From contig NC_088301.1 of the NCBI RefSeq assembly GCF_032854445.1, forward strand, positions 33,648,402-33,712,401: a DNA stretch of 64,000 nt, read 5' to 3'. Source of the DNA: Liolophura sinensis. Its lineage: Eukaryota > Mollusca > Polyplacophora > Chitonida > Chitonidae. The translations under genes were made by a program, and so were the position numbers. The number at the start of each line of letters is the position of its first letter. Position 1 is the first letter of the stretch. Below, one piece after another: positions 1 through 64,000 of this stretch. The notes beneath the pieces are model-generated. The model saw nothing but the letters and a program-made list of their open reading frames with translations. It did no database searches and was not told the origin of the DNA.

Positions 1-286
1 TGTAAGATTGATCAGTCTATTGATGGCGTGTGGTTTTTATTATTACATTATGACATTGTATTATTACAAAAGATGGCTTTCCATGAACACAATTTTAGAA
101 TTACTATGATAAGATATGATATACATTGAGGCATAATGCAAACTAAGAATGGAATTTATGAGTAGACAGGGCGAAGACTTGTTGAGAAGAAATACAAAGA
201 ACTGCACTTGACTGAAATTATTTTCCTCAATAGTGGTTTCAACAAAGCCCATTACTCATTCTTCTTGTTCACATGTACTTTTGCAG

Positions 287-429
287 GTGTAGGTTTTTTG
301 TTCGCCTCTCAGTTGTCAGGCTGTGTATTCTGGACTTCACCTGCTATGCTCTCATTTCTGTGGGTGTGTGTCAGTTTGAGAGACAGCGCATGTTATTACT
401 TGCTTGGGTGGTAGCTGTGTGGCAACCAG
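287..429 (+). CDS. possible orphan exon of a membrane protein
   Basis: This 143-bp stretch is bounded by a good 3' splice site (TTTTGCAG just before it) and a GTAGAC donor just after it, and it stays open in the frame rich in hydrophobic residues. The reading resembles a transmembrane segment (Val/Leu/Cys/Phe-rich) but I do not recognise a family. No partner exons were found nearby. It could equally be a chance open stretch between AG and GT dinucleotides. Confidence 0.18.
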
Positions 430-763
430 GTAGACACTTTACTGTAATCACTCTGTGATTAGGTATGGTTGTGTGTCACCGTTACAACTGCCAATTGTTT
501 TACATGTGAAGTTTTAATTGTCCTATGTATATGGATGTATAACGCTGACGATGTGTCGCGCTGCTCATTTTTCTCTTTCCACGGTTGTCATGGTAATCAG
601 ATTCTTTGTCAGAGCTACTACTTTAATTGTTTTGCATGTACTGTATTCATTTTTGATTGATACATAGATACCTATGAGACCACGACTCGTGACACTTCCG
701 CGATTGTAATTGTAGCCAAATTTCAATTTCCTCAGTGTGTGCTGTATATTTACTTCTTTATTT

Positions 764-905
764 ATTTGATTGTTTTTTGACGCCGTACTCAAGAATATTT
801 CATTTATACGATGGGGGCTAGCATTATGGTTGAAGGAAACCGGGCCCGGGGGAAGCCCACGACCATCCGCAGGTTGCTGAAAGACCTTCCCACTTATGGC
901 CGTAT
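764..905 (+). repeat. tRNA-type SINE fragment, copy 1
   Basis: It contains the core GCCGTACTCAAGAATATTTC followed by a GGGGGAAGCCCACGACC block and a CCGCAGGTTGCTG block in the same order as the copies near 8.5 kb and 16.1 kb. The family is one I recall as widespread in molluscan genomes; that assignment is from memory. The tRNA-related head is missing here. Confidence 0.7.
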
Positions 906-3481
906 GTGCAATATATGATTGAGGTCCAAACAGACACATAGGAAACGATTTATTGCAAGTCATAATTGTTAATTTTTGCGGTTGCTATGGTAACCATACA
1001 GTCAGTGTCACCTGCATCTGGATATGAATTCGACGATGTGTCGTGTTTTACATTTGTACGGTTGTCATGGTAACCAGATTGATATTTTCACCAAGGATCA
1101 CTACCGGATTTTAGAACCAATGCTACATAAACTGGTATGACCTCGTGTCCGAGCTACAACTTGAGTTGTTTTGCATGTTGAGTTTTAATTCTTGGGATTG
1201 TATTAATTACAGCCATTCATAAGCTCATACATCCATTCTTGCAATAACTTTTTCCACAAAGAGAAGCAACAGATTTAACTGCCTTGTGAATCCAGGAAAA
1301 ATTATTCCAAAGCGCAATTTGAGAGCCCTTAATATAGCTTTACAAACAGTGTTTACAAGAGCTTTAAGTCACTGTTCGTTCTTACTTTTCGGACCAAATT
1401 GCTGAATCTGGTCGGCAAAAAGAGGTTGGGTTGCACTCGATCTTGTGATTACACTATCACCTTGTTTTCCGCCCCTGTATATCTCTTGCTCCACATATTG
1501 AACACATGTGGCGGGTTTTAACCAGGAGCTTAATTCTGAAAATGACCATTAATTGTCATGTAGTGTGTCAGATCAATGGCACAGAGGTAATTGGATAGAG
1601 TGGGATAGCCCAACACCGAGGTGGTACTTGGGTAACGTCTGTATTCTAAACATGATCCAAAATCCAAATAAAATACCATGCGAACTCTTAGTCAGTGAAT
1701 AATTTCCTGGTCCAATAAAATTAAATGTATCTCAGCTGCACTTTGTTTCCCACTGTTCATAAAAGCATCATGCATATGGAATACCCATGGGTGCGTCTTC
1801 CGCTCCTAGCCTTGGGTTAAGCGGAATTATAGATATATGCAGCTATGACACATATCGACAGAGATCCTGAACGCTCTGTCCATAATTACCAACAATTAGG
1901 AGTATCTAGAATTGTAAAAACTTGAAAATTTGTGAAGTAGTATCTTTGACACTAATTTTGAATCAGTAACTCATGATGATGAAATCTTCATTATTTTTCA
2001 CCGAATTTAACACATACTAGAAAGCGTGATATGTTTATATTCCTGTCCAAATGCGGTTTATTAACAACTTCAAAGAAAAAAATATCCTCTTTGTCTTAAA
2101 GACGTCGTGAGAGATCTTGGTAAACCTTGTACAGCTAATGCAGGGCATGAATATACAGCTAAACGCGTATAGATAGGAACTCGATCCAATTAGTTGTGGA
2201 GGACTAGTAAGTTTTAGTATGGGGTTATTCATCTAGCTTGTGCTCTAACCGTGCAGTTCCGGTATTAACAATGTCTGATGTTGAACCGTGAAGGCAAGTA
2301 ATTCTGCAAGATTGCTCGTGAATATTTACTTGTCGCCCTTTGTCAACCAGCTGTCGACGCCATTTTTAGAGCATGATCAGTAGCGGCATTTGACTGTGAA
2401 GCATACGACAAAATTTTACTAGAGGAATAATATGCATCGTTTGTAGATGGTAATCATTTAATGTGATGGCAACATTTTTAGTATTTCCAGACCACTGACG
2501 ACTGATAATTAGGAATTAACATCATGGCACTCTATTGTTTTATGTAATTCTGCTTAAGTGATGGTGCCAAGAGGCGTGTGAGTTGCTTCTGTCTAAGTAT
2601 TTATATGAACAGTCATAGAATGGAGGCAAACTGACATGTGGTCGGATTTTACCGCTTAGGTGTGACCACTTGTTAGCTATCACACTGTAAACGCTGCTGT
2701 GGTTTTACTCTCTATGATGTAGCCACATTTTATGACACCTTCCGATGTGGGCGAAACCATTATTAGAGTCATAGCTTGGTTCGTATAAGAACAGGCATGT
2801 CTAAATCCTCCAAATCGATACAGGTGCTATTAATTCCCACCCCGATCACTCGACAACTGAAGAGAGTTAATGAGCGGGAGATCTCTCCTGCATGTACATG
2901 TGTTGACTGTCTAAATACTAGATACAGACTGGTAAAAGGACTGAAGCTTGTGACAAAGAATATATAGTCAGTAATTAATTGAATGTCGTGTTTGATTACT
3001 CATTGATTGAAATGCGTTGGCCAATTTATTAATGAATTAGTTGTATCGATTATCAACTCTGTGAAAGCATGTGGTCACCAAATACAGAAGAATTTATTGA
3101 TTGATTTATCAATAGATTGGTTCGACCATCGTGGAGGTTGCATACCTGCGTGTTCATGCGGATTTAACAAAGGGTGCTAAACCTTATACATCACCAAATA
3201 TCTTGATTGATATCTTCTCGAACTGGTAGCAAACTTGTATGTCTATGCGGAGTTTTAACAGCGGGTTCACCTTGTATCAACAAGCAAATCACATCACACC
3301 AAGCAATGCACCTCAGGACGTTTTCATTATACTTGGACACTCAACAAAGCAAGCTAACATGGCGTGCTGTGGAAAATATTAGGGACATTTACAGCTGTCT
3401 TCCAAAGCTTAACCATGGATTCTGTAATCTGTATGTGGGAAGAAATCAGTCTGAATTCTGAGAATCTGTCTCGGATATGAG
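906..3481. other. AT-rich intergenic DNA, no gene recognised
   Basis: Only short open frames are present, with no splice-bounded conserved segment that I can recognise. Nothing else supportable was seen. Confidence 0.5.
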
Positions 3482-3830
3482 ACATTCTCTGAAACCCACC
3501 CAAAACGGGAGTTCTAAGCCGTCGCCGATATGCAGCATTCTCTCAAACCCACCCTAAACGGACCCCAAAGCCGTCGCCGATATGCGACATTCTCCCAAAT
3601 CCGCCCAAAACGGAGCCCGAAGCCGTTGCCGATATGCGACATTCTCTCAAATCCGCCCAAAACGAGCCCAAAGCCGTCGCCGATATGCGGCATTCTCTCA
3701 AATCCGCCCAAAACGGAGCCCAAAGCCGTCGCCCATGTGCGACATTCTCTCAAATCCGCCCAAAACAAGTCCAAAGCCGTCGCCGATATGCGACATTCTC
3801 TCAGATCGGTCCAAAACGACTGGGGTGTTC
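3482..3830. repeat. 51-52-bp minisatellite, about 6.5 units
   Basis: Units run from CATTCTCTCAAA through a CCGCCCAAAACGG block to CCGTCGCCGATATGCGA, repeated in tandem with a few substitutions per unit. The period is close to a multiple of three, so it generates several overlapping open frames on both strands; these are repeat artefacts. A diverged single unit recurs at about 4007-4046. Confidence 0.9.
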
Positions 3831-3849
3831 CAATATAAAACACTAACAT

Positions 3850-6800
3850 GGACAGTAAAGTTAGTTAGCAAATAGTCACTTGTAACAGCACATAAAATAA
3901 ACCTCTCATCAGTTTACATCCGATTTTATTATAACTGTTCATGTATAAAAGCTATAAAAAGTATCAGCTTACACACCTCCTGTAATATAGCACTGTCGCC
4001 GAACTGACACATTCTCTTAAACCCACCGAAAACGGGAGTTCCAAAATGAGCAGAGTCCCTCAAGAAAAGGCTGTTTGTCCATTGTGAATTTTGTACTTGG
4101 AATTAGAAACGGGGAAAGCTACGAAAATATATAATTTACGAAGTTTCGCAAAAGTGTAATGACCCTGACCCCATCCACGTGATCTCAAATGCCTTATTTT
4201 AATTTACTTAAAATAATTAAATTACCATATGGCAGGGTTAGCGAGATGGAAGAATTTGCAATGAACTTGCCATCATCCCAAAACGCGTTTATACGGCTGT
4301 ACAAATAGGATCCCGTTGCTTCCGGAACCTTGGCAGAAAATGATCAGATCAAATATTATTACTGAGATGCCGCAATAACCATTCTCAGTTATGAGCTATG
4401 TTTTGGTGTGATGTGATTTTCAATAATTCTAGACCAGTGGTGTCTAATAAATTGCAATTAACATTTATTTTTTTTGCTTAAGCCATACATGACATTAGTA
4501 ACTTGATACTATATATTAAGGATTTATATGAACGGGGACTAAACCTTGAATGAGGTTAGTTGACAAGAGGCCGAGTTTCAGCGGCTACGTGTGACGATTG
4601 TTAACTAACATATTGTAGTCGCTGTTCTCGTTTTACTCTCCATCATCTGTGTATTCTTTTATATTTATTCACAACATAAAACATCTTTATCAAGTCTGCT
4701 ATTGGTTTATGCTGTAATATGACAGTGCTTCTTTGTAAATCAAAAAGCATATAGAGCCAGGTCATCTCCTAATATAGCCGTGCATAGAAATAACTTACTG
4801 GTGTCTTAATTTTTAACTGTTTAAGATATAGATATAATTCAAAATGTCCTAAGTACCGATAATATATAAAGATACACAAACTTAGACTCAAACTCTTTCT
4901 AAGTATGATGACATTTTGTCCACTCGAGAGTGCTTTAAATCCACACAAAAACGAAATAACTTTCTCCGCAGACATAAGGAAACCAACATTAACCAAGTTG
5001 AAACGTGAAGAATGCTCATAAATATATACTTAAAGTAAGTCCGTGAAGTATTGACTACCATTTATCTGTAAGGCTTTAACCTTGATTTTTAGCTTTCTGC
5101 TCAAGAATATATTGACGAAAAAGGATGTAGCAAATATTGCAGATGAACTGAAAATACTAGTGATTATCCGCTTGAGCTAATATGTGATGTCGTGGTTGTT
5201 TCCCTTTGACCATAAATCATTTCAAACTTCGTAATTTCGTTTTCGTGGTTACGTCCCTTGGACCGTCAGGCACGTAAAAGCGGTAAGTGCTAAGAGTGTA
5301 AAACTGTAGCCTACAACGCTTGCGGCAACCTTGTAGTTCTTTTACCGGTACTGAGTAAGATTGAGATTAACATGGTTTAATAATATAACAGAGATTCAGC
5401 AATGCTCTTCACTGATTTCAAGTTACTTACATTTCAGCACAAAATGAGGGATAACATATAAGCCTACCGCAGAAGATAGTAATATGGATGCCGTGGGTGG
5501 TTATCTCCCTTTGACTGACTAGCACTGTCAAGTGTAACGGAACCTACTTTTATGATAGCGCAACCTAAGGAAGCCAGTTAATGTCATAAAACATTGTGCA
5601 AAAATAATCCACGTAATTACTATATAGTTTCTCGTGATTATGAGATACATTACAAATAATTACGAGAAATTGTATCACGATTACGTTATTAACGGTACCT
5701 TATATAGTTTCGAGCAATTTGAATATAATTCGTGTAACTACAAAATACTTCCCCCATGATTATCGAAAAATGTATCGTAAATACGTTACTGATTTATGGC
5801 AATGGAAAACACATCAGCTACACGGTACTGCGTGGAGACTGTACGACAGCTGCACCTGGGGCCTACGGTATATGGCTCAATAGCACTAAGATTGTACCAC
5901 AAGATTATTGACTGACATGTGCTGCGCAGCTATTGACTCTTCGGTTCTCATACCACACAATACAACAGGTGTACACAGTATATAGGAACCGCACAGTTCT
6001 GAATCGTTCAGTACTCTCTAAATGAGCTATTTAAATATAGCTCATTTAAAGATGTAGGAACCAATCGCAGCTATATTTGAAATCATCCCACGGTGGTGCA
6101 GTAATGAGGTGTGCAACTGGAGTGGTTGGAGGACAAAAGTGAGTGAAAAGAAAATTTTAAGTCCTCCTGGGGGATTTCCCATTCTAATTAACATATTCTT
6201 ACATGAAACAAAATTATTTGTGCATGTTTGCTCTGGATTTAGAATGTCCTAAACCACTACAAACTATTATGTTTGTTACCGCAATCACTTAAAAAGTGAA
6301 GAAAATTTTTTTTACCAAGGCAGTTGTAGGCTACATTCACCATGATAGTTCATCGTTTTGTACCGTTTGCCTGTTGATCCAGAGGTAACATTTACGGCTT
6401 TATTACTAAGTAATAATTTGTTTTAGCCTGGCCTGTTTCATATTTTAAACCTATTATATAACAACTTCAACTGCTTATCGGGGAAGCCTTCTCATCGTTG
6501 TGAAGAAAAATCCCTTAACTACCACGGCAACGTATATCATAGAGATATAAAGTGCACTTAGTTAAGGGCAACTTAACACTAAGCAAGCTTCATGAAACCG
6601 ATCCAAGGCCTTGACAAACTACAGTGAACCGGGATTGTCCTTATGTCGCTTGAAAGGTATGAGCTGTTCAAACGTCTGCAATTCTTTGATGATCCTTGGA
6701 ACTATTTAGTGCCGTATACGTAGAGAATCCGTATTGTAACGAGTGGCACTACGGGTCAGGGCACCGGGGATGTTTTTGAAAGAGGATGACAACAGTGTTG

Positions 6801-7534
6801 TCGCGGTGATTGTACTGTAGCACTACGGATGATCAGGGATGTCCCCGGACGGTCCTAGGTTCATCACCAGTGTCGTCCAGCACAAACCTTGTCCACACCT
6901 GACCACCGTGTTCAATACCGCGAGGACATTGTTGACACATATCCTGATTCCGGCATGTTTCCTTGATATGCTACTGACCTACTACGGTCGATTCAGGACT
7001 TCTGTAGCCATATCCCTTACTTGATCAGTAAAACTGAACTGGTATACTGTGTTCCTCGTAAAATATGATTAATGTTTTGAACGGCCCAGGAACGGCCCAC
7101 GAACCTCCGTGGCCATCCTTAGTTCATCCTGATGACTGGGCCCTAGGATAAAATTATATGCATTGCATGAAATTGTATAACAGTGTTAACACGTAGATAA
7201 GCCTCTTTGACAACCTCGTACAATGTATTATTTTAATCCCATTTGTTATATTAAGTTATGTTATATGAAGTTATATCCTTTCATTGGAAAAACTATCGTA
7301 TTGTCGGGAAATTTTGCTATCCTACAACTCGAACATCGGTGGCGATGCCAGATTTTCCAAATCGTGTTTTTAGAAGAACATTCATGCAGTTTCAGAATAA
7401 GAAACTGAGAAACGGCATGGCTTAATACAATCTTAAAGGGAAGTCAAAGCAAACCAACGACGTTTTATCTGAGATTCACTAATGTCAAATCTGGTAGCTG
7501 CATCATATGTTTACCGACATGGCTAACTATAGAT
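3850..7534. other. AT-rich intergenic DNA, no gene recognised
   Basis: No conserved coding segment is recognisable on either strand. One isolated minisatellite-like unit lies near 4007-4046. The rest shows only short, compositionally plain open frames. Confidence 0.5.
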
Positions 7535-7867
7535 GTGAAGCTTGTCCACCCTTCATCTATAATTGAACTTTTGGGAAATGGTGAAGTTGGTTCTTTCAGT
7601 GATCTGTCTATTGAGGATTATGATTGCTATAGTGCGTATTCCCCGGTCATAGAGCAGCTGTTTGAAATAAATGAGATCCACAAGGTAAAGGATAAATGCA
7701 GTGTTTATAGCAAGATTCGATTGCGCTCATATACTAAGTTGGTATCATACGCTGTGACAAACTCAGATATTGCCATGCTCATTGATGCTGGGATTAAGCT
7801 ATTATATATAAACCACCCAGTGTGGATAACTGTGAGTGTAATTCTTTTCACTGATTCACAAAACTAG
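7535..7867 (+). CDS. hypothetical 110-residue open frame
   Basis: This is the longest open frame in the left flank. The predicted product is mixed acidic and hydrophobic with no motif I recognise. It starts about 400 bp upstream of the leader region of the DHRS7-like gene but has no clear link to it. It could be a decayed transposon fragment or a chance frame. Confidence 0.15.
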   Translation: MKLVHPSSIIELLGNGEVGSFSDLSIEDYDCYSAYSPVIEQLFEINEIHKVKDKCSVYSKIRLRSYTKLVSYAVTNSDIAMLIDAGIKLLYINHPVWITVSVILFTDSQN

Positions 7868-8289
7868 TATATTTTGAATTAATATTTGTGTGATATTTGA
7901 ATCTTTATAAGCTTATATAGTGTATTTATGTTTTTTGATGTTAATGAGATCCCTTGTACTGCATGCCCACAAGTCTGTAGAAAAGCATCTATAAAAGTAA
8001 ATTTAGCAAGCGCCAGCTGCATGTAAATTAAACCAAAAGTTATGTCTGTTCACCGCAAGAAGATCAAGCGCAGCGACACTCCTGTTTATACTTGTGCGGT
8101 GCATATGTATGATTTCAGGGGCTCTGCTGGCGATCGATGGCCTGAGTTTGTGAATGACAGAAATGGCCTTGACACGAGCGATGTCAGTGCACTGATTTAA
8201 TCCAAGAAGCAGAGGGTGAGAGCCGAGGATTGTAAGTCTGGCCTGGGCAGCATTATCTCTGCGTGGAACATACCATCTAAGACCTAACG

Positions 8290-11200
8290 ATGGATTGGCT
8301 CTCGGTGCTTCACGTCCTTCTGCTAGCTTTTTTTGTTTTCGTGATATGTCAATTGACCCGCCTATATTTCGCCGACAGTGACTTAACATTGCAGTGGGCT
8401 CATCATTTCGGGGTTCCAACCAGTAAGTGGTGTTATTTGATGTCAGTTTTCTTGGTTGAGCGATAAAGAGGCACTACTCTTCAACGCACTTGCCCGTACG
8501 TGGGAAGGTCTGCCAGCAACCTGCGGATGGTCGTTGGTTACCCCCGAGCTCTGCCCAGTTTCCTCCTACTATAATACTGGCGTATAGTTGAAATATTCTT
8601 GAGCACAGCGTTAAACGTCAGTCAAATAAATAGATAAATAAATCAACGCAGGGCTGGATAACTATGTATGAAAGTCTGATAAATCTTATATGTTGTACTT
8701 AGCTCATATATAGTTGTCCCATGGCCCATTTAGTATCTATTAAACTTTGAGGTACAGTATTATACAGATGGACTTTGGATAGCGTTCTACATTGATTGCA
8801 GCTCACGTAGACCACCTCTTTATTTACAGCCTCCTTGAACTAGGACCTATTTTGTTGTTAGCAGAGTTAAAGTTTGTGCTCTGTCTGCGTCATGAATCCA
8901 CAATTACCTTTCAGTTTGAGTGGTAACGAACGTTACCATGCGGTGCAAAATCAAATGTAGCCAGTCAGTAGAAAAATACATAACACTTACTTTTATGTGG
9001 GCACTTTGGTGTGTGTTGCATGTATTTGACTTCATCTGTGAAAACTTGCAAGGATGCTGCTATAATAGCCTCTACAACTTAATCCATTCAGTGTATGAAC
9101 TTATTAATAATGAATAATCCGTTGATACGAATTTCAAAAATGTTATATTGCTTCCATCAAACTTTCATTGATAGGCTTGTGCTCTGAACGTTATTTCTGC
9201 ATGGACTTTAATGGCTTTCTGTAGCTGTTATAGTATTGATCCGCAGATAGGCCCAGTTATACCTGTACAGTAACGTCATGACGTGTCCCAGTTCTTTACT
9301 GGACTCTCACGCGACAGAGAGTTTCGGCTTCAGCCTTAGGGCATAAAGCGTGGACCTTCGTAACTGAGAATCGAAGATTGTTATTAAATACACTATTCCG
9401 ACTGTAACCCTTGATTCAGTTGATGTACACTGTAAATCTGAAGTAAACACTAGTTAGAACAATATAAATGGTTGTTAAAATACTCTGTTTTCAATAACTT
9501 TGACTCTATTAGGTCATCTGCGTGGAAAGGTTGTGTGGATCACAGGAGCCTCCAGTGGGATCGGAGAGCATCTGTCTTATGAATTGGCTGCGGCTGGATG
9601 CAGGCTTGTACTCTCTGCCAGGCGCAAAGATGAACTGGAGAGAGTGAAAAAACAGTGTCAATGTAGGTGTATAATGATTTAAGACATCTTCGTGAACAAT
9701 AGTAAAGATTTACAATTTAACTATATAGTCATATCTCTCTGCTGTATCCATGTTAACATTGCCTGTATTCAGTGATTTCTCATCTATAGTTATGTTTTAA
9801 AAGCTGTGTAATCCTGAGAATATGAAACAAATAGTCTATAATATAAATAACTGACACCGATTTTATAAGTAAACAGAAACTGAAAAGAATGAAACTGTGG
9901 TTGTGTACGAATTTGTAAGATGATACATGTAAACGATCGAGAATAAATAAGATACACTCTTGGACTAACTGATCAACATTCTTGAGCTAAAGAATTTCAA
10001 GGGACAATTCTACAAATCCCTCCATCATGTTTTGTTCCTCTGTACAATGAGATAATGATTTGTTTTGGAAATGTGTAACAATAATGGGTTAATAATACAT
10101 TAGTTATTGTTATAAAATGTGCTACACTTCTTCTTTTAGTGAGTGGACGAGTTGCCGACGCTGACATTCTGGTTTTACCTCTTGATGTTGTGAAATTTGA
10201 CACACATAAAGAGCACGTGCGCACTGTGATTGATCATTTTAAACAGGTAGCCCTAAATAACATTATGGCCCATTTGCCTTTTAAACCTTAGCATATCAAT
10301 TCAGGGATCTTGTTTGTCGGTTCAGCCATTAATTCATGCATGTGTTCCATCGGAGTCCTGCATTCTGTCGGAACACCTTTATATCTGCTCCATCAGAGTC
10401 CTATGTTTCCCTCGGAACACCTTTATATCTGCTCCATCAGAGCCTTACGATTTCCTCCTAACACCTTTATATCTGCTCCTTCAGAGCCTTGCGTTTTCCT
10501 CGGAACACCTTTATATCTCGTGCTTCAGAGCCCTTCTTTCCCTCGGAACACCTTTATATCTGCTCCATCAGAACCTTACGTTTTCCTCGGAACACCTTTA
10601 TATCTGCTCCATCAGAGCCTTACGATTTCCTCGGAACACCTTTATATCTGCTCCATCAGAGCCTTGCGTTTTCCTCCGAACACCTCTATATCTGCTCTAT
10701 CAGAGCCTTGCGTTTTTCTCCGAACACCTTTATATCTGCTCCATCATAACATTGCGTTTTCCTCCAAACACCTTTATATCTGCTCCATCACAGTCCTTCT
10801 TTCCCTCGGAACACCTTTATATCTGTTCCATCAGAGCCTTGCGTTTTCCTCGGAACGCCTTTGTATCTGCTGCATCAGAGCCCTACTTTCCTCGGAACAC
10901 CTTTATATCTGCTCCATCACAGCCATAATTTTCCATTAGTGCCCTCCGTTCCCTCAGAACACGCTCAAGTCTGCTCCACCTTCGGAACACCTTTATGTCG
11001 GCTCAGTCATTGCCCTCCGTTCCATCGGAACACCTTTATGTTTGCTCCATCAGTGCCCTCCAGTCTGTCGGAAATAGTGTTTCGGTCATATAGCACCCTG
11101 TTTTAGATGTGTCTATATATGCATTATATCTATTTCAAGCAAGAGTTCTACCTATAACTATGAGCCGGATAATTTAGAGGGACGCTCTATGAAATTGACA

Positions 11201-13539
11201 TAAAACTGCCGACTTTGGGGTTGGATAAAAGTTTCTTTGCAAGTCTTATTTAATCCGTGAGCAAATGCCAAGAAGATATGTATTTTTGTAAGCATTTGGG
11301 CGTCTCGGAACATATTTTAAATATTTTTTTTTTTATATCTTAGACATTCACGCCTTGAATTTATTCTGCAACATTTAATTGCGTTTAAATGTCCTTGTGC
11401 ATATCAGGCAGTGGAGTGATACAAGTCCATTTTTCAAGAACTGCCATTGTACGTTGGACAAAGAGAATTAAGAGTTACATGTATCTCCTGATCTAACACC
11501 TGCAGTTACGTCATGGTGATAAATTGAGTATGCAGTTCACAGTGTAAGTGAGATCAGATATTGTCGATGTGTTTCAGATCAATAATTGAAGGCCTTTCTT
11601 TCCAGATTAATATTTTAGTGAATAACGCAGGAAGATCTCAGCGTGCACACTGGCAAGACATCTCACTGTTAGTTGACAGGGAGATGCTGGAGGTGAATGT
11701 GTTAGGCGTTCTCTCTCTAACCCGGGCCGTTCTTCCCCATATGATAACGTCGAAAGGAGGACAGATTGTGGTCGTTAGCAGTATGGCCGGAAAATTGGGA
11801 ACGCCGTTGTCCGGTTCTTACAGTGGATCAAAACATGCCCTTCACGTGAGTCTGCTTAGGTGCATAAGTCTCAATAATTTTGAGAGATAAAAGATGGTTG
11901 TTGGGTCAAAATGAATATGTATGTGATTACATTATGTGCGCTATATCACAAATACTGGAAATTGTGTACAAATAAAGTTAGCACAATACAGTATGAGATG
12001 TATATTTGATGTTGCGAGGTAATTAATCGGTCATTCATGAAAGTAATAAGTATAGGTTATTCAGGCCCGGGCGTATGGGCTATGCTTCATCACAATGTCT
12101 TTGTTCCAGCACTTCTTTTCTGTTTAGGGCCTCTTTGAAACTCTACGGATTGAAGGACATGCAATGAACATAAAAATCACAATGGTTTGCCCTGGTCACG
12201 TGTTTTCTTCCATACGGCAAAAAGCTATGACTGAGAAGCCGGGAGAGGTAATGTATAAATAAACCAGAAAATCACTGGAGAAATGCTGCCCATTCCTCGG
12301 ACTGTGAATCTGGTACAGCATACAGATGACGTACGTTATTTGATTGATTAATAGGTTTCAGCACGTGGGCACGGGAGAACAGAGGTAGGCTTAAGCCTGA
12401 GACAGAGAACTAATCTATGTTCATGTGTATATTTTGGTTACATTTTTGCAATCGTGGTTTTGTGGGACTAGTTCCCATCTTGAACACTCGTTTTATTGTG
12501 TGAGAATCAGTCCATAAAAACATGCATATGCATTTGGATTTCTTTTTGACCCATATTGTAAAACTTGTAGCAGATTTCATTTTAGCGTGCTGTAGAGCGA
12601 CTGAAATGAACGATAGAAAAAATAATAGGTCGTCGATTTTTTTTATGATTTGACTTGATGATTAGACTTCAGAATTATGCAATTCAAATACGAGATTAAA
12701 AAGCACATGTCGTAATTCTCCACAGAAACTGCTGACGTATGTTTGGGAAATCAATAAAAGATGACCAAAACAAAATGGCCGAAAACAAAATGAAGGGTAA
12801 TCTCGGCAAAAGCAGTAGTGTCTGTTCTGTTTTCATATCCAACATATATGCTGCGTCCTGAGTCTAATTTTTGGAATAGTGTATAGTATTAACAGTAAAC
12901 TGCAGCAATAACTATATACAGATTTCTATTAAAAAAATGTAAAGATGAGAAAAGTGGAATTATTTGGTATTGTATTGTATAGCAGAGCATATTTACATAC
13001 ATATTTATGGTACTTCATTGCAGGAATATGGTGTAAAGATGAAGCCCAATGAAAGGCGCATGTCAACGTCTCGCTGTGCACTGCTGATGGCTGTGGCGAT
13101 TGCCAATCAGCTGGACGAAGTGTGGATATCAATCCATCCTGTGTTACTTTTCACCTACATGGCTCAATATATGCCCACCCTGGCTCGGAGGTAGATACAC
13201 TGTAACTATTCACACCGTAGACGACAGTATTTGTAACCTTGCGTGACTCTCTTTCAATAATCTCACTGTATTAAAGAACATTTTTTTATAAGTATTCCTT
13301 AAATATTTGGATTTAAATCCTTATTTAAATTAAGTCCTGTGTATAGCTAATAGTTTAACAGAAACTAAAATGCTTATGCATCAGCATAAATTTGGTCGTA
13401 TTCTTGTTTGTCTTTTCTGCTATCTTTTGATGTTTTGACATTTACATGTATAAAGCATGAGAAAATATGTATATTTTTTTCCAGATTAGCTGTCCGCATT
13501 GGGATGAGGGTAATAGAAGACATTCGTCATGGAAAATGA
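8290..13539 (+). CDS. DHRS7: DHRS7-like short-chain dehydrogenase/reductase, copy A
   Basis: Coding exons read from the sequence: 8290-8422, 9513-9662, 10140-10246, 11606-11845, 12128-12247, 13024-13190 and 13485-13539. All have GT donors and AG acceptors with compatible phases and give about 323 residues, near the usual DHRS7 length (human about 339). Residues ~6-24 form a hydrophobic N-terminal anchor. The NADP-binding motif TGASSGIG is in exon 2 and NNAG in exon 4. The catalytic Ser (VSSMAG) and Tyr-Lys (YSGSK) are also in exon 4, and QYMPT, typical of the DHRS7 tail, is in exon 6. Family members are ER-membrane NAD(P)H-dependent retinoid/steroid/carbonyl reductases; the substrate here cannot be read from sequence. 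Intron 3 holds a minisatellite and intron 1 a SINE. The ATG at 8290 begins the anchor. All catalytic residues are present, so the gene looks functional. Confidence 0.92.
8484..8640 (-). repeat. tRNA-type SINE fragment, copy 2 (in intron 1 of DHRS7-like copy A)
   Basis: Reverse-complement copy of the same family as at 764 and 16118: the CAACCTGCGGATGGTCG block, the TTGAAATATTCTTGAG block and the 3' AAATAAATA tail appear in inverted order. It lies wholly inside the first intron. Confidence 0.7.
10350..11080. repeat. ~43-bp minisatellite, about 16 units, in intron 3 of copy A
   Basis: Units follow the pattern TCGGAACACCTTTATATC, then TGCTCCATCAGAGCC and a variable CTTGCGTTTTCC-like spacer. The right-hand units are more diverged. 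The repeats create long open frames in three + frames, which are artefacts of periodicity. The array is fully intronic (intron 10247-11605). Confidence 0.92.
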
Positions 13540-15380
13540 CAAAACTGAGTAGAATGACTTGTTGAACTCTGCCATACCATATACCTGGACAGACCGGTTC
13601 CCATGGCAGTTGCATGTGACCCCTCCATGTTTACAGATGTACGCACTTAACTCTTACTTACATAGTCAGAAAAAAGCGGCTTGCACGCCATTGCTTTCTT
13701 TTATGACTCTATAGCGCATGCTCATCCCGGATGTAGTGTAATTACAAGACGGAAGGGCTGATATGATTTTTTCCTGAGGTGTGATATCTTAATTGTCTGA
13801 CTGGAACACTTAGAACAGTTAAAGGTGAATGATTCCCCGTTGCTAAGGCCTGCATGCCAACAAAGAGAAAGTGGTCTATTGACATAATAGTTCTTTCTTT
13901 ATTTTATTTGAACATGTACATGGCACATAGAGTCTAAGGCAGTTCAACTATATAGTAATAAGCTAATTCATATTACAAATTAGCTTAATTTGTGATATGA
14001 ACAAATTACACACAGTGTGATGAACGGAACTATCAGAGACAAACGTTGATGTACATATGTACCTCTAAAAGTAGCCAAATTAAAAATTTGGTAGAAGAAA
14101 AATGAAAATATGTATGTGTGGGTTATTATCAATACATATGCAATGAGAGTTTGTGATTTCGATGATAAATAGGCATAAATGTTTATCGCTAATTAAAAGT
14201 AGCCCTTTGAAACAAAATACACACCTGGGATGAACCTTATTGGTGGTTTACTCCAAACGATGTTTTGGCCGATATGACGGCATTTTGATGAATGTTAAAG
14301 ATTGTTTTATTTTGCCACTAAAGAGACCTATGTCTGTTAGTTGATTAAGTATTTTGATAGAGATCTCATGAGCCGTATGAAAGGCATGCTCAAGAATATT
14401 GCACTTAAGCAACGGTTGTAATCCTACTGTCATAACAGCCAAACAAATGAGAACCCGAATCACTAGCTTCGCGGGTCGTATCCGACTATTTATTTAGGAA
14501 GGTGCTTGTAAAATTTGAAGTAAATTATTAGCAACTAAGTGGATATAAAATGGACGTATATAGCATGCTATGCCCTAGCGGCGTGGTTCCGTGATTTACG
14601 TTATCTTGCATTTAAGACCACCTTCTAATCCATCAAGCCAATAACTACATAGCCTATCCCCAGATGTTGAGCGCCGATCGAGGAAATACAAAACGTGTCA
14701 GTTTTATTTAACCTCTTATGTATATAAACGGACAAATTATACAAACAACTTGAGCTATTAAGATAAACAGTGTAACCATTCATTATCACCGATTTATGAT
14801 ATAGCCAACATTACGAACATTGATTATGCATCGAGGTAGAATGAATGTATTCTACCTCCATGGACTACATGAAAGTATAATAAACTCAATCTATACCTAC
14901 ACTTTGAAATAAGATCTTAACACTGACGAGAAAGAACTTGCAAGCTCACACTTGAGAGCTGTTTATGCAGGAATTTAGTGTTAAGTGATGGTAACATAAT
15001 GTAGGGTCTGTCCTCCAAAGAGGCGTGAAAATGTCACCAGTATGACTACCAATGTCAGAGCCGGAAGCTATGCATACTGGTCACAACTGTCACTAATGAT
15101 GGACTTGTTTTCTTGAGATCCGCTTTTCTGTTCTGTGTATAAACTGTATGTAAAAGGTGACCTTCGCTTTTTTGGGAATTAAATTGATTAAGCTCATTGT
15201 TGGTTAACGCCGTTACTAAAGAATACTTTGGGAAGTTGTATATGACGGCAGTCAATTTCGTGGATGGAGCAACGTTCCGCCTTATGACGCACCGATTTTC
15301 ACCCGTGTCCCGAGCTGTCGTTGTTCGCTATATTGGTAGAAGGGAAGTGATCTCCAAAGACCTTCATCCAAAATCACCAT
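13540..15380. other. intergenic DNA 3' of DHRS7-like copy A
   Basis: This holds the 3' flank of copy A, and I see no conserved coding segment. I did not find a polyadenylation signal convincing enough to call. Confidence 0.5.
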
Positions 15381-15587
15381 ATGAGCCGCGTCAACCGGTA
15401 TGTTCCAAAAACAGAGGAGGAAGAGGAATCTGGAAAATTCCTGTTCGAGAAGGGATCGAACCAACAATTAAAAGACAGGCATCTCTATCCATTATCACGG
15501 CCATGCGATCTTGGCCTACCGTTCGTTCACATTGCTAAACAGATAAAACCACAACACATGGAACTGTTATGGAAGCAGGTGGCTTAA
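15381..15587 (+). CDS. possible small single-exon gene, 68 residues
   Basis: This compact open frame lies in the space between the two convergent DHRS7-like genes. Its product has protein-like composition: an acidic EEEEES cluster, then a basic and aromatic C-terminus ending in LLWKQVA. The frame is closed upstream by a TGA about 10 codons before the ATG. I do not recognise a family. It could be a retrocopy or the last exon of an unseen gene. Confidence 0.28.
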   Translation: MSRVNRYVPKTEEEEESGKFLFEKGSNQQLKDRHLYPLSRPCDLGLPFVHIAKQIKPQHMELLWKQVA

Positions 15588-16117
15588 TTTTAATTTTTTG
15601 TCTCAAATTTCCATATCAACATTTATTAGTAAAGTAAATTGTGATTATGTACTTAAATATTTATCTACCTTTGTAACAAATACATTTAACACGATTTCAT
15701 GGGACATTAAACGGTACATATCCGCTGAACACATTTACCATTGCCATACGATAAAAATGAACTTATGCAATATAAGGCGATATAACCATCTGTATCAATT
15801 TGGAAATAATAACACACATATGCCATATCCACATAAACTATGAAAACAGTTACAATGTAATATCCTTTATTAATGACCCTTGAATGTACATTTTTAGAAT
15901 ATACTTTTATTCATACATCGTTCAAGAGATTTGTTGCAGCCACCGATTGCATTTAGTGTACCTTACACAAGAACGTTATCATATCATCATGTAAAAGACA
16001 CACATAAGCAATGAACATGTATAATACTTCAACAATACTGACATACATATTATAAACTTAAAGTTATTAAAAATCTTTACTTAGAATTGGACAACAGAAA
16101 AAAATAGCAATTACATA

Positions 16118-16273
16118 TTTGACTGGTGTTTTACGCCGTACTCAAGAATATTTCCCATATACGACGGCGGCCAACATTATGATGTTCGTGCGAAACCCAC
16201 GACTATCTGCAGTTTGCTGTCAGGCCCTTCCACATTCGACTAGCATGAAGCAATGGCATTGGTGAGAGAACTG
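16118..16273 (+). repeat. tRNA-type SINE fragment, copy 3
   Basis: Contains TTTTACGCCGTACTCAAGAA and the following ACGACGGCGGCC and CCCACGACTATC blocks, in the same order as the copy at 764. It extends to the GCATTGGTGAGAG segment. The tRNA head is again missing. Confidence 0.75.
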
Positions 16274-16717
16274 AAGCAGGCTTTCTCATCGAAATTTAAC
16301 CCCTCGGTCATGAAGGCATTTTGTTCACAAGAGCTTATGACACTAGATACATCGGTAATGGTCAGTCATGCTGACCAAAGTATTATTTGGCCTAGGGGAT
16401 GTGCCATCAGTCCAACCACTGCATAGCCTATCTCGTATCTGTTCATGAATCCATCTTTTTTGACTCTGGATGAATTGTTATGGGAATATAAGTATGCATG
16501 GAATGTATAAAGTTTAACCTGAGAAAGTAGGTCTGTAAAATATTGTCTATACAAACACTCAATTTTTTATTAGTTTTTGATTAGTAAAACCCTGGCCCTA
16601 ACACGTAGTTAAATAAATGACTTCTCCATTTAATACTTGCTAACTGATAATATGGTAGAAATAAAACTTCGATGATACAAGGCTTTATTTGACGACAGGC
16701 CACTTGGCTTGAGCAAA

Positions 16718-19700
16718 TCATCGGCCCTCTCTCAGTTCTTTAATTTTTTTCATGCCAAATCCCTTCATCAGCCTGAAAAAAAAGGATAAATTTCAAGTTT
16801 GAGGTAGATGTTAACCTTGTGTAAGACGGTACTTTTATGACCTCACGCTATACCTCTGACCTTAAATAACAAATTATCATGAACCATACACACCAACATT
16901 ATAATTTTGAAGTTCACATATCCATTCAGTCCCTCTCCTTAAATCAAAAGCTCTCTGGGGCTAGGGCAATTTTATATAAGCCTATTAAACCATGAAAAAA
17001 ATGCACATTGACATATTGTCCCCATGACAACTAACAAGTTTCACAGACTTCCGCTCAGAACTTGCGAAAGTGTTGCGGTGACATTTCATTCATGTTCAAG
17101 CTCTACGTTTGAACTGCGGCAACTTTGATGCCAAGTATTTATTTATTTCATAATGTTTAACAATGTAGTCAGCCGACGCTTGATCCAAGGGTGTGATGAT
17201 ACTGATCAAAGGGCCAGTCAGTGGGAATAATGCCTCATTCGACTTGAGAGTCTCGCTGTTCAAAATGTATTAATATTGGGTCAACATTTTAAAATCAAAT
17301 ACGCTTCAGAGTTTACGGCCAAAAAAGTTCCCAGGGTGACAGAGTTGTCTTGGCCTGGCATTTATTAGGGTTCCAAATTTGAAATCCAAGAATCCAAAAA
17401 TGTGACATTGACCTTATTATAACGATTACGTATATATGGCCACATCAGGTTGTAATTTTAGGCGAGATTTCCACAAAGGTAGACTGTACCATTTAGAAAT
17501 TGCTGGCATGTACTGGTGCAAGTAAGTCAATCCAAGCACGGGATGGAGTGCAATCCAAACTTCATCCAGCTCATTAGCAATTGCTACCGCTGACAGATAT
17601 GCACAACGTCGTGTTGACATTCTCTTCTCATCTGACTTCATGTCTATCCCATAGTTCTGAAAGAAAAATTCAGTATAACTGAAATATGCTATTGATATCA
17701 CTTCTGGTTTAAAAAAGGGGCAAATCATGAACACGTTTATGATCACAAAGAAAACATTTAAATTAAATATGTCTGATGAAAGACTACCGGACACTGTCCA
17801 TAGAACACCATACAGGGCATATTTATATCAATGTCTGGTATTTACTTTGACATTTGGACAACGCGCAACACCCAGGGTTGTTTACGCTTAGTCTCACCTC
17901 TATTTCATACTAGTGTTTTCTTCGCATTTAAGACCATTGACGTTGGTTAAAAACCTATATATAAAATAAAATATAAACACACACACACATGAAAAACAAA
18001 TGCCACGTGCCTTTAATTACTAACCTCACCATGTTTACTAGTCATAGCAGCCTTGAGGATTCCCGAAAATACGGGTCCCGGACACAAAAGCGTCACTTTG
18101 ATGTTCTTTTCATAGCCTTCACTCCGCAATGAGTCAAACCAGCCCTGTGCAAATTGTGGGCAGTAATTATACTCACTTAATTGCATAATATTAAGAGAAT
18201 TTGAAGTACTGTATCTGACTGTGCACTTAATTAGCTATACAAAATAAAGCATGTCAAGTAGAGGTACATGTAAATAATCCAAACATTTTAATTTCTTAGT
18301 TAGTTTGTTACCTTCAACACCGAAATATAATACATGTATTATAATCATATAACCCAGAAAAAAATGGCCACCATTGCACATTTTACTGGTGGAGTATTAT
18401 ATGAAAGACAAGATGAAAATGTATACAAACTGTATGGGATATCTCAAGCTCAATGAAATAAGGATACCCTGGTTTTAAGCAACAGTACCAATCAGTTTTA
18501 TATATATAAGTAAGATACAGAACATTCAAGTAATCACCTTGTACAACTTTAAAAGAAATATAACTAAAAAGACCATAAAGTAATCCTTGATTAGTAATTA
18601 AATGATTGGGCAAGGAATCGCATAAACAAATATTTATGTCTATCACATACATATTTTTAATGGATAATACAGACAGCTATCAGAGATATGTTTGAGCAGA
18701 ATTTGTGACAAAAACAATCTCACATGAAGAGCAAACTTTGCACCACAGTATGATCCAGACATAGGCACACCTGTCAAAGAAAAATTCATTCACTTTGGTG
18801 TGTGTATTACATCTACATTTATCTTAAAACTATTCAAGTGTTAAATATGATTTGACATGAAAGATTTCGATCTGATGTGATATCTGAAATAATTTATCAC
18901 TGCCTAAGACAGGGTTCCTTTTCATGTCAATAATGTAATAATATAGTTCTTTAAGAAATACAACGTTGGGAATCATAGCATAATATTTTAAAATTGCCAT
19001 TCAGCCAAACATATGGAAAAAAATTACTATTTGTGATAAAAACTTTATGCAGACTTCTGCACTCTTACTGCAAATCGGAATACAGTACTATTATTGTTAT
19101 TATATGTGTTTCACATATACACACCCACTTTTCCTGCCACACTACTCATGACCACCACATGGCCTCCACTGGTATTAATCATGTGAGGGAGGACAGCCTT
19201 AGTAAGAGAAAGAACCCCAAGAACATTCAGATCTAACATATCCCGATCAACCTCCAAATCTGTTTCTTCCCAAACTGCTCGCTGCGTTCTGCCAGCATTG
19301 TTCACAAGGACATCAATCTGTATAAACAGGACATGTCGTATTTAGCAATTTAAAAACAATGTGATTTTACATGTATTATCAAACGAAACTATTCTTAAAT
19401 ACCACGACATATCCAATGTGTGAATGATGCAACTGTACATATACAGCACTGAATTTGAATTCAGCCTTCTCATGCTTACTAAAAATATTGAAAATGTTCC
19501 ATTATCTACATATTATTCCATACGCACCTATATGTGGCTAAACAAAGAGAATACATAATATTCCTGTAACATTAATTTCATTGACAACAGATGTTTCTGG
19601 TACAAACTAGAAGAATAAAGTTTCCAGTAAGGCTTTAATGCTATAGAGGACTTATAGGACATAGAGTAAAACCAGACCAGCAATGACAGTGTGATAACTG

Positions 19701-21951
19701 GCAATTGGGTCACACAAAACTGGTGAAATAAAGCCTCTTGCCAGCTTACCTTAGTTAGGGCTTTATTCTAACTGTTCATGTAGATGATTAAATAGTAGGA
19801 AAACCATTTCTTAAGCAGAATTAGGCAAAACAAAAAAAAAAAAGAAATAATGCAGTGATATTACTTACAATACAGTAAATGTCACTGTTCTAGAATTACA
19901 AATCTACACAAAATGCTGTATTGTCATCACATTTGATATACAATCACAACAAACATGACACACCTGACCAAAGTATTTTAACACCGTTTCAGTTGCATCG
20001 CTATGAGTGTTGTACTTCAGAACATCCAAAGGCAAAACAAGAATATCTTCTGGTTTCAATGGACCACTGACTGTAAATAGAAAATTTTGATGTCCTACAC
20101 TCAAGACATATTTCACAGATGTGTTCAGAAAGACAGGCTGTGTAAGATGAGCTTTACCTGTAGCAGTATTATAATATTTGAGAGGTAGTGAGCAAAAACT
20201 GAAATAGGAATATATGTGAAGATTTATATTGTACATAATAAAAACTACATGTACTGATCAGAAGAAAATTAAAACCATAATTTCTCTAATTAAATATACA
20301 TACAGAACCATAAATTTTACTAAATGTGTCAAGATAAATATGTATACTATGTAACTGTAAATGTGTTAACTAAAATATCAAATTAATTAAAATAGATATT
20401 ACAAGTGCCTGCCAGATGGAGAAAATATTCTTAAAAATGTAATGCTATTTTTCTGGCTGCTATATATTCTATGTGCTAATGTGAGCTGGCTGCAGGGTCA
20501 TCTGTGTGTTAATGTGAGCTGAGTGCATGGTCATCTGTCTGCTAATCTGAGCCGACTCCAAGGTGATCTGTATGCTAAACTGAGCAGGCTGCATGCTCAT
20601 CTGGGTGTTAATCTGAGCTGAGTGCATGATCATTTGTGTGCTGATCTGAGCTGACTGTATGGTCATCTGTACTCTAATCTGAGCTGGCTGCAAGGTCATC
20701 TATGTGCTAATGTGATCTGGTTCATGGTCATCTGCTTGCTAATCTGAGCTGACTGCATGGTCATCTAATAACAGTAATATAACCCCATAAAACACACTGG
20801 ATTGCGCACCAAAAATTTCTGGTGTGCCTAAAAATGTTACATGTGCACCTAAAAAGCAACGTTAGGCACACTGTGGGAAAAAAAAAGTAACCTTTCATAC
20901 CTGAACACCAGTACTGAAACCCTCTCTCAACACAATATCTGTCATGGTTTATTTAGGTTAAAAAACATACATGTCTATTTTTAAACTCTTTATAGTTACA
21001 AGGAAATTCATATTGTTTGGTGATAATCTACTTGTACATATATATTAATAATACTTGTATATTAAAAACACAATCCCCAAATCTCAGATTTCGTGTATCT
21101 TTTTTATAAATGGCATTGCTAGACATTATTAATTTATGAGGAAAGTTACAACAAAGTTTTGTGGACCTGAATGATAGGCCTTTTATACCTTGGCACTGTT
21201 TTTTCACTCTCTCCAGTTCATCTTTGCGCCTAGCAGAGAGTACAAGCCTGCATCCAGCTGCAGCCAATTCATAAGACAGATGCTCTCCAATTCCACTGGA
21301 GGCTCCTGTGATCCACACAACCTTACCACGCAGGCGACCTGTACAGTACATATGAACATGTTTACTATCTTTTATCTATCTATCTATCCATCTATTTGTA
21401 TATATATACATATATACATGCATGTAAAAGATTATTCAAAACTTATTATGGCATATGTGAATAGAATTTTATTTCTGGTAATACTTTCACAATTAAACAT
21501 TGTAAAAGACAGATATATAGTACATATGCCATCTTCAGGACTCATTACGTCATAATTGGACATAATTCACTTCATGTAGTTTAAGCAATTTCAAAATAAG
21601 TATGTATACATGTACAAGTTCTGTCCCCATTGAATACAGTAAACAGTAAGATTCAACTGTAATAGATGAGGCGATTTGAAGTGAATTACTATGATCTGCC
21701 TAAAATTATCTGCAAACACTGTGTAATTAAATTAGCTTTGAAATTTCATAATCAGGATATCACATTATCCTGATTATGAAATATATATATACACAAACAA
21801 TAATATGCTCACCAATTCCCCGTCCAAGTCTTGTAGCCCACTGAAGACTAAGGTCACAATCTGCAACTAGTAGTCTAAATATTTGTACACTGATGTACAA
21901 AATAACAATGACTAGCAATGTGCATAGGACACATGAGCTATCAAGGTTTTC
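16718..21951 (-). CDS. DHRS7: DHRS7-like short-chain dehydrogenase/reductase, copy B
   Basis: Coding exons on the minus strand: 21951-21813, 21338-21189, 20070-19964, 19317-19125, 18770-18724, 18144-18025, 17656-17490 and 16772-16718. Lengths (139, 150, 107, 193+47, 120, 167, 55) match copy A (133, 150, 107, 240, 120, 167, 55) apart from one extra intron. [12 protein letters not shown], the catalytic Ser (MSSVAG) and YCGAK are intact, as is QYMP. The first listed exon follows a 3' splice site (CTTGCAG) and has no in-frame ATG, so at least one upstream exon with the start codon remains unplaced. The encoded N-terminus keeps a hydrophobic anchor. Converging with copy A, it is best read as an inverted duplicate that has since diverged. 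Expected role: membrane-bound NAD(P)H-dependent reductase; substrate unknown. Confidence 0.9.
20466..20765. repeat. 33-bp minisatellite, about 9 units, in an intron of copy B
   Basis: Units read roughly TGCTAATCTGAGCTGACTGC followed by ATGGTCATCTGTG. The period of 33 bp equals 11 codons and so gives a repetitive minus-strand open frame that is not a gene. It sits in the intron between the 150-nt and 107-nt exons (20071-21188). Confidence 0.92.
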
Positions 21952-22516
21952 CTGCAAGGAAAGAAGCAATAAAATAATACTAACAGGCTCATATTTGTTA
22001 CAATCTTGTTATTTCGTCCCTGTTTACTTGGATAATGACAAACCGTTATGACATGCCCCTAGTCTGTGATCGTACAACTCGTGTTTTTATGCAGTTTTTA
22101 TACATTTAACCAACACCGATACAGTAAAAATGTAATACAGTTGGCTAAACTACATGTAGGTCAGAGAGCGTGCTTTGTCTACTGGAGTGAAGCTTGTAAA
22201 CAGTACGTACGGGTACAAAGTAATACTACTGTAGTGAAGTTCTCCGCAATGCAACTGACGCTGCGTTGTTGTTGTTGCGTGACAATGCGGTTGACATGAA
22301 TGATGAAGTCAGTATTATAATATTTGAGAGGTAGTGAGCCCATTTTCTTTGTCCACAGCTAAAATGAAAGTCCTACCATTTTGATATGATGCCAAAAATT
22401 GGCCAGGTGTGGGACGTTCACCGAGTTAATCCGGCCCTCACTTCAAATGTGACCACAAAAACTTTCCAAAGTTGGAAGGAGAGAGTTATCCCCCTTTATC
22501 CAAAAGGGTACACGTG
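21952..22516. other. upstream flank of DHRS7-like copy B
   Basis: This is expected to hold the missing first exon or promoter of copy B. I could not choose a start codon and donor with confidence. No other feature seen. Confidence 0.4.
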
Positions 22517-22519
22517 TAA

Positions 22520-22577
22520 GTCTGCGCACAAAAAGAACGCTTGCTCGCGATAAAAGCGAGCGCGGTAAAGCAAGCAC
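22520..22577 (+). repeat. left terminal inverted repeat of the Harbinger element
   Basis: Begins GTCTGCGCACAAAAAGAACG directly after TAA and includes CGCGATAAAAGCGAGCGC-type repeats. It pairs with 25925-25982. Confidence 0.93.
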
Positions 22578-22787
22578 TTGTAATGTTGTTCAGAATTTGC
22601 TTGTGCCGCACAAAAAGCACGCTCGCTTTATCGCGCCTGCGATGTCAAGCGACGCTTGGAATGCGTAAAGAATCAAAAGTTAATGCTTTATCGCGAGCAA
22701 GCGTGTTTTTGGTGCCCCCCATGTGTGTTGTCTAGTCACGATCTGGCAAGTGCAGTGTGTGTTTTCTCCTCTGACAGTCCGACCAAA

Positions 22788-24801
22788 ATGGATGTGGAGT
22801 CTTTGATATCAGCCGTGTTTTGAAAACCTGCAATTTGGGACAAAAGAAGGAAAGACCACGCAAACCGAAACGTTGTGAATCGTGCTTGGAAAAAAATTAT
22901 CGAAGAGCTGAAACATGATGGTAAGAATAACTTTATTGTATGTATTTATTCATGGCTGCTTTCATTTATTTGTGCTCCATTGCCTTCTATTCTGTAGTAC
23001 AAGTCCCCCCCTCTCTCTATCTCCCTCTCTCTCTCTCCTCTCCCTTTTTTCTACTATAAGCTTATTGTAATTTACTAATAAAAGAAAATCGAAGACAGAT
23101 CTACTTTTATATTTACAAGAGCAGCGTCTGGTCAGTTTACAAAAGCTTTTAATGGACTTTGGCCCAGATTGTTCTTTGAAGGTTACATTTTCTTGTTGAT
23201 AGGCTATTGAATATATTGCAGAGGATATCTACTGAAATATGCTTTAAAAAATCCCTAACAGTTTTTGAATCATTACATGGCCTCCCAACACGGTCCCAAA
23301 CTATGCCTTGGTTTTCAACCGAAACTTCGGTGAGGTTTTGCACCATGCCTTCTTTGTCTATTATAGTGTTATGCAGGACACAAACACATTTTACAATGCG
23401 ATCGGCAAGCAGACGTCTGTCTCAATTTCTTTGTTTAGCAAACGCCATTTTGCTACCAAAATTCCAAACGCACATTCCACGGTTTTTCTACATCTTGACA
23501 ATCTCTTGTTGAAGCAGTCTTCATCAAGAGGGAGATTTGTTCCACTGTAGGGTTTCAGAACATGAGTCATTAGTGGGTATGCCTCGTCAGCAATGAACAC
23601 AAATGGGGCCACGACATTGGAGTTTGGCAGGGCTGTAGCCTCTGGTATATGCAGTTTTTCTTGTACAAGAGCACGATAAAGGCCCGAGGCTTGAAAAGTA
23701 CCTCCATCGTTTTGTTTCCCATGTCCGCAAACGTTGATTGTCAGAAATTTGTAATGAGCATCAACAACAGCCTGCAACACTATTGAGAAATATCTTTTGT
23801 AGTCATAAAACATGGATCCTGATTTGCTGGGACAACGGATTCGAACATGCTTTCCGTCTATCGCTCCTAAGTAGTTTGGGAAATTCCAAAGATTGTAAAA
23901 GTCATCAGAAGCCGATAGCAATGTTTCCCTGGTTGGAGAGGGCATATGCACTGGTTTCAGCTCATCCCATATAGCAGTAACAGTTTCAGACACAGCGTGT
24001 GCTACAGTGGAGGCACCCACCCGGAAGTTGAGGGCAAGGGTCTGAAAAGATGAACCGGTTGCAAGAACTTTCATCATTGACAATAATATTGTATGCAAGC
24101 ACTATATCATAAATAATAATGGGCTGTTAATTTTTTTGTTTTCAGAAACTGCACTGAAGAACAAATGGAAGTCCCTGCGAGACTACTTTGCGATAGAATA
24201 CAATAAAAGGTCTGTGCCAAGGTCAGGAGACGCTGCAAGCAATCGCCCACAATCAAAGTGGCAGTTTTTCAATCAGCTTCTCTTTTTGAAAGATATTGTT
24301 GCGCCGAGAACTTCATTCGATTCCCTAGATCTGGATAACTTTGAAGGTAATCAACCAAGCCTGGGGATTGCGGATGAGTCTGCAACAGAAGTAGACACCC
24401 AGGGAAGCAATGTGGAAAGTCAAGGACCGGACACATTTGACAATCCTACAGCCTTTGAAGCACCAGAGCCTGGGCCGTTCCAGGAGTTTTCTCCGGGGCC
24501 TCCGTCGAGTAAACGTACACACAAGAGCAGGACCCGACAAAAAAACGCAGTCGAGACAGCTCGGACAGTTACAGGGAACTGAAGTCAAAAAAGAGAAAAT
24601 GCCGAGCAAACAAATGATGCTGACTTCCAATTCCTCAAATCATTATACACATACATGAAAATGGTCCCTGAGCACCTGAAACTCTGCGTTCGCAATCGAA
24701 TAGTCAGTTCTGCAAGAGTTTGTATACCCACCAACAGTACAACAACGTTCACAACCGTACACAAGCCAACCTCAAGATCTGGATGTACAATTGCGAGATA
24801 G
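22788..24801 (+). pseudogene. MADF/BESS (Myb-SANT-like) transposon protein, two in-frame stops
   Basis: Exon 1 (22788-22920) encodes the start of a MADF domain (IWDKR, NRNVVNRAWKKI). It ends in a GTAAGA donor and joins in phase to exon 2 (24146-24801, after TTTTCAG), which continues with LKNKWKSLRDYF and an acidic/Pro linker. An in-frame TGA sits at codon 12 (22821-22823). A second at 24580-24582 is followed in the same frame by a clear BESS motif (FQFLKSLYTYM...VPEHLKLCVRNRI), ending at TAG 24799. The partner protein in Harbinger elements brings the nuclease to the transposon ends and to the nucleus. Both stops could be CGA-to-TGA changes at CpG. It overlaps the nuclease gene in an interlocked antisense arrangement. 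Confidence 0.82.
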
Positions 24802-25832
24802 CACATCGCCCGCATTGTCTTACCAAAGCTATAGCACAGGTTCAACACCTAATAGCATTGATTCCTACACCACTCAGCCAGACTCTCATCATTTCCAGTA
24901 CTAATTGTTTTCATTATGATCGTTAAGACATCTGTCAACGCCTGAACAAAAGATATTAAGCAGCGTTTTTGTTAATATGTTGTAATCTTTATGTTGGTTT
25001 ATTTTTTCAGGTGTTATCATTTCTACACCAGGTAACCTACATTCATTTAGAGTGCTGAAGACAAAGAGTCATCAAATGATCCTTAATTTTGTTGTACTCA
25101 AATTGTATTTTACACAAGATACTTAATATGCCAGTTAGGCGTAAAGGATTTTTTTTTCTCTCGCAAGTGGAAAATCATTCTTATTCTTTACGAACAGTGA
25201 TCTTTTTTAAACATCTATGTTGTTGATTTTATATAATCATAACTAAGATGGTTTCTGAGTTTGTTGGCTGTTTTTTCTGTTTGTTTATTGTCTTTTGTGA
25301 GTAACAACCTTTTTAATCCTACTCTTCTCTCCTAAAATGTCCTCACCATAAGTTTAAAACAAACAAGAGATTTACCTGTTGTAGTTCATAATGGAGATCA
25401 ATAAACTTTATGATACACGTTTACACAGTCTTAGTTCATTGTGTGTGCATGAATATATATTTACAGTTATTACTTCATACTTATATATATAACTGTATAT
25501 ACACATACGTTTCAACTAGGGGTGACTCACCTGAGCGTAATAACTAGACGCTCCTCTGGCAGAAATGGTTGTTGGTGCCAGTTGCACCAGTTCTTTGTTA
25601 TTTTTGGTTCATTTTTTTCTAAGATATACTTGAATGTCTCTTGGCTCATTCTCAAGTATGACTGGACACGAGAAGGGCTCCTTTTAAGCAGAGGAAACAA
25701 GTGATGATATTCATCTTCCATTCCCCTCCTTTTACCTATCTCATGAACGCCCATTCTTTTGCGTTTTCCTAGGATAATTTTCGGCAAAACACTGTCTAGC
25801 AACAATAGTTCGTCTTCACTTGAATCCGCCAT
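23149..25832 (-). pseudogene. HARBI1: HARBI1-like DDE nuclease (Harbinger transposase)
   Basis: Exon 1 runs from an ATG at 25832 (or 25886) to a GTGAGT donor after 25531. The second exon begins near 24,090 and covers the DDE nuclease. The three catalytic acids are visible: Asp in GAIDGKH, Asp in IADEAYP and Glu in RKTVECAFG. Near 23,405 the frame shifts by one base; the homologous tail (CVLHN and onward to 23149) continues in another frame. The exact exon 2 acceptor is not resolved because the best AG does not keep phase, which may be a second defect. Family role: cut-and-paste transposase acting in the nucleus with the MADF partner. Its intron contains exon 2 of that partner. Confidence 0.85.
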
Positions 25833-25924
25833 GGTGCCAAATGACAAAATTCTACCAGTCGCAAGCGCGATTTGCAATCTGTCCATATGTCCACCTCAAC
25901 GACAAGCAAGCGCTTTCATTTCAC

Positions 25925-25982
25925 GTGCTTGCTTTATCGCGCTCATTTTTATCGCGAGCAAGCGTTCTTTTTGTGCGCAGAC
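25925..25982 (-). repeat. right terminal inverted repeat of the Harbinger element
   Basis: Reverse complement of the left end with about three mismatches, followed directly by the TAA target duplication at 25983-25985. Confidence 0.93.
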
Positions 25983-25985
25983 TAA

Positions 25986-27966
25986 CGCTTACATCCTACT
26001 ACAAGCGCCGCTTTCACAAAACTTGCGAAGTCACACATTTTGAAATTTTTTCGTAAATGTCTTGGTTATGCCATCATATGGAAATGAAAGCTATTAAAAG
26101 GTGAGTTACGAAATTTTGTGAAGTGGGCACAGATATACAGGCTATACATGTGAAACATAACTTTATTTAATATCATACAAACTGAAAGAAAAGATAAATA
26201 ATGTTTAAGGGTACAGGTTTATTTGAGAAAGGCACGATGAACATGAAAAATTAATAGAATAGCTTGATTTTTACGGAACTGAGTCTTGCCTAAAAAACAA
26301 GATAATCACAAACCAGGCCTACTGAAGAAGTTGTAACAAAAGCCTTACTAATGACGCTGATTGGGCCCACTGATAGGCCTACATACATCTTCCTTAGGCT
26401 TAGATTGTATTTGTCTTAACTACGGCTTTTGGCCTAATTCTGTTTATTTGTGAATAACCAGTGCTATATATGAATGATCTAGATGGAAATCACATATTCT
26501 TATTCAAAATATTCAATATAAATTAGAATATAACATTTCACCATTTCAACGGTTACGGCGATATTTAGATACAGGTATGTATAGGCCTATGCCTAAACTA
26601 AAATATTTACATACAAGTAGAGCACCACATACGGTTACCAATACAGGCCAGTAAGACCAGATAAAACAAAACATTTGATGCACACACATTCTAGTGTAAA
26701 ATACTAGTTAAATAACATATATTACTGGTCTTTCAAAAGTTAGACGGAGTAAGATATATCTATATTAAATATATTTATAGACATTATTTTTAGAACTATA
26801 TCCTATATAGACAACTATGTAATACTAGATCATGCTCCTTACAGCGCATGTGCTGCTCCCTACGCTTGCTCTTCATCCCTACCACAACTAGACGGCCACA
26901 GACCCCCATTAATTTTCCATAAGCGACAATGTTAACGTTAGCGCTGCAGCTTAGCCCCAAACATTGCGTGGCCAGTAGGCTTTGGTGCATACTTGGCTCA
27001 GCCTGTGAGAAAGAAGCCATAAAAATCTTGACATAGGTTGACCGTCAAAATGTGGACCTTTCTATGCCGGCAGCTGGGAGGGGTGCCCAGCAACGCCAAT
27101 GGAACGTCACTCACAGCCTCATCACCACCTGTCTCCTTGTGCCCTCTCGCCCAGAATTTCAAACTTTCATCACTGAAACTCATATCTGCCCAAAGCCTAG
27201 ACATGCATGCACTCGTGCACCAAAAACGGCAGGCTGGCAGCAAAAAAAAAAGAAAAGAAAAGAAAAGACTTTATACCCTAAAACACACTGAAACGGAAGT
27301 TGTAATGGTGGTCTGTGTCCTATCAACGCTCGACCTTGGGAACCCGTGCGATGCACGTGGGCTTCTTTTGGCTTAGCCTCATTACTAATGTCCTCCAGCC
27401 GACCTGTAATCAGCATTCGTCAATAAAAATATTTCAGGTGTCCGTCAGAATAATGTTGTACAAACGTTAGACACAGAGAATGCATGCATGTGTACCAAGT
27501 ATAAATAGAGACAAAGGTTGAGATAGAGTGTAATTAGCCCCATTTGCATCATGTGCATTGTCCTAAAATGAATTTTTTTTATCTTCACCTGAATTCGCTT
27601 GATAACGCAGATCTCAACGTATTTTGATATTTTGGTTATTAGAATTACGGTAATGACATGCACATAAAAACGCCTTAAAGGGACAGTTTTACAGTTCCAT
27701 CGACTTGAATGCGTTAAAGCCACATTTGACCGCGTTAGCTATGTACAGCATGTCGTCTTCTGTCAGAAAGTAATGGGTTGGTAGGTAAAAACCACATTAA
27801 CCCAGGCTTTCGGCGTTCGGTAAATATTCTGGTTCTTTGCCTGGAATTGGTAAACGGTTATAAATGGATGGGGGAAAAGTAGTCTCGCGAATCGATGTTG
27901 TACTTCTGCGCTATGGTGGCACGAATGCTATATTTCAGGCCCTTACTTGCGCACTCCACACCATTT
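25986..27966. other. intergenic DNA, no gene recognised
   Basis: Several short open frames overlap around 26,800-27,400 on both strands, without motifs I recognise. A GA-rich A-tract lies at about 27241-27267. Nothing else can be supported. Confidence 0.45.
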
Positions 27967-28905
27967 TTAAACCGAATTCAGACCTTTCCATAAGAGCAAT
28001 GTGACATCGGCCAAGAACTTCCTGTAACACTGCTGTGCAATGAACGACCTATGATTAAGTACTTCCGGTGTGCGAGGAATAGCAGGCGTCACCAGGGCTG
28101 CTGCTAGACCAGACATCTTGAAATTACCAGAATGGCCAAAATGGACAAATTGATGGTGTTTGACAAAATCAAACTTGTGTCTGTATTTGTGCTTGGAGTT
28201 CTTGGTGGATGACGAATCGGCCATCCCTGGCAGTTATTATCTTGTTAGCATATAGACTGCCACAGCCAAAATCCCCGAATGTCCCCACAAGCTGACCACC
28301 ACAAATAGTCCCGAACGCCTCAGAAATGTCCTCGATGATCGCAAGTCCATTGGTGTCACAGTAAATGCGGAAAGCTTTACCGTCTATAGTCTTGCCGTAT
28401 GCGTACGTCACAACTAGGGATTTGGTAAATTCAGTTCTCTTCTCGTATTCCTCGATTCCTGGGTTCAGTTTTTCAGGTGCACAGTCCACGAAAATAGGCG
28501 TAGCTCCGACAGTGATGACAGCATTGGCCACAGCTACCATTGTAAGACTAGGAGCGAGCACCTCGTCTCCGGGACCGAGGTTACTAAGTCCGAGGCCGAT
28601 GACAGCAGAAGGTTAACCAGTGTTGCAGGCTTTCGCCGTGGGTACTTGGAAGAAGTCCCTGAGAGCCGCTTCCATATCTTTAACAGAGGATGTTGCGCTG
28701 GAGATCAATCCTTTATCCAGTGCTCTACTTACGTTTTCCTTTGCGCCAGGGGCAATGTAAGGTACAGAGACAGCATATTTCCACGTTCCATCTTTGGGTT
28801 TGGATTCCAAGGCTGGAAAGACCTCCATGGCCCTCCGAGACATGGTGATAAGTCTGTTGGCATATTTTAGAGGGAGTCTTATGCATTTTATATTCAGCAC
28901 TTGAT
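27967..28905 (-). pseudogene. decayed DegT/DnrJ/EryC1/StrS-type aminotransferase
   Basis: Read on the minus strand, the segment after a 3' splice site (TGTCTTTTAG, exon from 28905) encodes a family-typical start (VPYIAPGAKENV). It then meets an in-frame TAA at 28613-28615. In the same frame it continues with GPGDEVLAPSLTMVAVANA, the central IIEDISEAFGT and FGDFGCGSLYANK, where the Lys would hold pyridoxal phosphate. Near 28,200 the frame is lost again and the next family block (HFGHSGNFKMSGL) appears in another frame. Such enzymes transaminate nucleotide-sugar keto groups and are mostly bacterial. A spliced animal copy suggests an old acquisition by the host lineage; that is inference. At least one stop and one frame change make this copy non-functional. 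Confidence 0.8.
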
Positions 28906-29499
28906 CTAAAAGACAAAAAATACATGAAAAAAAGAAAAAAAAGATGCTGTAAATATATAAAGTTTGTATAAAGAGCAACAGAGATTCAAACCAAGCTTTC
29001 TTCTGAAAATTATGATGCAATGTACCAAACCACATTCCACTTTTGAACGTTTAACTAAAATATACAAATCTGTACCCAACCTGTGGGAAAGCTGACAAGT
29101 AACTTGGTTTATGGTTTAAGGGTTATGGTTTACTCCGGGTATACCCATGTTCTCGAGGAATAAAACTAATCGTAATCGTATTAGTAATAAAATTTCGTTA
29201 TGACGTTAAACAAAAATCAAATAAAAAATAGAAGACAAGTCAATTAAGAGTGCATACCTCTGCCAAGTAGAAAACTGTATTATGAGTTCTAGCAAAGGAA
29301 TAATACTCTGATTGGTACTAGTAAAAAGTAAATCATTAATAGTGTATTGGTGGTGAACAATTTAACGAATTCCTGGCTTCGGATTCAGAACCGGTCACCA
29401 ACGCACAAGGCTAACCAGTCTACAAAATTTCTTCCAAATCATTAACTTTCCTAACATACAGTCAGACAAAAATGTCTACAAAGATATAACATTCTTGGT
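28906..29499. other. spacer before Polinton element 1
   Basis: Contains T-rich intronic sequence upstream of the aminotransferase exon. Around 29,103-29,226 there is a stretch ending ATGACGTTAAACAAAAATCA that may be a very degraded, reversed SINE. No gene seen. Confidence 0.4.
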
Positions 29500-29663
29500 A
29501 GTAGTTCAGAATGTACGTTTGGTGTCGTTTTGAGTAGGAGGTTTTTTGAGGTGAGTAGTTGAGAATGTACGTTTGGTGTCGCACTGAGGCGTCATTTTTT
29601 ATGGAGGTTTGAGGCTCCCGTTTTTTCTGGAGGGTGTTGATGCCCAGGCTGGGCAGGTTGGTG

Positions 29664-29710
29664 GTGACGTCACACCTGCCAGCCCGGAGGGCTTGCAGGT
29701 GTGACGTCAC
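29664..29710. repeat. 47-bp palindrome with two CRE-like sites
   Basis: GTGACGTCACACCTGC on the left pairs with GCAGGTGTGACGTCAC on the right around an AGCCC/GGGCT inner stem. Each arm contains TGACGTCA, the consensus ATF/CREB site. An equivalent palindrome is present in element 3 at 52858-52913. Confidence 0.9.
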
Positions 29711-29897
29711 CACTTCCATGGCGAGCTTGGTGGGTTTTTTCCACGCCGCGGGGTGTATGTGTGTATACTAGCGTGTAGTAGACTAGAGTACAGTATAACA
29801 GTATAACCGTATAGTATAGGGGTATAGGGGGAAAAAAGAAGCAAAACGTCGGCTTGTAAAGTGGAGTGGGACAGCTCGAAAAGAGCTCAATGGCGCC

Positions 29898-30046
29898 AAA
29901 ACGGACCAATGGGTGAGCCCGATTTGCCCCAAAACGGCCCAATGGATGGCCCGCAAAACGGACCAATCGGCGTGCGAGAAGGGGGTTACGTAAGAAAAAA
30001 CGAACCAATCAGCGTGTGGTTGAGTCCGGCGTGGATAGGATAAAAG
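29898..30046 (+). promoter_or_regulatory. CCAAT-array promoter in the terminal region of element 1
   Basis: Four CCAAT pentamers at 29906, 29939, 29963 and 30005 are each preceded by an AAAACGG/AAACGAA-like run and are spaced 33, 24 and 42 bp apart. A TATA-like GGATAAAAG lies at 30038-30046. Element 3 has the same array (53758, 53791, 53815, 53856) with almost identical spacing. Multiple CCAAT boxes bind NF-Y in cell-cycle-regulated promoters, including those of histone genes. The likely target here is the leader gene at 30865. Confidence 0.6.
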
Positions 30047-30071
30047 CCGGTGAAGACGACTACCGGCAGCC

Positions 30072-30700
30072 GGAAATAGAGAAGGAAATCAATTAAAGAA
30101 GAAGACAGGGAAAACAATAAGAAGACCCATGGGACCATCTATCTCTTGCTTTAACTAAGTGGATGAGGCCTGACATCCTTGCTCCTCATTTATACTTGTC
30201 GCACCTGTTACAGGCACAGGTTTCCAGTACGCTGGTTTTTCCTGGACGGCGTCCGGTATAAGTGGCGGGAGCTCCTTAACTTCACGCCACAGAGGAGGAA
30301 GCAAGAGAACAAAACTGTTAACCAATAAATAAAGGCACTACTGTTGTTTTCTCTCTGTGTAAATTTCTGTATAGGCAGCTTATTGTAATTCTTTAATGTA
30401 GATCTATGTATTTCTAATGTAAAGATAACGTTAATCTCTGTAAATAGCTTACTATTTATCCCCTTTCTGTTAAATGACCATGACAGCATTTGAACCTATA
30501 GAATAAGCTATAACATGCTACCACAAAGAGCTTAATCCCACTAATTGACTCATGTACATATGTAAATAGTATACCAACGCACCTCTGTTATGTAACCAAA
30601 ATATTCATGTGTTAAAAAAAAAAAATAAATAAAACACTGATTTGATGGGCCACGATATCCGCCAGGAAAGTGGCCCTAAAACCAGTAAACAAAAAAAAAA
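30072..30700 (+). mobile_element. 5'-truncated copy of the non-LTR retrotransposon
   Basis: This matches the 3' end of the full-length element at 60441-61120 in the same order, from GGAAATAGAGAAGGAAATCA to CCAGTAAA and an A-tail. It lacks about 60 bp that the full copy has near 60500-60560. It sits about 67 bp downstream of the last CCAAT box, in the leader of element 1. A duplicated target is not obvious; GCAGCC occurs on both sides. Confidence 0.82.
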
Positions 30701-30864
30701 GACCAGCAGCCTCAGACTCACCTGACGCTCTGCCGGCCTGCCTGCCTGCCTGCCAGCCTGCTGACGACCCGACCTACTGACCTGCCGAGAGAAGAGAAGA
30801 GAAGAGAAGAGACTGCTACACTACCTACCTGTACCTGTACCTACCTGCCTACCTACCTGCCGAG
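30701..30864 (+). other. leader with simple repeats
   Basis: CCTG-type and GAGAA-type short tandem repeats fill the 5' untranslated stretch before the ATG at 30865. Confidence 0.6.
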
Positions 30865-32116
30865 ATGAAACGCTTCACAACCGTGAACCCCCTGCATGCT
30901 GCCATCAGGATGAAACGCTCAGCGTCTGTACCTGCCCGTCTATCCACCTTAGCCGAACAACAACAACAGCCTCCCGAGAAGAAGAGGAAGGTGTGCCTGC
31001 CCTTACCCAGCGAGGTTCTTGCCAAATTACAGCTTGCCTCCTGGCTGTGGGTGGGGGTGTGTAGAGACGAGACGATTGAGATTTGCCAATCACCTACAGA
31101 CCCGAACGCTCCACCCAAACGCGTCAAGCTTGACGGGGTGGGGTGGACTCGGCTCATGACCCTGGCTGCTGATCTACCTGAGGCGGGTTTACCTGTGCGG
31201 GAGCCACTATCCAACGGGTACTTTCTGTCCACGCTGACAAACTCGGAGGGTGTCCTGTATGTTCATGTGAACAAATGGCGAGCCTACCAGCCGAACGGTC
31301 GACTCTACCTGACGAGAGAGGGTATCACGCTCAAGTACTGGAGTTACTGGCAAAAACTAGTCCAGGCCATCGCCGACATCGACGCCTTGGTGCTGGTGGT
31401 GATCGAGGCTGGTGATAACGACGACATCCAAGAGCCCCAAGACCCCCAAAAGCCGGGGATGGAGATGGAGATGATGGAGACGGAGGAGGGGAAGACTGGA
31501 GAGACTGGAGGTGAGGTGAATGCTGCTATGAGTGCTGCTTTAACCGCTGCTGTGAGTGCTGCTGTGACGGCTGCTGATGAGGAGACTGCTGATGATGCGA
31601 CTACCGCTGCTACTGCAACCCGCAGCATCCCCGACATCCCAGTGGAAAAGGTGGAAAAGGTGGAAAAGGCTGAGCCGTTAAACCCTGAGCTTGAGACGGC
31701 GCTAACAACCTTGCTGTGGCTAGCTTACGATGTAGCTCTCCAACCCCACCTCCTCAAGTTACAGCGCGATGTGTACGGTCAACAATCCACCAACACCACG
31801 AGTGATCCATCTCGTGGCCCTGAGTATCGTGGACGAGGCCCGTATGCGTTACCTGAAAGAGGGAACTGTGTTGGTCAAGTTCATGCGCCAGGCCCGTAAG
31901 GCAGCCTCCCTTCCGTGGGCTGTGGAGAAGAGTGTGAAAGACCAACTGCGGCAGTTTTTAAATGAGACGCCGATCAACAAGTCGAACCCGGCATTCGCCC
32001 AGATGTACGTGGAGTATTTGATGGCAGCCAACAGCCTCTCCGCACCTGACGAGCAGCCTACAATCCGACCTAACAACCAAAAGCCAACCAGCCCAACCAG
32101 GCTACCCAGACGATGA
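30865..32116 (+). pseudogene. unknown leader protein of element 1, frame changed near 31,770
   Basis: The first ORF (30865-31899) gives 344 residues with a basic PPEKKRKV-like nuclear signal near residue 38, a globular middle, an Ala/Thr/Glu-rich low-complexity part (about 200-260) and a VEKVEKVEK repeat. Around 31,770 the natural reading seems to pass to a second frame that stays open to 32116 with a helix-rich, basic product. The first frame's tail after that point is GR-rich and not protein-like. I do not recognise the family. It is the first gene after the terminal promoter, so it may be an early or accessory factor. Confidence 0.5.
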
Positions 32117-32436
32117 CCGAGTGAGTGTGTTTTTTTTAACCGCACCACCCTTACCCAGCTTTTTTTGCTTTTCCCTTTTCATTCTCGTTTTCTTTTGTTT
32201 TTACCTATATGTTTTTTTTTCGTAGTATGTTTGCGGATGGTAGGGTGAACGAGAGCCGACTGCAGGTGCTGCGAGCGTACACTGAAGACGTCTGTCAGCA
32301 TGTCGAGGATTCCCGACCTATTCAAGCGTATTACGTAGAGATTGTTCGTCCCACGTTAATGTACGAAGTGCGACTCCCTCCCAACCACACAGAGGTCTAT
32401 CAACGCTCCGTGTTACATACCTGTACATTGCTCTAA
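32113..32436 (+). CDS. small spliced gene, about 72 residues
   Basis: An ATG at 32113 overlaps the end of the preceding frame. After eight nucleotides comes a strong donor (GTGAGTGTG, from 32121), and a T-rich tract with TTTTCGTAG ends the 105-bp intron at 32225. Exon 2 (32226-32436) continues in phase to a TAA. The product is a compact protein with an acidic, helical N-terminal half and YYVEIVRPTLMYEV. Family not recognised. The intron is exactly placed but has no transcript evidence here. Confidence 0.5.
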
Positions 32437-32918
32437 ATAATAATAATACTGTTACCTTACTATGGAATCAACCCCGGTTTTTGTGTTTTCTTTTTTTATA
32501 TGGACTGGGTCAGTGTGTCAGTGTGTCATGCTAGGGTTGGTATCTATCCCGATAGCTCCTATGTATTATGTATGGACGCACCAGCTGGCTGGCTGGCAAC
32601 AATGTATACAATGTATACAAGGCTCAGCCGATCAAAACAAAAACCACGTGTCAAAACAAAAACCACGTGTAAAAACAAAGCACAGCTGACAACATTGTTG
32701 GCCTGACTGCGGGCCGGCTGGCGGGTAGGATCGCTCAGCGTGTCTTTGCAACACTGTTCGCCCAGGAAGGCTCACTGCTGCAGGCAGAGGGTCGGTGTTA
32801 TGAACCGCAGAGCCTGTCGGCGGGATTTTCCTGTCTGGCTACATGTTGGTTGTGGTAGGGATGGCTGGATCGACACCACACCCAAACATACATGCACACT
32901 GGAGACTCTACTCTACTA

Positions 32919-32989
<71 letters not shown>

Positions 32990-33077
32990 ACTCTACCCTA
33001 TAATATATAGGCCATCTGAGGTAGGTTCACTCATTACACACAACAGACACCAAGCAGCAAGGACGACGTGGTGGACT
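32437..33077. other. spacer with the GTCAGTGTG family and a (TA)n microsatellite
   Basis: Holds the repeated intergenic motif GGGTCAGTGTGTCAGTGTGT at about 32508, a CTCCTATGTATTATGTAT block, an AACAATGTATACAATGTAT block, and an uninterrupted (TA)n run at about 32922-32986. No gene seen. Confidence 0.7.
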
Positions 33078-34237
33078 ATGCCTCGCCTCACTCACGTCAC
33101 TCGCGTCACTCGCATCAACCGACGGCGGAAAAAAAAATCAGTCACGCCGGGGCGTGGTTCAAACCCGATCGATACCACTCTCCATACTTTGTATTATAAC
33201 CCGGACAGTCCAGCGGCTTACAGCGGGGTTCAACCCCTGCTCAAGGCAGCTCGACAACAGGGACTCAAAGTGAGTCGAACCCACGTGTCGACTTGGCTGG
33301 CTCAGCAGGACAAGTACACACTCCACCGGCCTGCACGCCGCCATTACCCACGTAACCGAGTGGTGGTTGGGGGTATTGACAGTCAGTGGCAGGCGGACCT
33401 GGTCGACATGACAGCGTTCGCCAAAGAGAATGACAACAACCGATACCTACTGACCTGCATCGATGTCCTCTCCAAGTATGCCTGGGTGATCCCAATCCGG
33501 GCCAAAACCGGGGCTCGTTTGATCGAGGCGTTTCAACAGATTTTCAAGACGGGTCCCCGACCGTTGTACCTGCAAACGGACGAGGGGAAAGAGTTTCTGA
33601 ACAGATCGTTTCAAGCCTTTTTAAAGGACAAAGAGGTGTTTTTCTTTCACACGTTTAACGAAACCAAAGCCTCCGTGGTAGAACGGTTCAACCGCACTTT
33701 GAAAGGTCGCATGTACAAATATTTCACCGCTCACAACACTCGGCGATACCTGGACGCCTTACTAGCGCTGGTTCGCGGTTACAATCAAGCCTACGACCGA
33801 AGCATACGACGAGCCCCTATCGACGTCACCCCCAGAACCAGAAGGAAGTCCGGCAAATCTTGTACGGTCCACCCACAGCCAAACGCTCGAACCACCGGTA
33901 TCGGCCCGGTGATCTCGTGCGTATCAGTAAAGTGAAAGGGAAATTTGAAAAATCATACCTCTCGAATTGGAGCACGGAAATGTTCCGCATCGTCCGGTCC
34001 CACCCTCGACAACCTGCTGTGTACACACTGGAGGATTTGAACGCGGATCAATTGCTAGGGACGTTTTACGAAACCGAACTCCAACCGGTGACAGCCGCGG
34101 TGGATAAGTTTTATCAGGTGGAGAAGATCTTAAAAAGGGAGCGGCGGCGCGGGAAACTGTACTATTGGGTGAAGTGGGTCGGTTATCCACCCAGCTTTAA
34201 TTCTTGGGTGCCGGCCACGGATGTGAAACGTATTTAA
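33078..34237 (+). pseudogene. retroviral-type integrase with C-terminal chromodomain (Polinton), one frame change
   Basis: Starts at ATG 33078. The rve core shows the catalytic triad: Asp in WQADLVD, Asp in LQTDEGKEF and Glu in VVERFNRT, with 33 residues between the last two. Near 33,828, in a run of C, the frame changes. The homologous reading continues in the frame of 33860-34237, giving an SH3-like RPGDLVRISK segment and then a chromodomain (YQVEKIL...YWVKWVGYP..NSW). Polinton integrases insert the element and make 6-bp target duplications; the chromodomain is thought to bind methylated histone H3. Broken as it stands. Confidence 0.87.
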
Positions 34238-34627
34238 CCCCGAGGATAACAGGGTCGCTACCACTTCCAACTGACCTGCCTCAAGGGATTGATCGGTGTA
34301 TGCCACTAGCGCCATTACCCCGAGCTGGGATCGAACTCCCACGTCATAACCCACCACACCCACCACAACCATACTACACCGACGGCACCCACTCTCCTCA
34401 AACTCCTCAAACTCCTCACCCCCTTCACCCACCCCTACTCACCACACCACACCAATACCTAGCACCGTTTCCACACCTGTCTATCTACCCCCTAACACAA
34501 CACAGGTAACACAGGTAACACAGGCAACGCAGGCGACACAGGTACCATCACCTGCCGTCATTCCCCCCACTATCCACCACCCCCACCCGTACGACGATCC
34601 AAACCGCCGACGGACCTAGTCCTACCC
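34238..34627 (+). other. Pro-rich-coding spacer before the ATPase
   Basis: CCACACC- and ACACAGGTA-type short repeats make a Pro/His/Thr-rich open frame with no recognisable domain. Probably untranslated leader. Confidence 0.5.
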
Positions 34628-35250
34628 ATGGACACGCGATGGGAGCATCCCTTTACCTGTATTGTCAGCGGCCCGACGGGATCTGGGAAGTCTGTGTTTG
34701 TGAAACGGTTAGTGGAACACGCTCCAGCTCTCATTCACCCATCCCCACAACGCATCGTCTGGTGTTACGGGGAGTGGCAGCCATTGTACACCACGTTACC
34801 TCACGTTCAGTTTGAAGAAGGTGTGCCCAGCCCGTCCGCTTTTGACCCGGGGGAGCGGACGTATGTCGTCGTGGATGATTTGATGGCTGAAGCCGACGAT
34901 CGCGTGACAAAACTCTTCACCAAAGGCAGTCACCACCGGAATATCAGCGTGGTGTACAGAATTTGTTTAACAAAACCAAAGACCATCGGACCATCAGTCT
35001 GAACGCACACTACTTGGTGTTGTTCAAAAACCCGCGAGATGTATCTCAAATTACCACGATCGCTAAACAAATGGCTCCAGGGCGGACACAGTACGTGTGC
35101 GAGGCCTTTGAAGATGCCACGGCCGAACCTCACGGGTATTTGCTGGCGGATTTTAAGCAAACCACACCCGATCACCTGCGACTTCGCACCCACATTTTTC
35201 CCGGGGAGATTCAACACGCCTATCTCCCCAAGTCACAATACCAAGTTTGA
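34628..35250 (+). pseudogene. FtsK/HerA-type genome packaging ATPase (Polinton), one frame change
   Basis: ATG at 34628. Walker A GPTGSGKS lies near residue 17, and Walker B is in TYVVVDDLM near residue 80. The first frame (34628-35002) runs to about 34,965, then family sequence continues in the frame of 34963-35250 (NLFNK..., NAHYLVLFKNPRD, IAKQMAPG), so a few bases are missing or added near 34,965. Length, about 205 residues in total, fits Polinton ATPases. In adintovirus-like elements this motor is expected to fill capsids with DNA. It sits between integrase and capsid genes in the usual order. Confidence 0.87.
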
Positions 35251-35454
35251 ACCTACAATCTATCACATCAGTTTGTTTTGGCTGGCTGGCTGGTGGGCTG
35301 GCTGGTGGATGGGCTGGCTGACGTGTCAGCTGACGGACTGGTAAACAGTGTATTATTGTGGCAAGTGGTGACTAGGTCAGTGTGTCAGTGTGTCATCATA
35401 AAACTTTGAACACACAATCTATCGCATCAGTTGATCTCACGACGACTACCCGTG
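35251..35454 (+). other. short spacer with GGCTG tandem repeats
   Basis: Contains GGCTGGCTGGCTGGTGGGCT-type repeats and one copy of the GTCAGTGTGTCAGTGTGTCA intergenic motif near 35378. Confidence 0.6.
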
Positions 35455-35775
35455 ATGAGGTCACGCCGTCTCCAACGTTACGGTCCCTTATTAACCCTGC
35501 TCGCGCGAGCCACCCCCTCTATTCGTCAGGCTGTGCTGCAGGGTAACGATCCAGGATTACTTCGGTGCTTGTGTGAATGTGCTAAGAATGCTCAGAAGGT
35601 GAAGTTACAGCGACACAAGACGGGTCTTCGCACCTTGGTGAAGAAAAGTGTTCCCCTGTATAAGAAAGGACGGATTGTTCAACGTGGTGGATTACTTCCA
35701 CTGCTACTCGCCCCCCTCCTCGCCAAAACCATTGTACCAGCCGTTCTCGGGGGTGTTGTCGGCGGTGTCGTTTAG
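35455..35775 (+). CDS. small basic Polinton protein with hydrophobic C-terminus
   Basis: About 106 residues from ATG 35455. It has an Arg-rich start, then PLLTLLARATPSIRQAVL and CLCECAKN, a Lys/Arg-rich centre, and a hydrophobic Gly/Leu/Val tail (GGLLPLLLAPLLAK...GGVVGGVV). Proteins of this layout occur regularly between the ATPase and capsid genes of Polintons and adintoviruses and have been compared with small adenovirus core or membrane-active proteins; that is family knowledge, and the role is not shown. The frame is intact, one of few in this element. Confidence 0.62.
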   Translation: MRSRRLQRYGPLLTLLARATPSIRQAVLQGNDPGLLRCLCECAKNAQKVKLQRHKTGLRTLVKKSVPLYKKGRIVQRGGLLPLLLAPLLAKTIVPAVLGGVVGGVV

Positions 35776-35810
35776 GGTGTCACTAGTAAGGCTATAGTTG
35801 GTGGCAGGTA

Positions 35811-36529
35811 ATGCAGCACGCCAAGAAAATTGCCTTGGTCGAGCCACGGCTCTTAGAGACGCTTACACGACCTTCACCTCCAGCCCACCCCCCAGCCTAC
35901 CCCAGCTCCCCATACCCCGTGCCCATACGGTGAAAGCCCTCAACACGCTCGATCAAGAGATGGCCTCGATCCTCCACGATAGGACTCTCTCGGACGAGGA
36001 GAAAATACTGCGATATCACCACACCCTTCAACGGTACCGAACGTTTCAAGATCAATACCAAATCGGACAGCGGCCGAGTTCGATCCCACCTCGTGCCAAA
36101 CCCACGAGCAGTCGTTTTTTGAGCGATGTGGATAAGGCGATGCTAGACACCCCAACCCAATCCCTCCAGCCTACCACCCCTACCACCCCTGTCCCCTCAC
36201 ACGAGCGCTCAGCACCCCGGGATCACTACCAGGCTTGGGTGCGGGAAAAAATGAGCACACCCGCCGAGCTGGGGAATCCCGCGATCGCCAGAACCCCAAC
36301 CAGCCAACATAAAAATAAAACCAGGCCCTCCACTACCACCTCTAGTTCCACACACACCACACACCACACCAAAGCGACCCAAGAAGACGCGACGAGGCCA
36401 GCGACCCGAACTCAGGCCCGCTTCATCTATCATACGCCCTCTAAGGTGGAGTCCGTATTAATTAAATACAGGCGCTGGATGACAAAACGATCAGTCCACC
36501 TGAGGGAGATCACACCATGTTTTACGTGA
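35811..36529 (+). pseudogene. Polinton structural-operon protein, frame change near 35,900
   Basis: An ATG at 35811 opens a short frame beginning MQHAKKIALVEPRLLETL, typical of a family common upstream of the Polinton penton gene. That frame closes soon. The main homologous frame (to 36529) takes over with LDQEMASILHDRTLSDEEKI, a helical block, then a Pro/Ser/Thr-rich linker and a C-terminal basic segment. One small frame change therefore separates the start from the body. Its end overlaps the next gene by a few bases, as in compact virus-like operons. Exact function unknown. Confidence 0.55.
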
Positions 36530-37130
36530 CGCTACCCAGTAACAGCTCGCTCGACTACTTCCCCAACAATACCTTGACGCGATTCACCACCCAATTACCC
36601 CGCCTCATCCATTTGACAGGTGACTGGGAATGTGGGCTGGTCGAAATACAGTATTCCCGGACCTGGATTAACGTGCGGGCAGGTGAAGTGTGGTATACCA
36701 TAGACTCCCCCAAAGGACTCGCACCACGGTACGCATAAGCTCATATTACCAGCCGGTTACTACCCAACACCCGAAGACCTGGCCTGGGGGTTGACCAAAT
36801 TGTTAAGCGAGACAGAGATCCGCGATCTCAAGGAGCACGCCGGGGACTTAACGTTTGAGTTCGATGATACGCAGCGGAAATACAGCGTGCGGTTTAAGAA
36901 ACCATTGGGGCTTGGTTTCAGCCCACGGCTAATGCAGCTCATGAATTTACCGTACGGATGGCTCATGGGACCGGCGGACCTCATGTATGTCGGTGCCGAG
37001 GATTTAACGATCAGCACACCCACGCTGTACGTGTACACAGACATTATCAAACCGCGTGTGATGGGGGACACGTTGGCCCCGCTGTTGCGGACGGTTACCA
37101 CGAAAGGGAAGTATGGGGAGCACGTCTCCA
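36517..37130 (+). pseudogene. penton-like minor capsid protein (Polinton), frame change near 36,730
   Basis: Opens at ATG 36517 with MFYVTLPSNSSLDYFPNNTL and DWECGLVEIQY, the recognisable start of Polinton single-jelly-roll minor capsid proteins. The first frame ends at 36738. Homologous sequence (LPAGYYPTPEDLAWGL, FEFDDTQRKYSVRF, YVYTDIIKPRVMGD...PLLR) goes on in the frame of 36791-37528. After about 37,130 the expected C-terminal part is missing and the frame runs straight into the next protein. Role by family: capsid vertices of a virion-like particle. Confidence 0.78.
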
Positions 37131-37528
37131 AGACTTTTCTCCAAGCCGGCGGAGGTGGGTTACCTGTGTTTCGGGGTGTGGCTGTCCAGCGCGGTCACGG
37201 TTTGCTGGGCGGTCTCAGCAAACTGCTACCACAACCCTTGTTAACGTCGCCGGCTGTGAAAGCACTGGGCAAAACGGCGTTACGAACCGGACTGCAAGTC
37301 GTGGGGGACGTGCTGAGTGGGGGCGTGTCACCACAACAGGCTTTGAAACGACGCGGTTTGGCGACTGGAAAACAGCTGCTGGTCAAAGCTAGTCGCTACG
37401 CCCGACAGCGGTTACTGGGTGAGCCTATAAAACGGAAGACACCACGCGTCACGCCCACTCGTCACCGACACGTGGGACTTAAAAGACGTGCCGTCAAGCC
37501 CAGAAGAAGAAGACACATCAAAGATTGA
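37131..37528 (+). CDS. Polinton minor structural protein (GGLPVF-RGHGLGG type), fused to the penton remnant
   Basis: This basic protein segment has an N-terminal GGGGLPVFRGVAVQRGHG motif, a Leu/Gly-rich amphipathic stretch, TALRTGLQVVGDVLSG, and a strongly Arg/Lys-rich tail. Such small proteins usually form their own ORF downstream of the penton gene in Polintons. Here no ATG separates it and the open frame is continuous with the penton piece, so a deletion probably joined the two. The role may be a membrane-active or core protein, by analogy with adenovirus minor proteins only. Confidence 0.5.
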
Positions 37529-38913
37529 ACCGCATCGAATGCCCTGAATCCATCGGATATTTTCAGCTAAACACACACGCACGCACACGCACATACACAA
37601 GCCATGGCTCTTCCCACCCCGAGTGCTGCCCGTCCGTCAGCAGTGAGTTTGATTTGTGGACCTTACCCCCGACCGACACAAGCGTTCGAGAAAGCCGCTG
37701 GGACGCTGACAGCCCCATCGCCAGCCTGAGTGATGTGGGACCTGTGGAATTTGTCATCACGAACGCTGACGCAGACACTTACTTGGACTTGGCCAACACC
37801 ATGCTGTACGTGAAGGCAAAAATCCTCAACGGGGATGGGACGGATGTGGCGGCTGACAAGAAGGTGGCTCCGACTAACCTGTGGATACAATCCATGTGGC
37901 GACAGGTTGACGTCTCCCTTAACGATAAACTCATAACACCGTCCACCAACATGTACCGATACCGGGCTTACTTGGGGACATTGTTGTCTTACGGTAAAGA
38001 GACCAAAAAGAGCCAGCTGTCCGCTGCCTTGTGGTATGTGGACACCCCAGGAAAGTTTGATATGATGGATGACACCAACGCTGGGTTTGACGATCGGAAG
38101 ACCTGCACGGCTGAAAGTCGGTCGGTTGACATGCTGGGTCGCCTGCATTGTGACATGTTCCTGCAACACCGACACCTGCTCAACAACGTCACTGTCCACA
38201 TCCGTCTCACACCGGCTAAGGATTCGTTTGCTTTGATGTCCGGTGAAGCCGCTCCCGGCTACAAGACCCGCTTGGAGGAGGTATTGATCTTTGTGCGCAA
38301 AGTGAAAATCACCAGCGGTGTACAACTGGGGCATTTGAAAGCGTTGGCCAAAGCCCCGGCCAAGTACCCAATCCGCCACGCGCTGACCAAGTATTTCTGT
38401 GTCCCCAGAGGTCACACCCTCATCAATAAACAAAACCTATTTCTGGGCAGCTTACCGACACGTTTAGTGGTGGGGTGTGTGAGCAACAAGGCTTTTGACG
38501 GGGATTACACTAAAAACCCGTTTCGTTTCCGACACTACTACACAAACTTCGTCGCCTTGTACGTCGGCGGTCGTCAGATTCCAACCAAGCCCCTGACACC
38601 CGACTTTGAGAACGAGAATTTCATCCGCACGTACATGAACCTCTTTACCCACACGGGGAAAGCGTTTCACGACGAGGGAAACAATATCAAACGCACCACA
38701 TTCGACGAAGGCCACACGCTGTTTTGTTTCGACTTGACCCCTAGCCTCCACGATGACCACCAACTGAACCTGGTACAAAAAGGGGATTTGCGCCTGGAGA
38801 TGCGGTTTGCCAAACCACTGCCGGAAACCATTAACGTGGTGTGCTACGCTGAATTCAGCAATACCATAGAAATAGACCAGAGCCGAAATGTGCTCTGTGA
38901 CTTCGCCAGTTGA
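37525..38913 (+). CDS. major capsid protein, double jelly-roll (Polinton), start displaced
   Basis: The open frame ends at 38913 and covers nearly the whole hexon-like capsid protein: FDLWTLPPTDTSV near the start, LDLANTMLYVKAKI, the central RLTPAKDSFALM, and the C-terminal NFVALYVGG...RTYMNLFTHTGK...GYNN-type blocks. The natural ATG context (CCATGGC at 37604) lies in a different frame, so a one-base change separates the start from the body. There is no good ATG in the long frame before residue ~90. Role by family: capsid shell trimer. A second copy's 3' third is at 52773-52268. The gene converges on polB. Confidence 0.85.
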   Translation: MNRIECPESIGYFQLNTHARTRTYTSHGSSHPECCPSVSSEFDLWTLPPTDTSVRESRWDADSPIASLSDVGPVEFVITNADADTYLDLANTMLYVKAKILNGDGTDVAADKKVAPTNLWIQSMWRQVDVSLNDKLITPSTNMYRYRAYLGTLLSYGKETKKSQLSAALWYVDTPGKFDMMDDTNAGFDDRKTCTAESRSVDMLGRLHCDMFLQHRHLLNNVTVHIRLTPAKDSFALMSGEAAPGYKTRLEEVLIFVRKVKITSGVQLGHLKALAKAPAKYPIRHALTKYFCVPRGHTLINKQNLFLGSLPTRLVVGCVSNKAFDGDYTKNPFRFRHYYTNFVALYVGGRQIPTKPLTPDFENENFIRTYMNLFTHTGKAFHDEGNNIKRTTFDEGHTLFCFDLTPSLHDDHQLNLVQKGDLRLEMRFAKPLPETINVVCYAEFSNTIEIDQSRNVLCDFAS

Positions 38914-38934
38914 ACAGCCAAAAAGCCAGCTATA

Positions 38935-39090
38935 GCACACTGACACACTGACCCAGTCACCACCTGTTACATCCTCATACATTGTTGCGTCATACATTAT
39001 TACCAGGCCGTCTGCGGTATACCGCCAAGGCGCCGCTCGGCAACAATGTATGACGATGTAGCAGGCACGGCAAGTCGGGTCAGTGTGTCA
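38935..39090. terminator. inverted-repeat spacer between convergent capsid and polB genes
   Basis: CATACATTGTTGCGTCATAC and CGGCAACAATGTATGACGAT face each other around GCGGTATACCGC, and CACTGACACACTGACCCAGT on the left faces GGGTCAGTGTGTCA on the right. The result is a large imperfect hairpin exactly between two gene ends. The equivalent hairpin of element 2 is at 51411-51482. A two-way terminator or insulator role is inference. Confidence 0.55.
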
Positions 39091-39289
39091 GGCTATTACG
39101 GCTGCCGGCCCGCCGCCCCCCCCGCTAGGCGTTTTTAACTTTTTAACGTATGTAGCACTGCGAATGATAAAACACATGAAAAAATTGTACAATTACAAAA
39201 ATGGGAAGACTGTGTCTGGTGTGGGCTTCTTTCTTTCTTTTTTTTTTTAGTGCTTAGATTGAGAAAGTACTCTTTCGGGAAAGTTGGTT

Positions 39290-39305
39290 GGCCCTGAAAA
39301 GGGCC
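39290..39305 (-). terminator. histone-type 3' stem-loop after polB of element 1
   Basis: On the minus strand it reads GGCCCTTTTCAGGGCC: a six-pair stem with a TTTC loop, exactly the replication-dependent histone mRNA stem-loop form. It is followed by AACCAA and, about 10 nt later, the purine run CGAAAGAG, resembling the histone downstream element bound by U7 snRNA. It lies about 65 nt past the position aligned with the polB stop of copy 2. Confidence 0.75.
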
Positions 39306-39309
39306 GTCG

Positions 39310-42300
39310 GAAGTGTCACAAGAGCACAAAAGCACAGGAGCAGGGTGTGTAGAGTATCCATAGCACCGTTCTGTAGATCTAAATAGGTGGTGCTCACCAC
39401 GTCTGGGGAGCACTTTTCGCTTCCCGTAAAAGTATGTGAATGCGTCTTTGTGTTGGGTATACGAGTACATCGTATTGCCCCGCATCCGCATTCCCCGATT
39501 CACACCACTCGCGCTTTGGTGGTCGCGCAACACAGAGAGGTAAACGGCCTTGTCCACATCTCGTGCGCTCACACCTTTGCAGGAGAGTTTGTCTTTGGCG
39601 TTGGATTCCCCGCCGTAACAATAATAAGCCTTGGAACACAAACTGACGATGGCATCACCGATCCACTCGACTTTGAAAAGCCCCGGTGTGCGCTTATCGT
39701 GGTCGTAATGGTCGCGACGGGGTAACCACGCATCCCGCTCGGTCTCGTACACGGCTCGCATTTTGGGTTTGACGAGGGATTCCTAGTCTGGGTCAGACCA
39801 AGCCATGTAAGCAGAGTCTGTGTCCATCTCACAGTACTGCCAATCCGCCTTGTCGAAAAAATGAGCCATGAAATCGTAATAAAATTCCAGCATACGGAGT
39901 TTGGCATACTGGTAGACCATACACCCTATTTGCACGGGGAGATTGTTGTGAATGGTCTTCTTGCTACTCGTCACTTCAAAGGTGGTCTCGTCGATGGGGT
40001 CGACGGTTCGACACCGAACACTCTCCAATAATTTTCGTGTTTTTGTCAGATGGCAGATTTTGACATCCACGTGTCGGTCTTGATTGGTGACGGTTTTTCC
40101 ATAACCTGAATTCCCCAACAGCTTCATCGTCTCCCGATCAGGGCTTTGGTCGGGTCGACATCTCCCTCCCGTCGAGCTTGGGTGACGGCGTCTGCGAAGG
40201 CTTCGAACGCTCGCTGCGGTGTGTATTCCATCGCTTGGTAGACGTGCGAGACGACCAATCCCCGACCGAGATACCACTGGAGCAGAGGTGTGGCTAGCAG
40301 AATTTGCTTACCAAACATGCTCCCGATCAGCATACGCCTGGGTGTGGGCATGATGTCAATCACAGCCGCGAACTCTGCCATGGTGGGGCCTATATCAGCC
40401 CGACTCACCTCGGTGTTTTTAAAGATGGGTGGGCATTCAGCAAAGTCCGCTTTGAGGTGGTCCGGCACGTGAATGTCACATTCCACAACTCCAAACAACT
40501 GGCCTTGAATGACAGCCTCCATAAGCTGAGCTTGTGTCTTGGGCTGTCGCTGTGTCGGGGGTAAACCGTACCGTTGTAGGGAGTCCCGTAAGGCTAGGTT
40601 TGTCGTGCGTTGGCGGTGGAACTCGCACCCCCATATCGTTACCAATGGATAGCCCTGGGAGCGAATGTATGCGTCGTTCGCATCCACCGCCCGCCGTAAG
40701 TCCTGGGGCTTAATCCCCGCCGCTCGTTGTAACACACCTTTCCCGGGCGAGGGTGATTCAGGTGACAGCCGTGATAGTGGAAATAACACCCGTGGAATTG
40801 AAACACAGTAGGCTGTCCGTCGATATAGGCGAACCCGTCTACGGGGAGTTGTCGGTCACCGATCCGCTTCTCGGTGTGATTGAGTCGGTGACGGATCGAT
40901 ACCCCCAGCTGCTGTGACTCCCAGTCCAGCCATTTTTCAGCCAGACGGGTGGCGGTGCCGGAGGGAACGAACTTCTCTCCCCCGTCCCGACGGCGCCAAC
41001 GGACACAGTGAGCTGCCGGCATAGGTGAGGCTAGGCAGTACAGGTATAGCGCGTTGGCATCGAATCCCACGATGCGCTGACAAAGCTTTCCTCCCCGTAT
41101 ACGGGTCACGCCTCGTTCGTGGTAGCGGTGGAAAATGATGCTCGGCCCACCCACGATGTTTTTCTTGAGGCAATCGTGCATGTCTTTGTCTTTTTCACCG
41201 ACGAGGGTGAACACGGATCGTAAATCATGGAATAAGTAGTTGAGGGTAAGCCCTGGTATGCTAATGCAGTCTTTGAAGACATCCACATGCATGGTATGGT
41301 AGAACACCGACATCTTCTCCGCAGCCTCCATGAAGGGAATGACATCTAGGTTATTATACTACCGCAGCAAGTCTTTGACGGTCCGCATGCCGTGCTCTCG
41401 CCACACCGTCTGTAAGGTCTTGTACTCTGCGTCCGTACACGGCTGGTGGGTGAGATCATTGTCGAAAGCATGCTGCGGTGGCAGTGTGGTTTCCTCCAGC
41501 CGGGCCAGGGAGTCTATGTAGCTGTAACAAAATTTCCCTTTGGTCACGCGACAGTCGTAAGCTTTCACCCACTTGTCGTAACTGTAATTCGGGGCCAGGT
41601 AATTCCGAATGTCCAGAAATTTCAGCTGCGGTGTGGTGAGGGCCATGTGATTATTGTTCCGCTTAATCACATACTCCAAATCACCGCTCTGGACCAGGTG
41701 CGGATAAAGCTGTTGTTTGATTAAGTTCAGGTCATAGTTACCCGAGTTAAAGCCGAGGACGGGGAGCTGGTCCATATAGGTCACGAATCTGTCCCGCACT
41801 CGGCGCGTGTAAGACGGTTTCTTCTCGTCGGGATCGATCCGCTCGTCTAATGCGTCCAGGATGTAAGCATAACGCTCGTGGAGATAGGCGCTACTGATCT
41901 CGCTGATGTCGTTGAGGTAAGCCATCATGTCCTCGACGAGTGCCTTGGGATCGCCGGTGGAGATGAAACACACGGGCTGGTCGTAATCTGGTACATTAGA
42001 GTTGACGCTGACACTCATGGGGATGTGTTGAGCCGTCCATTCCGTCGAGCCAGTCGCCGCATCGTCCACCGGGTTCACCGGAGCCAAGTACGCCTCAAAG
42101 TCATAATATGCTCGGTACGGGAAGATGCCGTCGTCACCGTCCTGGAGTTCGATCCCCATGTCCGCCAACGTTTCGAAAATGGTGGGCCGATTGCGGAAGA
42201 CACCCCCCGGGTACTTTCGTCGAATGGCGTCGGTGCACGTTTGACCGTGCCGTCGTAACTCCCACAGTGTCCGAAAACTCTTCTGGCACACCTGGCAGGT

Positions 42301-43153
42301 TAAAGATTGAGCATAACACCCTATGTCTTTGATATAGCTGAAATGCCGCTGGTACAGGTCTAACCGCAGGGTAGGGGGAGAATAGCGCTCGGCACTGCGG
42401 TGAATGAGTTGTGCTGAGTACGACCTGTCCATGGGGATGAGCTGGTAGACTTGAATATTCCCTTGAAACAGGCTTTCCACCGTGTCCAACGCACTGAGGG
42501 GTACCCCGCGGAAATACCTCGGCTCTATCTCCATTTCCTCCAGATACCTGCGGTAATACACCCCAGCCTGGTGTTCGCAGTTTTCGGGGTTGGCCTGGTC
42601 TAGATGGACGGCCAGACACCGAAACAAACACAAATAGTCCCTGTAAGGACCATTATCTCCACCCACCCACCTCTTGGGTGAGGAGATGCTGGGTGTGGAA
42701 TCCTCGCAGGTCAGCCCGACTCGCCACGCGGTACGGTGCGTCGAGTACTCGGGCGTTGTTGGTGCTCGGGTAATAATACCGCACCTGTCCCGTCTCTTTG
42801 TGGCGGAGGATATATCCAAAACTGTAATTGATAGTGAAAGTAGTCGGCTGGTCTTTGTAAACCTCGTCTACATAGGCTGGGATAGCGCCGAGATCACTCA
42901 GTCGGTAATTATAGCAGTCTTGAATTGGCTTGTGGCGATGGAAATGCGTCCTGATCGATTGCCAATGCCGCTGGTACAACTCCCGTACGTCACTGTCACC
43001 GCTCGGCAAGACAGCCTCGTGAGGCTGTACCGGGTGGGGTTCGAACTGACTCGTTGGACTTTGTTTTTTCTTTTCTTCTTCTTTCAGCGAGGCATCCACC
43101 ACTAAACTCACCTTAGCTTTACTCGTTGGGGTGGTGGTAGATGGAACAGGTCT
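39310..43153 (-). pseudogene. protein-primed family B DNA polymerase of element 1, multiply broken
   Basis: The main exon starts after a 3' splice site (TTTGTTACAG) at 43153. It carries an N-terminal region, a zinc-finger-like CQVCQKSFRTLWELRRHGQTC stretch, exonuclease motifs (YDFEAY, GFNSGNYDLN), motif A (GFDANALYLY), motif B (KLLGNSGYGKT) and motif C (EMDTDSAYM). Breaks: a deletion near 42,675 relative to the copy at 63206, TAG at 41359-41361 and 39783-39785 where copy 2 has Trp, and frame changes near 40,725, 40,140 and 39,405. The zinc-finger first exon seen in the other elements is absent upstream. Role by family: replication of the linear element DNA from a protein primer. Confidence 0.88.
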
Positions 43154-44055
43154 CTGTAACAAAGAATGGTGTAGACGTTATAACCTAAGTAAACCCTAGA
43201 CATACCCAATATACATACTATTGTACATATGTGCATGTGTACATATGTTCCGCTAAAAAACATTTATAATACATATAATACATAGGAGCCATTCCGATAG
43301 ATATCAACCCTAGCATGACACACTGACACACTGACCCAGTCCTTTTTTAATACATAAAACATAGGAACCATCCAGATAGGTGTTCCCGTTCACCATTGTT
43401 CAGGAAACATTGTCAGCTGTGTTTTGTTTTGACACGTGGTTTTTGTTGGGTCACGTGGTTTTTTGACCGACTGCGCCTTGTATGTATGCATTGTATACAT
43501 TGTTGCCAGTCAGTCAACACTGCGTCAGCAACTGCGCCAGCAAGCTGGGGCGTACACCCTTATACATGTCACCTACATGGAGTGGAAACCCTATCGACAC
43601 ACCATCTACAGGTGATAGAAAACACATTTGTCACAAGTGCTTGCATAACAGTAAAACAGCTCAGCTGTGAATAGTAATTTTCAGCAATGAAATACAGCTT
43701 GTCTTATTGCATATTATCCAGTAAAGAAGTTTTTTATACTTTTCATATACTGTTACAAACATGTAACATGAGATAGCTCTTACTGTCTTAAATTAACTTT
43801 CAAGAAGCAAAGCGGGTTCAGGGAAGAAGAAGACATCTAAGCCAACAATGACCACGTATTTAATTGACACTTATACACGTAGAAATCACAACCACCAGCC
43901 GATGCGGGTAGGTTGGTCAGTATTAGACATATATATATATATATATAAAAAAAACTTCGGCTGACAACAATGTAGCGTCACGCGCACAGCTCTGGCCAGG
44001 CTGGTGATTCTGTATGAAACGGGCGGGAGAAAACATAAAGCCCGCTCGCACTCAT
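43154..44055. other. polB upstream spacer built from shared repeat blocks
   Basis: Contains, in inverted order, the same blocks as 53040-53520 and 62271-62605: the GTCAGTGTG motif, the CCTATGT..TATGTAT block, a CATGTCACCTACATGGAGTG block, and the AATTTTCAGCAATGAAAT / GTAACATGAGATAGCTC block. It probably corresponds to the intron that separates the zinc-finger exon and polB in the other elements. A (TA)n run lies near 43,930. Confidence 0.65.
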
Positions 44056-44155
44056 CAACCAATCAGTGGGCTGATAATTCCTTTTGTCGTGCTTTTCGCC
44101 CAGGCCAGGGTTGTTAGTATATATAGCATAACCGCGGGTTTGAGTTGGTCAGACT
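44056..44155 (+). promoter_or_regulatory. promoter of the RING-finger gene
   Basis: CCAAT (in AACCAATCAGTGGG, about 44059) is followed by TATATATA at 44118-44125 and an initiator-like TCAGACT at 44149-44155, which puts a start about 33 bp after the TATA box. This is a standard RNA polymerase II layout reading to the right. Confidence 0.55.
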
Positions 44156-44489
44156 GAGTAATCTTCTGCATTGCTATGGATCACCGCTTTCACGATTTTT
44201 TGGGGAGTGCCGGGAGGGGAGATGGGAGGACGTCACTGATAGCGATAGTGATGAAGAAGAACAGTCTTCCGGGGAGAGCTTCTCCCCGGAGGAGCCTTGG
44301 ACCCCATCACCCCCGGCCTCCCCAATCATCATCCCTGACACACCTGAAATCATCCCCGACACACCGGAGGACAGAGTGGAGGCCGCAACCGACCACAGCC
44401 AACTAGATCCCTGCCCCTGCCCACGGTGTACTCCAGTGGAGGAAGAAGCAGTGGGGGAGAATACCACCACCACCGAGGTGAATATATAA
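44145..44489 (+). CDS. acidic 5' ORF of the RING gene region
   Basis: The frame gives an acidic Ser/Glu/Pro-rich product (TDSDSDEEEQSSGES, then IIIPDTPEIIPDTPEDR). Composition is strongly protein-like, although an ATG at 44176 just after the predicted start site opens a different frame. It ends in TTTTEVNI. It may be the N-terminal half of the RING protein separated by a frame change near 44,480, or a separate small protein. Confidence 0.4.
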   Translation: MVRLSNLLHCYGSPLSRFFGECREGRWEDVTDSDSDEEEQSSGESFSPEEPWTPSPPASPIIIPDTPEIIPDTPEDRVEAATDHSQLDPCPCPRCTPVEEEAVGENTTTTEVNI

Positions 44490-45226
44490 ACCGACTAAGA
44501 AGACTCCTCACCAGCCGGGGGATGTCCACCACCACCACCCCGGTGAACAACAACAGCCCAGGATTACCCAGTCCCCTCGGGGCCCGTAGACTCCATCTAA
44601 CCCAAACGGTCTTGGAGCGTTTCATGACCCGCAGGCGTCCCGAGGGGCGGAATATTGGCCGGGGACTCCCCCGGCGACTGGAGATGAACACGGAGGCGGG
44701 TGAAAGTTCGAACCCAGGACGGGGCAGTACAGGCGAACCCATGGAATCAGAGCCACACACACCAGCAGGGAGTTCAAACCCGGGAATAAAACCAGAGCCA
44801 CACACAGGGAGTCCAGCAGGGAGTTCAAACCCGGGAGAGGACTGGACTCCACCACCACCTGGATGGCTAACCACTTGACGGGGTCGACCCCGAGTTCGTG
44901 TCCCACCCCAGCCTCGGGGTGGGACATTTCCTTTAGCAACACCGCCGGGGTCGACCCCACCACCGGCAGCTGCCGCACCACCACCACCACCACCACCTGT
45001 ATCACCTGTGCGAGGCGCAGGTGAGGGGATTGTGGCGTCCCCGCAGGGTGGAGGGGCGCATACCGGCATACGTGAGTGTCGGATTTGCTATGAGAGACCG
45101 TCGGATGCGTGTCTCCTATCCTGCGGGCATGCCGCGATTTGCCTCACCTGTGCCCGCAGACTTACCCCCCAGCGGTGTCCGTTTTGCAACCTGTATATTT
45201 TAGGTATTGTTCGTTTATTTTATTAA
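44426..45226 (+). pseudogene. RING-finger protein (candidate E3 ubiquitin ligase) of element 1, one in-frame stop
   Basis: One frame runs from 44426 to 45226 with a single TGA at 44876-44878. Before the stop: a basic region, then a Pro/Ser/Gly linker with SSNPG repeats. After it: an Ala/Pro-rich stretch and a C-terminal C3HC4 RING with CRIC, CGHAAICLTC and RCPFC, ending in a short hydrophobic tail. The RING most resembles those at the C-terminus of IAP- and MDM2-type ligases; I see no BIR domain. Host-interaction genes are often placed near Polinton ends. The stop or an unseen splice leaves its function uncertain. Confidence 0.62.
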
Positions 45227-45270
45227 TTATATGTCTCGTTTTTAATCGCTTTTTATTCGTATTTGTTTGT

Positions 45271-45350
45271 TTAAAAAAAAAAAAGAAAAAAAAACAAGAA
45301 AAAAAAAAACAGCTGGCTGTTTAAAAAAAAAGAAAAAAAAAGAAAAAACA
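45271..45350. repeat. A-rich low-complexity tract
   Basis: Runs of A interrupted by single G or C, with two copies of a CAGCTGGCTGTTT/AAACAGCAGC-like segment, lie between the RING stop codon and its histone-type stem-loop. Confidence 0.7.
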
Positions 45351-45365
45351 GCAGCACTTTCTTAC

Positions 45366-45381
45366 GGCCCTTTTCAGGGCC
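45366..45381 (+). terminator. histone-type 3' stem-loop after the RING gene
   Basis: GGCCCTTTTCAGGGCC followed directly by ACCCA, the canonical histone mRNA 3' flank, then CCCGAAAAGAGT as a purine-rich downstream element 14 nt later. It is 140 nt past the RING stop. About 110 nt of sequence from here on is homologous to the region after polB (39200-39305) on the other strand. Confidence 0.8.
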
Positions 45382-45550
45382 ACCCAACTCTTCCCGAAAA
45401 GAGTACCTTCTCAATCTAAGCACTGAAAAAAAAAGAAAGAAAGAAGCCCCACACCAGACACAGTCTTCCCATTTTTTTTTCTAATTCATACCCAGCCTAA
45501 AACAAACAAACCATTGTTTTCTCTATTTATCTATCTATATCTATGTCCCA

Positions 45551-45644
45551 TATACTGTTATACTGTACTCTAGTCTACTACACGCTATATCACGCTAGTA
45601 TATACACATACATCCCGCGGTGTGGAAAAAACCCACCAAATTTC
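45551..45644 (-). repeat. right terminal region of element 1 (inverted, truncated)
   Basis: Reverse complement of 29740-29815: TATACTGTTATACTGTACTC, the TAGTCTACTACACGCT block and CCGCGGTGTGGAAAAAACCC. The match stops at about 45644, so the outer part (palindrome and AGTAGTT end) is missing here. Confidence 0.8.
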
Positions 45645-45766
45645 TTGTGTATATGTATAATGTATTGCTGTTACTTATGTATTTCAATGCAGGCTGGTTC
45701 GGAGGTAGGCAGGCAGGTCAGCCGGTGCAGCCGATAGCTGGCGGCGACACCAGCAAACACAGCACC

Positions 45767-46141
45767 ATGGTGCACGTGAGGGGACGATATCCAAGGCTGG
45801 GGAGGGAGATGAGAATGAAGGAAAAAAAGAGGCGGAAGAAGCCGTTCACCTGCCTGCTGTGTGCCAGGGACTTTACCCGGCGGGATAACTGGCTGCGGCA
45901 CCAGCGAACGCGCCCTCAGCCCCACCGTACCCTGAGACCTGACGAACGACAGCCTGGTGAGGGAGAGAGCCGGTTCACCTGCACGACCTGTGGTCGGGTG
46001 TTTTCTCGCCGGAAGCATTTGGTGCGCCACCAACAGTGACATAGCGCAAACAAACAGCGTGTGTGGCATTGTGAAGACTGTCAGAAGTCTTTTTACCGAT
46101 TGTGGGACTGGCGTGTCCATCGACGCGGGGAACACGGCAAG
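45767..46141 (+). pseudogene. C2H2 zinc-finger first exon of polB, element 2
   Basis: ATG 45767 opens a Lys/Arg-rich lead followed by C2H2 fingers (FTCLLCARDFTRRDNWLRH, FTCTTCGRVFSRRKHLVRH, and a last one with WHCEDCQKSFYRLWDWRVH). A TGA at 46037-46039 interrupts the frame between fingers two and three. The exon ends AAG at 46141 with a GTAAGC donor in phase 0. The paralogous exon at 61188-61619 ends the same way. It is separated from polB by an intron of about 2.4 kb. Role inferred: a DNA-binding extension of the polymerase or terminal protein region. Confidence 0.65.
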
Positions 46142-47142
46142 GTAAGCTCACCGTACTCACAGCTGTCGGGTTTTTTTTTTGTTTTGCTAGCCCGGGGGAC
46201 TTTATTTATTTTGGAGAAGAGCCCTACAGCGCCATCAGTGATGTCCAATAATTATTGTTCCATTCAAATTTACATAGAAAAGGCACCAAATCCAGAGAAT
46301 ATGACCACAGAAACGTGTTAGGCAACATATAGGTAAAAAAAGAGCTATCGTCCCTTACCACTGTCAAACTCTAATTTGTTTACTGTTTTTTTTTAAACAT
46401 GATTACCTGTTTTATTGTCCTCAATGGTGATGTCCCCAAGTAAAATGAACAAAACAGACCAAGTTTAACACAGCCTATAAAATGTACAAACCCATTTTTC
46501 ACACTTTCCGACATTGAAAGTGTTGCAACACGCCGTTTACACTTGTGGGCTTAGATTAGCCACACAGCGCCATCTATGATGCCCAATAATTATTATTTTA
46601 TTCCATTCTCCAAAAAAAAATTCCAGAGAATATGGCCATAGAAACGTGTAAGGCAACATATAGGTAAAAAAATAAGCTGATAACTTGAAGGCACACGGTT
46701 ATGTAACACTTGCTGTGCCCCTGCACAAGCAGTTCACCCGTTAATCTCAAGTATCGAAAAATGGACCATTCATAGTACGAAGAAGCGACGAACGGAATTG
46801 CCGAACTGTAGGGCCCGACAAGCATGTCCCAGAGTTCGGCGAAATACCCGAGAGCTATCATCTCTTACTACTGTCAAACTCTAATTTGTTTACATTTTTT
46901 AAACATGATTACCTGTTTCATTGTCCTCAATGGGTTTTGCACATGAAAAATGTTGCAACACGAACCGACCACATTCCGTTTATACTTGTGGGCTTAGATG
47001 AGCCACACAGCGCTATCTATGATGTCCAATAATTATTATTTTATTCCATTCTACACTATATATTACTCCCACTATAAGGAGGTTACAGATCATTTGAAAT
47101 ACGATGCCTACGGGACTAATATTACGGCATGTGAATTTCTTT

Positions 47143-47189
47143 GATTTATTTATTTCATTGATGTTTTACGCCGTACTCAACAATATGTT
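47143..47189 (+). repeat. SINE scrap, copy 4
   Basis: GTTTTACGCCGTACTCAACA matches the core of the SINE family seen at 764, 8484 and 16118; the rest is gone. Confidence 0.55.
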
Positions 47190-47565
47190 GAGATACCACA
47201 GAGCGCGGTGATACGCAGTACTGTATAGTGTGTGATGTTATACAGCACAGTGTCCTATTCATAATGTTTTGTCTGGTATTCATTACACTGCATAGCATAG
47301 TATCGTTTCGTTAATAGTATGGTGTATTACAAAAGGCGCCGTCTATGATGCTACACTCGGCAGGCAGCGCCATCTATGTTGCTGAATACCATGTACGCGA
47401 TAAATATGTACATAACGATAACAGCGCCGTCTATGTGGTTGATCGCTATGTTCGTGCGCTCTGTCGTTAAGTCCGCGCTCTGTCGTTATCTCTCAACCCA
47501 TGCCTTCAAAGTTAACGGCTGTCAATGTCTGGTATTCATCACCTCTGGTCTGTAGCCATCCAGCT

Positions 47566-47745
47566 CGGGGCGGTATGCCCCCCCCCCCAATCAATCAATC
47601 TCGATCTCTGAATCGCTGTCTGAATTAACGATTTCGGTCGCCGCTCGAATTAATCGAGCTCGGGGCGGTATGCCCCCCCCCCATCTCTGAATCGCTGTCT
47701 GAATTAACGATTTTGGTCGTCGCTCGAATTAATCAAGCTCCCTCT
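47566..47745. repeat. ~90-bp tandem duplication with C-runs
   Basis: GCTCGGGGCGGTATGCCCCC followed by CTGAATCGCTGTCTGAATTA occurs twice in direct order with a few substitutions; the C-runs differ in length. Confidence 0.85.
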
Positions 47746-48212
47746 CGACCCGCCATACCGTTCACTTTTTTTTCTCCAACGATAAATAGTCGCTTTTTTT
47801 TTCTTCAACACACCGCTCAACCTTGGATTGACGTGTGTGTGAATATGTCTCAATGTTATAATCACAGCAATCCACAATGCCTGTGTTAGATGTATACACA
47901 CTTTGATTACATTCTCTTCGGGGTCTCCCCACAAGAGAATCCGGCAACAGCGCCGCCTGGCCCGTGACATAGGGCGGACGTCAACGAAATCGGTCTGACA
48001 AAGCCGCACGGCTGTGGAGTGACGACCAGCCTGCCGGCCTGCCTGAACATTGTTTCCAACCTGGCAGGCCTATCAACCAGCCGACCGTGCCGTTCACCGT
48101 AGACTGTCTTTTATACATTGTCACCAGTCAGCCTGGCTGTGGTTAACCACAGCTGACAACAATGTATTATGAACGCTGACTGGGGTCAGTGTGCCATGCT
48201 AGGGCTGACTGC

Positions 48213-48545
48213 CTATCTGGATGGCTCCTATGTATTATGTATAATTTTTTTTTTTTAGGTTATAGACTCCTCATTGAAGTGACATGGTCTACTGCATATA
48301 GGTGACATGTAGATGTGTTTTCTCCTTCATGTAGGTGACGTGTATAGGCTCTACTTAGGCTATAACGTCCGACTGCCTATCTGGATGGTTCCTATGTATT
48401 ATGTATAAAATTTTTTTTTACGTTATAGACTCTTCATTGAAGTGACATGGTCTACTGCATGTATGTGACATGTAGATGTTTTTTCTACTTCATGTAGGTG
48501 ACGTGTATATTATGCATACGGTCTACTTAGGCTATAACGTCTACA
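48213..48545 (+). repeat. ~165-bp tandem duplication upstream of polB, element 2
   Basis: Two direct copies share CCTATCTGGATGG(C/T)TCCTAT, then GAAGTGACATGGTCTACTGC, then CTTCATGTAGGTGACGTGTA, then CTTAGGCTATAACGT. The second copy leads straight into the polB acceptor. Confidence 0.85.
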
Positions 48546-48561
48546 CACTTCTGTGTTACAG

Positions 48562-51247
48562 AGACCCGCCACCACCACCAACAACACCGACAACAACCCA
48601 GCACGAGTAAAGCGGTGAGTCTAGAAGTTGACGAGTCGCTGAAAGAAAAAAAAGTGGAGGTTCCCGGCGAGCCAGTTAGAACCTGACCCGATTCAACCTC
48701 ACGAGGATGTCTTGCCTAGCGGAGAAAGATGTGCGGGAGTTGTGTCAGTGGTATTGGCAATCGATCCGAACCCATTTCCATCGCCACAAGCGAGTGATCT
48801 TGGAGCCATCCCGGTCTGTATAGACGAGGTTTATGAAGACCAGCCGACTGCCTTCACCATAAATTACAGCTTCGGGTATATCCTGCGCCACAAGGAGACG
48901 GGACAGGTGCGGTATTATTACCCGAGCACCAACAACGTCCGGGTATTCAACGCAGCGTACCGCGTGGCGAGTCGGGCTGACCTACGGGAACTTTTCACCC
49001 AGCATCTCCTCAGCCAAGATCCACTCGCTTGGGCGCAAAAAACAGCGACCCAACACGAAATGGACCGTGGGTCTCCTCACCAACGTGATGTTTTTTGTCC
49101 ACAAACTTCCACATCAGCCCATCGGTAAAGGTGGGATAACGTTACCCCCTTACCTGACGGAAACAAGGGGCTACATACGTTGGTGGGTGGGGCTCATGGT
49201 CCTTACAGGGACTATTTGTGTTTATTTCGATGTCTGGCCGTCCATCTAGACCAGGCCGACCCCAAAAACTGCGGCGACAAGGCTCGGGAGTATTACCGCA
49301 GGTATCTGGAGGATGCGGGACTTACGACGGCACGGCCAAACGTGCACCGACGCCAATCGCCGAAAGTACCCGGGGGCGGTGAATTCCACAATGGGGATTG
49401 ACCTCCAGGACGGTGACGACGGCATCTTTCCGTACCGAGCGTGTTACGACTTCGAGGCGTACTTGGCCCCGGTGAACTTGGTGGACGAAGCGGTGACTGG
49501 GTCGACAGAATGGACGGCCCAACATGTACCGGACTACGACCATCCCGTGTATTTCATCTCTACTGGCGACACCCAGGCACTCGTCGAGCGGATGATGGCT
49601 TACTTCAACGACATCAGCGAGATCAGAAGCGCCTATCTCCACGAGCGTTATGCTTACATCCTGGACGCATTAGACGAGCGGATCGATCCCAACGAGACTA
49701 AACCGTCTTACACTCGGCGGGTTCGGCACAGATTCGTCAAATATATGAACCAACTCACCGCACTCGGCTTTAACTCGGGCAACTACGACCAGAACGTGAT
49801 CAAACAACAGCTTTATCCGCACCTGGTCCAGAGCGGTGATTTGGAGTATGCAATTAAGCGGAACAATAACCACATGGCCCTCACCACACCACAGCTAAAA
49901 TTTCTGGACATTCGGAATTACCTGGCCCCGAATTACAGTTACGACAAGTGGGTGAAAGCTTACGACTGCCGCGTGACCAAAGCGAAATTTTGTTACTCCC
50001 TGGCCCGGCTGGAGGAAACCACACTGCCACCTCAACATGCTTTCGATAGCGATCTCACCCACCAGCCGTGCACGGACGCGGAGTACAAGACCCTGCAGGA
50101 GGTGTGGTCGGAGCACGACATGCGGACCGTCAAAGACTTGCTGCGGTGGTATAATAACCTAGACGTCATCCCCTCCATGGAGGCTGCGGAGAAGATGTCG
50201 GTGTTCTACCATACCATGCATGTGGATGTCTTCAAAGACTGTATTAGCATACCAGGGCTTACCCTCCGCTACTTGTTTCACGATTTACGATCCGTGTTCA
50301 CCCTCGTCCGTGAGAAAGACATAGACATGCACGACTGCCTCAAGAAAAACATCGTGGGTGGGCCAAGCATCATTTTTCACCGCTACCACGAACGGGGAGG
50401 AAAGCTCTGTCAGCGGATGGTGGGATTCGATGCCAACGCGTTGTACCTGTACTGCCTTGCCTCACCTATGCCGGTGGGTCACTGCATCCGTTGGCAGCGA
50501 CAGGACGGGGAGAAGTTCATCCCCTCCGGCACCCCCACCCGTCTGGCTGAAAAATGGCTGGACTGTCAGTCACACCAGCTTGGGGTATCGATCCGTCACC
50601 GACTGAACCGGTGACCGACAACTCCCCGTAGACGGGTTCGTCTATGTCGATGGACAGCCTACTGTTTTCCAATTCCACGGGTGTTATTTCCACTACCACG
50701 GCTATCACCTGAATCACCCCACCCGGGAGAGGTGCGTTACAATGATTTCATGGCTCGTTTTTTTTTGACATGGCGGATTGGCAGTACTGTGAGATTGACA
50801 CAGACTCCGCGTACATGGCCTGGCCTGACCCGGACTGGGAATCCCTCGTCAAACCCGAGCTGCGAGCCGTGTACAAGGCCGAGCGGGATACGTGGTTACC
50901 CCGTCGCGACCATTACGACCACGATAAGCGTACACTGGGGCTCTTTAAAGTCGAGTGGACCGGTGACGCGATCGTGAGTTTATGCTCAAAGACCTATTAC
51001 TGTTACGGCGGGGAAACCAACACGAGAGAAACTCTCCTGCAAAGGTGTGAGTGCTCGGGGTGTGGACAAGGCCGTGTACCTCTCTGTGCTGCGCGATCAC
51101 CAAAGCGCGAGTGGGGTGAATCGCGGGATGCGGATGCGGGGAAATACGATGTACTCGTATACCCAACATAAAGATGCCTTCACGTACTTTTACGGGAAGC
51201 GGAAAGTTCCCCCAGACGTGGTGAGCACCACCTACCTGGATGTGTAG
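48562..51247 (+). pseudogene. family B DNA polymerase of element 2, large internal deletion
   Basis: Starts after CTGTGTTACAG. Early frame change near 48,605. N-terminal block to about 49,128 (YILRHKETGQVRYYYPS). Further frame changes and a deletion around 49,130-49,390. A long open piece 49313-50614 has the exonuclease motifs (YDFEAY, GFNSGNYDQN) and motif A (GFDANALYLY). About 50,735-50,770 jumps directly to motif C (EIDTDSAYM), so the segment with motif B (KLLGNSGYGKT in copy 1) is absent. The C-terminal GLFKVEWTGDAIVSL continues, and the tail ends at TAG 51245-51247. It cannot encode an active polymerase. It retains Trp codons where copy 1 has TAG. Confidence 0.87.
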
Positions 51248-52267
51248 AACCATGCTATGTGTACCGTACAAACCCCGCTCCTATTTTTTCATGTGTTTGT
51301 TGTTAACAGTGATTCAAAAGTTAAAAAGTTAAAACCACCTAGCAGGGGGAGGGAGGGAGGCAGGCCGCCGTAATAGCCCGACACACTAACCCAGTCGCCG
51401 TGCCTACTACATCATAATACATTGTTGCCAGTCCGCGCCTTGCGGTTTACCGCAGATGGACTGGCAACAATGTATTACGATGTATACAAGGCGACTGGGT
51501 CAGTGTGCCAGTGTGCTATAACCGATCTGGCTGGCCTTGCTGGCTGGGTGATTTTGTTCATTCTTCTTATGTTATCATGTTGTGTTAGCGTTAAAAAAGT
51601 TCATACTCATAATAAAAATAAAGTCAAACGGTATGTGAGTCTATTGGTCTCTTTTTTTATTTCATAATGTATGTCATAACAGGTCGAACAGGGAAACAAG
51701 AACGTTGAATACATAACAGATCGAACTGGGGGAAAAAAAGAACCCAAACCGGCGATCCAACCAATCGAACACCCGTAAGTCGTTATCGTAGGTCGTACAC
51801 GATGTGTCCAACGTATGTACAAGAGCATCCATGGGACGACCTCGAGCTCGCTGGGTTAAGTAACACACACAATATTGACCGCACACGGCCGTGTCCAGAC
51901 TCTGCAGCCACCGATCGTTCCACATCCAGTGGTGTGTTCCCCGGTTAAGCCAAGCGGTGATATCGGGGTAGAGGGGTGGGAGTCCGTAGGAATCAAAGTA
52001 TTCACCCCGGAGATGGGGCGGGTTGGACCACTGGTCTATGAAGACGGCGACCCAATGTTGTCCCGGGCGAAGGCACGTGTCTGTGTTAATGACGCAGGCC
52101 CAGGGTGTGTAGGGTGTGTCGGTGACTGGGTGACGGGGGATACGGGGGATAGGGGGGGAGGTGGTCTCGAGGGTAGACAGCCCCCTCCCCTACCACACCA
52201 CGGGTAAACACGTCTGTCTGTAGCACATGTCGCAATTGTACCGTGTCCATGTTGTTGTTTTGGCTGT
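51248..52267. other. spacer between convergent polB and capsid remnant, element 2
   Basis: Contains a strong hairpin (51411-51482) and GTCAGTGTG motifs at about 51,380 and 51,498. Past 51,560 it is a stretch without family homology that I can see, with a few short frames on both strands. The histone-type stem-loop region found after polB in element 1 is missing here. Confidence 0.55.
51411..51482. terminator. long hairpin between convergent genes, element 2
   Basis: CATAATACATTGTTGCCAGTC on the left pairs with GACTGGCAACAATGTATTAC on the right around TGCGGTTTACCGCA, itself a small palindrome. Position and sequence correspond to the hairpin at 38935-39090 in element 1. Confidence 0.7.
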
Positions 52268-52773
52268 TCAACTGGCGAAGTCACAGAGCAAGTTTCGGCT
52301 TTGGTCCAGTTTTATGATATTGCTGAATTCAGCGTAGCACACCACGTTAAAGGTTTGCGGCAGTGGTTTGGCAAACCGCATCTCCAGGCGCAAATCCCCT
52401 TTTTGTACCAGGTTCAGTTGGTGATCGTCGTGGAGGCCGGGAGTCAAGTCGAAAGAAAACAGCGTGTGGCCTTCGTCGAACGTGGTGCGTTTGATATTGT
52501 TTCCCTCGTCGTGAAACGCTTTCCCCGTGTGGGTAAAGAGGTTCATGTACGTGCGGATGAAATTCTCGTTCTCAAAGTCGGGTGTCAGGGGCTTGATCGG
52601 TATCCGACGTACGCCGACATGCAAGGCGACGAAGTTTGTGTAGAAGTGTTGGAAACGGAACGGGTTTTTAGTGTACTCCTCGTCAAAAGCCGTATTGCTC
52701 ACACACCCCACCACTAAACGTGTCGGTAAGCTGCCCAGAAATAGGTTTTGCTCGTTGATGAGGGTGTGACCTC
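52268..52773 (-). pseudogene. 3' fragment of the major capsid gene, element 2
   Basis: On the minus strand this encodes the C-terminal third of the capsid protein, very close to residues of the 37525-38913 product (NFVALHVG, RTYMNLFTHTGKAFHDEGNN, ending LLCDFAS). Homology begins abruptly at 52773, within a GHTLIN-coding segment, next to the AGTAGTT start of element 3. The fragment itself is open, so the damage here is insertion rather than slow decay. Confidence 0.88.
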
Positions 52774-52857
52774 AGTAGTTGGGAATGTACGTTTGGTTCC
52801 GTTTTGAGGATCCATTTTTTGTGGTTTTGAGGATCTGTTTTTTGTGGTGATGTGGTG

Positions 52858-52913
52858 GTGACGTCACACCTCCCAGCCCGAAGGGCTGGTGGATGTTGCA
52901 GGTGTGACGTCAC
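52858..52913. repeat. palindrome with two CRE-like sites, element 3
   Basis: GTGACGTCACACC and GGTGTGACGTCAC arms around AGCCCGAAGGGCT, equivalent to 29664-29710 with a few extra bases in the loop. Confidence 0.85.
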
Positions 52914-53746
52914 CCCTTCGATGAGTGTTCGATCAGTTGATGCGTTTAGCATTCGCTGGGGAAGTTGGGTGGGTTTTTTCCACGCCGCCGGGCCTATGTG
53001 TATAGACTAGCGTGTAGTAGACTAGCGTATAGTATAACAGTATATGAAAAAAAGTATAAAAAAACTTCTTTACTGGATCATATGCAATAAGACATGCTGC
53101 ATTTCATTGCTGAAAATTACTATTCACAGCTGAGCTGTTTACCGTTATGTAAGCACTTGCGACAAATGTGTTTTCCATCACCTGTAGATGGTGTGTCGAT
53201 AGGGTTTCCACTCCATGTAGGTGACATGTATAAGGGTGTACTCCCCAGCTCGCTGGCGCAGTGGCTGGTTGACTGACTTGCAACAATGTATACAAGACGC
53301 AGCCGATCAAAACAAAAACCACGTGTCAAAACAAAACACAGCTGACAACGATATGTTTCCTGAACAATGGTGAACGGGAATACCTATCTGGATGGTTCCT
53401 ATGTTTTATGTATGAAAAAAAAGGGACTGGGTCAGTGTGCCAGTGTGTCATGCTAGGGCTGCTTTCTATCGGAATGGTTCCTATGTATTATGTATTAAAA
53501 AAAAATTTTTTTTAGCGGATTGACGCTTGGTGTGACGTCACCCCTTCCAAACATTCGCTGGGGAAGTTTGGTGGGTTTTTTCCACGCCGCGGGGCATATA
53601 TGATAAGGAGTGATAAGGAGTCATATGTGTAGTAGACTAGCGTATAGTATAACCATATAACAGTATAGGGAAAGAAAGAGAGAAAAAAAGAGGCAAAACG
53701 TCGGCTTGTAAAGTCGAGTGGGACAGCTCGAAAAGAGCTCCCGGGC

Positions 53747-53865
53747 GGCAAAACGGACCAATGGGTGAGCCGGATTTGCCCCAAAACGGCCCAATGGGGG
53801 GCCCACAAAACGGACCAATCAGCGTGCGAGAAGGGGTTACGTAAGAAAAAACGAACCAATCAGCG
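53747..53865 (+). promoter_or_regulatory. CCAAT-array promoter of element 3
   Basis: CCAAT at 53758, 53791, 53815 and 53856, each in an AAAACGG/AACGAA context; spacing 33, 24 and 41 bp mirrors element 1. Downstream is a leader that, without the retrotransposon at 53927-61124, would reach the zinc-finger ATG at 61188 within about 110 bp. Confidence 0.6.
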
Positions 53866-53913
53866 TGTGGTGAATTTCCGCGTGCCTCAGGTACAAAAAG
53901 ACAGGTGCAGCAG

Positions 53914-53926
53914 TAGCAGATCACTT
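53914..53926 (+). repeat. target-site duplication, left copy
   Basis: TAGCAGATCACTT, repeated exactly at 61125-61137, brackets the non-LTR retrotransposon. Confidence 0.85.
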
Positions 53927-54296
53927 AGCCCTGAAAGCCCTGATAGTATAGTATACTATATAATATAGTATTGATAAGCCGTGTTTTCTGTGCAGAGTAG
54001 AGGGATCACAACGAGAAGAATAGTTGAAGCTTCACGAGCACTTCCAAGTGGAACTTAACTAAGCACAAATCGCTGAAGCAGACTGAGCTAAGCTTCCTAC
54101 CAGGCAACCAAGAAAGACAGGCAACAGAAGAAGAAAGGAAAACAAGAAACGTAAACCAGAAACGTAAACCCTTACACTCCTATAAGAAAGAAAGAAGCAA
54201 AACAGCTAAGTATAATCGTTTCATTACTCCTTTCCTTTTTCAGTTTAAGAAGTCTTAACCCAGCAAACTTTCGACAATCCCTCGACCCCATCTAAC

Positions 54297-55406
54297 ATGG
54301 CTAAACGCAAGGCGACTGATATCCCTGAATTGAACAGATCACCGAAGCGTTTCGCCCAAAGCCCTCCCACAAACATTGTTAGCTTTATAGCAATTATTCA
54401 CAGTTTAGTGAATATGAGGGCTAGCCAATTCCCCAAACAGAAATTAGCCCAAGACCTGAAAAAGAAAGCTGGGGATGTCCACAGCGTTACTGAACTACCT
54501 GGCGGTGACCTTAAAATCCGTTGCAGATCCGAAACGCAATTCCAGAAACTTTTACATGTTGACCTTCTAGCAGACAAACCAGTAAATATTAAACCTTATA
54601 CACCTCGAAGAACACAATGTAAAGGTGTAATATATGGCATTGACCTAAATACCAAAATGGAAGATTTGATAAATAAGCTCAAAGATCAAAATGTTCTGCA
54701 TGCAAAACGTCTTAGTAAGGGAAACACACTAACAACAAGCGTAATGATTGTCTTTAAAGGATTAAAATTACCAGAAACAGTCCAGCTGTCCCTGCACAAC
54801 ATTATTGTGAAACCTTTCTATGAAGCGCCTAGACGTTGCTACCAGTGCCAAAAATTTGGTCACACAAAGAAAGTTTGTAAATCCGACATAGTTTGCCCCA
54901 AATGTTCAGGAAAACATGAATATCAAAATTGTACAGAAACAAAGACCACCTGTGCAAACTGTAAACAAAACCACTCAGCAGGATATAAAGGGTGCAGCGC
55001 ATACAAAAGAGCCAAAACAATCGAGTTTATAAAGGCAGACAAAGGAGTAAGTTACGCCGAAGCTGTCAAACAAGCCAGGCAGACACAAAAACCCACCTCA
55101 AAGGACAAAATGACAGCGCAAAGTGAAGTAGAAAATCATGCACAGGAAACCGGAACCGAACAATCCGACCAAATTATCATGAGTAAACTGGAATTTCTGG
55201 GTTTTATAAATATAGTGATCAACTCCGTTCACAATCAACGGACAACAAACAGAACCAAAACTGACATAATATCCAATATTGCACATGACTTTCTAAATTG
55301 GAAATTCACCCCAAAAGAAATAATTGAATGGGGAATGAACCCAAAATTTACCCAGAAGGCATCTACTCCAACCAAAATATCAGAACGACTAAATACGTCA
55401 ATATAA
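54297..55406 (+). CDS. LINE ORF1, gag-like nucleic-acid-binding protein
   Basis: 369 residues from ATG 54297 (CTAACATGGCT context). A basic N-terminus is followed by an RRM-like region (GVIYGIDLNTKMEDLINKL) and three zinc knuckles: CYQCQKFGHTKKVC near residue 180, CPKCSGKHEYQNC, and CANCKQNHSAGYKGC. The C-terminal part is polar. Layout matches ORF1 proteins of jockey-type elements, which coat the RNA as a ribonucleoprotein. It ends 19 bp before the open ORF2 frame, so ORF2 is probably translated by re-initiation or read-on. The frame is intact. Confidence 0.88.
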   Translation: MAKRKATDIPELNRSPKRFAQSPPTNIVSFIAIIHSLVNMRASQFPKQKLAQDLKKKAGDVHSVTELPGGDLKIRCRSETQFQKLLHVDLLADKPVNIKPYTPRRTQCKGVIYGIDLNTKMEDLINKLKDQNVLHAKRLSKGNTLTTSVMIVFKGLKLPETVQLSLHNIIVKPFYEAPRRCYQCQKFGHTKKVCKSDIVCPKCSGKHEYQNCTETKTTCANCKQNHSAGYKGCSAYKRAKTIEFIKADKGVSYAEAVKQARQTQKPTSKDKMTAQSEVENHAQETGTEQSDQIIMSKLEFLGFINIVINSVHNQRTTNRTKTDIISNIAHDFLNWKFTPKEIIEWGMNPKFTQKASTPTKISERLNTSI

Positions 55407-55424
55407 TTACAGCCCCAACAATGA

Positions 55425-58400
55425 TCAACAGTATGGCTCCAAATTTCGATCAATAAATTCAATCAAAATCACATCAAAATCCTACAAAGGAATGCCCGCG
55501 GCATTCAAATAAACGGAGACAACCTTAAAGTACTTACCTCTGAAACTAACCCCGAGGTTATTTGTATTCAGGAAACCTTCCTCAAACCAGGAAACAACCC
55601 CAACAACAAATTCAATATCCCCGGCTATAAAGCATACCGATGTGATAGGTTGCAAGACCGTCTGGGTGGAAATCTTATCCTTGTCAAGGAAAACATCATA
55701 CACCTGTATATGGGCTCGAATAACGTAAATGACTTACTTGAATGGCAAGCTATTCAAATTTACCACGAAAATAAACCAATCCACATTATAAACATATACT
55801 CTCCCGGAAGTATGAGGAAAATATCCAAAACAGAAATGGACAATATTATTTCCATGTTCAGCCCAAGTGCTATTATCTGCGGCGATTTCAATAGCCATAA
55901 CCCTTTATGGGATGCAAAGTGTAAACACAGTGACGATCGTGGCAACACAGTACAAGCATGGTTAGAAGAACACAACCTAGTCTTCCTAAACGACGGTGAG
56001 GGAACAAGAATAGACTTCGTCACAGGCAACACTTCAGCAATAGATCTCACTATTACCACACCCGATCTCGCACCTAAATCAAGCTGGAATGTTATACCAG
56101 ATACACTCGGGAGTGACCATTTCGCTATCATGACAGAACTTGGTATGTCACCTCAGTCTGAAGTAAATCTCAACAACCCCAAATTTCTGTTCCACAAAGC
56201 AAACTGGAAAAATTTTAAGAAAGATTGCCAAAATATATTCATTGATGATGACTGCCTCTCCGATATAGACCTATTCAACCAAAAACTTACTGATAATATA
56301 CTCAGGATAGCAGAACAACACATCCCTATTTCCTCCCAGCATAAAAGGGCTGCAAATCCTGTTCCCTGGTGGAACAGTGAATGTGCTGCAAATATAAGTA
56401 ACAAAAAAAGAGCACTGCGTAAATTCAAAAGAACCAGATTACATACAGACCACGAAAAATACAAAAACCTAAAAATTGAAGCCGAAAAATCAGTCTCCAG
56501 TGCCAAAGCCAAATACTGGGAGAACTACTGTGGAACACTTGATACAAAAACAAATTCAAAGCAGGTATGGAACAAACTCAAACATATACAAGGCAAAACC
56601 ATCAATCCAATCCCAACTTTGGATCACAAACACAAAATCAATGAGGAAAAAGCAGAATGCCTCGCAAAAACCTTCGCAGAAAATAGCAGCGATCGAAACC
56701 TCAATCCAACGTTCAAAATAATCAAAGATAACACATTTCTACAACTAGAGCCCGACGATCACGTTGAACATGACCTTAACAAAGATTTCTCCCTACAGGA
56801 ATATCACAAAGCCATTCACTATAAAAAAGAAACCTCACCAGGCGAAGACAAATTAGGCTACAAAATCCTGAAACACTTACCGCTAAAAACACAAAATATA
56901 ATACTAAAACTCATAAATACAAGTTGGAGGAAAAAACAGCTGCCACAAAGTTGGAAATCGTCCATTGTCATTCCCATCCAAAAGACTGGAAAAAACCCAT
57001 CAGATAGTTCCTCCTACCGCCCAATATCACTCACGTCATGCCTATGTAAACTAATGGAAACTATGGTCAAAAACAGACTAGAATTTCATCTTGCTAAAAA
57101 TAAAGTACTAAATGAAACACAAAGTGGATTTAGAAAAGGACGAAGTACATACGACCATCTAACAAAATTACAACATCAAATCCGAAAGGGGATAAGTAGG
57201 CGCGAATTCACTCTGGCTGTTTTTCTAGATATTGAAAAAGCCTTCGACCTCGTTTGGCAGGATGGAGTTATACTCCAATTCGATCAACTTGGGATAAAAG
57301 GAAGAATCCAACATTGGATATATGATTTCCTAAGAAATCGGAACTTTAAAGTCAGACTTGGACAAACTTCATCTAAAAGACACACTCAACAAAATGGTAC
57401 ACCTCAAGGGAGCGTACTAAGCCCGACGTTATTTAACATTCTGATAAACGGTTTAGCAAATACAATAGACAGTAACCATCCAAAAATAGAGCAGTCACTG
57501 TTTGCTGACGATGCGGCAATATGGAAAACAGGCAAATCTCTTAAGAAAATAAAAGATGCTATACAGAAAACATTAAACACCATCTCGAACTGGGCCGACC
57601 ACTGGGGATTTAAATTCTCAGCCACTAAAACGACAGGTATTGTTTTTACAAACAGAAGAAAAGTGAATATTGAACTTTTCTTAGGTAAAAAGAAAATTGA
57701 AATCAAAGAAAAAGTGAAATACCTAGGTATGATTCTTGATAGTAGATTAACATGGAAAGACCATATTGATGACCTCACAATTAGATGCCAACGCGATCTC
57801 AATCTTATGAGATGCATTTCAGGCACTAAATGGGGAGCCAACAAAACCACACTCATAAAAATGTACCAGTGTCTAATTCGCTCCAAAATAGACTATGGTG
57901 CAATAGTCTATCAATCAGCGTGCAAAACTCTACTACAGCGAATTGATAGTATTCAATATTCTGCCTTAAAAGTAGCAACAGGAGCCTTCAAAGGCACTTC
58001 GCTTTGCAGTCTCCAAGTAGAAACACTTGAAAAACCCCTTCACCTTAGAAGAGAACAACTAACCCTCAAATATGCAGGAAAAATAAGCGCTTACGGTAAT
58101 ACACATCCATGTTACAATTTAATCCTCCCATATTCTGAATATGAATATCTGGAAAAAAAATGGACAAAACACTCAGCTCCAATAGGATATGAAATCAACA
58201 GACTACTTTGCAAATATGACATTGCCTTGCCAAAGCAACAAGAAAATGTATATCAACAACCCCCGTGGCTATTGCAAACTCCCCAAATAGACATTGCACT
58301 CCACGACCAAATTTCAAAACTGGAAAACCCAGTATATATCAAAGCTCAAGCCTTAGAACACTTCCACGAACACTACAACGGTCATCTAAAAATATATACT

Positions 58401-59257
58401 GACGGATCTAAAAATGTGCAGGGTCACACTGGATCATCATTTGCAATACCAGATCTAAACATAGTTAAAAAGTATAAACTACCCAACCACCTCTCCGTCT
58501 ATACTAATGAATTAGTTGCAATTACAATGGCACTACAATGGATTCTTGAGAACAAACCAAACCGAGTAGCCATACTAAGCGACTCCCTCAGCGGAATAAT
58601 TTCCATCCAAAACTCCAAATCTGAGAGTAGACCAGACCTCCTACAAGAAATAATCTCGGTAACTGACAAAATACAGAAACAAAAACCGACCTGACTCTAG
58701 CATGGGTTCCAGCGCACGTTAATATTCGAGGAAATGAAATTGCAGATCAGGCAGCAAAATCGAGCCTACGAAAATATGAACAAGATATAGACGTCCCCCT
58801 GAGCCAAAATGAAATATATACATTGGTCAATACCCAAATTAACAATCAGTGGAAAGAGGAATGGGATAAAGAATCCCGCGGACGGTGGCACTATAAAATA
58901 TTAAACGGAACGATTACAAAATTAAATTCGTTCCAATTATTGAATAACCAAGATGACAAAAACATATCACGCCTGAGACTAGGGAAAACAGGGCTCAAAG
59001 CACATCTAGCAACTATAATCCAAAATTCTTCACCAACTTGCCCAGCCTGTCAAGAGCATGATGAAACCATAGAGCACTATTTGCTACAATGTATTAAACA
59101 CAGTAAAGAACGAAGACGATTGGCAGAATGCCTGCAAATCTACAAATGTGAACTTGACCTTCAGACTATCCTTAACCCCAAACCACACCTGAGAGCACAA
59201 ATATTCTCCTTACTAAAAGAATACATCAAATCGACGGGTTACGAAAGCCGAATCTGA
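55425..59257 (+). pseudogene. LINE ORF2: AP endonuclease, reverse transcriptase, RNase H; one frame change
   Basis: The frame is open from 55425 and encodes endonuclease sequence before its first ATG (55650): RNARGIQ, CIQETFL, GDFNSHNPLWD and SDHFAI (catalytic His). Reverse transcriptase follows with RPISLTSCLCKLME, FLDIEKAFDLVW, GTPQGSVLSP and the FADD active site. RNase H has the acids of YTDGSKN, NELVAI and LSDSLSG. Near 58,685, in an A-rich run, the frame changes. The rest of RNase H (WVPAHVNIRGNEIADQAAK) and a C-terminal CPACQEHDETIEHYLLQC finger continue in the frame ending at 59257. Only this one break is seen. Confidence 0.9.
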
Positions 59258-59868
59258 TAAAACACAATTGACCAACAACGGCGATACCTTGATTCTGAGG
59301 GCCGTTTCTGCTCTAGTCAACAAAACGTCACCTTCTCTGATTAAAAACGGTGCATTCTCCGTAATTACCAAACACATATACTAACAACGGCGATATCTTG
59401 ATTTTGAGGGCCGTTTATTCCACAGATACATAATTCCTCCCTACAACTTTATCCCCAACTATATCGGCGATACCTTGATCTTGAGGGCCGATAAAACGTC
59501 CATGAAACCAATCTGCAAAAACATAGCACACGAAAACAATGTAACCACAAAAGTTGATAACTGTAGTAATTAATAATATTTCTCCATTAACTAATCTGCC
59601 CTCTTATTTGTTGTTATTTATCTATTCTTATTAGTTGATATTTATTTTCTATTTATTTACAAATGTGCATATATCATACGAGGGCAGACCCTCTATCAAT
59701 TTCTGATTGGTAGGTATACCACTAATTTGCTCCTAAATATCTGTTTTATCAAATATCTTCTTGCTTAAGATATACATTATCTCATAAACAAAACCCCTTC
59801 GCAAATCAAAAATACAACTATCTTGTATATTTGTTTTCTCTATTTGTTTTCACAGGGGAAAAAAAGGG
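59258..59868 (+). other. spacer between LINE ORF2 and the SGNH ORF with a thrice-repeated motif
   Basis: CGGCGATACCTTGATTCTGA followed by GGGCCG occurs with small changes at about 59280, 59386 and 59465; CGGC and GCCG ends of each copy could pair. Just before the next ORF there is a long pyrimidine tract and TTTTCACAG (to 59855), a good 3' splice site. Confidence 0.65.
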
Positions 59869-60435
59869 ATGAAAATCTTTATTATCGGCAGCAGTTACGT
59901 TCATAGACTGGAGAATAGTATCCTTCGAAATTCGATCCCAAACTCTAGAATCGACTTTGGAACAGGCCAGGACATTCGGTTTTTTGGCATTGGGGGAGCT
60001 AGAGTTGGGACACTTAGATGCTCTGGATGATTGGAAAGTCTCCTTCAGGAGACAAAACCTGACCTAGTTATCCTTCACATTGGGGGAAACGATGCGGACT
60101 CTCACAAATCAGCAGCAGCAATTTGCGCTGATATTTTAGACTATGTTGGTGCACTTAAAACGAAATTCCAAATTCCAAGGATCTACATCAGCCAGCTTCT
60201 TTACCGTCAGGTAACTCGGCGAATTTCGGTCCACATTTATAATACAAAAATCCATGAAATTAACAAGAAGCTGACAAACAACCAATTGGCCACCTTCTGG
60301 AGACACCGGGGACTGATCCGACCACAAAAACAAATTCTAACCAACGACGGAGTGCACCTAAACACTCTAGGCCAGGAACTGTTCTACCGGTCTATGAAAC
60401 GTGCTGTCTGCGCCGCCATGGGAGGCCAAAAATAA
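59869..60435 (+). pseudogene. LINE third ORF: SGNH/GDSL hydrolase, one in-frame stop
   Basis: ATG 59869 begins KIFIIGSSYVHRLE, with the block I Ser. An in-frame TGA at 60028-60030 interrupts. The same frame goes on with LVILHIGGNDAD (block III Gly-x-Asn-Asp), and the C-terminal DGVHLNTLGQ supplies the Asp-x-x-His. About 188 residues, a normal size for a compact SGNH esterase. Many CR1/L2-type LINEs carry an esterase in ORF1; here it is separate and lies 3' of ORF2. The splice-acceptor-like sequence 14 bp before the ATG suggests expression from a spliced RNA. The stop makes this copy inactive unless it is a sequencing or readthrough case. Confidence 0.8.
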
Positions 60436-61124
60436 AAATTGGAAATAGAGAAGGAAATCAATTAAAGAAGAAGACAGGGAAAACAATAAGAAGACCCATG
60501 GGACCAAAGAAACTTAACAACCAGGAAACGAAGACCAGAAACATGAAAGACATCATGACAATAGGACTATCTCTTGCTTCAACTAAGTGGATGAGGCCTG
60601 ACATCCTTGCTCCTCATTTATACTTGTCGCACCTGTTACAGGCACAGGTTTCCAGTACGCTGGTTTTTCCTGGACGGCGTCCGGTATAAGTGGCGGGAGC
60701 TCCTTAACTCCACGCCACAGAGGAGGAAGCAAGAGAACAAAACTGTTAACCAATAAATAAAGGCACTACTGTTGTTTTCTCTCTGTGTAAATTTCTGTAT
60801 AGGCAACTCATTGTAATTTTTTAATGCAGATCTATGTATTTCTAGTGTAAAGATAACGTTAATCCCTGTAAATAGCTTACTATTTATCCCTTTTCTGTTA
60901 AATGACCATGGCAGCATTTGAACCTATAGAATAAGCTGTAACATGCTACCACAAAGAGGTTAATCCCACTAATTGACTCATGTACATATGTAAATAGTAT
61001 ACCAACGCACTGCTGTTATGTAACCAAAATATTCATGTGTTAAAAAAAAAAATAAAACACTGATTTGATGGGCCACGATATCCGCCAGGAAAGTGGCCCT
61101 AAAACCAGTAAATAAACGAAAAAA
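60436..61124 (+). other. 3' untranslated region of the LINE
   Basis: No ORF of note. Contains a palindromic AAAGTGGCCCT/GGGCCACGATATC-type segment near the end and several AATAAA-like hexamers (for example at about 60755), followed by the A-rich tail. The same sequence makes up the truncated copy at 30072-30700. Confidence 0.75.
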
Positions 61125-61137
61125 TAGCAGATCACTT
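61125..61137 (+). repeat. target-site duplication, right copy
   Basis: TAGCAGATCACTT, identical to 53914-53926. Confidence 0.85.
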
Positions 61138-61187
61138 CACCCGAAGACACCGTGCGAGCGAGCGAGCGAGCGACTAAACAAGCGACG

Positions 61188-61619
61188 ATGGACAGAGAAG
61201 ATTTCGAGGCTAATATGGAGAAGAAGACGTTGGAGGAGAAGAAGACGGCGAAGCTATTTACCTGCGAGGTGTGCGATCGAGGATTTACCCGACGCGATAG
61301 CTGGCGACGTCATGCTAAAACACAGCACGGTGACAAGGAGAAGAAGACGACGGAGAAGTATTTTTGCCGGGTGTGTGCCTAGCATTTTACCCTGCGGAAT
61401 AACTGGCTCCGGCACCAGCGGACGCGTCACCAGCCCCAGACAAACAAAAGATTCACCTGTCCGACCTGTGACCGGGCGTTTTTTCGCCGGGCGAATTTGA
61501 TCCGTCATCAACAGCGGCATGGCAACAAACGAGAACGTGTGTGGCATTGCGAAGATTGCGAGAAGTCTTTCTACCGGTTGTGGGATTGGCGGACCCATCA
61601 ACGTGGGAAACACGGCCCG
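61188..61619 (+). pseudogene. C2H2 zinc-finger first exon of polB, element 3, one in-frame stop
   Basis: ATG 61188 follows a GCGA-repeat leader. Acidic/Lys-rich start, then fingers FTCEVCDRGFTRRDSWRRH, one beginning FCRVC that contains an in-frame TAG (61380-61382), FTCPTCDRAFFRRANLIRH, and WHCEDCEKSFYRLWDWRTH. The exon ends CCG at 61619 before GTAAGT, phase 0, matching the phase-0 start of the polB exon at 63206. The same architecture in element 2 makes a functional join likely in the ancestor. Confidence 0.68.
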
Positions 61620-63205
61620 GTAAGTTCTTTTTTTATTTTTTATTTTAATTTATTTAAAAATTATCTTTGAAAAAAAAAACAAAACACGGAGACCTGATCT
61701 TCCGCTGCCTGATATACGTATGTGGGGATGTAGTTCCTGTTCTTGAAGGAATTATGGCGGAGTAACATAGCATGCGCGATTTTAATCCTCAGCGAAAACT
61801 AGGTCAACGCTGATCAATTGTTTAAATGTCGGTGTGTCGAAAAAAAAAAGAGAAAAAGACGCGATACAGCAGACGCCGCTTGATTATGGAGGTTGAAAAG
61901 TCACTGTATTGCATGAATGGCCGGTTAGCGCAGTCGGCAGAGCGTCGGGTTAATAACGCGAATGTCACGGGTTCGAGCCCCATGTCGGCCAGTTGACATT
62001 TTTGTTTGTGGGCATTGATTTTTTTTTTCATTTTCGTTTCTTTGCATACTATTTCGTTTTAAATAACGACGAGTATGTTGAATTTGGGGATAGTCTTTGA
62101 AGCAAATGTTGGATCATGTGCATGTATGAGTAGTTGCTTTCCGCATTCAACGTTGGTCATCTCAGACTTGGTGACAAAAAGGGTCCGTTTCCAAAAAAAA
62201 CCATGCGCACAATAAATGTACATGATTTGTTTGTTTCAGGCTGGGGATGAATTAGGGGGAATAATTTGCTTCTTGAAAGTTAATTTAAGACAGTAAGAGC
62301 TATCTCATGTTACATGTTTGTAACAGTATATGAAAAAAAAGTATAAAAAACTTCTTTACTGGATAATATGTAATAAAACATGCTGCATTTCATTGCTGAA
62401 AATTACTAGGCAGCCGATCAAAACAAAAATAGGCTTAGATGTCTTCTTTCTTTCCTGAACCCGCTTTGCTTTTTAAAAGTTAATTGAAGACCGTAAGAGC
62501 TATCGCATGTTACATGTTTGTAACAGTATATGAAAAGTATAAAAAATTACTGGATCATATGCAATAAGACATGCTGCATTTCATTGCTGAAAATGACTAT
62601 TCACAGCTGAGATCGCTAGATTTCTTATGGAAATAACAGTAGTTTTAGTTCAATATATTTAAGGATAGTTGTGTCTTTTAATAGTTTGTAACTCCAGTAA
62701 AGCTAGATAGAAAGCCTGAGTAGCTTAGAGGAATTAGCTTAGAGGATATTTCCTTATGTATTTCGTAGTAGAAATCCACGAATGTGTGCGATGTCAAATG
62801 TATGTAAACAAGGGGGATAACTCCTGATGGAATACGCTTAGCAAAGGTAACTACTTTTGTTGGAATAATGGAAATAAGGGGCATAACTCTAAATGTCAAA
62901 CGACAATACGTGTCTGGAAAGAGTAATATATAGTAATTTTCTTTATTTTTTGTTCCAAAACTGTATAGGGGTTTTGCAGAGTTATCATTTAGTTCATATT
63001 TGTGTAAAGCAAACTCATGTCACAATTCATTAAAACACATTGTATTACTTTATTTCACTTAATTTAAAATATCCCATGAAAATTAATTATGATTTGTTGT
63101 TATTTAAATCCGGCACTCATTTACCATCCTTGAGACGATCGCCAATAGTATGTATAGAGTATGTCTAGGGTTTGGTTATAACGTCTACACCCTTCTGTGT
63201 TACAG
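61620..63205 (+). other. inferred intron of polB, element 3
   Basis: Opens with GTAAGT and closes with CTGTGTTACAG. Contains a tRNA-like sequence (61919-61991) and two direct copies (62271-62400, 62460-62605) of a block with GTAAGAGCTATC(T/G)CATGTT and GCTGCATTTCATTGCTGAAA, which is inverted at 43670-43800 in element 1 and present at 53040-53120. The rest is AT-rich without coding signal. Confidence 0.6.
61919..61991 (+). tRNA. tRNA-Ile(AAT)-like sequence, degenerate
   Basis: 73 nt with acceptor pairing GGCCGGT/GTCGGCC, A-box TAGCGCAGTCGG, B-box GGTTCGAGCCC and anticodon loop TTAATAA (AAT, Ile). Mismatches in the D stem (one), the anticodon stem (G-G) and the T stem (C-A) argue for a pseudogene or a SINE head rather than a working tRNA. 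TTTTT, a possible Pol III stop, follows a few bases later. Confidence 0.6.
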
Positions 63206-64000
63206 GGACCTGTTTTATCTACCACCACCCCAACGAGTAAAGCTCAAGTGAGTTTAGCGGCGGATACTTCGCTGAAAGAAGAAGAAAAGAAAAAAAAGAA
63301 AAAAAGTCCAACGAGCCAGTTCGAACCCGACCCAGTACAGCCTCACGAGGCTGTCTTACCGAGCGGTGACAGTGACGTACGGGAGTTGTACCAGCGGCAT
63401 TGGCGATCGATCAGAACGCATTTCCATCGCCACAAACCAATTCAAGACTGCTATAGTTACCGACTGAGTGATCTCGGTGCTATCCCAGCCTATGTAGACG
63501 AGATTTACGAAGACCAGCCGACTACTTTCACTATCAATTACAGTTTTGGATATATCCTCCGCCACAAAGAGACGGGCCAGGTGCGGTATTATTACCCGAG
63601 CACCAACAACACCCGAGTACTCGACGCACCGTACCGCGTGGCGAGCCGGGCTGACCTGCGAGGATTCCACACCCAGCATCTCCTCACCCAAGACCCGCTT
63701 ACCTGGGCCCAAAAACAACGCCCCAATACGAAATGGACCGTCGACCTCATCACCAACGTGCTGTTTTTCGTCCAGAAACTGCCACATCAACCTATCGGTA
63801 AAGGTGGGGTAACGTTACCCTCTTACCTGAAAGGAAACAAGGGGCTACACACGTTGGTGGGTGGAGATAATGGTCCTTACAGGGACTATTTGTGTTTGTT
63901 TCGGTGTCTGGCCGTCCATCTAGACCAGGCCGACCCCAATAACTGCGAACACCAGGCTGGGGTGTATTACCGCAGGTATCTGGAGGAAATGGAGATGGAG
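63206..64000 (+). CDS. family B DNA polymerase of element 3, partial, open to window end
   Basis: Begins in phase 0 after CTGTGTTACAG and stays open for all 265 codons to the last base. N-terminal Thr/Ser and Lys-rich stretch (KEEEKKKKKK), then LYQRHWRSIRTHFHRH, YILRHKETGQVRYYYPS, VLFFVQKLPHQPIGKGG, and RDYLCLFRCLAVH, the conserved N-terminal block of Polinton polymerases. Compared with it, copy 1 lacks the segment equivalent to about 63,697-63,850, and copy 2 is broken there. Exonuclease and polymerase motifs should follow beyond the window. Expected to act with a protein primer in replication of the element. Confidence 0.85.

Follow-up and report, generated by a model that had tools for sequence, protein, structure and literature searches.

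The stretch of DNA analysed here (the window, 64,000 nucleotides of the genome of the chiton Liolophura sinensis) contains a Polinton/Maverick-type element and part of a second one (Table 1). In the first element, the polB gene for a family B DNA polymerase is divergent from a RING gene and convergent with a gene that we take to encode the major capsid protein (MCP), all capsid labels being our own assumptions. Over 84% of its length, the MCP gene product is 95% identical to one L. sinensis protein, and the capsid genes of the element match those in five other Polinton contigs. The polB label is based on the second element, homologues of whose polB piece carry PF03175, and a C3HC4 RING domain was identified at 44879-45226 (PF13920, 4.4e-12). 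In addition, the element has an integrase (rve match, 2.6e-11) and a packaging ATPase that appears to be IVa2-like (3.6e-4; 19.9 bits, below the Pfam cut-off of 21). Together with polB, the capsid genes and the terminal inverted repeats, these genes are common to the adintovirus-like Polintons/Mavericks, to which the element appears to belong by its gene content.

Table 1. Features of the two Polintons, numbered from the first letter of the window
Feature	Positions	Strand	Remarks
Left terminal inverted repeat, visible part	29727..29795	+	83% complementary to the right one
MCP gene (presumed)	37525..38913	+	convergent with polB; without histone-type stem-loop
Shared 3' module, polB side	39197..39312	-	inverted copy of the RING-side module
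GAAAGAG on the polB side, candidate downstream element of histone type (putative U7 target)	39270..39276	-	14 nt past the stem-loop
Histone-type stem-loop after polB	39290..39305	-	six pairs, TTTC loop; RF00032 29.5 bits
polB, Polinton family B DNA polymerase gene	39388..43177	-	several broken frames in the window copy; PF03175 in homologues of the second element's piece
RING gene	44127..45226	+	divergent from polB; upstream parts in other frames
Shared 3' module, RING side	45359..45476	+	inverted relative to the polB-side module
Histone-type stem-loop after RING gene	45366..45381	+	six pairs, TTTC loop; RF00032 34.4 bits
ACCCA flank of RING stem-loop	45382..45386	+	same as in host H1
GAAAAGAG, candidate histone downstream element, RING side	45396..45403	+	15 nt past the stem-loop
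Right terminal inverted repeat, visible part	45571..45639	-	inverted-repeat pair with the left one; places the RING stem-loop within the element
polB of second, partial Polinton	48728..51247	+	3' UTR without the module; lacks ~150 nt found in the first element

A histone-type stem-loop lies downstream of both polB and the RING gene, and none was found at the remaining genes of this element. As described in the initial annotation, the sequence GGCCCTTTTCAGGGCC occurs exactly twice in the window, with no further match at up to three mismatches; in shuffled controls at the same tolerance the mean was 0.32 matches, and two were reached in 5 of 100 shuffles. The proposed histone-type fold of both copies was borne out by the Rfam model RF00032 (curated cut-off, 34 bits), with the RING copy scoring above the cut-off (E 3.3e-6) and the polB copy below it (E 7.3e-5). 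The ACCCA sequence reported after the RING copy is present, the flank of the polB copy is AACCA, and cleavage would be expected at the end of the ACCCA flank from what is known of histone processing. The purine-rich elements downstream of both stem-loops were likewise recovered. Concerning the distances past the stop codons, the value for the RING gene holds (139 nt), but the 65 nt given for polB does not, as the stop is lost in this copy: in the alignment, CAG stands where the second element and copy L142 have TAG. The two window stem-loops are not independent, since both are part of one shared module of ~110 nt. Another long hairpin sits between the convergent polB and MCP genes.

Across the L. 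sinensis genome, the stem-loop with its flank was identified at 50 exact sites (reversed control, 0), which were picked by exact pattern and hence give no measure of the share of all polB/RING copies with the signal. When sites were assigned by polB or RING homology within 1.5 kb, with the site downstream and in sense orientation, 23 were found to follow polB, 24 to follow RING genes and three to follow neither; related elements thus do carry the stem-loop. The AACCA flank is present at 22 of the 23 polB sites and ACCCA at 20 of the 24 RING sites. The homology to polB stops 84-106 nt before the stem in all 23 cases, and that to RING 19 to 1259 nt before it. The RF00032 search proposed for other Polintons was successful for further copies in the same genome, such as a RING copy at C8:12916341 (39.9 bits) and a diverged polB copy at C10:17040111 (39.8 bits), both above the cut-off, but not for five distant Polintons from metagenome-assembled genomes, where no match was obtained at E up to 1. 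As the two modules of the window flank the polB-RING pair in inverted orientation, ~6 kb from each other, they might be regarded as inverted repeats for recombination, for instance for flipping or moving the polB-RING cassette. However, no flipped copy was seen, MCP homology was found at most ~1.5 kb downstream of 19 of the 23 polB sites and of none of the 24 RING sites, and the histone-specific motifs would be left unexplained, which makes this explanation extremely improbable.

Identity among the copies was compared for 49 of the 50 sites, with L108 left out and the three unassigned sites placed in the polB group. In the zone of the downstream element (+24..+62), which is outside the search pattern, RING copies are 97.6% identical to each other vs 56.6% at -400..-100, and RING and polB copies are 97.2% identical vs 45.1%. 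It is conceivable that a histone 3' flank was captured once, copied inside the element and is functionless, the identity of its copies reflecting recent spread and gene conversion; the latter may homogenise copies and would thereby mimic selection. In agreement with this, the shared module reaches beyond the signal, RING and polB copies still being 75% identical at +62..+125, and copies that have lost the signal do exist: it was deleted in two polB copies, and the stem-loop was found in none of six partner windows, which were chosen by the distance expected between an unpaired site and its partner and were examined without selection by the stem-loop pattern. Four of these windows contain neither polB nor RING, in one polB is broken off by unrelated sequence, and in one polB is present without the stem-loop. 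Given also the five distant Polintons without a match, the histone-type signal is not universal. Nevertheless, a functionless flank appears rather unlikely, as the near-identity of the downstream-element zone among RING copies contrasts not only with their divergence upstream of the signal but also with 74-81% at +62..+125 and 78-91% at -12..0, and 47 of the 50 sites lie in sense downstream of polB or RING homology, always at the narrow distance noted above in the case of polB. Moreover, one diverged Polinton (47-63% amino acid identity in polB pieces, 37-45% in MCP) retains little except the signal, namely the stem-loop, AACCA and AAAAGAG.

The same arrangement was observed in two host histone genes, H1 and H3 (Pfam, E 8.8e-30 and 4.5e-48, respectively), in which CCAAC, the stem-loop, ACCCAA or AACCAA, GAAAGAG and TCTAAGCAC follow one another, with GAAAGAG located 14 nt (H1) and 13 nt (H3) past the stem-loop. 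The stem-loop of the window polB is letter-identical to that of host H3, TCTAAGCAC is common to the Polinton modules and both histone genes, and the AAA of the Rfam consensus is missing from the 5' flank of Polinton and host copies alike. When the 46 nt past the stem were compared with the window RING and polB copies, H3 scored 15.5 and 17 and H1 scored 16 and 13.5, respectively, values reached by at most 2 of 5000 shuffles; H1 matches the diverged polB copy less well, with 56 of 5000 shuffles reaching that score. By this comparison, the purine-rich element of both window copies appears to have the position and the sequence of that in host histone genes. The hairpins could instead be transcription terminators or other RNA or DNA structures unrelated to SLBP, and the other long hairpin, between polB and MCP, would fit a use of hairpins at the gene ends of the element. 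However, host H1 and H3 share with the Polinton stem-loops the exact TTTC loop, TCTAAGCAC, the AMCCA flank and a GAAAGAG spaced 13-15 nt away, none of which a generic hairpin would need, and this possibility is considered very unlikely.

A host SLBP gene is indicated by two PF15247 matches above the cut-off (61.1 and 37.4 bits), 2.2 kb apart on C6, which we read as two exons. The search for the host U7 snRNA with RF00066 gave best matches of 26.6 and 25.9 bits, below the cut-off of 34, neither of them a convincing U7. A tandem array at C10:21.13-21.29 Mb was first taken for the host histone cluster and was rejected because its open reading frame is not a histone. Similar to the Polinton genes, this host gene has a non-histone coding sequence followed by a stem-loop and a GAAAAG element, but it is not a Polinton gene and differs in its 103-aa protein, a GGCTC/GAGCC stem, an ACACA flank and a nearby AATAAA. 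The 103-aa protein has 16 homologues, none of them with a name.

The bare 16-mer is little proof by itself, since viral contigs contain GGCYCTTTTCAGRGCC in 101 stretches, and in no case does ACC come next. These occurrences were dismissed as chance or unrelated hairpins; the 101 stretches gave no tblastn match to the Polinton pieces of the window, adding the ACC[AC] flank to the 16-mer left 0 matches in viral contigs, and relatives of MCP were found neither in viral contigs nor in phage records. The proof is carried by the flank and the genome-wide context.

The observation made in the initial annotation is confirmed as a whole, and its interpretation is supported at the level of DNA, from which we infer RNA processing and the restriction to S phase. 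With a probability of roughly 0.78, a chiton Polinton family captured histone 3'-end signals from its host and kept them on the divergent polB/RING pair, where they would be used by SLBP and U7 and limit expression to S phase. Since the likeness extends past the expected cleavage site, DNA of a host histone gene is the most likely source of the signal, which would then have been placed at, or copied between, the ends of polB and RING. Host SLBP would bind the stem-loop of polB and RING transcripts and the U7 snRNP would pair with the GAAAGAG element, so that cleavage of the pre-mRNA 4-5 nt beyond the stem would give mRNAs that leave without poly(A). These mRNAs would be translated through SLBP and removed once DNA synthesis stops, and the replicase and RING proteins would consequently be made during DNA replication of the cell. 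On balance it seems probable that this Polinton lineage took over the host histone mRNA pathway, with the polB-RING pair mimicking a divergent histone pair and yielding SLBP-bound, non-polyadenylated mRNAs only during host DNA replication, and with the other genes of the element remaining outside this control.

A stem-loop at the 3' end is considered, in animals, to mark a gene as a replication-dependent histone gene. The Polinton signal resembles these 3' ends in its six-pair stem, TTTC loop, ACCCA/AACCA flank and purine-rich element 13-15 nt past the stem, and likewise in lacking a nearby poly(A) hexamer (no AATAAA/ATTAAA within -120..+160 at 48 of the 50 sites); it differs in its occurrence on the viral-type DNA polymerase and RING genes of a mobile element, and is known here from DNA sequence. 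Giant viruses and virophages, a related virus group, also have hairpins that mark gene 3' ends, but these are generic palindromes linked to polyadenylation, whereas the motif of the chiton Polintons is histone-specific and sets the family apart from the five distant Polintons. In keeping with the initial annotation, no earlier description of histone-type 3' ends on Polintons was found in the literature searched. If the proposed regulation is true, this would be, according to that literature and to our knowledge, the first case of a mobile DNA element or a DNA virus timing its replication gene to S phase via a histone 3' end. With a signal that lies on the replicase gene, has flanks like those of host H1/H3 and was kept while the RING gene diverged, a mobile element would link its replication with the S phase of the host at mRNA 3'-end formation. 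As such transcripts would escape RNA-seq based on poly(A) selection, Polintons that have been called silent may not be silent.

The Polinton in the window is about 16 kb long and carries integrase, packaging ATPase, presumed capsid, polB (family B DNA polymerase) and RING (RING-finger) genes. polB and RING are divergent, and the major capsid protein gene (MCP) and polB are convergent. The genes match those of five other Polinton contigs, and over 84% of its length the MCP shares 95% identity with a Liolophura sinensis protein; the polB copy is broken. A second, partial Polinton follows in opposite orientation, and the 3' UTR of its polB lacks the repeat, termed the module, that holds stem-loop and downstream element in the first. 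Also in the window (55650-58694, +) is a LINE-type retrotransposon with a long ORF of 1014 aa. This ORF matches endonuclease, reverse transcriptase and RNase H, the RNase H match falling slightly short of the Pfam cut-off.

Features of the first Polinton in the window
Feature	Positions	Strand	Remark
Left TIR arm, visible part	29727-29795		
Integrase, packaging ATPase, capsid genes		+	
polB		-	
Module, polB side	39312-39197	-	~110 nt, common to both gene ends
RING		+	
Module, RING side	45359-45476	+	~110 nt, common to both gene ends
Right TIR arm, visible part	45571-45639		

The initial annotation placed histone-type stem-loops after polB and RING, and both are present where claimed, with no third match in the window at up to three mismatches. 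The RING copy exceeded the cut-off of the histone stem-loop family RF00032 (34.4 bits, E 3.3e-6 with all 4227 Rfam families searched); the polB copy scored below it (29.5 bits, E 7.3e-5). The stem GGCCCT/AGGGCC with its TTTC loop, as described, was the fold obtained for both copies, with shuffle z-scores of -4.2 (RING) and -2.8 (polB) for stretches of 50-51 nt. The polB stem-loop was also said to follow a stop codon; its placement holds but the stop does not, the aligned codon being CAG versus a stop in other copies. As both stem-loops sit in one shared module, they do not count as independent of each other within the window. No other gene of the element has a histone-type stem-loop, since RF00032 at E up to 1 matched only the two known copies between 30000 and 50000. 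No sense-strand AATAAA/ATTAAA lies in the interval from the RING stop to the right TIR, or within 5 kb beyond the polB stem-loop; this is weak evidence by itself because the MCP, too, has none for about 960 nt.

Exact matching of GGCCCTTTTCAGGGCCAMCCAACT returned 50 sites in the 609-Mb assembly, in which the window is C7:33648402-33712401; all are therefore pre-selected for this sequence. The reversed control gave none. Each site was assigned by tblastn of window pieces within 1.5 kb upstream. Related elements had been proposed as a test, and the exact signal was found at 23 polB and 24 RING gene ends, 3 sites following neither. The flank discriminates between the genes, with AACCA at 22/23 polB and ACCCA at 20/24 RING sites. 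The stem begins 84-106 nt past the polB homology at all 23 sites and 19 to 1259 nt past the RING homology, the latter range reflecting often partial tblastn matches. No AATAAA/ATTAAA occurs from -120 to +160 at 48 of the 50 sites.

The zone +24..+62 holds the downstream element and lies outside the search pattern. Its mean pairwise identity was 97.6% among 23 RING sites, 96.8% among 26 polB-group sites (the 3 unassigned sites included) and 97.2% between RING and polB sites, versus 56.6%, 82.9% and 45.1% at -400..-100, 80.6%, 73.9% and 75.2% at +62..+125, and 58.7%, 76.7% and 44.0% at +160..+400, respectively. This pattern favours selection, short of proof, since every site had to match an adjoining 24-mer exactly and the copies may have undergone gene conversion.

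Three sites (L143, L155, L175) have a polB-type 3' UTR and stem-loop with no polB nearby, followed by a common, different downstream sequence (AGTGGAT...GTTTTTT...); here a derived repeat may have spread a Polinton 3' end. The convergent 3' ends of polB and MCP are separated by a long hairpin, CATACATTGTTGC...GCAACAATGTATG, accompanied by ACACTGACCC repeats (window 38960-39070 and 51400-51510). Most of the 23 polB sites also have this hairpin, some 250-340 nt beyond the start of the stem-loop, and it is a possible two-way terminator.

A diverged Polinton (C10:17040111; loci L110, L186), with polB pieces 47-63% and MCP 37-45% identical in amino acids to those of the window, retains after its polB the exact stem-loop, AACCA and AAAAGAG. 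It reads TCTAGGCA where other copies have TCTAAGCA, and the remaining 3' UTR is different; by these sequences it appears to be an independent lineage with the signal. The 10.4 kb read at this locus showed neither a RING gene nor another stem-loop. The second window Polinton and a copy at C4:17802 (L195/L198), which has AATAAAG soon after the polB stop, are read as probable deletion derivatives of the layout of a stem-loop-bearing copy (L142). Six partner windows, taken at the expected distance from unpaired stem-loop sites and chosen without the stem-loop pattern, contained polB in two cases and the stem-loop in none. No RF00032 match was found in five distant Polintons from metagenome-assembled genomes (33-48% MCP identity; polB matches in two of five). 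Such animal-type Polintons (L102-L106) sit in contigs filed as bacterial, including tubeworm and mussel symbionts, and are probably contamination from host animals. One of them, from a mussel symbiont (L103), has a weak twister-P1 ribozyme match at 11728-11792 (+), 28.9 bits against a cut-off of 67.2, about 480 nt after its MCP match.

The host comparison comprised two histone genes about 2 kb apart on contig C1: H1 (L184 901-1476; Pfam E 8.8e-30), located through a sub-cut-off RF00032 match of 32.7 bits, and H3 (L202 618-1025; Pfam E 4.5e-48), found in 10.45 kb of flanks taken regardless of stem-loops. The H1 3' end, 32 nt past the stop, reads CCAAC, stem-loop, ACCCAA, GAAAGAG at 14 nt and then TCTAAGCAC; its stem has one G-U pair and is still present in the best fold of a 57-nt stretch (shuffle z-score -0.6). 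The H3 stem-loop, about 31 nt past the stop, is the identical 16-mer of the Polintons, preceded by CCAAC and followed by AACCAA, GAAAGAG at 13 nt and ATCTAAGCAC. Alignments over 46 nt past the stem, with 5000 shuffles per pair, scored 19 for H1-H3, 17 and 15.5 for H3 against window polB and RING, and 16 for H1 against window RING (0/5000 shuffles each); H1 against window polB scored 13.5 (2/5000), and the diverged polB copy 15.5 with H3 (0/5000) and 9 with H1 (56/5000). As the likeness extends beyond the expected cleavage site, the module was probably taken from the host as DNA rather than from mature mRNA.

Other histone-type stem-loops occur in the host. An array of tandem units, each about 1.41 kb long (G000:C10:21126691-21289604; L107, L111-L136), accounts for 71/75 scored RF00032 matches. 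Its unit, read in L111, encodes a 103-aa non-histone protein followed by the stem-loop, ACACA, GAAAAG and, further on, AATAAA; the protein had no Pfam match over cut-off and 16 homologues, none named. A further stem-loop (L109, G000:C7:54549129, -; 39.8 bits) with ACCCA and GAAAGAT lies downstream of a TATA-like box, with no clear histone or Polinton ORF, and is possibly the end of a non-coding or pseudogene transcript.

The host has SLBP: PF15247 matches at two places on C6, separated by 2.2 kb (61.1 and 37.4 bits), which are read as two exons; the best host match to the U7 family RF00066 reaches 26.6 bits, below the cut-off of 34. Among the matches listed in a search of mainly open-access literature, no earlier description of histone-type 3' ends on Polintons was found. 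Signal sequence, placement, conservation, likeness to host histone genes and host SLBP are shown, and histone-type processing is the simplest reading of the polB and RING signals, its RNA steps being modelled on the known histone SLBP/U7 pathway. SLBP would bind the stem-loop of polB and RING transcripts, U7 would act on GAAAGAG, and cleavage would follow ACCCA/AACCA with no poly(A) added, such that the resulting Polinton mRNAs would be S-phase-limited.
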